Below are positions 1 through 42,429 of a stretch of 42,429 nucleotides of DNA, piece after piece. Position 1 is the first letter of the stretch. Each line of letters begins with the position of its first letter. The notes under the pieces are model-generated. The model was not told the DNA's origin. It saw nothing but the letters and a program-made list of their open reading frames with translations, and did no database searches. The position numbers and the translations under genes were made by a program. The DNA comes from Candidatus Saccharimonadota bacterium (GTDB lineage: Bacteria; Patescibacteriota; Saccharimonadia; Saccharimonadales; Saccharimonadaceae), in NCBI GenBank assembly GCA_017406745.1, contig JAFQXY010000040.1, forward strand, positions 1-42,429. Direction: 5' to 3'.

Positions 1-2277
1 AACGCATCCAGTGGCTCTACTTATAATGGTAAATGGGGACTAAAACCAAGTAAGTACTATAATACCAGTACTAATACTACAGTAGACAATACAGACACCA
101 CCACCGGATTATTCTTCCCAGCCCCAACCGTTAGTGGGTTTACTATAGCCAAGACCAATTGTGCTAATAGTACGTCCACAGTTACCAACCCAGACTGCCC
201 TAATCTGCAGGATACTTACACCTTCAGCCTAGGCGCTAGAGCAGACTATACCCAAATAGCAGGTACTTATACTAATACTTATGTATTACAAGCTGTAGGT
301 AATCCAATTAACTACTCTATTAGTTATACAGATGATAGTGGTGATAGTACAGTTAGTGGTGTACCTACTACACCTACATCTGGTTCTACTGGCACTACTG
401 GTGTAACGCTAAGTAGTGCTACTCCAACTCGTACAGGCTATACCTTTACCGGTTGGTGTAATACCACTACTACAGAATCTGGTACACTGTGTAATGGTAG
501 TACTACACCTACTTACACTGCAGGAGGATTATATGGTATAGACCAAACTACAGTAAACACTGCTACACTACATGCCCTTTGGAGTATTAAGAAATACGGC
601 CTAACCATCACCTTTGCTGGTAGTGGAGTAAGCAGTGTAGCAGTAAAGTCTGGTAGTGCTAGTGGTACTACAGTAGGTACAGTTAGTGCTAGTGGTGGTA
701 GTGTAGCTAATCTCACTTACAATACAACATATTACTTAGTACCAACATTTACTAGTACTAACTACATACTAGACAGTTGGAGCAATACTGGTAGTTATGG
801 TACTCTGTCTTCTACTACTGCTACTAATCCTACCTTTACTATAGGTGCTGGGAATGGGGCGGTAACTATTACTGGTAAATCTAATAGTTATACTATTTCA
901 TATAATGCCAATAACGGCACTGGTAGCATCAGTGACCAAACAGTTACACCAGGCAATAGTGTAGTGTTAGCAGACAACGCCTTTACTAGGAACAACTACT
1001 ACTTCAAAGGCTGGGCGACCAGTTCTGATGGTAGCGTAGCCTACAGGACTAACCAAACCATCACCCCCACTAGCAATATGACACTCTATGCTGTCTGGGG
1101 CAGTAGCACTAGCCAAACGCTCTATAATATAGTATCTTCCTTAACAAGAGGAAACCAAACCAATGATACTAATGCCACTACAGGTATTAAGACTAACCCC
1201 ACTAAAGCCACTTCTGGTGTCTGGACATATGATTCTAGCGTATTTGGTGAGAGTAGCGATGCAAGCAATGATAACCCCATCTACTACTACCGTGGCATAT
1301 TAGATGCAACCACCGGTAGCTATGGTAGTGATGGCGATGCGATGGACTACCCTAACTACGTAAAGATGACCACGGGAAGTAATACTACTTGTTGGCGCAT
1401 AGTAAGAACCACAGGCTCTGGTGGTGTAAAGATGATCTACAATGGTGTCTATGGTGCTACCACTAGTGGCTCATGTGCTAATGCTACTACCAATGCACAA
1501 TTAACTACTAGTGCTTTTAACGCAACTAGTAATGTAGGAAACAAAAGTATTATCGCTGTAGGCTATACCTTTAATAGTAACTATAAAACCACCACAGCAA
1601 GTACTACTGCAGGTAATCTATTTGGCACCAACTCTAGCTATACAGGTAATAATACTAGAAGCACTATTAAAACCTACATAGAAGATACTTGGTATGCAAG
1701 CAACATGACTAGCTGGACATCTAAACTAGAAGCCAGTGCTGGTTATTGTAATGACCGCTCTATTTATGACACATCAAATAATCTACTATCAGACACCACC
1801 AGCATTTCTACTCCATATACCACGGCAACTTCTGGTATAACCCAATATAACTTTGGCGCTAGACAACGTAATTTCACTACTACCCAAGCCCCCTCACTTA
1901 CTTGCCCATATAATGCCAGAGATCTATACCGCTATGTAGCTAGTAGTACTGGTGTATCTAATCAACTTAAATACCCAGCTGCCCTACTTACTGCAGATGA
2001 ATTGTCCTTTGCTGGGTCTGGTAGTAGCACTGCCACTAATGGTTCTGGCTACAATGCCAACTCATACCTACGTTCTGGCTCTGACTTCTGGCTGCTCTCT
2101 CCGAGCAGCCGGAACTCGAGCGGCGGTGCGCGCGGGTGTCTCCTGCGCTCGGGCGGCACTCTCTACCTCAACATCGTGCACTACTCGCTTGGTGTGCGCC
2201 CCGCCATTTCTCTCGCCTCTGGAACTACTGCCGCCTCTGGCTCTGGTACCGCCACTGATCCGTGGGTAGTCCAGTAA
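1..2277 (+). CDS. DGR target: large repetitive surface protein, 5' end outside window
   Basis: Frame 1 is open from the first base to the TAA at 2275-2277, giving 758 residues with the N-terminus outside the window; the GTG at 964 is internal, not the start. The protein is rich in Ser, Thr, Gly and Asn. It contains InlB B-repeat/Flg_new-like modules that end in W-x-x-x motifs (GYTFTGW, near residue 147, and YYFKGWATSSDG, near residue 336, followed by TLYAVWG). A globular C-terminal part begins near residue 370 and ends in FWLLSP...GVRPAISL, a pattern that resembles the DUF6273/C-type-lectin-like folds used by DGR targets. The variable repeat sits at residues 690-735, followed by a 23-residue invariant tail. 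It is probably exported and binds a ligand on a partner cell or surface (inference). Codon choice is AT-rich (ACT, AGT) except inside the repeat. Confidence 0.9.
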   Translation, partial: NASSGSTYNGKWGLKPSKYYNTSTNTTVDNTDTTTGLFFPAPTVSGFTIAKTNCANSTSTVTNPDCPNLQDTYTFSLGARADYTQIAGTYTNTYVLQAVGNPINYSISYTDDSGDSTVSGVPTTPTSGSTGTTGVTLSSATPTRTGYTFTGWCNTTTTESGTLCNGSTTPTYTAGGLYGIDQTTVNTATLHALWSIKKYGLTITFAGSGVSSVAVKSGSASGTTVGTVSASGGSVANLTYNTTYYLVPTFTSTNYILDSWSNTGSYGTLSSTTATNPTFTIGAGNGAVTITGKSNSYTISYNANNGTGSISDQTVTPGNSVVLADNAFTRNNYYFKGWATSSDGSVAYRTNQTITPTSNMTLYAVWGSSTSQTLYNIVSSLTRGNQTNDTNATTGIKTNPTKATSGVWTYDSSVFGESSDASNDNPIYYYRGILDATTGSYGSDGDAMDYPNYVKMTTGSNTTCWRIVRTTGSGGVKMIYNGVYGATTSGSCANATTNAQLTTSAFNATSNVGNKSIIAVGYTFNSNYKTTTASTTAGNLFGTNSSYTGNNTRSTIKTYIEDTWYASNMTSWTSKLEASAGYCNDRSIYDTSNNLLSDTTSISTPYTTATSGITQYNFGARQRNFTTTQAPSLTCPYNARDLYRYVASSTGVSNQLKYPAALLTADELSFAGSGSSTATNGSGYNANSYLRSGSDFWLLSPSSRNSSGGARGCLLRSGGTLYLNIVHYSLGVRPAISLASGTTAASGSGTATDPWVVQ
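2068..2204 (+). repeat. DGR variable repeat (VR)
   Basis: This 137-bp segment of the target gene aligns without gaps to the template repeat 401 bp downstream. It differs at 26 positions, every one an A in the template: 12 became G, 7 C and 7 T. The changes fall in 19 codons, mostly AAC or AAT. It begins with CTACGTTCTGGCTCT and ends with the invariant GC-rich GGTGTGCGCCCCGC, the expected place for the initiation-of-mutagenic-homing signal. Confidence 0.96.
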
Positions 2278-2468
2278 AGTAGAGAAAATTGCACTTTAAG
2301 TTCCAGACACTTGCTGACAAGCACCTTTTCTTAAGCAAAAACGACAGTTTTTGCTTGGTGAGGCTGCTTGCAGCCTCACTCCGCCCCGATTTAATGATTG
2401 GAGCGAGGCGAGGCTACAAGCCTCGAAGTAGTTTACCGCTAAACGAGACGTTTTTCACAGTTGTTTTG
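2278..2468. other. VR-TR spacer with three consecutive hairpins
   Basis: No credible gene. It holds three perfect inverted repeats in a row: 10-bp arms 2333-2342/2347-2356 (AAGCAAAAAC), 9-bp arms 2358-2366/2371-2379 (GTGAGGCTG) and 7-bp arms 2409-2415/2419-2425 (CGAGGCT). The first has a T-rich right arm and could terminate the target mRNA. The others could shape the 5' end of the template RNA or be a palindromic insertion. Confidence 0.6.
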
Positions 2469-2605
2469 CTACGTTCTGGCTCTAACTTCTGGCTGCTCTC
2501 TCCGAACAACCGGAACTCGAACGGCAATGCGAACGAGTATAACCTGAACTCGAACGGCAATCTCAACAACAACAACGTGAACAACACGAATGGTGTGCGC
2601 CCCGC
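2469..2605 (+). ncRNA. DGR template repeat (TR)
   Basis: This is the donor copy for VR. In the VR frame it reads as an Asn-rich string (many AAC/AAT codons). Random replacement of the first two bases of AAY cannot create a stop codon, a known design feature of DGR templates. It is noncoding. The reading frame at 2289-2627 that crosses it has no ribosome binding site and is a by-product of similarity to VR. TR lies between target and avd, in the same orientation as the reverse transcriptase. Confidence 0.95.
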
Positions 2606-2920
2606 ACTTTCACAAATTCTTGTGTGATACCCCTTTGATGGGATTGAAGCGTTGGTTGCTACAAAATAGCATTGTCTGGCGCGGAGGTCTAATCACTTGG
2701 AGCGCTAGGTTGAGTTCTAGCGACTGAGGGGTTCGCTCTGGCGATAACCGAAGAAGAGTGAAATAGGTGAGCTACTTAAGCGTAGGGGATTATAAGTATA
2801 AAATATAATGGTTCCTGCCTTGAAGAACGCTGAAGCTTAGGTGGAGCTAGCGAGTAGCCTAATGGTGAGAAGTTGGTTCTACCGAGGCTCAGTAGGTAGT
2901 GGGACGGAAAGAGAGGTAAT
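2606..2920 (+). ncRNA. 3' structured part of the DGR template RNA
   Basis: 315 nt without a gene separate TR from avd. It contains an inverted repeat CGCTAG/CTAGCG (2703-2708/2717-2722) and several shorter GC-rich complementarities, such as CCC/GGG near 2630-2640. In the Bordetella phage DGR, RNA downstream of TR folds, binds RT-Avd and primes cDNA synthesis; the same role is inferred here from position alone. The avd ribosome binding site (GAAAGAGAGG) lies at its end. Confidence 0.6.
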
Positions 2921-3382
2921 ATGATCCAAAAAAGAGATGACAAAAAGCCCGAAGTAAAAGAGTTTAAATTAAAGATATTGATGCTGCAGCTAGATGAATA
3001 TATTAGAATACATATAATTCCACAGATACCAGCAGATTATAAGGAGTACAGGGAAGCTATACGTGAAGCGATGGATAGGGCTTGGCGAGCGATGTATCAT
3101 GCGGCCTTTACGACTAAAAGAGAGAGACAGAGAAATCTGGTGGAGCTAAAGATTGAATTAGCAATGGTAGAGACTTATATGAAAGAGATAAGAGACGTGT
3201 GTTATCGTGGAAAAGAGAAGCGGCGACTGGACAAAAACTCTGCACATAGGTTTGCGGTATGTGCGAAATATAACAAAGAAGTGATGAGTGTAGTGTGGGG
3301 GTGGGCGAAAAATGAAGACGCATCGTTAGATTCTTCGACTACGCAAAAAACAGCGAAATTAGTAGAGAAGGAGGAGATTTGA
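2921..3382 (+). CDS. avd: Avd-like DGR accessory protein
   Basis: A 153-aa, highly charged, predicted all-helical protein with no signal peptide or membrane segment. Size, helical pattern (runs of K/R/E with W at positions 47 and 128) and location directly upstream of the DGR reverse transcriptase match the accessory variability determinant (Avd). Avd is a four-helix-bundle pentamer that binds the RT and template RNA. The basic surface fits RNA binding. The start ATG follows GAAAGAGAGGTAAT. The stop TGA shares one base with the start of the RT gene, so the two are probably translationally coupled. The family call rests on context plus general features, since Avd sequences diverge strongly. 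Confidence 0.82.
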   Translation: MIQKRDDKKPEVKEFKLKILMLQLDEYIRIHIIPQIPADYKEYREAIREAMDRAWRAMYHAAFTTKRERQRNLVELKIELAMVETYMKEIRDVCYRGKEKRRLDKNSAHRFAVCAKYNKEVMSVVWGWAKNEDASLDSSTTQKTAKLVEKEEI

Positions 3383-4458
3383 TGGCTCATACAAGAACAC
3401 GAAGAATATACGATGAGGCGTTGCAATATGAAAAGATTTATACGGCGTGGAATACGGTGTACCATACTTGCAAAAATCAACAAGGGAAATTTGAATTTGC
3501 ATTGTTTGCACATGCGCGAGTAATGAAGATTATGGACGAGCTAAAAACACGCGCATATCTGCCCAATAGGTATAGATGTTTTATGATTTTTGAGCCAAAA
3601 CCGAGATTAGTGATGAGCCAATCCATTCGCGATAAGGTGGTAAATCATTTTGTAGCGAAGGAATATTTAATACCGCTACTAGAAAAAACTTTGATAGATG
3701 CTAATGTGGCGACACGCGAAGGGCGAGGGTCGGCATATGCTAATAAGATGCTTAGGAGATATTTTTCGCAGATGATGGCGGAGCGTCCCAAGGCAAAAAT
3801 ATATGCATTGAAAGTGGATGTGTCTAAGTATTTTTATTCTATAGACCATAAGATTTTGTTTGAAAAGTTGGAGCGTAAGATAAAAGATCGCGATGTGATT
3901 GAGATATTGCGGAGGATTGTGGACGAAACGGATAAATCGTATGTGAATAATGCCATTGATAGGTTTAATAAGTGGTACGGAACTGATATTCCACACTATG
4001 AGCAGGGTAAAGGATTGTCTATTGGGGCGATGACATCGCAGTTTTTGGCGATTTTTTATTTGAATAGTGTCGACCATTATATTAAGGAGGTACTGAAATG
4101 CAAGTATTTTATTAGATATATGGATGATTTTTTGATATTATCACATGATAAAGAATGGCTACGCGAGGTGAAAGAAGAAATTGCTAATAAGTTGGCAGAA
4201 TTAAAGCTGACGGTGAATCCGAAATCTGCGATATATAATTGCGATGGGGGCGGATTTGCTTTTTTAGGATATAGATATTATGTAGATAGGTGTGGGCGAA
4301 TAAGGATAGTGTGTTTAGCTAAAACGGTGCGGCGGATAAGGAGACGATTGGGTTTTTTAGCTCTGCATAACCCAGGCAAGCGAGTGCGGTCGTACGAATC
4401 GTACAGGGGGTTCTTTTTGTATGGTTGTCCTGTGCGGAAGATAGAGGCGTGGGTGTAG
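3382..4458 (+). CDS. DGR reverse transcriptase
   Basis: A 358-aa reverse transcriptase that copies TR RNA into adenine-mutagenized cDNA. Visible motifs are KVDVSKYFYSIDH (first catalytic Asp, RT motif A), GLSIGAMTSQFLAIFYLN (the IGxxxSQ form typical of DGR enzymes rather than the QG form of group II introns), FIRYMDDFLIL (catalytic YMDD) and FAFLGYRYY. There is no maturase or endonuclease domain. I chose ATG 3382, which overlaps the avd stop (TGATG) and is preceded by AAGGAGGAG at 3368-3376; the TTG at 3379 is one codon upstream and less likely. The C-terminus is basic, as expected for template-RNA binding. Confidence 0.95.
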   Translation: MAHTRTRRIYDEALQYEKIYTAWNTVYHTCKNQQGKFEFALFAHARVMKIMDELKTRAYLPNRYRCFMIFEPKPRLVMSQSIRDKVVNHFVAKEYLIPLLEKTLIDANVATREGRGSAYANKMLRRYFSQMMAERPKAKIYALKVDVSKYFYSIDHKILFEKLERKIKDRDVIEILRRIVDETDKSYVNNAIDRFNKWYGTDIPHYEQGKGLSIGAMTSQFLAIFYLNSVDHYIKEVLKCKYFIRYMDDFLILSHDKEWLREVKEEIANKLAELKLTVNPKSAIYNCDGGGFAFLGYRYYVDRCGRIRIVCLAKTVRRIRRRLGFLALHNPGKRVRSYESYRGFFLYGCPVRKIEAWV

Positions 4459-4522
4459 AGATATGATAAGGATATGCGTTGTATTTTTCTGAGATTTGTG
4501 ATATCATTATTAGTGAAAGAGG

Positions 4523-4575
4523 CCGGCTCGAAAGGCGTCCGTTATGGATACTTGCCCTGGTAGGGATAGAGCCGG
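4523..4575. ncRNA. Candidate structured RNA between DGR and DUF3800 gene
   Basis: A closing stem CCGGCTC (4523-4529)/GAGCCGG (4569-4575) encloses two smaller stems: GTCC/GGAT (4537-4540/4546-4549, with G-U pairing) and CCCT/AGGG (4555-4558/4562-4565). Together they form a plausible three-way junction. It lies between the RT stop and the convergent DUF3800 stop. It lacks a T-run, so it is not a standard terminator. I could not match it to a known riboswitch or ribozyme. Confidence 0.4.
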
Positions 4576-4596
4576 TTTCGCCTTGTCTGCGGTTTC

Positions 4597-5229
4597 CTAC
4601 ATAAGATCGAGCGACTTAAGCTCGACTATTTTCTCTCGAATAATATTGATGTATTCATCCGAATCTGTTTTATCTTTTTGAAACGAACGGTTAATCGAGC
4701 CAACTATAATGTCGGCTAACTGAATAAGATTATCTCGGCGAGAATCGCTTGTATCAAAATCTGTGACTTTCTTGTTCTCTCCAGAGTTTAGTTCGCGACG
4801 GATGTAGGTTTTTACGCGTAATTTATATTGTTTTGTATATTTGCCGTCCATTCTAACCGCAGCATCTTCTAGTGGAATAATAGCAAGCAGCTCCTTAGTA
4901 GACCAATTATAGAGCTTATCATTGTCCGCCAATTTAAACATATTCGGGTACTTTGCCTTATCCACATAAATTGCATAAATATCAAAGTTGTACCGATTTA
5001 CGATCCTTAAGAACTCTAGTTTGATGGACTTAGCTGTCGTTCTAAACTTGAATTCATGCGAATCTTTCCATCCGAGTGATTTGCGGTAGTCGGAGATTTC
5101 CTTGTTTACGATGGTCGCAACTTTCGGATCTATAAATAAAGCTGCGGCTAATACGAAAGTGGAGCTACTTGCGCCTTTCTTGAATCCTGGGTCGCCCGAA
5201 TCATCTATAAAAACTAATTGTTTACTCAT
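4597..5229 (-). CDS. DUF3800 family protein
   Basis: A 210-aa soluble protein with the family hallmarks: an N-terminal acidic motif FIDDSGDPG (residues 7-15) and a C-terminal QLADIIVGSINR (about 170-181). DUF3800 has an RNase H-like arrangement of acidic residues and is often found near mobile or defence genes; its activity is not established. It is convergent with the DGR and is not part of it on orientation. Its -10 box TATAAT (5243-5238 on the minus strand) ends 8 nt before the ATG, with no Shine-Dalgarno, so the mRNA is probably leaderless or nearly so. Confidence 0.85.
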   Translation of the reverse strand: MSKQLVFIDDSGDPGFKKGASSSTFVLAAALFIDPKVATIVNKEISDYRKSLGWKDSHEFKFRTTAKSIKLEFLRIVNRYNFDIYAIYVDKAKYPNMFKLADNDKLYNWSTKELLAIIPLEDAAVRMDGKYTKQYKLRVKTYIRRELNSGENKKVTDFDTSDSRRDNLIQLADIIVGSINRSFQKDKTDSDEYINIIREKIVELKSLDLM

Positions 5230-5304
5230 TATGTTTGATTATATCATGTCTTTTAGTTAATAATTGAACAATAACTTTGGCAATATCCCGCTTTCTACTG
5301 ACTA

Positions 5305-5394
5305 CATTTCCAAAACTTACGTTTTTTGTGAGTTTTGGAAATGGGGTGGCGGTTTTGTTTCCAAAACTTGCAAAATATTGACTTTTTGGAAATG
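5305..5394. promoter_or_regulatory. Operator-like array of alternating TTTCCAAAA sites
   Basis: A perfect 13-bp inverted repeat, CATTTCCAAAACT (5305-5317) and AGTTTTGGAAATG (5331-5343), extends to 16 bp with one wobble. It is followed by a third half-site GTTTCCAAAACTT (5358-5370) and a fourth TTTTTGGAAATG (5383-5394). The four half-sites alternate in orientation and end 24 bp before the -10 box of the aldolase fusion gene. This could be an operator; a palindromic insertion is the alternative. Confidence 0.55.
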
Positions 5395-5417
5395 ATTAAA
5401 AAACGAGGGTTTGATGG

Positions 5418-5423
5418 TATAAT
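5418..5423 (+). promoter_or_regulatory. -10 box of the aldolase fusion gene
   Basis: TATAAT ends 6 nt before ATG 5430. Transcription should start at or next to that ATG. This decides the start codon: the in-frame ATG at 5424 would lie upstream of the expected transcript. Confidence 0.75.
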
Positions 5424-5429
5424 ATGGTT

Positions 5430-7343
5430 ATGAATATTTTGATTGTGGGCAATATTTTGAAGGATGTGTATTTGAGGTTGGATACACGTACGGAAGATTT
5501 TGAGCTGGATAAGCACAATGTGAGTTGGCTGGATTTGAGTTTTGATGCGTCGGAACACCATTTTTTTAATAGATTTTCTAGTTTTGGTGGGGTGGTGGTT
5601 TCGCTAGAGGTATTGACGAAATTGGGCATGACGGCTACGGTGTGTGGGAGCGATTTTGCTTTTGGCGATGACGGGCCGGTGGCGACTGCTCCGGCGGAGG
5701 TATACCGCTATATTTTGACACAAGATGATAATGTGAGTTATTTGGTGCCATCGGCGTTTAGACCTACTAATTTTGTACCGCCGGCTGGATTGGTGGATTA
5801 TATTTATGTGGATCGTTCGGCTTATATTAATGAACAGACTGCTACAGAGATTGCTGATTATCTGAAGGCTAATCCTAGTGCTAAGCTGATTTACTACGCA
5901 AGGGAGCTAGAAACACCTACAGCAAAAATGCTAGCACCGATGGCTACATTGGTGTTTTATGAAAATAACAGGGTAAATGCGGAACTTTTGGACGCGCCAG
6001 TTAAAAATGGTAATGAGGGGGAGGAGGGGCTTTTTCGGATATTGGAAGATTTGCATATTTCGTTAGAGAAATTGGTGATGATTTCTGAGAGAGATTTGAC
6101 TTATGGTGATATTACTATGCCAATATCCATAGAGAGAATAGACCAATTGACTCATTTGTCTGCGTATTCTATTGCTTCTGCTACGATTTTGGGGAGTTTT
6201 TTGCTGGGTGAAACGGTGGAAAACTCTTTAAAAATGGCAAAGGCAAATGTAGAAAATGCGACATTGAATGCTACGTTGGGTTTGGAGGAACTGAAAAATT
6301 TAGCCAGTAATATGCAACCTTCTGATAATTTGGAGCTGATTGCGGCGAATTTGGTGGTAAAGCCTAAGGGTATTTTGGCTGCAGACGAATCTGGCGGGTC
6401 TATCGCTAAGAAATTTGCGCAACTAAATATTCCGGATACTTTTGAGAATCGTCATGCTTATCGTAATATTTTCTTTACGACACCAGATTTGGAAAAATAT
6501 ATTAATGGGGTGATTTTGTTCGATGAAACTGCGCGTGATTATGCAGATAATGGGCAATCTTATGTGGATTATTTGACGGCTAAGCGGATAATACCTGGAG
6601 TTAAGGTGGACCAAGGGCTGGCACCGCTGGTGGATATTGTGCCGGGGCATCCGTATTTGGAAGAAACTTATACTAAAGGCTTAGATGGCTTGTCTGATAG
6701 GCTGAAAGAATATTACCAGATGGGGCTACGTTTTGCTAAGTGGCGGGTGGCGTTTGGGGTGACCTTGAGTGATGGTGGCGATGTAATTACACCTACACGG
6801 CAGGCTGTGGTTGAAAATTGCCGGATTTTGGCGGAATATGCCAAAAAATGCCAGTTTGCTGGGTTGGTACCAATTGTGGAGCCAGAGGTAATGTATGACG
6901 GTAATTATTCAATAGAAAAATGCGCTGAGATAACTGGGGGGGTACTAGATGAGCTGTTTCGCCAGCTGGCGCAAGCTGGGGTGAACCTAAGGGCGTGCCT
7001 TTTAAAGTGCAACATGGTGCTGGCGGGCAAGCAATATGATGTGCAATCTACTCCAGAGGAGGTTGGGCGAACCACGGCTGAGGTTTTGAAAAATCATGTG
7101 CCGGCGGAGCTGGCTGGGGTGGTGTTTTTGAGTGGCGGGCAAACGCCAGAGCAGGCTACGGCTAATCTTTTGGCGGTACAGCAAAATGGCCCGTTTCCGT
7201 GGCCGGTGACGTTTTCGTTTGCGCGGGCATTGCAAGATCCGGCGCTGTTTGCGTGGGAGGGAAATAATGAAAATATAGAGAAGGCAAGACAGGCTTTTGG
7301 TAGAAGGTTGGCGGAAAATCAAGGGGTGGGGATTACGGATTAA
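5430..7343 (+). CDS. Fusion of PfkB/ribokinase-like domain and class I fructose-bisphosphate aldolase
   Basis: A 637-aa cytosolic protein. Residues 1 to about 295 resemble a PfkB/ribokinase fold (NILIVGNIL at the start, SSFGGVVVSLEVLTKLG at 50-66). Residues about 300-637 are a eukaryotic-type class I aldolase that splits fructose 1,6-bisphosphate into DHAP and GAP. Its active-site elements are all visible: GILAADES (314-321), KWR (437-439), IVEPEVM, Schiff-base Lys 526 in LLKCNMV, and FLSGGQT. The kinase-like part lacks the DTxGAGD catalytic motif; the equivalent stretch reads HLSAYSIAS (242-250), so it is probably not an active phosphofructokinase. The protein works with tpiA, 3 kb downstream, in the lower glycolytic branch. 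It is expressed from a leaderless promoter behind the palindromic array. Confidence 0.88.
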   Translation: MNILIVGNILKDVYLRLDTRTEDFELDKHNVSWLDLSFDASEHHFFNRFSSFGGVVVSLEVLTKLGMTATVCGSDFAFGDDGPVATAPAEVYRYILTQDDNVSYLVPSAFRPTNFVPPAGLVDYIYVDRSAYINEQTATEIADYLKANPSAKLIYYARELETPTAKMLAPMATLVFYENNRVNAELLDAPVKNGNEGEEGLFRILEDLHISLEKLVMISERDLTYGDITMPISIERIDQLTHLSAYSIASATILGSFLLGETVENSLKMAKANVENATLNATLGLEELKNLASNMQPSDNLELIAANLVVKPKGILAADESGGSIAKKFAQLNIPDTFENRHAYRNIFFTTPDLEKYINGVILFDETARDYADNGQSYVDYLTAKRIIPGVKVDQGLAPLVDIVPGHPYLEETYTKGLDGLSDRLKEYYQMGLRFAKWRVAFGVTLSDGGDVITPTRQAVVENCRILAEYAKKCQFAGLVPIVEPEVMYDGNYSIEKCAEITGGVLDELFRQLAQAGVNLRACLLKCNMVLAGKQYDVQSTPEEVGRTTAEVLKNHVPAELAGVVFLSGGQTPEQATANLLAVQQNGPFPWPVTFSFARALQDPALFAWEGNNENIEKARQAFGRRLAENQGVGITD

Positions 7344-7396
7344 AGTTTGGGCCTAGGGGCTGGAAGCTTGTGAGTATGGGGGTTACGGCTGATAAA

Positions 7397-7423
7397 TTAG
7401 CACTCTAGTAGGTTTGGTGCTAA
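7397..7423 (+). promoter_or_regulatory. CIRCE operator of hrcA-grpE
   Basis: TTAGCACTC (7397-7405), a 9-nt spacer, then TGGTGCTAA (7415-7423). The CIRCE consensus is TTAGCACTC-N9-GAGTGCTAA, so the left arm is perfect and the right arm has 7 of 9. It sits just upstream of, and overlaps the -35 region of, the hrcA promoter, which fits autoregulation by HrcA. Confidence 0.88.
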
Positions 7424-7441
7424 TTTTGGTGAAAAATGTGA

Positions 7442-7447
7442 TATAAT
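7442..7447 (+). promoter_or_regulatory. -10 box of hrcA
   Basis: TGATATAAT is an extended -10 (TGN before TATAAT). It ends 6 nt before the hrcA ATG, so the hrcA mRNA should be leaderless. Confidence 0.75.
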
Positions 7448-7453
7448 AGAGTT

Positions 7454-8203
7454 ATGGAAATTACAGGCCGGCAAAAAGCGATTTTGTGTCAGATAGTAGA
7501 AGAATATGCCGAAACGGCGTCACCGGTGGGCAGTGTGACTATGGCTAGACTTTTTAATGTGTCGCCAGCAACTATTCGTGCCGAGATGGCGCGATTGGAG
7601 ACTTTGGGGCTGATAGCCCAGCCACATACTTCGGCGGGGCGAGTGCCAACAGATGCAGGATATAGATATTATGTAAATAATTTGGTGGAAGATGGCGATG
7701 GGGGGCGAGAAGACATGACTGTGGCTGGTGCGCCACTTTTGGAAGATGGTGGGTTAACTAGGGGGCTACACGCACTAGAAAAGCGTGCTAGGTCACAATC
7801 TAGAGCAGATTCGGCGATACGGGGGACGGTGGACGTTTTGGTAGAACTAACTGGCAATTTGGGGCTGGCTACGATTGGTGGGCAACTTTATTTATCTGGT
7901 ATTTCGCGGTTGTTTACTCAGCCAGAATTTGGTGATACACGGCGCGTGCAGGCGGTGGCAAAATTGTTAGATAATTTGGAGCCGTGGCTACGTGAGGCGG
8001 CGCCTGGGGAACCTTTGAATATATTTATTGGGCAAGAGAACCCGATTGGTAAGAATTCGCAAGTTTCGTTGATTATATCTAAGTTTAGGTCGCCATTTTC
8101 TGATAGGAGTTATATAGGAGTGCTGGGGCCAACACGGCAAAATTATTCGCGTGTGATGGGGCTAGTGCGGTATGCTGGTATGATGCTAGAACAAGTTTTG
8201 TGA
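7454..8203 (+). CDS. hrcA: Heat-inducible transcription repressor HrcA (short form)
   Basis: HrcA represses heat-shock chaperone genes by binding CIRCE. The N-terminal winged helix is clear: ITGRQKAILCQIVEEYAETASP then SPATIRAEMARLETLGLI and SAGRVPTDAGYRYYV. At 249 aa it is about 90 residues shorter than usual, with a trimmed middle domain; the C-terminal SLIISKF...YIGVLGPTRQNYSRVMGLVRY block is kept. The operator lies directly upstream. grpE follows after 40 bp. dnaK and dnaJ are not in the window, so other CIRCE sites are expected elsewhere. Confidence 0.94.
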   Translation: MEITGRQKAILCQIVEEYAETASPVGSVTMARLFNVSPATIRAEMARLETLGLIAQPHTSAGRVPTDAGYRYYVNNLVEDGDGGREDMTVAGAPLLEDGGLTRGLHALEKRARSQSRADSAIRGTVDVLVELTGNLGLATIGGQLYLSGISRLFTQPEFGDTRRVQAVAKLLDNLEPWLREAAPGEPLNIFIGQENPIGKNSQVSLIISKFRSPFSDRSYIGVLGPTRQNYSRVMGLVRYAGMMLEQVL

Positions 8204-8243
8204 TTAATTTAAGATAATTTTAAGATAAAGAAAGGATATTTTA

Positions 8244-8750
8244 ATGAAGAAAACTGTTAAAGAAAATAAAGATGGGTCTATCACCGAAGAATATAAGTTT
8301 AGCGGTGATGATTTAAAAAACGTAAAAGTAAAGGTGGATGCTTCGGAAATAGAGAAGATGGTATCTGAATTGACGGCGGATTTGCAGAGGACTAGGGCGG
8401 ATTTTGAAAATTATCGCAAGCAAGTGGAAATGCAGAGAAATAATGCGGTGAAATCTGCGGAGATGGCTAGCGTATACAAGGTATTGCCTTTGCTAGATGA
8501 TGTAGAGCGGGCTATTTTTGCCTATAAAGAGTTGGCACCGTTGGCTAAGTCGTTAGAAAAAACCGTAAAAGAATTGGGGTTGGAAAAGATTGTGGCTGAT
8601 GAGGGGGTGGAGTTTAACCCAGATTTGCATGAGGCGGTAATGGCAGAGGGTGATGGCGAAAAGGAAGTAATTAGTGAAGTTTTGCGGGCGGGGTATAATT
8701 ACAACGGTGATGTACTAAGGCCAGCTATGGTAAAAGTTAAAAAAATATGA
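8244..8750 (+). CDS. grpE: Nucleotide exchange factor GrpE
   Basis: GrpE releases ADP from DnaK. This 168-aa protein has a long N-terminal coiled coil (residues 35-85, with LQRTRADFENYRKQVE) and the C-terminal beta domain with EGVEFNPDLHEAVM-type sequence and a final PAMVKV. The start ATG follows an AGAAAGGA Shine-Dalgarno. It is downstream of hrcA, consistent with heat-shock control through CIRCE. The TGA stop directly abuts the next promoter's -10 box. Confidence 0.94.
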   Translation: MKKTVKENKDGSITEEYKFSGDDLKNVKVKVDASEIEKMVSELTADLQRTRADFENYRKQVEMQRNNAVKSAEMASVYKVLPLLDDVERAIFAYKELAPLAKSLEKTVKELGLEKIVADEGVEFNPDLHEAVMAEGDGEKEVISEVLRAGYNYNGDVLRPAMVKVKKI

Positions 8751-8756
8751 TATAAT
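8751..8756 (+). promoter_or_regulatory. -10 box of the L25 gene
   Basis: TGATATAAT (extended -10). The TGA of this motif is the stop codon of grpE. It gives the ribosomal protein gene a promoter of its own, uncoupled from HrcA control. The transcript carries a short leader with GAAAGG before ATG 8781. Confidence 0.65.
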
Positions 8757-8780
8757 TAGGAGAATTGAAAGGAATTATTT

Positions 8781-9467
8781 ATGGCTGAATATAAATTGGC
8801 GCTAGAAAAGCGCGAAGTAACTGGTAAAAAATTGAAGGATTTGAGAGCTAAGGGCTTGATTCCATCTGTAGTGTATGGTGGCAAAGAGCCAGTGCTGGGG
8901 AGTTCGGAATATGTGGCTACTGAAAAGGTTTTGACTGGGGCTGGCTATCACTCACCAATAGATTTGGATATTGCTGGCAAAAAACAGTTGGCTATTGTAA
9001 AAGATGTACAGGTAGACCCAGTATCGCGTAAGATTATTAATGTAGAGTTTCAGGCGATTTCGGCAAAAGAAGCAGTGGTGGCTACTACACCGGTGGTGAT
9101 TGTAGATTTTGAGGCGTCTGAGGCCTCCAAAACTTATCATTTTGCGATGATGCAATCTATAGACGAGATTGATGTAAAGGCTAAGCCAGCAGACTTACCA
9201 AAAGAATTGACAATTGATGCGTCTAAGATGGCTACCGTGGAAGATAAATTGACCGTGGCGGATATTGTACTACCTGCAGGGGTAGAATTTGCGGATAAAG
9301 AGATGGATATGGAACAGGTGGTGGCATCGCTATATGACCCAGCAGTAGAGGCTGAAAAACGTGAAGCTGAGGAGACTACTTCTGCTGAGGAATCTGCTGA
9401 GGCTACTGAGGGTGAGGGTGCTAACGAAGCTGAGAGCGGTGAAACTGCGTCAGCAGAGAATGCTTAG
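8781..9467 (+). CDS. rplY: 50S ribosomal protein L25 (CTC/TL5 type)
   Basis: L25 binds 5S rRNA on the large subunit. The 228-aa protein is the long general-stress (CTC) form. The N-terminal L25 domain (1-90) begins LALEKREVTGKKLKDLRAKGLIPSVVYG. A TL5 C-terminal beta domain (about 95-190) includes KPADLPKELTID and DIVLPAGVEF. A Glu/Ala/Ser-rich low-complexity tail follows (about 190-228), as in many bacteria. Shine-Dalgarno GAAAGG lies 8 nt before the ATG. Confidence 0.95.
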   Translation: MAEYKLALEKREVTGKKLKDLRAKGLIPSVVYGGKEPVLGSSEYVATEKVLTGAGYHSPIDLDIAGKKQLAIVKDVQVDPVSRKIINVEFQAISAKEAVVATTPVVIVDFEASEASKTYHFAMMQSIDEIDVKAKPADLPKELTIDASKMATVEDKLTVADIVLPAGVEFADKEMDMEQVVASLYDPAVEAEKREAEETTSAEESAEATEGEGANEAESGETASAENA

Positions 9468-9540
9468 TGTTTTTAGGGGGGTGTTTATGATTTTGTGGTT
9501 TGTGGTGAGGGATGCTAGGGGGTGCTTAGGATAGATATAG

Positions 9541-10371
9541 TTAGGATATAACACCTAGGATTCCTCTAAGGGCGTAGGCGGTGTCTTCGTGGTTTCTGAC
9601 GGTGATGGTGTCTATGCCCATTTCTACTACAGGGTAATCGTTGCCACCTGGTTGGGTCATGTCGCCGAAGTAGAGGATATCTTGTTTTTTGACGTTTAGT
9701 TCCTCTAAGAGGTGGGTCATACCGAAGACTTTGTTCATGCCTGGGGTGATGGCGTTGATAGAGGTAGTGCCTCCAATTTCGTATTCAAATTCGGGGCTGA
9801 GCTCTTTACAACGAGCGACAATTTTTTCACGTTTTTTACAATCTGGGTCCCAAGCGTATTTCTCTTTTGTGCCGGCTTTTTGGCCGAGTGCGCTAAAAGT
9901 AACTTGGGAGAGGCGGTTTTCAATGATTTCGTCGCCATCTTGGAGTTTGTCTTCTTCCCAATAGCCCAATTCGCGGGCGGATTGCTCCAAAGTAGCGGTG
10001 ATTTTTTGTACTTGTTCGTCTGTGAGAGGGTAGTTGTAGACTTGGCGCCAATGACTGGGGTCGTAAGGGGTTTTGTCTTTGGTGACTTCTATCCCGATAG
10101 GGCCGAGTTTTTTGTTGGTTTGAGAATAGGTGTAATATTGGGTGCCTTGGGCAACAAAGAGGTGTAAATGGGCTAACTCAGTAGGGGTAACGCCGTTTTC
10201 TACGAGGCGGTCTACTATTTGGATGAGGAATTGGTCGAACTTTTGGCCAGAAATAGGGCAGATTTCGAAATAGTCGAGACATTTAATCAATAATTTGGCG
10301 ATGTCGTCGGTGATAGGGGTTTTGGCGACATTTAAGGTTTGGTCTATATCAAATGCTAAAACTTTTTTCAT
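9541..10371 (-). CDS. HAD-superfamily phosphomannomutase-like protein (eukaryotic PMM type)
   Basis: 276 aa. HAD motif I is FDIDQTLN (7-14) and the late motif is YFGDMTQPGGNDYPV. The middle holds VTFSALGQKA and IGGTTSINAITPGMNK, the layout of eukaryotic-type phosphomannomutase (subclass IIB HAD) that interconverts mannose 6-phosphate and mannose 1-phosphate. The family is clear, the exact substrate less so. I chose the start at 10371 (MKKVLAFDID) because the minus-strand TATAAT (10383-10378) ends 6 nt upstream; the 33 extra codons available further upstream would run through this promoter. It diverges from tpiA. Confidence 0.85.
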   Translation of the reverse strand: MKKVLAFDIDQTLNVAKTPITDDIAKLLIKCLDYFEICPISGQKFDQFLIQIVDRLVENGVTPTELAHLHLFVAQGTQYYTYSQTNKKLGPIGIEVTKDKTPYDPSHWRQVYNYPLTDEQVQKITATLEQSARELGYWEEDKLQDGDEIIENRLSQVTFSALGQKAGTKEKYAWDPDCKKREKIVARCKELSPEFEYEIGGTTSINAITPGMNKVFGMTHLLEELNVKKQDILYFGDMTQPGGNDYPVVEMGIDTITVRNHEDTAYALRGILGVIS

Positions 10372-10406
10372 ATTTTGATTATACCATGTTATAATGAGAA
10401 TATGAA
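10367..10406. promoter_or_regulatory. Shared palindromic divergent promoter of the PMM-like gene and tpiA
   Basis: Left arm TTCATATTTTGATTATA (10367-10383) and the reverse complement of the right arm (10390-10406) match at 15 of 17 positions, around a 6-bp centre. Each arm carries one TATAAT. Seventeen bases from each -10 lies TTCATA, which overlaps the opposite gene's start codon. Both start codons sit 6 nt from their -10, so both mRNAs should be leaderless and the two promoters should exclude each other. Confidence 0.8.
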
Positions 10407-11172
10407 ATCTTATATCGTGGGCAACTGGAAGCTGAATTTTACAGTAGGGGAAGCTTCTATCTATCTTCATAAACTACAGAAAAAAATACCAAATTACAGA
10501 GATATACAAGTAGTGGTGGCGCCACCTTTGGTGGCTTTGCAACCGTTGTCTTTGCAGGTGGATAGGCATAAATTGAAGTTGGCGGGGCAAAATGGATTTT
10601 ATAGGGATTTTGGAGCGTTTACTGGGGAGACTTCTTTTGCGCAACTGAGGGGGCTGGTGGATTATTGTATTATTGGGCATTCGGAACGGCGATATATTTT
10701 GCGTGAAGATGACAAAATGGTACAGAAAAAAGTGGCGGGTTGTATCCGTAATAAGATTACGCCAATTTTGTGCGTGGGGGAGATAGAAAGCGAGCGGGCT
10801 TTTGGGGAGACGGCAGATGTGATTCGGGATCAGCTACTAGGGGGACTACGTGATGTGTCTGAGGAGGATATTACTAAGGTGATTGTGGCTTATGAGCCGG
10901 TGTGGGCTATATCTGGCCATGGGTCGGCGAAGTTGGCTACTCCAGATGAGGTGGCAGAGGTTGTTGCGTTGATTCGTGGGATTTTGGCGGAGTTGTATGG
11001 GGGTGAAGTGGCAGAAGGCGTGCCGGTGTTGTTTGGGGGGTCGGTGAATCCGTCTAATGCGGGGGCGTATTTGACGGTGCCTCAGGTAAATGGTTTGCTG
11101 GTAGGGGGGGCGTCCTTGATTCTAGGGGAGTTTGTTGATATAATAGAGGTAGCTAAGAGAGTGAAGTCATGA
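10402..11172 (+). CDS. tpiA: Triosephosphate isomerase
   Basis: Interconverts DHAP and glyceraldehyde 3-phosphate. 256 aa, normal length. Active-site residues are visible: Lys10 in GNWKLN, His93 in IIGHSERR, Glu165 in VAYEPVWAISGHG, and the phosphate loop LFGGSVNPSN plus LLVGGASL. The ATG at 10402 is chosen over the upstream in-frame ATG at 10375 because the promoter -10 lies between them. The stop codon overlaps the next gene's start (ATGA), so the two are probably cotranscribed and coupled. Confidence 0.97.
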   Translation: MKSYIVGNWKLNFTVGEASIYLHKLQKKIPNYRDIQVVVAPPLVALQPLSLQVDRHKLKLAGQNGFYRDFGAFTGETSFAQLRGLVDYCIIGHSERRYILREDDKMVQKKVAGCIRNKITPILCVGEIESERAFGETADVIRDQLLGGLRDVSEEDITKVIVAYEPVWAISGHGSAKLATPDEVAEVVALIRGILAELYGGEVAEGVPVLFGGSVNPSNAGAYLTVPQVNGLLVGGASLILGEFVDIIEVAKRVKS

Positions 11173-11900
11173 ACAAAAAATACATGGATTTTGTGCCAGT
11201 GAGGAAGAGTGGGGGTAGTACTAGAGGTTCTGGCGGTGCCGGGGTGGTTGGCAGTGGTGCTGGGGTGGTAACAAGAAAGTCCGGTGGCGTTGATATGTTA
11301 TCTAAAAAGGTGATCCCGAAAGAGGATGCACTAGATGGTGCTGTAGAAGTAGATGATTTTGTTGTAAATGAGGTTTTTGAGGAGAGGCATAGTGCTGGTA
11401 GTGGTGATTTTGGGCGTAGCAGTGGAGTGAAATTGGGGGTAATTGAGGATTTGAGTCCTAGATTTGTAAAAACAGAGGTGCCTAAGAGGGCGTTAGGGGA
11501 TGCACGGAGGGGGAGTGTTAGGGGTGGTGCTGGTGCTAACGCTAGCGCTAGCGCTAAGGAAGCTAAAAAAGTAGTAGTAAAAGCCAAAAATGGCTTGAGC
11601 GTGGCGCAGAGGCCTATGGGAGCGATAAACACTGCGGATATGGGTAATAAGGCAGGAGAAGATAAACAGGTCTTAAAAGTGCCAAAATTTGTGAATACGG
11701 ATAAATTAAATAAGCGACCTCTGTCTAAAAATGTTTATAGTAAAAGAGTGGTGGAATCAAAAGAGGAGCCACAGGGGCCAGTGACGATTATTGCTAGGCC
11801 AGAGAAGGATTCTAAGGTGGGGATGGTAGTTGCGGTGGTGATTACGGTGATTTTGGGGGCGGCAGCAGGGATTGTGGCGTTTTTATTGTTGCCAAAGTAG
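11169..11900 (+). CDS. Uncharacterized tail-anchored membrane protein
   Basis: 243 aa, not recognised. The first ~215 residues are hydrophilic low complexity (Gly, Ser, Val, Lys rich, with short charged motifs) and probably disordered. One C-terminal membrane segment, VGMVVAVVITVILGAAAGIVAFLLL, ends two residues before the stop, so the bulk is probably cytoplasmic. The ATG overlaps the tpiA stop by 4 nt and no separate promoter is seen. The antisense frame over the same stretch (11153-11632) is a low-complexity shadow. Confidence 0.8.
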   Translation: MNKKYMDFVPVRKSGGSTRGSGGAGVVGSGAGVVTRKSGGVDMLSKKVIPKEDALDGAVEVDDFVVNEVFEERHSAGSGDFGRSSGVKLGVIEDLSPRFVKTEVPKRALGDARRGSVRGGAGANASASAKEAKKVVVKAKNGLSVAQRPMGAINTADMGNKAGEDKQVLKVPKFVNTDKLNKRPLSKNVYSKRVVESKEEPQGPVTIIARPEKDSKVGMVVAVVITVILGAAAGIVAFLLLPK

Positions 11901-11912
11901 GGGTAGATGTGG

Positions 11913-11918
11913 TATAAT
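11913..11918 (+). promoter_or_regulatory. Possible tRNA operon promoter (-10)
   Basis: TATAAT 85 nt upstream of tRNA-His, in the gap after the tail-anchored protein gene. I see no good -35. The 85-nt leader has no recognisable RNA or gene. Confidence 0.45.
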
Positions 11919-12002
11919 TGTGTTGGTCTTGTGACTTGTTGGTTTGTGATGTAGCGAGCCGATAAGCTGTGGTAGGGCAAGGCGGATGTTTAATTTGTGT
12001 AT

Positions 12003-12080
12003 GGTGGGATTAGCTCAGATGGTTAGAGCGTCTGATTGTGGTCCAGAAGGTCGACGGTTCGATCCCGTTATCCCACCCCA
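12003..12080 (+). tRNA. tRNA-His (GTG)
   Basis: Acceptor GTGGGAT (12004-12010) pairs with ATCCCAC (12070-12076). The anticodon loop is TTGTGGT with anticodon GTG, and the T arm is GACGG/CCGTT. The histidine-specific G(-1) at 12003 faces C73 at 12077. CCA is encoded (12078-12080). The last pair of the anticodon stem is an A-C mismatch. Confidence 0.95.
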
Positions 12081-12088
12081 AGTTTCTG

Positions 12089-12179
12089 GTTAAAAGCTTC
12101 CATCTTGGCGTTTTTCCTTGCTCGCTCTATCAATAATAGCACTTCGCAAGGAGAAAACACCAATCTGAAAGCTTTTAAC
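12089..12179. repeat. Long imperfect hairpin between the two tRNA genes
   Basis: Left arm 12089-12121 (starts GTTAAAAGCTT, ends CCTTGC) and right arm 12146-12179 (starts GCAAGG, ends AAGCTTTTAAC) are complementary over about 33 nt with a few mismatches, around a 24-nt loop. It has no T-run. It may be an RNA processing signal between cotranscribed tRNAs or a MITE-like insertion. Confidence 0.65.
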
Positions 12180-12201
12180 TTAGAAATTACATTTGTGATT
12201 T

Positions 12202-12276
12202 GCGGGTGTAGTACAGCGGTTAGTATGCAAGTTTTCCAAACTTGAGATAGGGTTTCGACTACCCTCACCCGCACCA
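12202..12276 (+). tRNA. tRNA-Gly (TCC)
   Basis: Acceptor GCGGGTG (12202-12208) pairs with CACCCGC (12266-12272). The anticodon stem CAAGT/ACTTG encloses loop TTTCCAA with anticodon TCC. Discriminator A73 and encoded CCA (12274-12276) follow. Confidence 0.95.
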
Positions 12277-12321
12277 TTTTTGTTTCACAAGAATTTCAAA
12301 AAATGGGAGTCGTTGTTCCAA

Positions 12322-12349
12322 TCGACTACCCTCACCCGTACCATTTTTG
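12322..12349 (+). repeat. Direct repeat of the tRNA-Gly 3' end (att-like)
   Basis: 28 bp that repeat tRNA-Gly positions 12255-12282 with one change (TCGACTACCCTCACCCG then T instead of C). It runs through CCA into the flanking TTTTTG. A displaced tRNA 3' end is the usual trace of site-specific integration. Here the copies are only 67 bp apart, so this would be a scar or a local duplication. Confidence 0.7.
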
Positions 12350-12443
12350 CGTTTCAGCATATTTTTTAATTTTGTAAAAGAATAAGAGGAATGACTATAA
12401 TAGGGGCGGATGGTTGGAATATGTGGATTTTGTGGTTTTAGCA

Positions 12444-12472
12444 TTGACATTTTGGGTGAAGTGTGCTATAAT
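12444..12472 (+). promoter_or_regulatory. Near-consensus sigma-70 promoter
   Basis: TTGACA (12444-12449), 17-bp spacer ending TGC (extended -10), TATAAT (12467-12472). It drives the GC-rich gene at 12667 with a leader of about 190 nt. The early leader holds a GCCCC/GGGG hairpin near 12503-12517. The rest of 12277-12666 shows no gene that I can support; the frame opening at 12577 lacks a ribosome binding site. Confidence 0.85.
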
Positions 12473-12666
12473 GAAGTTAGTAGTTTTAGGCACTTTTAAA
12501 AAAGCCCCTATTTGGGGTAAATATTAAGGAAAGGAAGTGATAGCGCTATCTGCGTGGAGCACTGAAGCGTAAAATATTGAATGCGCTGAGGTGTGATGCG
12601 TGGATGATGAGAAAGTTGTTCGTTTGTAAGCAAAATCTTGGCAAAAAAAATGGAGGAGGAATAAGT

Positions 12667-13152
12667 ATGTCAAGAGCTAACGATAACCGCAACAGCAACC
12701 CCCGCCGTAATGGCAGCGACGTCTACGGGCGCCTGCCCCAGCAGATGCACTCCGTGGAGCGCGACATCCTGGGAGAGGAGCTCTCCCGGGCGATTTTCAC
12801 CGGCTTCGCCTTTATGCAGGCGTCCGCCGGAGGCACCACTCCCACCGCTGAAGCTTTGAGTAAGAACGTCAGCATCATGGAGGAAGCCCACGGAAAGCCC
12901 AGCACGGTGGACACCAAGAAGTTGCGGCGCGAAATCACCAGCATCTACGGACACATCGGCGAAGATCTGACCAAGTCCGAGCTTGCCGAAGTCCGCGCCA
13001 AAGCCAAACCCGGCGACAACGCCACCGAACTCGAATACGAGGAGGTCGGGGCGTTGTTGTTCACTATCCCTAAAACCACCGACGCCAAGCAGCTCGAGGA
13101 ACTGCGCGACTTACTCAAGAAGCTCGAGCATGACGTCCTCGGCGGCAACTAA
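12667..13152 (+). CDS. Uncharacterized GC-rich 161-aa protein
   Basis: Not recognised. 161 aa, hydrophilic, no signal peptide or membrane segment. An Asn/Arg-rich N-terminus is followed by mostly helical sequence (residues 30-160) with a C-terminal Leu/Lys/Glu heptad-like helix (AKQLEELRDLLKKLEHDVL). The start ATG 12667 follows the very strong site GGAGGAGGA (12652-12660). Codons end mostly in C (CGC, AAC, GAC, ATC), unlike neighbours such as hrcA. With the near-consensus promoter this suggests very high expression, or recent transfer. A strong terminator follows, so it is a single-gene transcript. Confidence 0.85.
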   Translation: MSRANDNRNSNPRRNGSDVYGRLPQQMHSVERDILGEELSRAIFTGFAFMQASAGGTTPTAEALSKNVSIMEEAHGKPSTVDTKKLRREITSIYGHIGEDLTKSELAEVRAKAKPGDNATELEYEEVGALLFTIPKTTDAKQLEELRDLLKKLEHDVLGGN

Positions 13153-13213
13153 CCACCCTAGCGAGTGGTGCAGCCAGCATCAACCGCGCCTTTTGAAACT
13201 ACTAGCACATTGA

Positions 13214-13248
13214 GAAATACCCCGACAGCCAGTCGGGGATTTCTTTTT
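13214..13248 (+). terminator. Intrinsic terminator
   Basis: GAAAT-A-CCCCGAC, loop AGCCA, GTCGGGG-ATTTC, then a T-run (TTCTTTTT). It ends the 12667 transcript. Confidence 0.9.
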
Positions 13249-13291
13249 ATGTTGTGATAGTTTAGCATAAGTGGTTTATGTGGTATAAGTA

Positions 13292-13320
13292 TTGACAAAT
13301 TAGCAAAAGTGTGATACAAT
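13292..13320 (+). promoter_or_regulatory. Near-consensus sigma-70 promoter
   Basis: TTGACA (13292-13297), 17-bp spacer ending TGA, TACAAT (13315-13320). Same layout as the promoter at 12444. The leader to ATG 13488 is about 160 nt. Confidence 0.82.
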
Positions 13321-13370
13321 GGAAGTAGTCTGAGTTTTGGGTGTGTTTTCTGAAACAAGAAGACCCTTAA

Positions 13371-13456
13371 CAACCGAATCATCTCAGGTTTCAAGACTTG
13401 AAACCTGTTTATATAAATTGTACGCAATTACCCCCCACTGGGGGCGTTGCCCCCAA
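13371..13456 (+). promoter_or_regulatory. Structured 5' leader with alternative hairpins
   Basis: CAGGTTTCAAG (13385-13395) and CTTGAAACCTG (13397-13407) form a perfect stem. Further on, a GGGGG block near 13440 can pair either with the upstream CCCCC (about 13431-13435) or with the downstream GCCCCC (about 13449-13454). These structures are mutually exclusive, as in attenuators. The start, 13371-13394, is complementary to the 3' flank of the gene. Confidence 0.55.
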
Positions 13457-13487
13457 TAAATATTCTAGGAAAGGAAGGTGAAGAAGC

Positions 13488-15452
13488 ATGTTGATGCTTT
13501 CTTCTATTATTCTGGCCATCTTGACGGCATGTTTCATCGTGATGGCAGAGGGGGTGGCTCCGCTCCCTGGATGCACGAGGATTCGTGCGAGGCGGTTTTG
13601 GATTCTGCGTGGATCCGATGTCGTATGGGTTGGCGCCATTGCCATTGGTGCTGGCGTGGGCGTAATTAATTACGTTACGCCGAAGTTGACCAGCGCTATG
13701 CTTTGGTTGGCGCCGTTCCTGTTGGCATTGCTGGTGGCGGCTATCGTAGCCTTGGTGTTTTACTGGCACCGTTATGGCTGTGATGGATTGTTGCACGTGT
13801 TGCCATTTGCCGTCCTAGTGATTTTGGCGTTTGCGCCGATGAAGGCCTTAGCGGTTCAAGCAGTGGGGTGTGTGGAACTTGCCACAAAGGCGACCCCCAG
13901 CCCCCTGGTGACAACAGTAATTATGCTGGTCCCTACCGCTATTACCGTTATTGCTATCGGCGTGATGTTTACTACCATGTTTGCATGGTGGTATACTGAT
14001 GGCCGAGGACGGCATTGGAAACCGCTTGCTATTGTGGCGGCGGTGTTGACAGTAGCGATGCTCGCTGGTGTTGTCGCCCCGCCCGTAGCGAGCGCCGTGC
14101 AGGAAACTAGAGCTTTGACGGCGTCTACGTCCAAAACCGTGCAAACGGTAGAGGACAAGGCTGCTGACGCTGCGGCGGAGGCAGAAGCTAAAACCGTTGA
14201 GGAAGCCGCCGCCGAGAACACCACCACTACTCAATCCGATGGCAACATCCAGGTTGGGTTCTACAACCTGAGCATGCTTAAGGACAATGAGAGTTCCAAC
14301 GATTATTACTTTGGTTTTGATCCGTTGGAGCTGGACTCCGTAGAGGCCTTGATGAACGGTAGGGGGCTGTCACAGCTGTCTACCGCGGAAAAGGAGCAAC
14401 TTACTATCATCGTCAGAGATGAGCTGTTTCATCGGATGAGCATCGACCCAGTTTTTCTTGCGGCAATAGCTGCTCGGACTGACGTCGATTATGGGACATC
14501 TTACATTGGCGTTTACTTTGACCAGTTTGACAGTGACTGGAAACTGGCCATGAACGCCGCGGCGACACGCTGGGCAAACAATCCCGAGGAATTTGCTGCC
14601 ACTGCGAAAGCGCTGGAAGCATTCCTGCGGGATTCGTCCGCTTGGGTAGAAACTCAGACTGATGCGAAGGACATGATGTACATGAATCCTCACACCGCGT
14701 CTGGGATTCCGGAAATTGTTGTCTTTGATGCCGACCAAAAGGAAGGCACATTCTTGGTGTTTACCAAGGATATCAAAGGCACAAAGATCCGGATGGGTCT
14801 CCGCCTTGAATGCGGGTATCAGCCTGTAAATGTGGCGGAGAAGCTTGGGATTACTCCTGAGCCGAACCCCGTGAAGACTTCTACACCGACTACGTCCAAT
14901 ACTGGGACGCCCAAGAAGTCTTCCACACCTAGTTCGAGCTCCACGCCGAGTTCGAACAAGCCCAAGCCCTCTCCGAGTCCGTCTCCAAGCCCGAGCCCCA
15001 AGCCGAGCCCGAGCCCGAGTCCGAGCCCGACGCCGGCGACAACTAAAAAGAACCCCAGCCAAACTCCGGCTGAGGTCGGGACCAACGACACCAAAGGTTG
15101 GGATAACACCAACGATGGTGTCGGAGCCCAATATTCGGCGAAGGAGCCGAAGAGTGGCTCCGCCAAGAAGACCGACCAGCAGGTCGCTCAGAACACTGCC
15201 AATAACAAGGCAGCCAATGAGCAATCAAAGGCTGGCGGCACCAATAATACCCCTTCCACGCCGACGCCGGCGAACACCCAAGTTAGCAATAACGCTGAAA
15301 AGGGTACCGGTAACGGCGGTATAGATAAGCCCACCGCCACTAAAAATCAGCAGGCGAGCAATTCGAATGGCTCGTCAGCGACTAGTGGCGCTGGGGCCGG
15401 AGGCAATGCCTCCGAAAAGGCTGACGGATCCTGGGGGGGTCCGCCAGACTGA
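13488..15452 (+). CDS. Polytopic membrane protein with Pro/Ser-rich extracytoplasmic stalk
   Basis: 654 aa, not recognised. About six membrane segments lie in residues 1-200 (1-21, 45-62, 72-92, 102-118, 140-165, 178-200). An Ala/Glu-rich helical stretch (205-245) follows, then an unknown folded domain (about 250-445), a stalk with SPSPSPSP-type repeats (about 445-540) and a low-complexity Asn/Gly/Ser/Lys tail. This layout suggests an envelope-spanning surface protein. ATG 13488 follows GGAAAGGAAGG. The codon bias is GC-rich like the 12667 gene. The antisense frames over it are shadows of the biased composition. Regulation may involve the structured leader. Confidence 0.82.
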   Translation: MLMLSSIILAILTACFIVMAEGVAPLPGCTRIRARRFWILRGSDVVWVGAIAIGAGVGVINYVTPKLTSAMLWLAPFLLALLVAAIVALVFYWHRYGCDGLLHVLPFAVLVILAFAPMKALAVQAVGCVELATKATPSPLVTTVIMLVPTAITVIAIGVMFTTMFAWWYTDGRGRHWKPLAIVAAVLTVAMLAGVVAPPVASAVQETRALTASTSKTVQTVEDKAADAAAEAEAKTVEEAAAENTTTTQSDGNIQVGFYNLSMLKDNESSNDYYFGFDPLELDSVEALMNGRGLSQLSTAEKEQLTIIVRDELFHRMSIDPVFLAAIAARTDVDYGTSYIGVYFDQFDSDWKLAMNAAATRWANNPEEFAATAKALEAFLRDSSAWVETQTDAKDMMYMNPHTASGIPEIVVFDADQKEGTFLVFTKDIKGTKIRMGLRLECGYQPVNVAEKLGITPEPNPVKTSTPTTSNTGTPKKSSTPSSSSTPSSNKPKPSPSPSPSPSPKPSPSPSPSPTPATTKKNPSQTPAEVGTNDTKGWDNTNDGVGAQYSAKEPKSGSAKKTDQQVAQNTANNKAANEQSKAGGTNNTPSTPTPANTQVSNNAEKGTGNGGIDKPTATKNQQASNSNGSSATSGAGAGGNASEKADGSWGGPPD

Positions 15453-15536
15453 TTTGCGTACAAAGGGTGGAGCCTATGGACGGTTGCGATGAAATAAAAA
15501 TACGCGACTAGTACTCCAAGTACATTATTTACACGA

Positions 15537-15564
15537 AAGTCCGGCGACAATAGTCGCCGGGCTT
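15537..15564 (+). terminator. GC-rich hairpin after the stalk protein gene
   Basis: AAGT-CCGGCGAC (15537-15548), loop AATA, GTCGCCGG-GCTT (15553-15564), 12 bp with one wobble. There is no T-run, so termination may be weak or factor-dependent. Confidence 0.55.
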
Positions 15565-15585
15565 CACCCAAGTTAGCATAATAGT

Positions 15586-15609
15586 TTGAAATTTGAGATG
15601 ATTCGGTTG
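15586..15609. repeat. Inverted copy of the 5' leader segment
   Basis: This 24-nt segment is the reverse complement of 13371-13394 except at two positions, where the RNA could still form G-U pairs. The 16-bp block TGAGATGATTCGGTTG is exact. It lies just after the terminator-like hairpin, so the two copies flank the 654-aa gene. Confidence 0.8.
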
Positions 15610-15807
15610 TGAAAGATATTAATTATCAGACGAAAATTAACAATTCGGCTAGCAACAGTTTAAACTTTTCTTTGGAAAGAATAGTTTAGCAAAAATAACC
15701 AGTTTATTTTTAAAACAAAAGTGAGTTCCGTTTTAAAAATATTAAGTTTTGTTAATTTTTTTAAAAAAATCACAACCAATAATTTGTTAAAGAAAGGAAA
15801 TATTAAA
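15610..15807 (+). other. AT-rich leader of the DUF11-like gene
   Basis: No gene. Very AT-rich, with a run TTTTTTTAAAAAAA near 15758-15771. I see no convincing -35/-10 pair. It ends in GAAAGGAAA before ATG 15808. Confidence 0.5.
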
Positions 15808-17055
15808 ATGAATAAGATTTATAAAGCTGTGCTTGGTGTAGCAGTTGCAGGAATTGTGGCTGGTGCATCTATCGCTCCTGTGGCGATGGTAAATGCTGGC
15901 GGTGACTCCTTAAATGGTAGGCCAGCATATACGCTTGCTCAAATAGATAATCAAGTACTAGGTGATTCAATTGTATTGAACTCCATCTCTGATGGTCCAT
16001 TTGGCGATGAGCGTAACTTCGTAGGCGCAAAGCAAAGTACCGATAATGGCACTGTGTGGAACGCTGATAATATTAATGTAAAAGATGGTGATGTGGTCAC
16101 TATTCGCTTGTTTGTACATAACAACAGTCCAAAAGGCGAAGATGCGATTGCCAAGGGTGTGTCTGCTAGTTTCTCTATGCCTACTGCAGTAGGCAGTAGC
16201 CAAACTATCGTGGGCTACCTAAACGCTTCTAATGATACCGTTCACCGCTATTGGGATGAAGTAACACTAAACTCTGATAGTGATTTCTATTTGGAGTATG
16301 TAAATGGTTCTGCTAAGTATACCAATAATGTAGGTACCTTTGCGCTTACAGATAGTATTATCACTTCTGGTGCAGCACTTGGTTACACTTCTATGAACGG
16401 TGAGATTCCTGGTTGCTATCAATATAGTGGTCAGGCTACTATTCAAGTGAAAGTGCACTCTTCTATAAACTCTAAGGTTGCTAAAACAGTACGTATTAAA
16501 GGTACTAAGACTTGGAGTGAATCTGTAGAAGCTAAAGTTGGTGACGAAGTTGAATATCAGATTGAATATGTTAACTTGTTGGAGGAAACTGCAAAAAACG
16601 TAATGATACGCGATGTGCTTCCAAACAACGTAGAGTATGTAGCTGGTTCTACATATCTATATAACGCAAGTCACCAAAATGGTATACAATTAACCGATGA
16701 TTCAGTGACTACATCTGGTATTAACATTGGTAACTATGTAACTGGTGGTAATGCTTATGTGCGCTTTACTGTAAAGGTGGTAGATAAAGACCTAGCATGT
16801 GGTAACAACCAATTAGTAAACTGGGCTTCTTCTACTGTAAATGGTAAAGTTGTAAAAGACGATGCGTCTGTGATGGTATCTAAGACTGGTGGCACTTGTG
16901 ATGAGGTTCCTGCGAACTCTGATCCTGTGGTGCACGGTACTCCTTCTACCATCGTAAACACTGGTCCTGAGACTATTGTGACTGGCGCGATTGGCGCTGG
17001 TAGCGCGGTAACTGCGCTTGGTTACTTTATTGCTAGCCGTAAAAAGTTAATATAA
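15808..17055 (+). CDS. Secreted DUF11-like surface protein with C-terminal anchor
   Basis: 415 aa from ATG 15808 (Shine-Dalgarno AGAAAGGAAA); the in-frame ATG-like extension upstream has no ribosome site. An N-terminal signal peptide (1-30, ending APVAMVNAGG) precedes a beta-rich domain (35-225). A DUF11-type repeat domain follows (about 240-360; WSESVEAKVGDEVEYQIEY, DVLPNNVEYVAGST). The C-terminus has VNTGPETI, a hydrophobic helix and SRKKLI, resembling a sortase-type TGP sorting signal; whether a sortase processes it is inference. It is probably an adhesive or structural surface protein. Codons for Asp, Phe and Thr are C-biased, consistent with high expression. Confidence 0.85.
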   Translation: MNKIYKAVLGVAVAGIVAGASIAPVAMVNAGGDSLNGRPAYTLAQIDNQVLGDSIVLNSISDGPFGDERNFVGAKQSTDNGTVWNADNINVKDGDVVTIRLFVHNNSPKGEDAIAKGVSASFSMPTAVGSSQTIVGYLNASNDTVHRYWDEVTLNSDSDFYLEYVNGSAKYTNNVGTFALTDSIITSGAALGYTSMNGEIPGCYQYSGQATIQVKVHSSINSKVAKTVRIKGTKTWSESVEAKVGDEVEYQIEYVNLLEETAKNVMIRDVLPNNVEYVAGSTYLYNASHQNGIQLTDDSVTTSGINIGNYVTGGNAYVRFTVKVVDKDLACGNNQLVNWASSTVNGKVVKDDASVMVSKTGGTCDEVPANSDPVVHGTPSTIVNTGPETIVTGAIGAGSAVTALGYFIASRKKLI

Positions 17056-17100
17056 TTCTGACCGCTTCAAAGTATAGTCGCTTGAGAGCGATCGTGAAAC

Positions 17101-17140
17101 AAAAATCCCCTGTGTTTCTAGTGCGGGGGATTTTTGGTAT
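17101..17140 (+). terminator. Intrinsic terminator
   Basis: AAAAATCCCC (17101-17110) pairs with GGGGATTTTT (17126-17135) around a 15-nt loop. T-rich sequence follows. It ends the DUF11-like gene. Confidence 0.9.
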
Positions 17141-17182
17141 TTTTTGATAAAAATAAAAATGCTTATGTTATAATGGTTGTAT

Positions 17183-18265
17183 ATGGATCCGTCATACAAT
17201 TCTTTTGGTGGTAATGCAAACGCTGGTAACAGTGGTGCTGTCGGTGGGATGACAAATCCTCAGAATGTTGTGGGGAGGCAATCATTAGTTAGCAACTCTA
17301 GTGCGGTGGGTGCTGGGCAGAGTGGCGTGGTGGCGCCTGTGGTAGGACAGTCAGCACAACAGCCGGTAATTAGTTCTGGTACAGGCGATATTGTATTAAA
17401 TAACAATGGCAAAAAGTCACGTAAGCCGTTAGTTATAGCTATAATAGTTGTAGTGGTAATGTTGATAATGGCGGTGATCGCTTTGGCAGTAAGTGGAGTA
17501 TTTGGTGGGAAAAAGACTAGTAATGGTAATGGTGGGATAAAGATTGCTGGTACGCAGGAATATTTGAATTATGTGGTAAATGGCGATATGGATAATTCTG
17601 AAGTAGGGGATGGATATTCTGATGCACAAACATATTATATACAGAAAGCACTATTTATTAATAATGATGATTGGGACGGTTTTTATAAGACGGCAAGTGA
17701 GGATTTGAATAATTTTTTGAAGCAAGCTGAGGAAGAAAGCAGTCAGGCAAATATGATTAGCGAGCAGTTGGGATTAGTGGAGATGTTTAATGTGTATAAC
17801 AATTTGAGTGGTTATGATGTGAATGGGCTAATGCAGGCTTATGCAGATGGGAGTTATAATAATGCGCAGTCGTTAATTAGCGAGCAGTTGGATAGTTTGA
17901 ATATAGGTGTGGTTTATGTGGGGGAGTATGTGAATAGGATGGATGCTGTGATGGATACAGTGGGTATGGTTGTGACTTTGTATGAAGAAAATGGCTGTAC
18001 TGGTGGGGGTGGGATGGAGGCTTTGTCGCTATGTGCGATGACAGAGGCGGGATATAATGACTTGCAAACTTTGATGAGTGATGCATATACCAAGTATAGC
18101 GAGTTGAATTATACAATGTCTTCGGCGGTGAAATATTATATAAGGGAAGCGTATGGGTTAAATGGTATTTGGAATAGCGGAGTAGATATGGATGGCTCAG
18201 TTGATGATGGTAGTGAGGAAAGTAGTGACGCTGGAAATAACGAACAAGGAGGTAATGATGCGTAG
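17183..18265 (+). CDS. Single-pass membrane protein, secretion operon
   Basis: 360 aa, not recognised. A Gly/Asn/Ser/Val-rich N-terminus of about 75 residues precedes one membrane helix (LVIAIIVVVVMLIMAVIALAV, about 80-100). About 250 mostly helical, acidic extracytoplasmic residues follow, with an Asp/Glu/Ser-rich tail. I chose ATG 17183 rather than TTG 17177, since TATAAT (17169-17174) ends 8 nt upstream and no Shine-Dalgarno is present. It overlaps the next gene by 8 nt, so it is the first gene of an operon with the VirB6/TrbL-like protein and may be a subunit of the same envelope machine. Confidence 0.82.
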   Translation: MDPSYNSFGGNANAGNSGAVGGMTNPQNVVGRQSLVSNSSAVGAGQSGVVAPVVGQSAQQPVISSGTGDIVLNNNGKKSRKPLVIAIIVVVVMLIMAVIALAVSGVFGGKKTSNGNGGIKIAGTQEYLNYVVNGDMDNSEVGDGYSDAQTYYIQKALFINNDDWDGFYKTASEDLNNFLKQAEEESSQANMISEQLGLVEMFNVYNNLSGYDVNGLMQAYADGSYNNAQSLISEQLDSLNIGVVYVGEYVNRMDAVMDTVGMVVTLYEENGCTGGGGMEALSLCAMTEAGYNDLQTLMSDAYTKYSELNYTMSSAVKYYIREAYGLNGIWNSGVDMDGSVDDGSEESSDAGNNEQGGNDA

Positions 18266-21200
18266 TTTGAAATATTTGGTGTTCGGTGGGATAATGATGT
18301 TGGCTTTGTCTGTGGCAGGAGTGAGTGGGGCGAGTGCAATAAACTATGAAGATAAAATGAATTATGAGGGGGTGATAACTTGTTATAGAACGGATTCTAG
18401 CAGTGGCGGGTTGATAAATAGGACTACTTTGGAGGATTTTGATGGATCTGCTAGTGGGCTATTGCCAAATAATAGTAAGATTGTGCCCAGAATAGGTAGT
18501 GAAGAAAGCAAGATTTCTTGTTATGATTTAATGACTTCTAAGACTGCGCTAAAATTATCACAAAACACTAATATGACTGCAGGAGCTAAAAGAAGTGTGC
18601 TGGAGTCTATAAAATACCAGGTAAGTCAGAGTGGCGTAAGTGGAGTGGTAAATGCGGTAAATAATGCAGTAAATAGTGATTCAAAGTGCTATGCGTTTCC
18701 ATATATAGAGCGCAATACTAGTGGTGGGACGGATAAAGTATTATATTCACAGAATTTTTGTGCGAGCAATAATACGGTATCCTTTAATGGCGCAATAAAC
18801 TCTGATGGGTATATTAAATTTGAGCCAGTGTCTGGTTCATCGGTGAAAGTTACTGCAAATAATAAGAGGTGTGTTTTTGATATAAGCGATGGTTCGATTA
18901 GCGGTTGTAATTATTCTGGGTTTTCAAGCGAATTAAATTTTAAAAATGACCCAGTAAAGCTAATTGCGTCTGTGGGGAATTTCATTGCCTCAAATATGGG
19001 CTCGACTCCTGATACTGGTATAAATGATGTGCGTTACGATGGTAGCACTTCAACGCATGGTGATAGAGAGAGCAACGCGCGCACAGAATATAAGGTTTTT
19101 TCTGCATGTCAGAATTATGCTGCGCACGCTACTGGTATCAACTGTACGAGCCATGATAGTTCGATTGAAGCGCCAAGTGTAGCGTTGACAACTAACTCGG
19201 ATATGAATGCTGTGTATGTTAAGCCAAATTTGACTTATACGGAGCAAAGTACTGGTGATGTAGATACAGCTAATCAAAATATTAATGAAGTGACTAAGAT
19301 TTTTTCTGGTGGGTCGGTTGAAAGATACAGTGATTTAAAATTTACTGATGCCGAGAAATATCAACTATACGACTATTATTTGAAGGATATTTTCAAGATT
19401 ACTTCGCCAGCTTGTTCTGATGGAGCAACCGTAAATGGAGCAGGGCAGTATTCGGCAAGGATGTGGTGGAGTGAGCAGAATAAATTTGCAACTTGTTATT
19501 TTAATACTGGTGATGGTGTAAATATAAATAATATTAAAGTTTATGGTGTTAATGATAATGGGCATTTTGGTAGATTAATGACGTTTAACGAAGTAATTAC
19601 GGCTTTAAATGGGCTAACTTCTTTAGAAGAAAATCCTGGTGACGCTATTGCTGAAAATGAAGAAAATACAGAGGCAAAAAGTATAGGGCAGTTGTGCCAG
19701 GGGTCTGATATAGTGGGGGTAAAGTGGGCGCTCTGCCCAGCGCTGGAAAATATGACATATACAGCAAATGGCTTGGATAGCACTATTGCTGACATGCTGG
19801 AGGTAGATACTAGTTTGTATGGTATGACCGATAAAAGTGGTCAAGCAACTGGGACCTATATCGTATGGGAGATAATGAGAAATGTAGCCAATATTGCTAT
19901 GGTGATATTCTTGATGGTGATAATATTTTCACAGCTTACTGGTTATGGTATAGACAATTATGGCATTAAGAAGATGTTGCCACGATTAATAATTATGGCG
20001 ATACTGATTAATCTTAGTTTTTATATTTGTGAAATTATTATAGATATTTCCAATGTGCTAGGCGAGGCTTTGAGGAATTTGTTTGGCGGGGTGGGAAACA
20101 TGATTCAGGAGCGAAATGGATTTGATTTTGGCGAAGGGTTTATTAGCACGTTGGTGACGGCGTTGCTTGGGGGTACGGCTGGGGTTGGAGCGATGTCTGG
20201 GACAATAGTTACTGTGGGGCTATTAGCCGGTGGTGGGGCGGGTTCGTTGGTAATGATAATAATAATGGTACTACTGGCTTTGGTGGCAATAATATTTGCG
20301 GTATTGTTATTCTTTGCGATGTTAGGTGCAAGAATGATATTGATAATTGGATGTGTGGTGGCTGCGCCAGTGGTGTTTGCATGTTATATTTTGCCAAATA
20401 CACAAAACATATTTAAAATGTGGAAGAAGTTGTTTGAGGCATGTTTGGTGATATTCCCGATTTGTGGGGCAATTGGTGGAATGAGCCACTTGATAAAGGC
20501 AATAGTCTTTTCGCTAGATGGAGTACACGCGTGGATGGCAGTGGTAGCGATGCTTGCACCGTTTTTGCCATTCTTTATCTTGCCTACTTTGCTGAGGTCT
20601 GCGATTTCTATGCTAGGTAAGGTGGGTGCTGGTATTACGGCGATGGGAAATGCAGTACGGAGTGGTGCTGCACGTGGACGCTCTGCTGCGGAGGGTGCTT
20701 TACAGAATTCTGGTGCGTATAAGGATGCAACGCGTAGGGCGCAAGGTGCAAGAGCCGAGAGGAGTAATGCTAAATATGCGGCTGCGAAGAAACGTGTTAA
20801 TGAATTACTGGCAAAACAGAAGAGCGGTACACTAACTGGCGCCGAGCAACGTGAGTTGAGGGGGGCACAAAGGCGTACAAATGCGTTTAGAACAAGACAA
20901 AATGCACTTAACTCGCAGTTATTGGACAGACAATCTGCAGAGGATGTGGAGGCTGCAAGAGTGACGATGCGTGCGGAGACTGGTGATTATGACAATGAAA
21001 TCATGGCTACCCAGCTGGATAATATTTTGTCAAAGGTTGATGGTGGAACGGCGACAAAAGAAGATGAGACGAAGGCGCGAGCATTGATGGCACAGTTAGC
21101 TTCACAGGCGGGAGGCGCTAGTAAACTAGCAGATTTGACTACTAAATACGATAAGGCTACTGGGAATATAACGGCTGAGAGGACTGGGTCTTCAGCAAGA

Positions 21201-22055
21201 TTTGTTGGCCAATATATGGCTCAAAATGAAAAAGTGCGTGGAGCTATTGAAAGTAAGAACCGCTATGGCGCTTCTAGGATTAAGGATATTGCTTCTGGAG
21301 TGATTAGCGATGATATAGGGCAGGCTGATTATGACAAAATGGATGCTGGGTACTTGTCGTATTTGAGAGAGCGTCGCGCTAATGGTGAAAGTATTGATGG
21401 TGATATGGAAGAAAGTGCTTGGAAGAATAACCAAATCATGACGAATCCAAATTATGTTGCCAAGACCGTATCGCAAGATATAACAAGAGATGTGTTGGAT
21501 AAGGATAAAGATTTTGTAACTCAGAAGGGTGGAGTAGTTACTAGGTATGCTGGGGAGTTGGGCCAGGAGCGTATTAATAAAATGGCGTCAAATAATACGC
21601 TATTTGGTATGGGTGATATCGCAGATGGTGTAGAAAGAACTATTAAGGGGCTTGCGTCTGCTCCAGTATCTTCTACGGAATATGTTGATATGGGCGGAGA
21701 TAGAACATATGAAGTAAGATCATCTGGTGGCAGAAATTATGTTGTGCAGGACGGTCGAGAAATAAACGTCGACGTTCAGAAGTTAGAGAATGCAGGATAC
21801 CAAACTAGAGATGACTACAATAAGATGGTGGCAGGGTTTAGGCAACAGGAGGATGATGCGTTGAGAATTGGTAAAAAGCCTATAACCTATGTAGACAGCA
21901 ATAGCGGTGTGGTTAGTTCGTTTGACGGATATGCTGTTCCTGCTGGGTTTGACGATAAGGCAATACATACCGTGCGAGATGGCCAGCATATATACAGAGA
22001 TAGGAATAATGGTCGTGAGTGGAACGCGACCACTGGGCGATATACGAAATACTAA
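18258..22055 (+). CDS. Giant VirB6/TrbL-like membrane protein
   Basis: 1265 aa. A signal peptide (1-25, ending AGVSGASA) precedes about 500 extracytoplasmic residues with several Cys. A polytopic core follows (about 545-810), with segments such as VANIAMVIFLMVIIFSQL, LIIMAILINLSFYICEIII and LVMIIIMVLLALVAIIFAVL. A Lys/Arg/Ala-rich cytoplasmic tail of about 450 residues follows. This layout resembles the VirB6/TrbL inner-membrane channel of type IV secretion systems in CPR genomes. The family is inferred from topology; no VirB4 or VirD4 lies in the window. ATG 18258 is preceded by AAGGAGGT. Confidence 0.82.
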   Translation: MRSLKYLVFGGIMMLALSVAGVSGASAINYEDKMNYEGVITCYRTDSSSGGLINRTTLEDFDGSASGLLPNNSKIVPRIGSEESKISCYDLMTSKTALKLSQNTNMTAGAKRSVLESIKYQVSQSGVSGVVNAVNNAVNSDSKCYAFPYIERNTSGGTDKVLYSQNFCASNNTVSFNGAINSDGYIKFEPVSGSSVKVTANNKRCVFDISDGSISGCNYSGFSSELNFKNDPVKLIASVGNFIASNMGSTPDTGINDVRYDGSTSTHGDRESNARTEYKVFSACQNYAAHATGINCTSHDSSIEAPSVALTTNSDMNAVYVKPNLTYTEQSTGDVDTANQNINEVTKIFSGGSVERYSDLKFTDAEKYQLYDYYLKDIFKITSPACSDGATVNGAGQYSARMWWSEQNKFATCYFNTGDGVNINNIKVYGVNDNGHFGRLMTFNEVITALNGLTSLEENPGDAIAENEENTEAKSIGQLCQGSDIVGVKWALCPALENMTYTANGLDSTIADMLEVDTSLYGMTDKSGQATGTYIVWEIMRNVANIAMVIFLMVIIFSQLTGYGIDNYGIKKMLPRLIIMAILINLSFYICEIIIDISNVLGEALRNLFGGVGNMIQERNGFDFGEGFISTLVTALLGGTAGVGAMSGTIVTVGLLAGGGAGSLVMIIIMVLLALVAIIFAVLLFFAMLGARMILIIGCVVAAPVVFACYILPNTQNIFKMWKKLFEACLVIFPICGAIGGMSHLIKAIVFSLDGVHAWMAVVAMLAPFLPFFILPTLLRSAISMLGKVGAGITAMGNAVRSGAARGRSAAEGALQNSGAYKDATRRAQGARAERSNAKYAAAKKRVNELLAKQKSGTLTGAEQRELRGAQRRTNAFRTRQNALNSQLLDRQSAEDVEAARVTMRAETGDYDNEIMATQLDNILSKVDGGTATKEDETKARALMAQLASQAGGASKLADLTTKYDKATGNITAERTGSSARFVGQYMAQNEKVRGAIESKNRYGASRIKDIASGVISDDIGQADYDKMDAGYLSYLRERRANGESIDGDMEESAWKNNQIMTNPNYVAKTVSQDITRDVLDKDKDFVTQKGGVVTRYAGELGQERINKMASNNTLFGMGDIADGVERTIKGLASAPVSSTEYVDMGGDRTYEVRSSGGRNYVVQDGREINVDVQKLENAGYQTRDDYNKMVAGFRQQEDDALRIGKKPITYVDSNSGVVSSFDGYAVPAGFDDKAIHTVRDGQHIYRDRNNGREWNATTGRYTKY

Positions 22056-22068
22056 TGGAGATAGTTAT

Positions 22069-22314
22069 GTGGCATTAAAGGCTATAAATTATCTTGCTGG
22101 TACAATGGCCACAATTGCTGGATGGCAATATAATCCTACTACTGGCGAGTTAATCGATCCCAATAAGATAATGGGCAAAGGTGGTGGCAATGGTAATGGT
22201 GAGGGTGTAGGTAGAAGTGGTAATAATAGTGGTGGTGGGTGTTTGATTTTGCAGAATCCTGAGGGCGAATGGCGTAGAGGGCGTGATAGTGGTGAATTCA
22301 ATTTGCCACACTAG
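22069..22314 (+). CDS. Small ORF at the end of the secretion operon
   Basis: 81 aa from a GTG start with GGAG 8 nt upstream, 13 nt after the large gene's stop. It contains AGWQYNPTTGELIDP, which resembles REWNATTGRYTKY at the end of the preceding protein. It therefore may be a small paralogous module, or a former C-terminal extension separated by a frame change. The rest is Gly/Asn-rich. Confidence 0.45.
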   Translation: MALKAINYLAGTMATIAGWQYNPTTGELIDPNKIMGKGGGNGNGEGVGRSGNNSGGGCLILQNPEGEWRRGRDSGEFNLPH

Positions 22315-22319
22315 GTGTT

Positions 22320-23114
22320 TTAGCGTAAAGTGGTGGCTTGGATGAGGTGATCAAAAAGGCAGGAAATGGTGAGTGGGCCGACACCGCCGATGCGGGGGGT
22401 GATGGCTTTGAGGTCTGTGCGGTGATAAATTCCTGGAGATAAGTCGCCTTTGATGACGCCGTTTTCTGAGGCAGTGCCAGCATCTACAAGGGTGGTGCCT
22501 GATTTTATCATGTCATCAGAAACCACGCCGGGGGTACCGGTTGCGCTTATGATTATATCAAAGTTTTTAAGTTTTGTCAAGTCGTCGCCACGATGGAACA
22601 TGGTAACATCGTAGCCGGAGGCGGTGAATATTTGATAAAGGGGTGCGCCAACTAGCTTGCCCCGTCCGATGATGGCGATTTTTGAACTAGCTAGAGGTAT
22701 ATCGTAGCCAGCAAGAAGCCAGTTGATGGCCGTAGCGGTGGCAGAATCATAATTGCCATGACCGGATAGGCCGTCTACGTCTTTTGTGGGTGTAATAAGG
22801 CTGGTAATGTGATCCGTTTGGGTTTTTTCTAGGATGGGAAGTTGGAGGATGATGCCATGGATGGTGGGGTCTAGGTTGGCTTTCTCGATGGCGGAAGATA
22901 ACTCCGCAGTGGGTACGCATAAATCTGTGACCTTAGCGCCAATATCCTCGCCATATTTGATTTTGAGATTGACATATTTAGCAATAACTGGGTTATTGCT
23001 ATCACGAATAATAAGAAGATGGGGGGTAATGCCAGAAGAAACAAGGTTGGCTATTTGTCTCCTTTGGCGCTCTTTGATAAAGCTGGCAAGAGTGGCACCA
23101 TCTAGAATTTTCAT
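22320..23114 (-). CDS. folD: Bifunctional methylenetetrahydrofolate dehydrogenase/cyclohydrolase FolD
   Basis: Interconverts 5,10-methylene- and 10-formyl-tetrahydrofolate with NADP. 264 aa, slightly short. Visible signatures are ILQLPIL, PTKDVDG, IIGRGKLVGAPLYQ (nucleotide-binding loop) and GTPGVVSDDMI. The C-terminal GGVGPLT block is intact. The ATG overlaps the murB stop by one base (TAATG), so it is translated by coupling in a murB-folD operon. Confidence 0.95.
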   Translation of the reverse strand: MKILDGATLASFIKERQRRQIANLVSSGITPHLLIIRDSNNPVIAKYVNLKIKYGEDIGAKVTDLCVPTAELSSAIEKANLDPTIHGIILQLPILEKTQTDHITSLITPTKDVDGLSGHGNYDSATATAINWLLAGYDIPLASSKIAIIGRGKLVGAPLYQIFTASGYDVTMFHRGDDLTKLKNFDIIISATGTPGVVSDDMIKSGTTLVDAGTASENGVIKGDLSPGIYHRTDLKAITPRIGGVGPLTISCLFDHLIQATTLR

Positions 23115-24154
23115 TATTTGACCCCCTTGGTAGTTGTAGAGCTGGTATTGGGATTGTCTAAAATTTCTACTGGTTCTTGTTCTAGGTAAAAGCCAAATTT
23201 GGTTTGGATTTTAGTGCGGATCTCATCGCGAGCCTTGGCTAAATCACTATATCCTGTGGCAGATTCGTTGATAAGGACTAGGGAGGCTTTGGGGTTGATG
23301 CGCATACCATGAATTAACTTACCCTTTAGACCGGCTTGTTCTATGAGCCAGCCGGAGTTGATTTTGAAGCCATCGTGGCCTTGATAAACAGGGATATTTT
23401 TAAGTTTGGCATTTTTGGCTTCGGCTTCGGATAGGTAGACATTTTTGAAGAAAGATCCAGAACTAGCTTTTTCTTTAGGATCTGGTAGCTTGTCTGCGCG
23501 AATTTTTGACACAATGTTACGGATACCTTGTGGGGTAAAATCTGTGCAATTATGCTCGGTGATGTATCTTTCTACGGAATTATAGAATGGACGAGGCATT
23601 TGGCCGATGGATAATTTAAGTGCGATAGAGCTAACAAAATAGCGATTTTTTTCTGAGGTATTGAGGATGCTTTTGCGATAAGAGAAGTGAAAATCTGATT
23701 TTTGTAAAGTCTTGAAAGAGTGGTCTTTGATATCGTAGACGTTAGCGCTATCAAAAACTTGCGAGATGTCTTGACCGTAGGCGCCGATATTTTGTACTGG
23801 GGCGGCACCAGCGGATCCTGGTATTTTGGAAAGGGCCTCGATGCCGGTGAGATTTTTTTGACAGGCATATTCTACGACATTGTCCCATTCTTCGCCACCT
23901 TGAGCTGTGATAAGATTACCGTTTTGTCTTATACCGCATATTTTGTTGATGATGATTATGCCATCAAAGCCGTTGTCGTGCCCGATAGTGTTGGCACCTT
24001 TACCAAGTATAAACGTAGGGAGAGATTTTTCTTTGGCGAATTCGTAGGCTTTGGGGATATCATCTATGGATTCTACTTCTATAACATAACGAGCAGGACC
24101 GCCAATACGCATGGTGGTTAGCTCTGAAATGGGAATATTTTCGCGGATTCTCAT
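23114..24154 (-). CDS. murB: UDP-N-acetylenolpyruvoylglucosamine reductase MurB
   Basis: FAD enzyme of peptidoglycan precursor synthesis. 346 aa. Visible signatures are TTMRIGGPARYVIEV, LGKGANTIGHDNGFDG, IPGSAGAAPVQNIGAYG and the active-site SSGSFFKNV. The C-terminal EQAGLKGKLIHGMRI and final FGFYLEQEPVEI complete the fold. A -10 TATAAT (24167-24162, minus strand) ends 7 nt before the ATG, with no Shine-Dalgarno, so it is probably leaderless. Confidence 0.96.
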   Translation of the reverse strand: MRIRENIPISELTTMRIGGPARYVIEVESIDDIPKAYEFAKEKSLPTFILGKGANTIGHDNGFDGIIIINKICGIRQNGNLITAQGGEEWDNVVEYACQKNLTGIEALSKIPGSAGAAPVQNIGAYGQDISQVFDSANVYDIKDHSFKTLQKSDFHFSYRKSILNTSEKNRYFVSSIALKLSIGQMPRPFYNSVERYITEHNCTDFTPQGIRNIVSKIRADKLPDPKEKASSGSFFKNVYLSEAEAKNAKLKNIPVYQGHDGFKINSGWLIEQAGLKGKLIHGMRINPKASLVLINESATGYSDLAKARDEIRTKIQTKFGFYLEQEPVEILDNPNTSSTTTKGVK

Positions 24155-24233
24155 ATTGTATATTATAACATATTTTGGGGTATAAATGAGCGGGCGGGGA
24201 TGCTAATAGATAAGCGTAAGCCATTGCAGGGGG

Positions 24234-24262
24234 TTGTATTTTGAGGGTGGATATGCTACAAA
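24234..24262 (+). promoter_or_regulatory. Candidate promoter of the recA-upstream small ORF
   Basis: TTGTAT (24234-24239), 17-bp spacer ending TGC, TACAAA (24257-24262). It lies 59 nt before the small ORF. Confidence 0.5.
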
Positions 24263-24320
24263 GAGGTGCAGAAGGTAGGGTTGGTGTAGTTTATAAACAT
24301 GGTCAGAAGAAAGGAGGGTT

Positions 24321-24398
24321 ATGGAAGAGTTAGATTTTGATTTAGGTCTGGACCTTGACTATGTCATTATTAAGCTCAAAAAAAATCTCCTGCCGTAA
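24321..24398 (+). CDS. Small ORF (25 aa), microprotein family copy 1
   Basis: MEELDFDLGLDLDYVIIKLK is the first part of a 25-residue peptide with a very strong Shine-Dalgarno (AAAGGAGGG). A second member with the same DFD...DYxIIKxKK core lies at 28496-28576. The stop codon sits in the loop of a hairpin (24383-24410), so translation and hairpin formation interact. It could be a leader peptide or an independent small protein. Confidence 0.6.
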   Translation: MEELDFDLGLDLDYVIIKLKKNLLP

Positions 24399-24413
24399 AG
24401 CGGAAGATTTCTT
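24383..24413 (+). terminator. Hairpin overlapping the small ORF stop
   Basis: AAATCT (24383-24388) and CCG (24393-24395) pair with CGG (24401-24403) and AGATTT (24405-24410). CTT follows. Terminator-like, with a weak T-tract. It separates the small ORF from recA. Confidence 0.55.
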
Positions 24414-24483
24414 AACAACCTTAAATTGATTCTACCATACACAAGTGTAAAAATCAACCCTACCTTCATTTTATTAAATAATG

Positions 24484-24489
24484 TATAAT
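24484..24489 (+). promoter_or_regulatory. -10 box of recA
   Basis: TATAAT 24 nt upstream of the recA ATG, with GAAAGG between them. No LexA-type operator was recognised. Confidence 0.6.
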
Positions 24490-24513
24490 TGTCAATAGAA
24501 AGGTAATACTATT

Positions 24514-25572
24514 ATGACAAAAAAGGATGCGGTGGAGAAAAAAGCTGAGGGGGCAAAAAAAGATGGTGGCGTAAATGGCAATAACGCAAAAGATGATGGA
24601 AAAAACGAGGCACTGAAATTAGCAATTGCGCAAATTACGAAACAGTTTGGTGATGGTTCTATCATGAAATTGGGCGAGACGCCTAAGATGGATGTGGAGC
24701 TTTTGCCTTCTGGTTCTTTGTCTTTGGATTTGGCGTTGGGTGGTGGATACCCCAAGGGTAGGATTATTGAGATTTATGGGCCGGAATCTTCAGGCAAAAC
24801 TACTTTGGCGCTTCATGCAATTGCAGAGATTCAAAAACAAGGTGGACAGGCGGCGTTTATTGATGCAGAGCATGCTTTGGATCCGGCTTATGCCAAGAAA
24901 ATTGGGGTGGATACAGCGAATTTGTTGATTTCTCAGCCAGATAATGGCGAACAGGCATTGGAAATTTGCGAGACTTTGGTAAGGTCTAATGCGGTAGATT
25001 TGATTGTAGTGGATTCGGTGGCAGCTTTGGTGCCACAAGCCGAGATAGATGGCGATATGGGCGATGCGCAAATGGGTTTGCAGGCTAGGTTGATGTCGCA
25101 GGCGATGCGGAAACTCACTGGCATTATTTCTAAATCACGTGCTACGGTGATATTTATTAATCAAATTAGGATGAAGATTGGGGTGATGTTTGGTAATCCG
25201 GAAACCACTACTGGTGGTAATGCGCTGAAGTTTTATGCGTCGGTGAGAATCGACATCCGACGAATTGGGCAAATTAAAGATGGTGACAATATAGCTGGTA
25301 ATCGTACCAAGATTAAGGTGGTGAAAAATAAAATTGCGGCACCATTTAGGACGGCGGAGTTTGATATTATGTACAACGAGGGTATTTCTAAGCCTGGCGA
25401 CGTACTAGATTTGGCAGTGCAGTATGGAGTGATGGATAAGGCGGGTGCGTTTTTGAAATACAATGGTGAAACTTTGGGTCAAGGGCGTGAAGCTGTAAAA
25501 AAGCTATTTCGCGAGAAGCCGGAGCTGATGGCGGAAATTGAAGCTAAAGTACGCGAAAAAGCTGAGGGGTAG
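24514..25572 (+). CDS. recA: Recombinase RecA
   Basis: DNA strand exchange and recombination repair. 352 aa, normal length. Walker A is GPESSGKTT (89-97), followed by [37 protein letters not shown] (L1 region) and [14 protein letters not shown] (L2 region). The N-terminal ~30 residues are a Lys/Gly/Asn-rich extension. Shine-Dalgarno GAAAGG lies before the ATG. A recX gene follows after the NUDIX gene, a common grouping. Confidence 0.98.
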
Positions 25573-25657
25573 ACTAGCTGTAAAGACTAGAAGTAGACTG
25601 GTTGTTTTTGGAATATTAAGATAGATTGTTGTATAATAAAATGAAGGAGATATTATT

Positions 25658-26215
25658 ATGCATCATGATGAAATATGGCAAGTGTATGCGCCAAATGGCG
25701 AACCAATCTCTGGCGTAGGCTGGAGTGCAGAGTTAGCTAACCCAGAGGAAACTGGCGATGAGACAATTGTGGGGGTGGCGATAGTGTTTTTGTACCGTGT
25801 GGCTGAGAACGGCGAGCTAGAGTTTTTATGGCAAAAGAGGTCTGCCATAATAGATAGATATCCGAATGATTGGGATATATCGGCTGGCGGGCATATCAAT
25901 TTGGGTGAATCGGTGGTAGAAGGTGCGGTGCGTGAAGCGCGCGAGGAAATTGGTGTAGAAATTAATATTAATGATTTAAACTTTGTAACAATGTGGCCTT
26001 TTAATAAAAATCGTTTTGCGTGGATATATGCGGTAGATTGGAGTGGGAAAGGTGATAATTTTCATTTTGACGATAAAGAGGTATCTGAGGTAAAATGGGT
26101 GCCTTTATCTGAAATGGAGGAGTTTCGCAAGAAATATGCAAAGGAGCCTTTGAAAAACGATAGGTTTACTTTTGAGGCCTTGGATGGATGGTTGAGAATA
26201 CATGGATATCTATAA
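25658..26215 (+). CDS. NUDIX hydrolase
   Basis: 185 aa. The Nudix box is complete: GGHINLGESVVEGAVREA followed by REEIGVEI (Gx5Ex7REUxEExGU). The start HHDEIWQVYAPNGEPI and overall length resemble the YfcD/isopentenyl-diphosphate-isomerase-like branch, so a diphosphate substrate is likely but unknown. A TATAAT at 25632-25637 and AAGGAGA precede ATG 25658. It overlaps recX by 14 nt. Confidence 0.92.
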   Translation: MHHDEIWQVYAPNGEPISGVGWSAELANPEETGDETIVGVAIVFLYRVAENGELEFLWQKRSAIIDRYPNDWDISAGGHINLGESVVEGAVREAREEIGVEININDLNFVTMWPFNKNRFAWIYAVDWSGKGDNFHFDDKEVSEVKWVPLSEMEEFRKKYAKEPLKNDRFTFEALDGWLRIHGYL

Positions 26216-27083
26216 ACTGACAGACACACCAGATGGCGATTTGACAAAACATAAGAAGTATGATAGAATGGAGGTAGAAGCGCTAAGTGGCGTGGGGGTT
26301 TCTGGTGGGGAGTTGAAAATTACGGATATACGTCAAGCAGTAAAAAACCAAAATAGAGTAAATGTTTTCGTAAATGATAAATATGCCTTTTCGTTAGATA
26401 TAGCGCAAGTGGTGGACTTGGGGGTGAAAAAAGGTGCGGTGATAACGGCAGAACAGCTGGCGGAGTATAAAAAAGCGAGCGAATTTGGAAAAATGTACCA
26501 GAGAACACTAGAGTGGGTGCTATTAAGACCACGTAGCGTGCGTGAAGTGCGAGATTATATTTGGAGAAAGCTCAATAGAGCTTCTTTGGGCACGGCGTCG
26601 CGTCGGCCTGTCTTTACGGGCGATGCGCGCCTTCGTTCTCGACCCTTTGGGTCGCCTGCTGGGCGTCGCCTCAATACGGAAAGCGAGCTTTCCGTATGCT
26701 CGGCTCCTACAGCTGTCGGGCAGCAGCCTCCGAAAGATCCCCCAGAAGCTCTATCGGAGCTTTCGCGGAGGATAATTGAACGGCTCACATCCAAGGGATA
26801 TGTGGACGATGAAAAGTTTGCGCGATGGTATGTGGAAAACCGGTTTGTAAAGAAGGGGTTGTCGATGAAACGGTTAAAAATGGAACTGATGAAAAAGGGA
26901 GTGAATCAAAGTGTGATTGAAGAGGTTTTGGCTGATTCTGAACGAGATGATGAAACAGAAATTCGCAAAATAGTCGCCAAAAAACGTGGCAAATATGATG
27001 ATGAAAAATTGATGGCATATTTGGTGCGACAGGGGTTTTCGTATGATTTAGTTAAAAAAGCAATGGAGGATTTGGGAGATTAA
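26202..27083 (+). CDS. recX: RecX with an in-frame palindromic insertion
   Basis: RecX modulates RecA filaments. 293 aa, well above the usual ~200. Flanks are normal RecX: EWVLLRPRSVREVRDYIWRKL before, and IIERLTSKGYVDDEKFARWY and KLMAYLVRQGFSYDLVKKAM after. Residues about 122-188 are Arg/Ser/Pro-rich foreign sequence encoded by the palindromic element at 26566-26764. The frame stays open through it. An N-terminal extension of about 45 residues also precedes the conserved ITDIRQAVKN. ATG 26202 overlaps the NUDIX gene and has only a weak GAG site; ATG 26268 is an alternative start. Confidence 0.9.
   Translation: MDIYKLTDTPDGDLTKHKKYDRMEVEALSGVGVSGGELKITDIRQAVKNQNRVNVFVNDKYAFSLDIAQVVDLGVKKGAVITAEQLAEYKKASEFGKMYQRTLEWVLLRPRSVREVRDYIWRKLNRASLGTASRRPVFTGDARLRSRPFGSPAGRRLNTESELSVCSAPTAVGQQPPKDPPEALSELSRRIIERLTSKGYVDDEKFARWYVENRFVKKGLSMKRLKMELMKKGVNQSVIEEVLADSERDDETEIRKIVAKKRGKYDDEKLMAYLVRQGFSYDLVKKAMEDLGD
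26566..26764. mobile_element. GC-rich palindromic element inserted in recX
   Basis: 199 bp with imperfect terminal inverted repeats: left 26566-26590 (GAAAGCTC, ATAGAGCTTCT) and right 26739-26764 (AGAAGCTCTAT, GGAGCTTTC). Internal perfect stems are CGACCC/GGGTCG (26640-26645/26649-26654) and ATACGGAAAGC/GCTTTCCGTAT (26674-26684/26687-26697), plus GCTG/CAGC near 26712-26724. It is clearly richer in G and C than flanking recX. It encodes no transposase, so it is MITE-like or like the in-frame palindromic elements known from Rickettsia. Confidence 0.75.
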
Positions 27084-27143
27084 TTTTGTGCCTTTGTGTT
27101 GGCGGGTTAGAGTAGTGCTGGTTAAGACTGATTTGCGCTTAAG

Positions 27144-27740
27144 CTAAGGTGATGTTTGATAGGGCTGGTCTGCATTGGTGGCATTGGCGGTGCGAAATGG
27201 ATTGACAAAATTGGGGATAAAATCTTCTTTCTCGGCGCGAGCGCGGATGGTTTTTTCTTCGTCTTTGACGATGATTTTATAGTCTGTGATTTCGACAATT
27301 TCTTTGCGATGGATAGTGAGTTCGGGGTCTATGAAAGATTTGAGGGTTGGTCGTTTGACAATGATTTGCTGAACGGTAAAATCGTCGCTAGTAAGAGTAA
27401 AATCTGAAACTTTGCCCAGATGAGAGCCTTTTTTGGTTTCTACTTTGAGGCCGGATAGGCTGAAGTTGAGGGCTAGGATTTCACTGATTTTAATGATTTC
27501 GTTTGGCTCGGCGAGTTCGTCTATGGAATCTATCACCATGCCATATTGAGAATATTCACGGATGCTTTGGGTGGATAAGATGTTGGCGTTGGAGCGATTG
27601 ACTAATGGCCCACTAACGATAAAAGCAACGACCTGTAACGAGTCTGGGTCTACGACAAAATTGGAAATAGTGGCGATTTGGCTGGCGGATTGCATGCTGA
27701 GAATAGGGGTGCCAAGCATTTTGGAAGCGTAAACTAACAT
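27144..27740 (-). CDS. PRC-barrel domain protein
   Basis: 198 aa, soluble. Two PRC-barrel-type beta domains (about 1-80 and 95-170). The first has LGTPILSMQSASQIATISNFVVDPDSL; the second has KKGSHLGKVSDFTLTSDDF and IDPELTIHRKEIVEI. PRC barrels occur in RimM-like RNA maturation factors and other regulators; the role here is unknown. A linker tail of about 30 residues follows. Its -10 TATAAT (27752-27747, minus) ends 6 nt before the ATG and contains the stop codon of truB, so this gene has a leaderless promoter inside the end of truB. Confidence 0.88.
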   Translation of the reverse strand: MLVYASKMLGTPILSMQSASQIATISNFVVDPDSLQVVAFIVSGPLVNRSNANILSTQSIREYSQYGMVIDSIDELAEPNEIIKISEILALNFSLSGLKVETKKGSHLGKVSDFTLTSDDFTVQQIIVKRPTLKSFIDPELTIHRKEIVEITDYKIIVKDEEKTIRARAEKEDFIPNFVNPFRTANATNADQPYQTSP

Positions 27741-27747
27741 GGTTTTA

Positions 27748-28416
27748 TTATAGCATAACTGCGTTTTTTACACCATATTTGCCGATTTTGGTACGACGGA
27801 GGGCGGTAAGGTAGGCGCCGGTGCCTAATTTTTGGCCGATATCTTCGGCGAGGGTGCGGATATAGGTGCCAGATGAGACATGGGTGCGGATGGTGAGTTC
27901 GGGGTAACTGTAGCTGATGATTTCTATGGAGTAGATTTCGACCTTGCGAGAGGGGATTTCGAAATCTCGGCCTTTGCGAGCGAGTTTGTAGGCGCGTTGA
28001 CCGTTGATTTTGATGGCGCTAAATTTTGGCGGGGTCTGGGTAATCTCACCAATGAAGTTAGCTAGACATGATTCTATGGCGGAAAAATCGGGAATGCCGT
28101 TTTTCAACATGCTTGGCTCGCAATCGTCATATTCAGTAATTTCACCTTCTGGGTCGCCGGTGGTGGAGGTGTAGCCAAGCTTGAGAGTGGCTTCGTAAAC
28201 TTTGTCTAGTTTAAGGAATTCGTTTGATTTTTTGGTCATTTTGCCGGATAACAAAATTAAGAGCCCTGTAGCAAAGGGATCTAGGGTGCCAGTATGCCCT
28301 ACTTTGACTTTATGTCCAAATTCTTGAGTGAGCTTTTTGCGGACCTTGGCTACCACACCAAAGCTAGAGATGCCGGCTGGCTTATCTATTAATATTATTT
28401 GATTTTCTGATTGCAT
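27748..28416 (-). CDS. truB: tRNA pseudouridine-55 synthase TruB (short)
   Basis: Forms pseudouridine 55 in the T loop of tRNA. 222 aa with the catalytic region KVGHTGTLDPFATGLLILLSG (Asp in TLDP), a DKPAG start motif, and YEATLKLGYTSTTGDPEG. The final SSGTYIRTLAEDIGQKLGTGAYLTALRRTKIG is intact. The C-terminal PUA domain is missing, as is usual in reduced genomes. I chose ATG 28416 (MQSENQIILIDKPAG), since the upstream extension has no ribosome site. Confidence 0.94.
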   Translation of the reverse strand: MQSENQIILIDKPAGISSFGVVAKVRKKLTQEFGHKVKVGHTGTLDPFATGLLILLSGKMTKKSNEFLKLDKVYEATLKLGYTSTTGDPEGEITEYDDCEPSMLKNGIPDFSAIESCLANFIGEITQTPPKFSAIKINGQRAYKLARKGRDFEIPSRKVEIYSIEIISYSYPELTIRTHVSSGTYIRTLAEDIGQKLGTGAYLTALRRTKIGKYGVKNAVML

Positions 28417-28495
28417 AATTACTAAAAAGGGTTGACGATACAACTAAATAAATAGTTGTTTTTTTAAAGATTGTGTGCTAGAATCAAATTAGAAG

Positions 28496-28576
28496 TTAGG
28501 AATTCTCTTCGTCTTTTCGGCGAGGAGATTTCTTTTTGATTTTAATTATGATGTAGTCGATATCAAAATCAAGCAT
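28496..28576 (-). CDS. Small ORF (26 aa), microprotein family copy 2
   Basis: MLDFDIDYIIIKIKKKSPRR begins a 26-residue peptide with a strong Shine-Dalgarno (AAAGGAGG). It shares the DFD...DYxIIKxKK core with the ORF at 24321 and also the following RNA motif (AAATCTCCT then GCCG). A hairpin TCTCTTCG/CGAGGAGA (28504-28511/28521-28528 on the plus strand) covers its 3' part. It lies upstream of truB in the same direction. Read on the plus strand, the hairpin is followed by TTTCTTTTT and could terminate transcription in that direction. Confidence 0.6.
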   Translation of the reverse strand: MLDFDIDYIIIKIKKKSPRRKDEENS

Positions 28577-28697
28577 AACTTCCTCCTTTCTTCCGTCACC
28601 TAATATTTAAAATTCGCCAACCCCTATAAGAATATTACTATAAGGTAAGACAAAAGACAAGGGGGAGTTTTTTGTGGTAGATAATAGTGAGCCATGT

Positions 28698-28703
28698 TAT
28701 AAT
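28698..28703 (+). promoter_or_regulatory. -10 box of frr
   Basis: TGTTATAAT, an extended -10. The transcript carries a short leader with AAGGAG before ATG 28727. The rest of 28577-28726 shows no gene. Confidence 0.6.
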
Positions 28704-28726
28704 TAGAGCATAAACAAGGAGTTATT

Positions 28727-29272
28727 ATGTTTGACACCAAAGAAGACCGCAAAAAAATGGAAGAGGTAGTTAATAGATTTAAAGATGAAATGAAAAAGGT
28801 GCGGACGGGGCGAGCGCATCCAGATATGTTGGCTGGCATAAAAGTAGAGGTATATGGGCAGTTTATGCCTTTGAACCAAGTGGCAAATATCACGGTGGCA
28901 GATGCTACGCTTTTGGTGGTGACACCGTTTGATCCTACTAATATTTCGGCGATTGCGAGTGCGATACGGGCAGATCAAGCTTTGGGGTTGAATCCCACAG
29001 ATGATGGGCGCGTGATAAGGGTGCCGATCCCTGCGCTTACGGAGGAGCGTCGTAAGGAAATTGTAAAAAACGCTTCCGCCAAAGTAGAAAATGCCAAGGT
29101 AGCGTTACGTAATGTGCGGGAAGATGCGCGCAAAGCGATGAAGATTGCTACAGAGATGGGCGAGGACGTAAAAAAGCGTGCTGAGAAAGAGATAGATGAG
29201 CTTACTAAAGAGTTTAATGATAAAGTGGATGCGGAGTTTAAGAGTAAGTCTGAGGAGATAATGAAAATCTAG
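28727..29272 (+). CDS. frr: Ribosome recycling factor
   Basis: Splits post-termination ribosomes with EF-G. 181 aa, normal length. Visible signatures are VRTGRAHPDMLAGIKVEVYG, the beta domain with PFDPTNISAI, and IPALTEERRKEIVKNASAKVE. The C-terminal helix is KRAEKEIDELTKEFNDKVDAEF. Shine-Dalgarno AAGGAG. uppS follows, as in many bacteria. Confidence 0.97.
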   Translation: MFDTKEDRKKMEEVVNRFKDEMKKVRTGRAHPDMLAGIKVEVYGQFMPLNQVANITVADATLLVVTPFDPTNISAIASAIRADQALGLNPTDDGRVIRVPIPALTEERRKEIVKNASAKVENAKVALRNVREDARKAMKIATEMGEDVKKRAEKEIDELTKEFNDKVDAEFKSKSEEIMKI

Positions 29273-29309
29273 TCCTTAGACTCAAGGATAGTTACATTAT
29301 ATCATGCTC

Positions 29310-29993
29310 ATGGAAAAAAGTCAAGAGTTACGACATTTAGGAATTATCGCCGATGGTAATCGGCGGTGGGCGCGCGAGCGGGGACTACCTACGATAGAGG
29401 GGCATAAAAAAGGGTTGGAAATTATTGAAATGCTAGTGGGGGAGGCGATGAATGCAGGGGTGGAATATATTACTTTTTATGTGTTTAGTACGGAAAACTG
29501 GGGGCGAAGCGAAGCTGAAGTGAGCGGTATAATGAGGTTGGCTTCTATGCGAATCTTGGCTTTGGCGAAGAAAATGGCCAAAAATAATGTAAAATTGGTG
29601 ATTTTGGGGGCGAAATCGCGGGTAGATCCTAAACTGATGTCTTTGATGGAGCAAGCAGAAAGCATTACGGCGGATTGCGATGGGGTTACAACGTGTTTTT
29701 GTTTTAATTACGGTGGTGAACAAGAGATTGCCGATTCGGCTAATATAGCGCTGGAAGTAGACGGCGAGATTACGCCAGCTACGATACGGGCGCATTTATA
29801 TCACCCAGAAATACCAGATGTAGATATGGTGGTGCGAACTTCTGGGGAAGAGCGGATTTCTGGGTTTATGCTGTGGCGTTCTGCGTATGCAGAGTTGATG
29901 TTCTTGGAAAAATATTTTCCAGAGATGACAGCGGATGATATGGGGGTAATTATTGCCGAATATGAAAAACGGAATAGACGTTTTGGCAAGTAA
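29310..29993 (+). CDS. uppS: Undecaprenyl diphosphate synthase (cis-prenyltransferase)
   Basis: Makes the C55 lipid carrier for cell-wall synthesis. 227 aa from ATG 29310 (MEKSQELRHLGIIADGNRRW, catalytic Asp15). Visible blocks are YVFSTENWGRSEAEV, NYGGEQEI, DVDMVVRTSGEERISGFMLW and SAYAELMF. The ATG at 29304 is also in frame, but the -10-like TATATC (29298-29303) ends 6 nt before 29310 and there is no Shine-Dalgarno. frr lies upstream and rseP downstream, the classic order. Confidence 0.95.
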   Translation: MEKSQELRHLGIIADGNRRWARERGLPTIEGHKKGLEIIEMLVGEAMNAGVEYITFYVFSTENWGRSEAEVSGIMRLASMRILALAKKMAKNNVKLVILGAKSRVDPKLMSLMEQAESITADCDGVTTCFCFNYGGEQEIADSANIALEVDGEITPATIRAHLYHPEIPDVDMVVRTSGEERISGFMLWRSAYAELMFLEKYFPEMTADDMGVIIAEYEKRNRRFGK

Positions 29994-30011
29994 CGTGATA
30001 TAATATACCTT

Positions 30012-31421
30012 ATGGATATATTTATAGGTGTGATAGTGGGGTTGTTAGTGCTGATGGCGCTTGTGACGGCGCACGAGTTTGGGCATTTCTTGGCGGCACG
30101 GCGTAATGGTGTAAATGTGTTAGAGTTTGGAATTGGTTTTCCGCCAAGAGCTTTGGCCTGGATAAAAGATCCCAAAACTGGTAAATGGCGTAAATTGCCT
30201 AGGGCTGAGTGGGGTGACGGTGGAGTAGGTAAAACTGTGGGGGTGGAAAAAAATGAGGGTAAAAAGGATAATAAGAGTAAGGATAAGTCCGAAAAAAAGT
30301 CAAAAAAGCTGATTGAAGCTGAGCATAAAGTGTTAGTGGATGCGTATGATAAGCATCTGGCACAAAAAGGGTTGATTTTTAGCCTAAACTGGTTACCGAT
30401 TGGTGGGTTTTGTCAGATGGATGGTGAATCTGCGGTAGATGAACGCAAAGGGACTTTTGGTAAAGCAAATTTTTGGCAAAAAACAAAGATATTGTTTGCT
30501 GGGGTAGGCATGAATTGGCTGGTGGCGTTTGTGATTTTGACGATTTTGGCGTGGGCTGGGATGCCACAGTTTTTGGATAATCAGTTTACGGTGGAGGCAG
30601 ACACTAGAGTGGAAGCTGTACCGGTAATGATAGCAGAAGTGGTGGAAGGATCACCAGCAGATGAGGCTGGAATAGAGCAGGGTGATTATATTTTGGCGGT
30701 AGATGGGCAGGAATATATTTATGCGAGTCAATTTACAGATTACAACGCTGAGCATGCTGGGGGAGAGGTAGTATACAAGATGGCTAGATCATTGGAAGAC
30801 GGAGTGTGCGAATGCCCAGAGGGAGTAAATTGTATCAGTGTTTGTGATGAGGGTGCGTCAGAGGCGATATTTGAAGCAAAAGTAAAATTAAATAATGCAG
30901 ATGATGAATATTTGTTGGGGGTTAAGATGGAGACTACGCAAACGATGTCGTATTCTACGTGGTCTGCGCCGATTGTAGGGGCAGGGCTGACATTGCAATT
31001 GACTGGTGAAACTTTTAAGGGTGTGGGGCAGTTACTATGGAACTTAATATCTGGTGTGGGGGCGCAATTATCTTTTGATGATAGTGTGCGCGAAAGTGGG
31101 CAGGCTACATTATCCGATGTAGGGGATTCAGTGTCTGGGCCAGTGGGGATTATTGGATCTTTATTCCCAGCGTTTACATCGGCGGGCCCAAATAATTTGG
31201 CGTTTTTGGCTGCGCTGATTAGCGTATCGTTGGCTTGTATGAACGTATTGCCAATTCCGGCTTTGGATGGTGGACGGTGGATGCTGATTGGCTGGTACAA
31301 ATTACGGCGTAAGAAATTGACAAAAGAGGTAGAGGAAAAAATTGTGTCTAGGGCGATGTTTGTGCTACTGGCATTGATATTTATTGTGACAATTTTAGAT
31401 ATTATGAGGTTTTTTAGATGA
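30012..31421 (+). CDS. rseP: Site-2 protease RseP (M50)
   Basis: Intramembrane zinc metalloprotease for regulated proteolysis. 469 aa. The zinc motif HEFGH is at residues 21-25 and LDGG at 418-421, after MNVLPIPALDGG. A PDZ domain lies about 195-290 (VVEGSPADEAGIEQGDYILAVDG). A Lys-rich loop of about 40 residues (75-115) is inserted after the first helix, and a Cys-containing stretch sits within the PDZ region. Leaderless: TATAAT (29999-30004) ends 7 nt before the ATG. It overlaps the next gene by 4 nt (ATGA). Confidence 0.95.
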   Translation: MDIFIGVIVGLLVLMALVTAHEFGHFLAARRNGVNVLEFGIGFPPRALAWIKDPKTGKWRKLPRAEWGDGGVGKTVGVEKNEGKKDNKSKDKSEKKSKKLIEAEHKVLVDAYDKHLAQKGLIFSLNWLPIGGFCQMDGESAVDERKGTFGKANFWQKTKILFAGVGMNWLVAFVILTILAWAGMPQFLDNQFTVEADTRVEAVPVMIAEVVEGSPADEAGIEQGDYILAVDGQEYIYASQFTDYNAEHAGGEVVYKMARSLEDGVCECPEGVNCISVCDEGASEAIFEAKVKLNNADDEYLLGVKMETTQTMSYSTWSAPIVGAGLTLQLTGETFKGVGQLLWNLISGVGAQLSFDDSVRESGQATLSDVGDSVSGPVGIIGSLFPAFTSAGPNNLAFLAALISVSLACMNVLPIPALDGGRWMLIGWYKLRRKKLTKEVEEKIVSRAMFVLLALIFIVTILDIMRFFR

Positions 31422-32272
31422 AAAATGAGGTAAAAAGTGTGAAGGGGATGAAGGGGGCGCGTAGTAAAGTTCCGCAAAACAGGGGTGAAATCAAAAAAAC
31501 TGGATTTAGTTGGCGGACGGTATTTTGGGTGTTGCTTCTGATGGTGTGGGTGTTTGTGGCGGTGGTGGCGCCACAATTTGTAGTACAGTTGATTATGGTG
31601 GCTATTTTGGGGGTTGAGAGAATGTCTGAACCAGTATGGAATGGAATATGCTATGTGCTATCTTATGGGCTGGCTTTGGCGTTGATTTTGTGGGTGCCGT
31701 CACGGCTGACAGTGCAGTGGAATATCAAGAAAAAGAGTAAAAATAGTAAGCTAGTAAAAAAGAGTAGTGGCAAGAAAGAACTGAGTGTTACCAAGGAGGA
31801 ATTGGGTTTTAGGGAATTATTGACTTGGACGGATATTGGGTTGGCACCGGTGGCGTACGTGGTGGCGACGCTACTTGCGATGGGGTTAACTATGCTGTTT
31901 GGGGTTTTTCCGTGGTTTAATGCGATGGAGGCGCAAAATACTGGTTTTACGGTTTTGATGGGCGGGGGAGAGCGTGTGATTGCGTTTATTGTGTTGGTGG
32001 TGCTGGCGCCTTTTGTGGAGGAAGTGATTTTTAGGGGGTGGTTGTATGGCAAAATGCGCTCTCGGCTAAGTGCGCCATTGTCTATTATACTAGTGTCTTT
32101 ATTGTTTGGGCTACTACATTTTCAGTGGAATGTGGGAGTAAATGTGTTTGCGCTATCGGTGGTTTTGTGTGTATTGCGTGAGATTACTGGTACGATTTGG
32201 GCGGGGATTTTAACGCATATGTTAAAAAATGGGATTGCGTTTTATTTGCTGTACGTGGTAGTGTTGTGGTAG
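31418..32272 (+). CDS. CPBP family intramembrane metalloprotease
   Basis: 284 aa with about seven membrane segments. The CPBP/Abi motifs are VEEVIFRGWLYG (EExxxR), LLFGLLHFQWN and GTIWAGILTHMLKN. CPBP proteases relate to type II CAAX prenyl endopeptidases and often process membrane or secreted peptides. It is coupled to rseP by a 4-nt overlap, so two membrane proteases form one operon. The N-terminal ~30 residues are basic and cytoplasmic. Confidence 0.93.
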   Translation: MKNEVKSVKGMKGARSKVPQNRGEIKKTGFSWRTVFWVLLLMVWVFVAVVAPQFVVQLIMVAILGVERMSEPVWNGICYVLSYGLALALILWVPSRLTVQWNIKKKSKNSKLVKKSSGKKELSVTKEELGFRELLTWTDIGLAPVAYVVATLLAMGLTMLFGVFPWFNAMEAQNTGFTVLMGGGERVIAFIVLVVLAPFVEEVIFRGWLYGKMRSRLSAPLSIILVSLLFGLLHFQWNVGVNVFALSVVLCVLREITGTIWAGILTHMLKNGIAFYLLYVVVLW

Positions 32273-32376
32273 CGGTTAGCTGGATGATGTATGGTGGTGG
32301 GGCAATAGCGGATGGAATAGTGATTTGTGGTGCTATGTTGTGATGATGTGGTGTTTGTAGATGATTTATAGTGCGA

Positions 32377-32408
32377 AAAAGCCCACTCTCGTGCGAGGGT
32401 GGGCTTTT
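32377..32408. terminator. Bidirectional terminator between the CPBP and GH13 genes
   Basis: AAAAGCCCAC (32377-32386) pairs with GTGGGCTTTT (32399-32408), A-rich on one side and T-rich on the other. It serves both convergent genes. The rest of 32273-32445 shows no gene. Confidence 0.92.
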
Positions 32409-32445
32409 GGTTATGAGCTTGTTTGCTGCGGGGCTGGATACCCGC

Positions 32446-33744
32446 TTAGGGCATCCAGCCCTTTTTCCAAGCCTTAATGAGGCATTTTACGACATTGAGG
32501 CTGGAGTTGGGGTCGGCGGACTGGCGCTCCCACTCGCTGAGGTCCAGCATTACGCGAGCGTTAGCCCGAGCGGTGGCATGGAGGTTGTCTGGCAGTTTGC
32601 CGGCTTCCACTTGCATAGCAAACTGCGTATCCAGTTTGGCCATAATATCGGTGGGAAGGTTGGGGTTGCAGAGCCCCAATTCTTGCCCAGCATAGATGAT
32701 TACAGCCTCTGCATTAGGCGATAAAACCGTCTCCAAAATTTCGCTGGTACTTTTTCCACTCCGGCTGGTAAAGCGTGGAGTGTCATGGCTCTCTACAGCT
32801 ATGGCGGAGCCAGTAGTGCGGACAGTTTTACTTAGAGCGCTTTTGAATACGCCCCAGCTTTCGTCCACCATGTTTGGCAACAGTGCATTTATTGTGAAAT
32901 TCACTGGGGTGTTTTCACGATATTTTTGGGCAATGTTGCCGAAGGTGGGGTCGAAAATCTCTGCGATGAGGAATGGACGGGGGCGGTCAGCGGTGGAAGG
33001 GAAGACGGCGTTGATGACTTCGAAGGCGCGCTCGTTGCTAAAGAGCAAGTCTTCGAACTTCATGCTGGAGGCACGCAAGTCTTTATTGAGGGCCTGCACA
33101 GCGTCCAGGCGGAAGCCGGCTACGCCCTTGTTCATCCAGAACTCCGTAATGAAACGGAATCTACGGACTAGGGCGGTGCTGAGATTGTCGCCCGGAAACC
33201 AATTAAGGTCTGCTTGGGCTGGGCTGAAGGAGTGCAGATAGTGAGGCCCCCGCTTAAAGAACGAATATTGTTCTCTGAGGTAGGTCAGTTTGTCTGCTGG
33301 AACTTCTGCCCACGCAGGCTTGTCGTTGAAGTGGTTACGCCAATTAGGACGCTCGTCGTGGCTCCAGCAGTAGCAGTACGGATCCTCCAAAAACCACAAG
33401 TGATTGATAGACGTGTGGTTCATGGGCAGATCCATCAAGATTTTGATGTCGTGCTCGTGGCAGATTTGGGCGAAAAGCTCAAAGTCTGCCATCGTGCCGT
33501 ATCTGCCGTCGATAGCTTTGTAGTCGTCAACGCCATAGCCGAAGTCATTGAGCCCGGTGGGCGCATTGGCGCCGAGGAGCTTGATATCCTCTGGGTAGGC
33601 GTCAGTGCCGCCGGTGCTGGGGTAGATGGGCGGAAGCCACAAGTAGTCTACACCCACACTTTTTAGAATTGGAATGAGCGTAGCGGCGTTGTAGAGTCCA
33701 CCGATTGTCTGTAAGGGTAGCTCATAGATTAGGGTTTTTGCCAT
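32446..33744 (-). CDS. GH13 family alpha-glycosidase, GC-rich
   Basis: 432 aa, no signal peptide, so cytosolic. GH13 motifs are DYLWLPPIYPS, DLPMNHTS (region I), GFRLDAVQA (nucleophile Asp), FLIAEIFD (acid/base Glu) and ESHDTPR (region IV, with Ser for the usual Asn). It probably hydrolyses or transfers alpha-glucosides or trehalose-type sugars; the substrate is not determined. ATG 33744 follows GAGGAGGTG. The promoter is near consensus and the codons are GC-rich, like the genes at 12667 and 13488, so it is highly expressed or horizontally acquired. It is transcribed alone. Confidence 0.92.
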   Translation of the reverse strand: MAKTLIYELPLQTIGGLYNAATLIPILKSVGVDYLWLPPIYPSTGGTDAYPEDIKLLGANAPTGLNDFGYGVDDYKAIDGRYGTMADFELFAQICHEHDIKILMDLPMNHTSINHLWFLEDPYCYCWSHDERPNWRNHFNDKPAWAEVPADKLTYLREQYSFFKRGPHYLHSFSPAQADLNWFPGDNLSTALVRRFRFITEFWMNKGVAGFRLDAVQALNKDLRASSMKFEDLLFSNERAFEVINAVFPSTADRPRPFLIAEIFDPTFGNIAQKYRENTPVNFTINALLPNMVDESWGVFKSALSKTVRTTGSAIAVESHDTPRFTSRSGKSTSEILETVLSPNAEAVIIYAGQELGLCNPNLPTDIMAKLDTQFAMQVEAGKLPDNLHATARANARVMLDLSEWERQSADPNSSLNVVKCLIKAWKKGWMP

Positions 33745-33799
33745 GTTAACACCTCCTCTGTTGTATGGCAAAAAGGTTTAAAGGTACAAGGTATTTTTT

Positions 33800-33828
33800 A
33801 ATTATAGCATACTTTGGTTAAAAAGTCA
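33800..33828 (-). promoter_or_regulatory. Near-consensus promoter of the GH13 gene
   Basis: On the minus strand TTGACT (33828-33823), 17-bp spacer ending TGC, TATAAT (33805-33800). It has the same architecture as the promoters at 12444 and 13292. Confidence 0.85.
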
Positions 33829-33881
33829 ATGATAACAGGGGTGGTTGAGATGGTAAGTTACGCTAATTGTGGTTGCTAAGA

Positions 33882-33911
33882 AAATCACCCCTAAATCTAT
33901 AGGGGTGATTT
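33882..33911. terminator. Terminator of surface cassette A
   Basis: AAATCACCCCTA (33882-33893) pairs with TAGGGGTGATTT (33900-33911) around a 6-nt loop. It follows the last gene of cassette A on the minus strand. Confidence 0.88.
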
Positions 33912-33925
33912 GTGCTGTGATATAT

Positions 33926-34906
33926 TTACTCTGCGTTTTTGCGGGATTTTTTACCACGAGTTTTGGCACGGAATACTAGCCAGACGACGATAGCTACAAT
34001 AATAAAGATGATGATAAAGAGGAGCCAGATGGGGCATTTAATTACCATTTTGCTTACTTGCTGGGTAACACCTTCAAATTCTACGGTGTAGACTACATTA
34101 AAGATGCCGATAGCTGGGGTATTATCCCATGTGGTTTCGTTGTATAATGTACGATCTGGGAGGATAGTGTGAGTATCTGGATCTTCTGCGTTAGTATAGA
34201 CTTCTTCATCTGAGAATAGAGGGAATACCTGGAGGGTGTATTTGGAGGTGCCATGGGTAGTGCCGGTATTTTTAATGGAAGATGAGCCAGTGATGTTACC
34301 AGAGAGTAAGAAACTTGGGACATTAGCATCTATGATTTCGCCTTGGCGGACGGAGTTACCGGTAATATCTACGAATAACAGATGAGCGATAGACATTTCT
34401 TCGTTAATCATAGTGTTGGCCCCTTCACTATTTTTGTTTTCACTATTGTCGTCTGTGATGTCTTCTGAAGGCTGTTCGGCTTTTACGGTGAAAGAAGCAT
34501 ATTGTCCGCCAGCAGGAGCATCGTTAGGCACATCAATCGTAAAGACTATTTTGTCTGAGTTATTTGGGGTAAGGGTTCCTTGCGTGGGGGATTTGATGGT
34601 AATCCAGTCTAGTATTTCGCCAGTATTACCATACTCTTCGTGAATAGTGCTGTAATTTTCGTCCACATAGAAAGGTTCTAAAGTTATGTTGTATTCTATG
34701 TCGGTTTTACTGGTGCCTGGGTCTGTGATGGTGAAAGCACCGGTATAAGATTCACCTGGATTTAAAACAATTTTTTGATTCATCGGCGACACTGCAAAGC
34801 TAACCCTTTCGGCCCATGCGTGTGGTGATATGATAGTGGTTGCTGTTAATGCTATGGCAACCACACTAATGACCACCCGTTTTAATGATTTTTGAAATAT
34901 TTTCAT
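33926..34906 (-). CDS. DUF916/WxL-interacting-like anchored protein, cassette A
   Basis: 326 aa. A signal peptide (1-33) precedes two beta domains; the first begins SFAVSPMNQKIVLNPGESY and contains GTLTPNNSDKIVFTIDVPND-type sequence. A C-terminal membrane helix (about 290-312) is followed by a basic RAKTRGKKSRKNAE tail. The layout resembles the DUF916 proteins that bind WxL-domain proteins at Gram-positive surfaces; the homology is suggested by pattern only. Shine-Dalgarno AAGGAGG precedes the ATG. It is the third gene of the minus-strand cassette. Its C-terminal ~90 residues are nearly the same as in the copies at 38026 and 41204. Confidence 0.75.
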   Translation of the reverse strand: MKIFQKSLKRVVISVVAIALTATTIISPHAWAERVSFAVSPMNQKIVLNPGESYTGAFTITDPGTSKTDIEYNITLEPFYVDENYSTIHEEYGNTGEILDWITIKSPTQGTLTPNNSDKIVFTIDVPNDAPAGGQYASFTVKAEQPSEDITDDNSENKNSEGANTMINEEMSIAHLLFVDITGNSVRQGEIIDANVPSFLLSGNITGSSSIKNTGTTHGTSKYTLQVFPLFSDEEVYTNAEDPDTHTILPDRTLYNETTWDNTPAIGIFNVVYTVEFEGVTQQVSKMVIKCPIWLLFIIIFIIVAIVVWLVFRAKTRGKKSRKNAE

Positions 34907-34943
34907 TTGCCTCCTTATGGCTTAAAATTAATGAACTAACTAA

Positions 34944-35525
34944 TTACTCGCTAATTGTACAGTTGAAGCCAGCTTTTTGGTAAGATTGTTTTGCGGAATC
35001 CAATGTATAGGATTTTGTGGAATTAGAATTATCTAGCATGAAATATTTGTAGGTGCTATTATTTATATCATTGCCTGTTGCATACAGATTCATCTGAAAT
35101 ATATTGCCGTCTAAGCTGGTATATGTTACCCCCAAGGAGTCGGCATTTAGGCCGTCGCTTGCGAATTTTTCTTCTAGAGCTTTGCTTGATAAGACGCGAC
35201 CACTTGTGGCGTCGCTTTCAGTACCATATTGCGTTTTATATAATAATGACATGATGCTTGGTGTATCGTTACTATCAAAAATTATATTAATTTTGATATT
35301 GCCTTTTGTATCGGGCTGTTCAAAAATGGGGTAGGTAGTATTATTGGCTTCACAGCTCAATGAACTACTGGTGTCTTCCGCCCAATTACCAGTAACGGTA
35401 GTTTCACCGTGCATAAAAAACCAAATTAAAAAAACCACTGCAGTTAAGATGAGGGTTATACCGATAGTTGCTATCCAATTGGTTGAGCTTTTCTTTTTTG
35501 TCTTTTTGGGGGTGTGATCTTCCAT
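34944..35525 (-). CDS. N-anchored extracytoplasmic protein, cassette A
   Basis: 193 aa, family not recognised. A basic N-terminus (KKTKKKS) and one membrane helix (about 18-36) precede an extracytoplasmic domain with two Cys (in LSCEANN and near the end in NCTISE), which could form a disulfide. GETTVTG directly after the helix is shared with the copy at 37404. ATG with AAGGAG upstream. It lies between the small secreted protein and the DUF916-like protein. Confidence 0.78.
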   Translation of the reverse strand: MEDHTPKKTKKKSSTNWIATIGITLILTAVVFLIWFFMHGETTVTGNWAEDTSSSLSCEANNTTYPIFEQPDTKGNIKINIIFDSNDTPSIMSLLYKTQYGTESDATSGRVLSSKALEEKFASDGLNADSLGVTYTSLDGNIFQMNLYATGNDINNSTYKYFMLDNSNSTKSYTLDSAKQSYQKAGFNCTISE

Positions 35526-35582
35526 GGTACTCCTTAATTATGAAACTTTGCCCAACGGTTTCGGTGATTAATAATAATTGTT

Positions 35583-35613
35583 GTAAAAATCCCCCATAGC
35601 GGGGGATTTTTAC
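35583..35613 (-). terminator. Internal terminator of cassette A
   Basis: A perfect 13-bp stem GTAAAAATCCCCC/GGGGGATTTTTAC with loop ATAGC, directly after the first gene. Partial read-through would make the small secreted protein more abundant than the two membrane proteins. Cassette B has the same arrangement. Confidence 0.92.
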
Positions 35614-35626
35614 ATTGCCGCTATGA

Positions 35627-36169
35627 TTAGCTGTTGTTCACAGCCAATTCATATTTAGCAGAGCCAGTGTAAGTACCAGCAGCTTGATCTGTACCGATGC
35701 CTACTTCGTAGTCGATAGTGTAGTAATCAGTCATCGTGGAAGTACCAGTGATAGCTGTGGTTGGGAAAGCAGTCTTAGTGCCAGCAGTACCTAATTTGTA
35801 ATAAGCAGTCCAGGTACCAGAACCAGCAGCGGCTACGGTGCTAGTGCTATAGTTGATAGAATCAGCGCCACTATTTGCGGTCAAACCGGTGAAGGTTGGG
35901 GTGATTTTGTAACCAGCGGTGTTGTTGCAGTTAATGTCTAGCACTGTGTGTTGAGTCGACCACGTTACAAGTGTGCCTGGGTTTTTGTTCTCTGCAGTGT
36001 AGGCTTGACCAGCAGTGTTGCCACTGTTGTCGCTACCAAGCTCACAGCTGGAAGCAACTTGCACACTGAGGGTATCAGTAATTTCTGTTACAGCAAATAC
36101 ACCAGCTAATGGCATGGCTGCAAAAGCGAAAGCTGCTACACCGGCACCTGCGATTAATGATTTTTTCAT
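35627..36169 (-). CDS. Small secreted two-Cys surface protein, cassette A
   Basis: 180 aa from ATG 36169 (AGAGGAG upstream). A signal peptide (1-29, ending PLAGVFA) precedes a beta-rich domain with Cys in SSCELG and DINCNNTAGYKITPTFTGL. The Thr/Gly/Ala-rich composition is pilin-like or WxL-like, but the WxL motif itself is absent. Its first 70 nt of leader and the start of the signal peptide are almost identical to the copy at 36761. The likely role is an abundant surface subunit held by the DUF916-like protein (inference). Confidence 0.8.
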   Translation of the reverse strand: MKKSLIAGAGVAAFAFAAMPLAGVFAVTEITDTLSVQVASSCELGSDNSGNTAGQAYTAENKNPGTLVTWSTQHTVLDINCNNTAGYKITPTFTGLTANSGADSINYSTSTVAAAGSGTWTAYYKLGTAGTKTAFPTTAITGTSTMTDYYTIDYEVGIGTDQAAGTYTGSAKYELAVNNS

Positions 36170-36270
36170 AGTATTTATTCTCCTCTGCATTTAGCAGATT
36201 AATTTATATTTGTGTTAGAATATTGTGGCAGAAGCGGTTTGAAAATACTTAAAGCAATTCATATATGTAA

Positions 36271-36321
36271 CATAGTGATGCTTTTATTAAGAATGACCGG
36301 ATTTTGCTATATGGACGATAG
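36271..36321 (+). pseudogene. Remnant of mntA 3' end
   Basis: The last 16 codons of a nucleotidyltransferase gene (KNDRILLYGR then TAG) match the end of the intact copy at 40768 (GDRILLYGA). An in-frame TAA lies directly upstream, so only the tail survives. Confidence 0.65.
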
Positions 36322-36520
36322 AGATGTATTCATATTAGAAGTAATCATTGACTTTTGCGATAGAATTAGCGATTCTATAAATAAAAATGGTAACAGTTTT
36401 GACGACTATAATTCTAATCTTGATTTTCAAGATGCTTGTATGTTGCGCGCTTTACAGATAGGTGAAAATGTCAATAATTTAAGCAAAACAAATAAGGGTA
36501 AATTAGTTTTATCACACTAA
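36311..36520 (+). pseudogene. Truncated HepT toxin gene
   Basis: MDDRDVFILEVIIDFCDRI starts a 69-codon HepT-like frame with DACMLRALQIGENVNNLS, the family's helix 3-4 signature. It overlaps the mntA remnant as in intact pairs. The C-terminal half with the RX4-6HXY motif is missing; the frame ends at 36520 just before a terminator. HepT is normally a HEPN toxin that MntA neutralises by adenylylation. Confidence 0.7.
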
Positions 36521-36530
36521 TCGCACTATC

Positions 36531-36567
36531 AAAATATTACCAAAAATCAAATTTGGTAATATTTTTT
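36531..36567. terminator. Strong terminator
   Basis: AAAATATTACCAAA (36531-36544) and TTTGGTAATATTTT (36552-36565), a 14-bp perfect stem with a T-run. It ends the HepT remnant and isolates the next promoter. Confidence 0.88.
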
Positions 36568-36658
36568 ATAGGAGTAAACTATACGCTAAATAGTTTATAG
36601 AGCTTAAAATGGTGTGGAAAAGTTGGATGGGAAAATTAAAAAAAGTTTAAAAAAGTTG

Positions 36659-36687
36659 TTGACATAGTGCTTGCGCTTGGCTATAAT
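36659..36687 (+). promoter_or_regulatory. Strong promoter of cassette B
   Basis: TTGACA (36659-36664), 17-bp spacer, TATAAT (36682-36687). The leader of about 65 nt contains a CTGC-TAAAT-GCAG hairpin directly before the ribosome site AGAGGAG. The same hairpin precedes the cassette A gene, but the promoter upstream is not conserved there. Confidence 0.85.
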
Positions 36688-36760
36688 AGAAAATGTTAAA
36701 GGTTCATACATTTAACACAAATATAAATTAATCTGCTAAATGCAGAGGAGAATAAATACT

Positions 36761-37312
36761 ATGAAAAAATCATTAATTGCAGCAGCTGGTGTATCAGCTT
36801 TCGCAGCAGTAGCTATGCCAATGGCTGGTGTATTCGCTGACGATGTCATGACCGTAAAAGACAAGCTAGTGCTTACCGTTTCAACATCTTGTACATATGA
36901 TGGTATTACCCCAGCTGCTGCTACAAGTGAGACCGGCAACGAATATACCGCGACTGCAGCTGCAGGTGGTGCTCTTGTATCTTTCGGTGCTACTTCAAGC
37001 GCAACCAGCTTGACTGTAAAATGTAACGATGCTGATGGTTACACCATCACCCCAACCTTCACTGGTTTGACTGGTCCTACAACTATCGCTTATGATGGTT
37101 CTACTGAACCAGTTTCTGGTACAGCTTCATGGGCTGCATATTACAGCAAGAATAGTGGTGCTGCAACTCGCTTTGCCGCATCTGGTACAGCAATTGATGG
37201 TACTTCAACTATGACTGATACCTACACCTTCTCTTACAAGGTAGCTACCCATGCTGACCAAGCTGCTGGTACTTACAATGGTACTGCAAGCTATGTGCTC
37301 GCTGCTAAATAA
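36761..37312 (+). CDS. Small secreted two-Cys surface protein, cassette B
   Basis: 183 aa from ATG 36761. The signal peptide (1-29, MAGVFA) precedes a beta-rich domain with two Cys (STSCTYDG and VKCNDADGYTITPTFTGL) and STMTDTYTFSYKVATHADQA, the same block found in the cassette A paralog (YYTIDYEVGIGTDQAAGTY). C-ending codons (TTC, GAC, ACC) and the near-consensus promoter indicate very high expression. It is followed by a strong terminator and the two membrane partners. Confidence 0.85.
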   Translation: MKKSLIAAAGVSAFAAVAMPMAGVFADDVMTVKDKLVLTVSTSCTYDGITPAAATSETGNEYTATAAAGGALVSFGATSSATSLTVKCNDADGYTITPTFTGLTGPTTIAYDGSTEPVSGTASWAAYYSKNSGAATRFAASGTAIDGTSTMTDTYTFSYKVATHADQAAGTYNGTASYVLAAK

Positions 37313-37330
37313 TTGGCTTGTAGCTTAATA

Positions 37331-37364
37331 TAAGAAAATCCCGGGTGGTCCGGGATTTTCTTAT
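37331..37364 (+). terminator. Internal terminator of cassette B
   Basis: A perfect 14-bp stem TAAGAAAATCCCGG/CCGGGATTTTCTTA with a 5-nt loop, between the first and second genes as in cassette A. Confidence 0.92.
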
Positions 37365-37403
37365 CAAGATTATCATAATTAAATAGAGTGTAAAGGAGGT
37401 AAT

Positions 37404-37967
37404 TTGGATAAGGATAAAAAACATAGTATTAATACTTGGCTTATTATAGCAAGTATTGCTTTTATATGTGTGGCTGTAGTCTGCTTAATATTATTTCTTA
37501 CTCAAGGACAAACTACAGTAACAGGTGGATATAGTGGCTTAGAGGCTCAAGAACATTTAGTTTGTGAGTCAAAAACTACTACTTACCCTCTATTTAGTTA
37601 TGATAATTCAAATGGTAAATCAATGAAGATTACTGCAACATTCAACGATGGAGAAATGAGTTCCATTGCATTAACCTATAAGCTAAATTATGATACTGCA
37701 GAGGAAATTAAGAAAAGTGAATCCTCTAATCATGGAGCTCTTAATACTCTATCTCAAGATGAAGGTTTGGGCCCAGACGCTTACGAAGCTACCTATAGCA
37801 AATTAAAGGATGGTTTACAGCTATCACTCTATGCTACTGGTAGTGAAATAGATAGTAGAGCTCTAAAATACTTTATGCTAGATAGTTTAACCAGTACATC
37901 ATACAGTCAAGAAAAAGTTGCACAAGCCTATGCAAGTCAGGGTTTAAAATGTGAGATTAGTAATTAA
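37404..37967 (+). CDS. N-anchored extracytoplasmic protein, cassette B
   Basis: 187 aa. A charged N-terminus (DKDKKHS), one membrane helix (about 12-33) and an extracytoplasmic domain with two Cys (LVCESK, LKCEISN). GQTTVTGG follows the helix, as in cassette A. The start is TTG 37404, with AAAGGAGGT ending 3 nt upstream; spacing is tight and no better start exists. The last ~50 codons are almost identical at DNA level to the partial gene at 42279-42429. Confidence 0.75.
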   Translation: MDKDKKHSINTWLIIASIAFICVAVVCLILFLTQGQTTVTGGYSGLEAQEHLVCESKTTTYPLFSYDNSNGKSMKITATFNDGEMSSIALTYKLNYDTAEEIKKSESSNHGALNTLSQDEGLGPDAYEATYSKLKDGLQLSLYATGSEIDSRALKYFMLDSLTSTSYSQEKVAQAYASQGLKCEISN

Positions 37968-38025
37968 GAGATGAAAATTAGTTAGTAAGAAAAATAGTAA
38001 GCCAATAAAATAATAAAGGAGATAA

Positions 38026-39018
38026 ATGAAAAATATTAAAAGCATAAGAAAAAAGTGGGCAATACTTAGCATTACAGCTATTATGGCACTAGCTACGCCA
38101 TTGGTATCGTTTTTTAATGCTATGGCCGAGACGGGTGTAGCATTTACTGTATCGCCCATGAAAGAGAAAATGGTTTTAAACCCAGGGGATGAGTATTCCT
38201 CAACAATAGAATTATATATTCCGGATAAATACGAAAATGATATTAAGTATAATGTAGAGGTGGCTCCGTTTTTCGTAAACGATAATTACGATAAGGATTT
38301 TGACAATACCTATGGCATTAATAATGAAATAGTAAAATGGATTACTATTGATGTGCCAACTGAAGGCAGATTGTCACCTGGGCAAACAGCCGTTATTCCA
38401 TATACTATTAATGTGCCGGATGATGCTCCTGGTGGTGGGCAATATGCTGCCATTATGATAGCGGCGAATGCATGGTATGATAAGGATTCTGGTGAAAACT
38501 CTGGCGATGATAAAGAAGACGAAATCAATACTGGCGTAACAGAGGTCAAGAAAATCGCCCACACCATCTATGCAGAAATCACAGGTGATGTTGTTCGCCA
38601 AGGTGAAATCACGGATGTAAATGTCCCTGGGTTTATGCTATCTGGTAACATTACTGGTACGTCATCGATAAAAAATACCGGTAATGTACACGGCGAAGCT
38701 AAATATAAATTACAAGTATTCCCACTATTCTCTGGTGAAGAAATCTATACTAACGAAGAAGATCCGCAAGATCGTACTATCCTTCCAGACCGCACCCTCT
38801 ACAACGAAACCACATGGGACCAAACTCCTGGTATAGGTATCTTTAATGTAGTTTATACTGTAGAATTTGAGGGTGTTACTCAGCAAGTAAGTAAAATGGT
38901 GATTAAATGCCCCATCTGGCTCCTCTTTATCATTATCTTCATAATTGTAGCTATTATAATCTACTTTATAGTCCGAGCCAAGAATCGTGGTAAAAAATCC
39001 CGCAAAACCGCAGAGTAA
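38026..39018 (+). CDS. DUF916/WxL-interacting-like anchored protein, cassette B
   Basis: 330 aa. Signal peptide (1-35); first domain FTVSPMKEKMVLNPGDEYSS with VPDDAPGGGQYAAIMIAA; second domain from about residue 180 (HTIYAEITGDVVRQGEITDV); membrane helix about 297-316; basic tail. The pattern 'VSP...LxPG...V(P)xDAPGGGQ' resembles the DUF916 peptidoglycan/WxL-binding region. AAAGGAGATAA precedes the ATG. The C-terminal half is nearly identical in DNA to the copy at 41204, while the N-terminal half has diverged, which suggests gene conversion or domain shuffling. Confidence 0.78.
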   Translation: MKNIKSIRKKWAILSITAIMALATPLVSFFNAMAETGVAFTVSPMKEKMVLNPGDEYSSTIELYIPDKYENDIKYNVEVAPFFVNDNYDKDFDNTYGINNEIVKWITIDVPTEGRLSPGQTAVIPYTINVPDDAPGGGQYAAIMIAANAWYDKDSGENSGDDKEDEINTGVTEVKKIAHTIYAEITGDVVRQGEITDVNVPGFMLSGNITGTSSIKNTGNVHGEAKYKLQVFPLFSGEEIYTNEEDPQDRTILPDRTLYNETTWDQTPGIGIFNVVYTVEFEGVTQQVSKMVIKCPIWLLFIIIFIIVAIIIYFIVRAKNRGKKSRKTAE

Positions 39019-39026
39019 TCAAGCAA

Positions 39027-39054
39027 AAATACCGCCCCACAATGGGCGGTATTT
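39027..39054. terminator. Dispersed palindrome 1, terminator of cassette B
   Basis: AAATACCGCCC (39027-39037) pairs with GGGCGGTATTT (39044-39054). The same palindrome recurs at 40669-40696 and 41166-41195. The next promoter's -10 box starts 2 nt after it. Confidence 0.88.
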
Positions 39055-39056
39055 GC

Positions 39057-39062
39057 TATAAT
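39057..39062 (+). promoter_or_regulatory. -10 box of the DUF5674-like gene
   Basis: TGCTATAAT, an extended -10, ending 6 nt before ATG 39069. It sets the start; the ORF extension upstream lies within the terminator. Confidence 0.75.
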
Positions 39063-39068
39063 ATATTT

Positions 39069-39404
39069 ATGAGAATATTAGATAAAAAAATCAATCGTAG
39101 CGACCTAAAAAATAGCCAATTTGTAATGGATGACGAAATGGTAAAAGGCGTGGTTGACGTAGCAAAAGAATTACTTGCTATTGATGCAGAGATGCACGCT
39201 GATTTGGAGCAATTTTTGCTAGAAAAAGGGTCTGATCAATTTGATCTTTGGGGAATAAACTTATATTTTGACGGCGATTTAGTAGAATTTGACTCAATGA
39301 TAAATATTCGTCCAGCACAAGGCAATCGTAGTAGAGGCGTAGACGATAAAGACACTCAAGAAAAAATCCTTAAAATCGTAAACCAATGGATTAAAAATGA
39401 TTAG
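39069..39404 (+). CDS. DUF5674-like protein
   Basis: 111 aa, soluble. MRILDKKINRSDLKN at the start, then LLAIDAEMHADLE, DLWGINLYFDGD and EFDSMINIRPAQGNRSRGV, a conserved acidic/Arg pattern of a family found mostly in CPR bacteria. Function unknown. It is leaderless. It overlaps the next gene by 8 nt, so the two are likely coupled. Confidence 0.75.
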   Translation: MRILDKKINRSDLKNSQFVMDDEMVKGVVDVAKELLAIDAEMHADLEQFLLEKGSDQFDLWGINLYFDGDLVEFDSMINIRPAQGNRSRGVDDKDTQEKILKIVNQWIKND

Positions 39405-39765
39405 AAGCGATCTAAAATTATCCCATCCAGAGCTTGCCAATGGTCGTTGGGCTGAGATGTCTTTGGCTGAACAACTGGGGAATATTGGTAGCGAGATTTC
39501 TCGTGCTATAAAATCTAAAGCTCGTGGCAACACGGAGCGCATGGAACACGCTGCCACTAGAGCAATAGAATTATTTGAACTTACGATAGATTGCCACTTA
39601 AAAGAACCTGCCAAGCTTAAAGAACTATGTCGTGGTAAAGAGGAATTTTGTGATTATATTTTTGGTGACAATAATTTTAATACAGATCCTGCAAAAATGT
39701 TAAAATATTACGATCAATTTGCCCTAATAGCACGCCGTATGGCTATCTCTTCCCCAAAGTCTTGA
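39397..39765 (+). CDS. Small helical conserved protein
   Basis: 122 aa, predicted helical bundle. The core reads SLAEQLGNIGSEISRAIKSK and RAIELFELTIDCHL, a pattern common in uncharacterised CPR proteins. No catalytic motif is seen. It is translated with the DUF5674-like gene; its 3' end overlaps the convergent 303-aa gene by 23 bp. Confidence 0.75.
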   Translation: MIRSDLKLSHPELANGRWAEMSLAEQLGNIGSEISRAIKSKARGNTERMEHAATRAIELFELTIDCHLKEPAKLKELCRGKEEFCDYIFGDNNFNTDPAKMLKYYDQFALIARRMAISSPKS

Positions 39766-40654
39766 TTTTGGAAAAATTCACAGACTCCACTGCTTTACGC
39801 AAAGCTTCTTCGCTACCATAATGCGTGTGTACGCCGGGAGCATCAGACAACATATGTTGCGCAAAAGGAAAACTTACAACTTTATCTAACACTGCACCAA
39901 ATTTGCCGGTACGCGTACTGGATACTTGATAATGCACTACATTTTTTAGTGGTATATCTAGCGCTTGTTTCATTTCTTCGGGGAAAAATGTTAACGAGAA
40001 TAAATCTCCATCTGGCTCGCCAGCCAACCGCCCATAGGCAATAGAAGTATTACCTTCTATCCATAGCCGTTTATTTAGTGGGCGCATTTTGGAGTTTATT
40101 AAATTGGCAGTGCACTCTACCTTTTGGGTTTTGTCATTATTGTGCATTTCACACACAAAATCGCCCTCGCAAGTAGTAGTCATTATTGCTCCAATACAAT
40201 CTGGGGATTTTAGCCCATGTTTTTCATCGTAACTAATGGTATCACTAATATAATCCATCATCACCCAACTAAGTAAACCTGTTTGAGTATTTTCCGCCAC
40301 TAAGTAATATTCCGCCCTAGCGCCCCAAAACACGCTGGTATGAATCCGGAACATACTAACAATTCCGTAATATTTTTCTGCGTCGTTTTCAAAAACAGCT
40401 GATTTGGCTGGTACAAAATCATTTGGCATGAATTTTTGGATTTTGGTGGGGTCTGGGATTTCGTAAAACAAAAATGTACAATATGGCTCTACCACAAACG
40501 GCATTTGACCGGCTTTTTTGGTAGCACTAGTAATGATTTTGCGTTGCAAGCATACTGGTAGTTTGCAAAGTTTAGTTTGCAGGTAGTGAGTTTTGCCCAC
40601 CATCATGGGGTCTACGAGTTTTTCTACGCCTTTGGCATAATTTAGTACGTTCAT
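39743..40654 (-). CDS. Uncharacterized 303-aa protein, possibly acetoacetate-decarboxylase-like fold
   Basis: 303 aa, soluble, no signal peptide. Predicted mixed beta structure with EPYCTFLFYEIPDPTKIQKFMP near residue 55 and ARAEYYLVAENTQTGLLSW near 110, faintly like the acetoacetate decarboxylase superfamily. I do not see the catalytic Lys context clearly, so the fold is a guess. Six to seven Cys are unusual for a cytosolic protein here. Leaderless: TATAAT (40666-40661, minus) ends 6 nt before the ATG. Confidence 0.65.
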   Translation of the reverse strand: MNVLNYAKGVEKLVDPMMVGKTHYLQTKLCKLPVCLQRKIITSATKKAGQMPFVVEPYCTFLFYEIPDPTKIQKFMPNDFVPAKSAVFENDAEKYYGIVSMFRIHTSVFWGARAEYYLVAENTQTGLLSWVMMDYISDTISYDEKHGLKSPDCIGAIMTTTCEGDFVCEMHNNDKTQKVECTANLINSKMRPLNKRLWIEGNTSIAYGRLAGEPDGDLFSLTFFPEEMKQALDIPLKNVVHYQVSSTRTGKFGAVLDKVVSFPFAQHMLSDAPGVHTHYGSEEALRKAVESVNFSKIKTLGKR

Positions 40655-40668
40655 GGTTATATTATATC

Positions 40669-40696
40669 AAAATACCGCCCATTGTGGGGCGGTATT
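40669..40696. repeat. Dispersed palindrome 2
   Basis: AAAATACCGCCC/GGGCGGTATT with loop ATTGTG. It is the palindrome at 39027 in reverse orientation. It lies between two divergent genes, where a terminator has no obvious use, just upstream of the -10 of the 303-aa gene. Confidence 0.8.
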
Positions 40697-40714
40697 ATTA
40701 AAAGATGGTCTTAC

Positions 40715-40743
40715 TTGTAGATTTCTTGCGATTAAGATATAAT
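40715..40743 (+). promoter_or_regulatory. Promoter of the MntA-like gene
   Basis: TTGTAG (40715-40720), 17-bp spacer, TATAAT (40738-40743). An AAGG site lies before ATG 40768. Confidence 0.65.
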
Positions 40744-40767
40744 AATATCATTAAGCAAGGAAATAAT

Positions 40768-41058
40768 ATGCTTACAGTGGAAAAAATCAAAAAAATTGTC
40801 GCCAAAGTGTCTAAGGAGTATGGTGTTAAAAATGCCTATCTTTTTGGTTCATATGCGCGCGGTGAAGCTCATAAGGGGTCAGATATAGACATTATCATAG
40901 ATAAAGGAGAACTTCAAACATATAATTTGTATTGCGATATGAAATTTGCCCTTGAAGACAAATTGGGCACAAAGGTAGATTTACTAACAATGGAAGGAAT
41001 AAAACCACGTTTTTTTGAGCTAATTAAAGGCGACAGGATTTTATTATATGGAGCATAA
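40768..41058 (+). CDS. MntA-like minimal nucleotidyltransferase (antitoxin)
   Basis: 96 aa. The signature GSYARGEAHKGSDID matches GSx10DxD of minimal nucleotidyltransferases, the MntA side of MntA-HepT systems. It would transfer AMP to the HepT toxin. The gene appears intact, but its partner downstream is broken. The start at 40768 follows AAGG, and the in-frame upstream sequence has no ribosome site. The stop overlaps the ATG of the hepT remnant. Confidence 0.85.
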   Translation: MLTVEKIKKIVAKVSKEYGVKNAYLFGSYARGEAHKGSDIDIIIDKGELQTYNLYCDMKFALEDKLGTKVDLLTMEGIKPRFFELIKGDRILLYGA

Positions 41059-41152
41059 AGATGTTTTTTGTTAGAGATGATTGTTGAATATTCTTCAAGA
41101 GAATGTACCAGAACTTCATACCTATTGCAACAAGCTAATCAAGGTAGACTAA
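41048..41152 (+). pseudogene. HepT remnant with frameshift and internal deletion
   Basis: MEHKDVF then, after a one-base loss in a T-run (41064-41069), LEMIVEY: these are the first 15 HepT residues. The sequence then jumps to ILQENVPELHTYCNKLIK (41090-41143) and a stop at 41152, the typical HepT C-terminus. The middle, with the catalytic HEPN motif, is gone. Confidence 0.75.
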
Positions 41153-41165
41153 AAAATATTATTCT

Positions 41166-41195
41166 AAAATACCGCCCTTTGTGGGGCGGTATTTT
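41166..41195. terminator. Dispersed palindrome 3, shared terminator
   Basis: AAAATACCGCCC (41166-41177) pairs with GGGCGGTATTTT (41184-41195), followed by T's on the plus strand. It serves the mntA remnant operon and, on the minus strand, cassette C. Confidence 0.88.
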
Positions 41196-41203
41196 TTGCT
41201 TGA

Positions 41204-42196
41204 TTACTCTGCGCTTTTGCGGGATTTTTTACCACGATTCTTGGCGCGGACTATAAAGTAGATTATGATAGCTACAATTATAAAGATAATGATAAAGAGG
41301 AGCCAGATGGGACACTTAATCACCATTTTACTTACTTGCTGGGTAACACCCTCAAATTCTACAGTATAAACTACATTAAAGATACCTATACCAGGAGTTT
41401 GGTCCCATGCGGTTTCGTTGTAGAGGGTGCGGTCTGGAAGGATGGTACGATCTTGCGGATCTTCTTCGTTAGTATAGATTTCTTCACCAGAGAATAGTGG
41501 GAATACTTGTAATATATATTTAGCTTCACCGTGGACATTACCAGTATTCTTTACAGAAGAAGAACCAGTGATATTACCAGATAGTAAGAATCCAGGTACA
41601 TTTACATCCGTAATTTCACCTTGACGAACAACATCACCTGTGATTTCTGCATAGATAGTGTGGGCGATTTTTCTAATCTCCTTTACGCCGGTGCTGACTC
41701 CATCTTCTTGAGTATTGTTAGAATTTTCATCTGAATTTTCGTCGCTCCAAATATTGGCGCCCACTAATATAGATGCATACTGTCCACCACCAGGAGCATT
41801 TTGAGGAACAGTAATTTTATACTCAACAGTTGTTTTCTCGCCAGAAGATAATCTTCCTTCTTTTGGCGACTCTATGGTGATCCATTTTATCATTTCATTA
41901 TTGGTACCATAGGTATTGTTAAAATCATTAGTGTAATTTTCATCTACAAAGAATGGTGCAACTTCTATACTATATTTTATATCATTATCATAGTTAGTAG
42001 GTACAAAAACATCAATTGACGAAGAGTATTCATCTCCTGGATTTAGAACTATTTTTTCGTCCATAGGCGATACCGAAAAAGCCAGTCCACCCTCCGCTAT
42101 AGCACGTAATGTCAATATAGATGGTGCAATTAACATTGCAATTGCTAATACGCTAACTATTGCCCACTTTTTTCTTATGCTTTTAATATTTTTCAT
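41204..42196 (-). CDS. DUF916/WxL-interacting-like anchored protein, cassette C
   Basis: 330 aa, a close paralog of the 38026 gene in inverted orientation. Signal peptide; FSVSPMDEKIVLNPGDEYSS; VPQNAPGGGQYASILVGA; shared second domain; C-terminal helix and RAKNRGKKSRKSAE tail. The first ~175 residues are diverged (for example the Asn/Ser-rich linker), whereas the C-terminal half and 3' flank are nearly identical at DNA level. AAAGGAGATAA precedes the ATG. Confidence 0.78.
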   Translation of the reverse strand: MKNIKSIRKKWAIVSVLAIAMLIAPSILTLRAIAEGGLAFSVSPMDEKIVLNPGDEYSSSIDVFVPTNYDNDIKYSIEVAPFFVDENYTNDFNNTYGTNNEMIKWITIESPKEGRLSSGEKTTVEYKITVPQNAPGGGQYASILVGANIWSDENSDENSNNTQEDGVSTGVKEIRKIAHTIYAEITGDVVRQGEITDVNVPGFLLSGNITGSSSVKNTGNVHGEAKYILQVFPLFSGEEIYTNEEDPQDRTILPDRTLYNETAWDQTPGIGIFNVVYTVEFEGVTQQVSKMVIKCPIWLLFIIIFIIVAIIIYFIVRAKNRGKKSRKSAE

Positions 42197-42278
42197 TTAT
42201 CTCCTTTATTTTTTTATTAACTTACTATATTACTTATCAGTTGATTAACCAATTAACCAGTTAATTAATTTTCATCTC

Positions 42279-42429
42279 TTAATTACTAATCTCACATTTT
42301 AAACCCTGATTTGCATAGGCTTGTGCAACTTTTTCTTGACTGTATGATGTACTGGTTAAACTATCTAGCATAAAGTATTTTAGAGCTCTACTATCTATTT
42401 CACTACCAGTAGCATAGAGTGATAGCTGT
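42279..42429 (-). CDS. N-anchored extracytoplasmic protein, cassette C (partial)
   Basis: The last 50 codons of a gene that continues past the window edge. They are almost identical in DNA to the end of the gene at 37404-37967 (LYATGSEIDSRALKYFMLD, ending LKCEISN). It shows that the duplication includes at least the second gene of the cassette; a secreted subunit gene is expected beyond the edge. Confidence 0.85.
   Translation of the reverse strand, partial: QLSLYATGSEIDSRALKYFMLDSLTSTSYSQEKVAQAYANQGLKCEISN

Follow-up and report, generated by a model that had tools for sequence, protein, structure and literature searches.

A chromosomal diversity-generating retroelement of a Saccharibacterium with signs of recent adenine-directed homing

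Introduction

Near the beginning of the DNA analysed here, a 137-bp stretch inside a protein-coding gene (VR) recurs in similar form just behind that gene (TR), and the locus raises the question of whether the pair belongs to a diversity-generating retroelement (DGR) that has recently rewritten its target, or whether the resemblance came about by other means. The window, that is, the entire stretch of 42,429 nucleotides, is contig C31 of a 693 kb Saccharibacteria assembly (40 contigs, 85% complete) whose closest named relatives are Saccharibacteria of goat ileum and sheep jejunum; the bacterium is a tiny gut inhabitant that probably depends on a host. An earlier note, made from the letters alone, had placed an active-looking DGR at 2068-2605. 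This range does hold both VR and TR, but the element is larger, reaching from the target gene to the end of the reverse transcriptase (RT) gene at 4458. It is already known that CPR bacteria carry DGRs, that one TR can have several targets and that the order of the cassette varies (PMC8144416, PMC6642488). More unusual in the case described below are a natural loss-of-function comparison, targets that appear to be updated at different times, and the presence of two unrelated DGRs in a 0.7 Mb genome.

Results

The cassette is encoded entirely on the forward strand in the order target, TR, 315-nt spacer, avd and RT. The reading frame of the target gene (1-2277) is open from base 1 to the stop codon at 2277 and encodes at least 758 residues, its 5' end being truncated by the contig end at base 1; homologues in relatives comprise 600-1000 residues. 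It contains a Listeria-Bacteroides (InlB-like) repeat at residues 297-365 (889-1095; PF09479, E 6.9e-18) and, within its C-terminal DUF6273-like domain, the variable stretch VR1 (2068-2204). TR (2469-2605) is intergenic, located between the target stop and avd, and is followed by the spacer (2606-2920), by avd for a 153-residue accessory protein (2921-3382) and by the gene for an RT of up to 359 residues (3379-4458) with its YMDD motif at 4117-4128. Directly behind the latter, and convergent with it, lies a DUF3800 gene on the reverse strand (4597-5229).

VR1 and TR form a gap-free alignment, 401 bases apart, and are identical at 111 of 137 positions; the next-best placement of the pair on either strand of the whole window yields 58/137. 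Every one of the 26 changes from TR to VR1 is at a TR adenine (12 A to G, 7 A to C, 7 A to T), although only 40 of TR's 137 bases are adenines (hypergeometric P = 3.3e-18), and VR1 equals TR at all 97 non-adenine positions. The earlier note had counted the same substitutions, spread over the same 19 codons, and our recount agrees. Its further statement that no other base differs holds within the 137 bp but fails just outside, where the similarity extends for another six bases (to 2210 and 2611, respectively) and includes a two-base swap at 2205-2206 (CA in VR, AC in TR), one base of which is a non-adenine. As many as 39 of the 40 TR adenines occupy the first or second position of a codon in the VR frame, a stop codon is unreachable from any TR codon via a change at A, and the 23 adenine-bearing TR codons allow for about 10^23 possible protein variants. 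An exact match to TR occurs only once in the assembly.

Judged by similarity searches, the RT is of the DGR type. Its best PDB sequence match is 8ub7, entitled a DGR ribonucleoprotein (98.7 bits; next 40.7), it matches RVT_1 and PHROG 1423, tblastn against phages retrieves phage DGR RTs including BPP-1 brt (28% identity), and the motifs YMDD and SIGAMTSQ are present. Assignment to group II intron RTs was rejected (score 99.7 against an NCBIfam cut-off of 300), as was assignment to retron RTs (retron St85, 43.3 against 235), and an Rfam scan detected neither group II intron nor retron (msr-msd) RNA. The 153-residue partner matches PHROG 3206 (Avd protein of DGR) weakly (E 0.0027) and its sequence has no match in the PDB. 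When modelled (pLDDT 79) as a four-helix bundle, it finds its best fold match in the Avd-like chain of 8ub7, with BPP-1 Avd (4dwl) close behind (TM-score about 0.84-0.85, normalised by target length). Foldseek assigns these matches weak E-values (0.02-0.07), a common outcome with helical bundles; as a fold match, the resemblance to both structures is clear. For the target, DUF6273 is matched by 11 of 13 homologous domains (best 5.3e-06) and not by the window's own protein taken alone; no match emerged when the target was searched as a profile against the PDB, and an AlphaFold model of the domain reached a pLDDT of 40. DUF6273 has been reported as the VR-bearing domain of gut phage DGR targets and as C-type-lectin-like (PMC11792537, PMC10743442), and the target is probably a repeat-bearing cell-surface protein with a domain of this kind.

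The 3' ends of the two repeats carry a probable IMH (2191-2210, GGTGTGCGCCCCGC followed by CATTTC) and a probable IMH* (2592-2611, the same GC-rich GGTGTGCGCCCCGC followed by ACTTTC). In the Saccharibacteria cassettes compared, all VRs except a decayed copy on contig C37 terminate in this GC-rich stretch followed by CATTTC, and in all TRs it is followed by ACTTTC. The CA/AC swap is conserved in five Saccharibacteria cassettes and looks like a fixed difference between IMH and IMH*. VR-like ends with CATTTC were likewise observed at L098 (G005), L099 (G078) and L100 (G106), in genomes in which this Avd was not found, and represent either orphan targets or incomplete assemblies.

The spacer between TR and avd, in turn, looks like a conserved structured RNA. 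It folds better than its shuffles (z -3.1), and RNAalifold applied to five species yields 59 pairs, 25 of which are changed on both sides, with 89% of cells pairing. None of 500 shuffles matched these two values, and partners slid by 1-3 columns gave at most 10 double-changed pairs, albeit part of the compensatory excess is to be expected, since the structure came from the same small alignment. A long-range helix is predicted between UUUCAC just 3' of TR (2608-2613) and GUGAAA (2758-2763), which lies within the most conserved block of the spacer; the helix is kept in 5/5 species and nearly invariant, so that it is conserved while showing little covariation. The spacer RNA of BPP-1 is responsible for recruiting RT-Avd and for priming the synthesis of cDNA at IMH* (PMC12875486), and by analogy the spacer described here may play a similar role. 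Phage DGRs also possess a hairpin or cruciform that is rich in GC and located 4-34 bp downstream of VR (PMC3240598). A hairpin of this BPP-1 type was not found behind VR1, where the DNA folds no better than shuffles and the nearest perfect inverted repeat of at least 7 bases, which is A/T-rich, starts at 2333, 129 bp behind VR. The hairpin is known from phage DGRs and is not defining for all DGRs.

The neighbours of the cassette are housekeeping genes (aldolase, HrcA, GrpE, ribosomal L25 and TIM), and a viral contig collection contained neither a relative of the RT nor a copy of the VR/TR pattern; a prophage location was therefore rejected and the DGR regarded as chromosomal. Among the genomes of the genus, only 5 of 174 carry this Avd.

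Genomes G022 (L018), G075 (L017) and G147 (L089) contain cassettes of the same gene order, as does a contig (L020; RT 50% identical) that has been assigned to an Erysipelotrichaceae MAG. The comparison covered one genome per species. The adjacent VRs of these four relatives differ from their TRs at 26, 24, 18 and 23 positions, respectively, so that together with the pair in the window 117 of 117 differences are at TR adenines. On the L020 contig (2524-9479), the cassette adjoins the gene of a large serine recombinase, a hint that a mobile element and inter-phylum transfer may be involved, with mis-binning as the alternative. In genome G185 (L019/L090), avd is cut short, the RT is frameshifted, and 8 of the 32 differences between VR and TR are off-adenine (Fisher P 2e-6). 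It is suggestive, albeit from one lineage only, that drift of VR goes along with the loss of avd and RT. In principle, the broken frames might stem from faulty assembly; the drift seen in VR does not depend on them. The RT of G022 likewise contains a frameshift, namely of one base in a homopolymer just after YMDD (L018 2455-2480; 7 T instead of 6), which may reflect very recent decay, a sequencing error or phase variation. Since its adjacent VR nevertheless exhibits the adenine-only pattern, a pure pattern is no proof of activity.

TR appears to have more than one target. A second variable stretch, VR2, which is unlinked to TR, resides at C18:13900-14036 inside another List_Bact_rpt protein and differs from TR at 24 positions, 20 of them at A and four off-adenine. 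In G022, the one adjacent VR has 0 off-adenine differences and the four distal VRs have 7-14. Moreover, TR positions 21 and 62 are T in both TR and the adjacent VR of G022 but in none of its four distal VRs, and are C in the TRs of the other three species of the comparison. Most simply, TR of G022 would have changed, and the change would have been copied to the adjacent VR and not yet to the distal ones, in which case positions 21 and 62 would bear witness to TR-to-VR transfer at bases other than adenine; possibly, the distal VRs instead depend on a different TR that the assembly lacks. The efficiency of DGRs depends on target location and orientation (PMC12875486), which would fit the gap between adjacent and distal targets, and we infer that several targets of one TR are updated at staggered times.

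A further paralogue on contig C37 (C37:30474-31637) provides an example of what ordinary divergence looks like in this genome: it differs from the same TR at 52 positions, of which 28 are off-adenine (22 of the 28 being third positions of codons), and it has an altered IMH. This third target paralogue (L091 1821-4883, reverse strand) has a transposase-like gene adjacent to it.

A second, unrelated DGR is present in the same genome (L012, on G000:C24, 6371-8739). Its RT is about 27% identical, it has a partner gene for 294 residues, and its TR, which is located behind the RT and antisense to it, encodes a Fib_succ-like VR. Each of the 14 loci of the genus that were examined (L066-L079) exhibits the antisense-TR arrangement with adenine-biased change, and inverted RT cassettes are a known DGR pattern (PMC6642488). 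The VR2-bearing protein (L004 13080-15266, reverse strand) possesses a second, C-terminal Fib_succ_major domain, which differs from its homologue on contig C7 (L013 1045-1466) mainly in codon positions 1 and 2 (46 of 59 differences), as if both domains were VRs of a third TR; a TR matching the L004 and C7 domains was not found.

Discussion

Our findings argue strongly for a complete and recently working chromosomal DGR in this Saccharibacterium, and recent mutagenic homing is well supported by the sequence comparisons. By the mechanism deduced from BPP-1, the TR-spacer RNA would be bound by RT and Avd, with the helix linking the spacer to the sequence just behind TR helping to start cDNA synthesis at IMH*. 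The RT would then copy TR with errors opposite adenines, and the resulting cDNA would replace VR in the adjacent target gene and also, less often or less recently, in the unlinked second target. The outcome would be a set of variants of a probable surface protein, perhaps serving attachment to host cells or variation of a phage receptor.

It is also conceivable, though rather unlikely, that the DGR is genuine and now silent, VR1 then being the frozen product of past homing, which selection has preserved or which has had too little time to drift. The G022 cassette, with its pure adenine pattern despite a one-base frameshift in RT, illustrates how such a state might look. However, avd and RT are both open in the cassette described here, and VR1 is free of non-adenine changes (0/97), whereas VR2 has acquired four and VR in the more broken cassette of G185 eight. 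The comparison with VR2 likewise supports, in relative terms, the description of the homing as recent in the earlier note. One may furthermore ask whether VR1 is an assembly artefact, that is, a consensus or chimera of metagenome alleles, given that the assembly comprises 40 contigs and that the contigs of VR1 and VR2 both end inside target genes. This is very improbable: alleles merged into a chimera would yield an adenine-only pattern solely if they had been generated by a DGR, the frame and the motif ends are intact, and four other assemblies follow the same adenine rule. Finally, it is hardly credible that VR and TR are paralogous stretches which ordinary mutation together with selection, or else a base editor, has driven apart, even though both encode a similar peptide and the target family does include paralogues, because the changes are confined to A and lead to all three other bases (we know of no single deaminase that accomplishes this), because TR is not part of a longer gene, and because the truly diverged paralogue on C37 differs mostly in third positions and off-adenine (28/52, against 0/117 in the five adjacent VRs), so that the rejection of ordinary divergence in the earlier note was well founded.

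Returning to a recently working DGR, we tentatively envisage, with slightly less than even confidence, that one TR drives several unlinked surface-protein genes, of which the adjacent one is rewritten often and the distal ones seldom, with off-adenine differences serving as a clock, while the independent antisense-TR DGR serves other lectin-like domains encoded by this genome.

The cassette resembles the DGR of Bordetella phage BPP-1 (mtd, avd, TR, spacer, brt) in having a related RT, the same Avd fold, adenine-only change between TR and VR, a slightly differing IMH and IMH*, and a structured spacer RNA behind TR. In contrast to the phage element, it is located on a bacterial chromosome, TR precedes avd with the spacer sitting between the two, the hairpin behind VR was not found, and Mtd is replaced as the target by a repeat protein that has a DUF6273-like domain. 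Like the DGRs of Patescibacteria/CPR (DGR clade 2; Roux et al. 2021, PMC8144416), it is encoded by the cell in a CPR genome, but its targets have recognisable repeat and DUF6273-like domains, and its relatives come from the ruminant gut and not from water. VR within a DUF6273-type domain is shared with gut phage targets, namely those of Faecalibacterium prophages (PMC11792537) and of phages nd4 and nd12 (PMC10743442), the RT of nd12 being among the closest phage RTs (30%). Unlike the genes of those phage proteins, the target gene described here lies beside housekeeping genes and encodes Listeria-Bacteroides repeats.

The cassettes free of off-adenine change, together with one broken and drifting cassette, constitute a natural test set, and the adjacent and distal targets of one TR appear to be at different stages of updating. 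The spacer with its compensatory changes lends itself to comparison with the BPP-1 ribonucleoprotein. Should the targets bind host cells, the DGR would vary an attachment protein and leave the rest of a very small genome unmutated. Elsewhere in the window (13488-22055, forward strand), long ORFs encode 654, 444, 362 and 1287 residues, with DUF11/DUF7619 in one of them as the only Pfam match.
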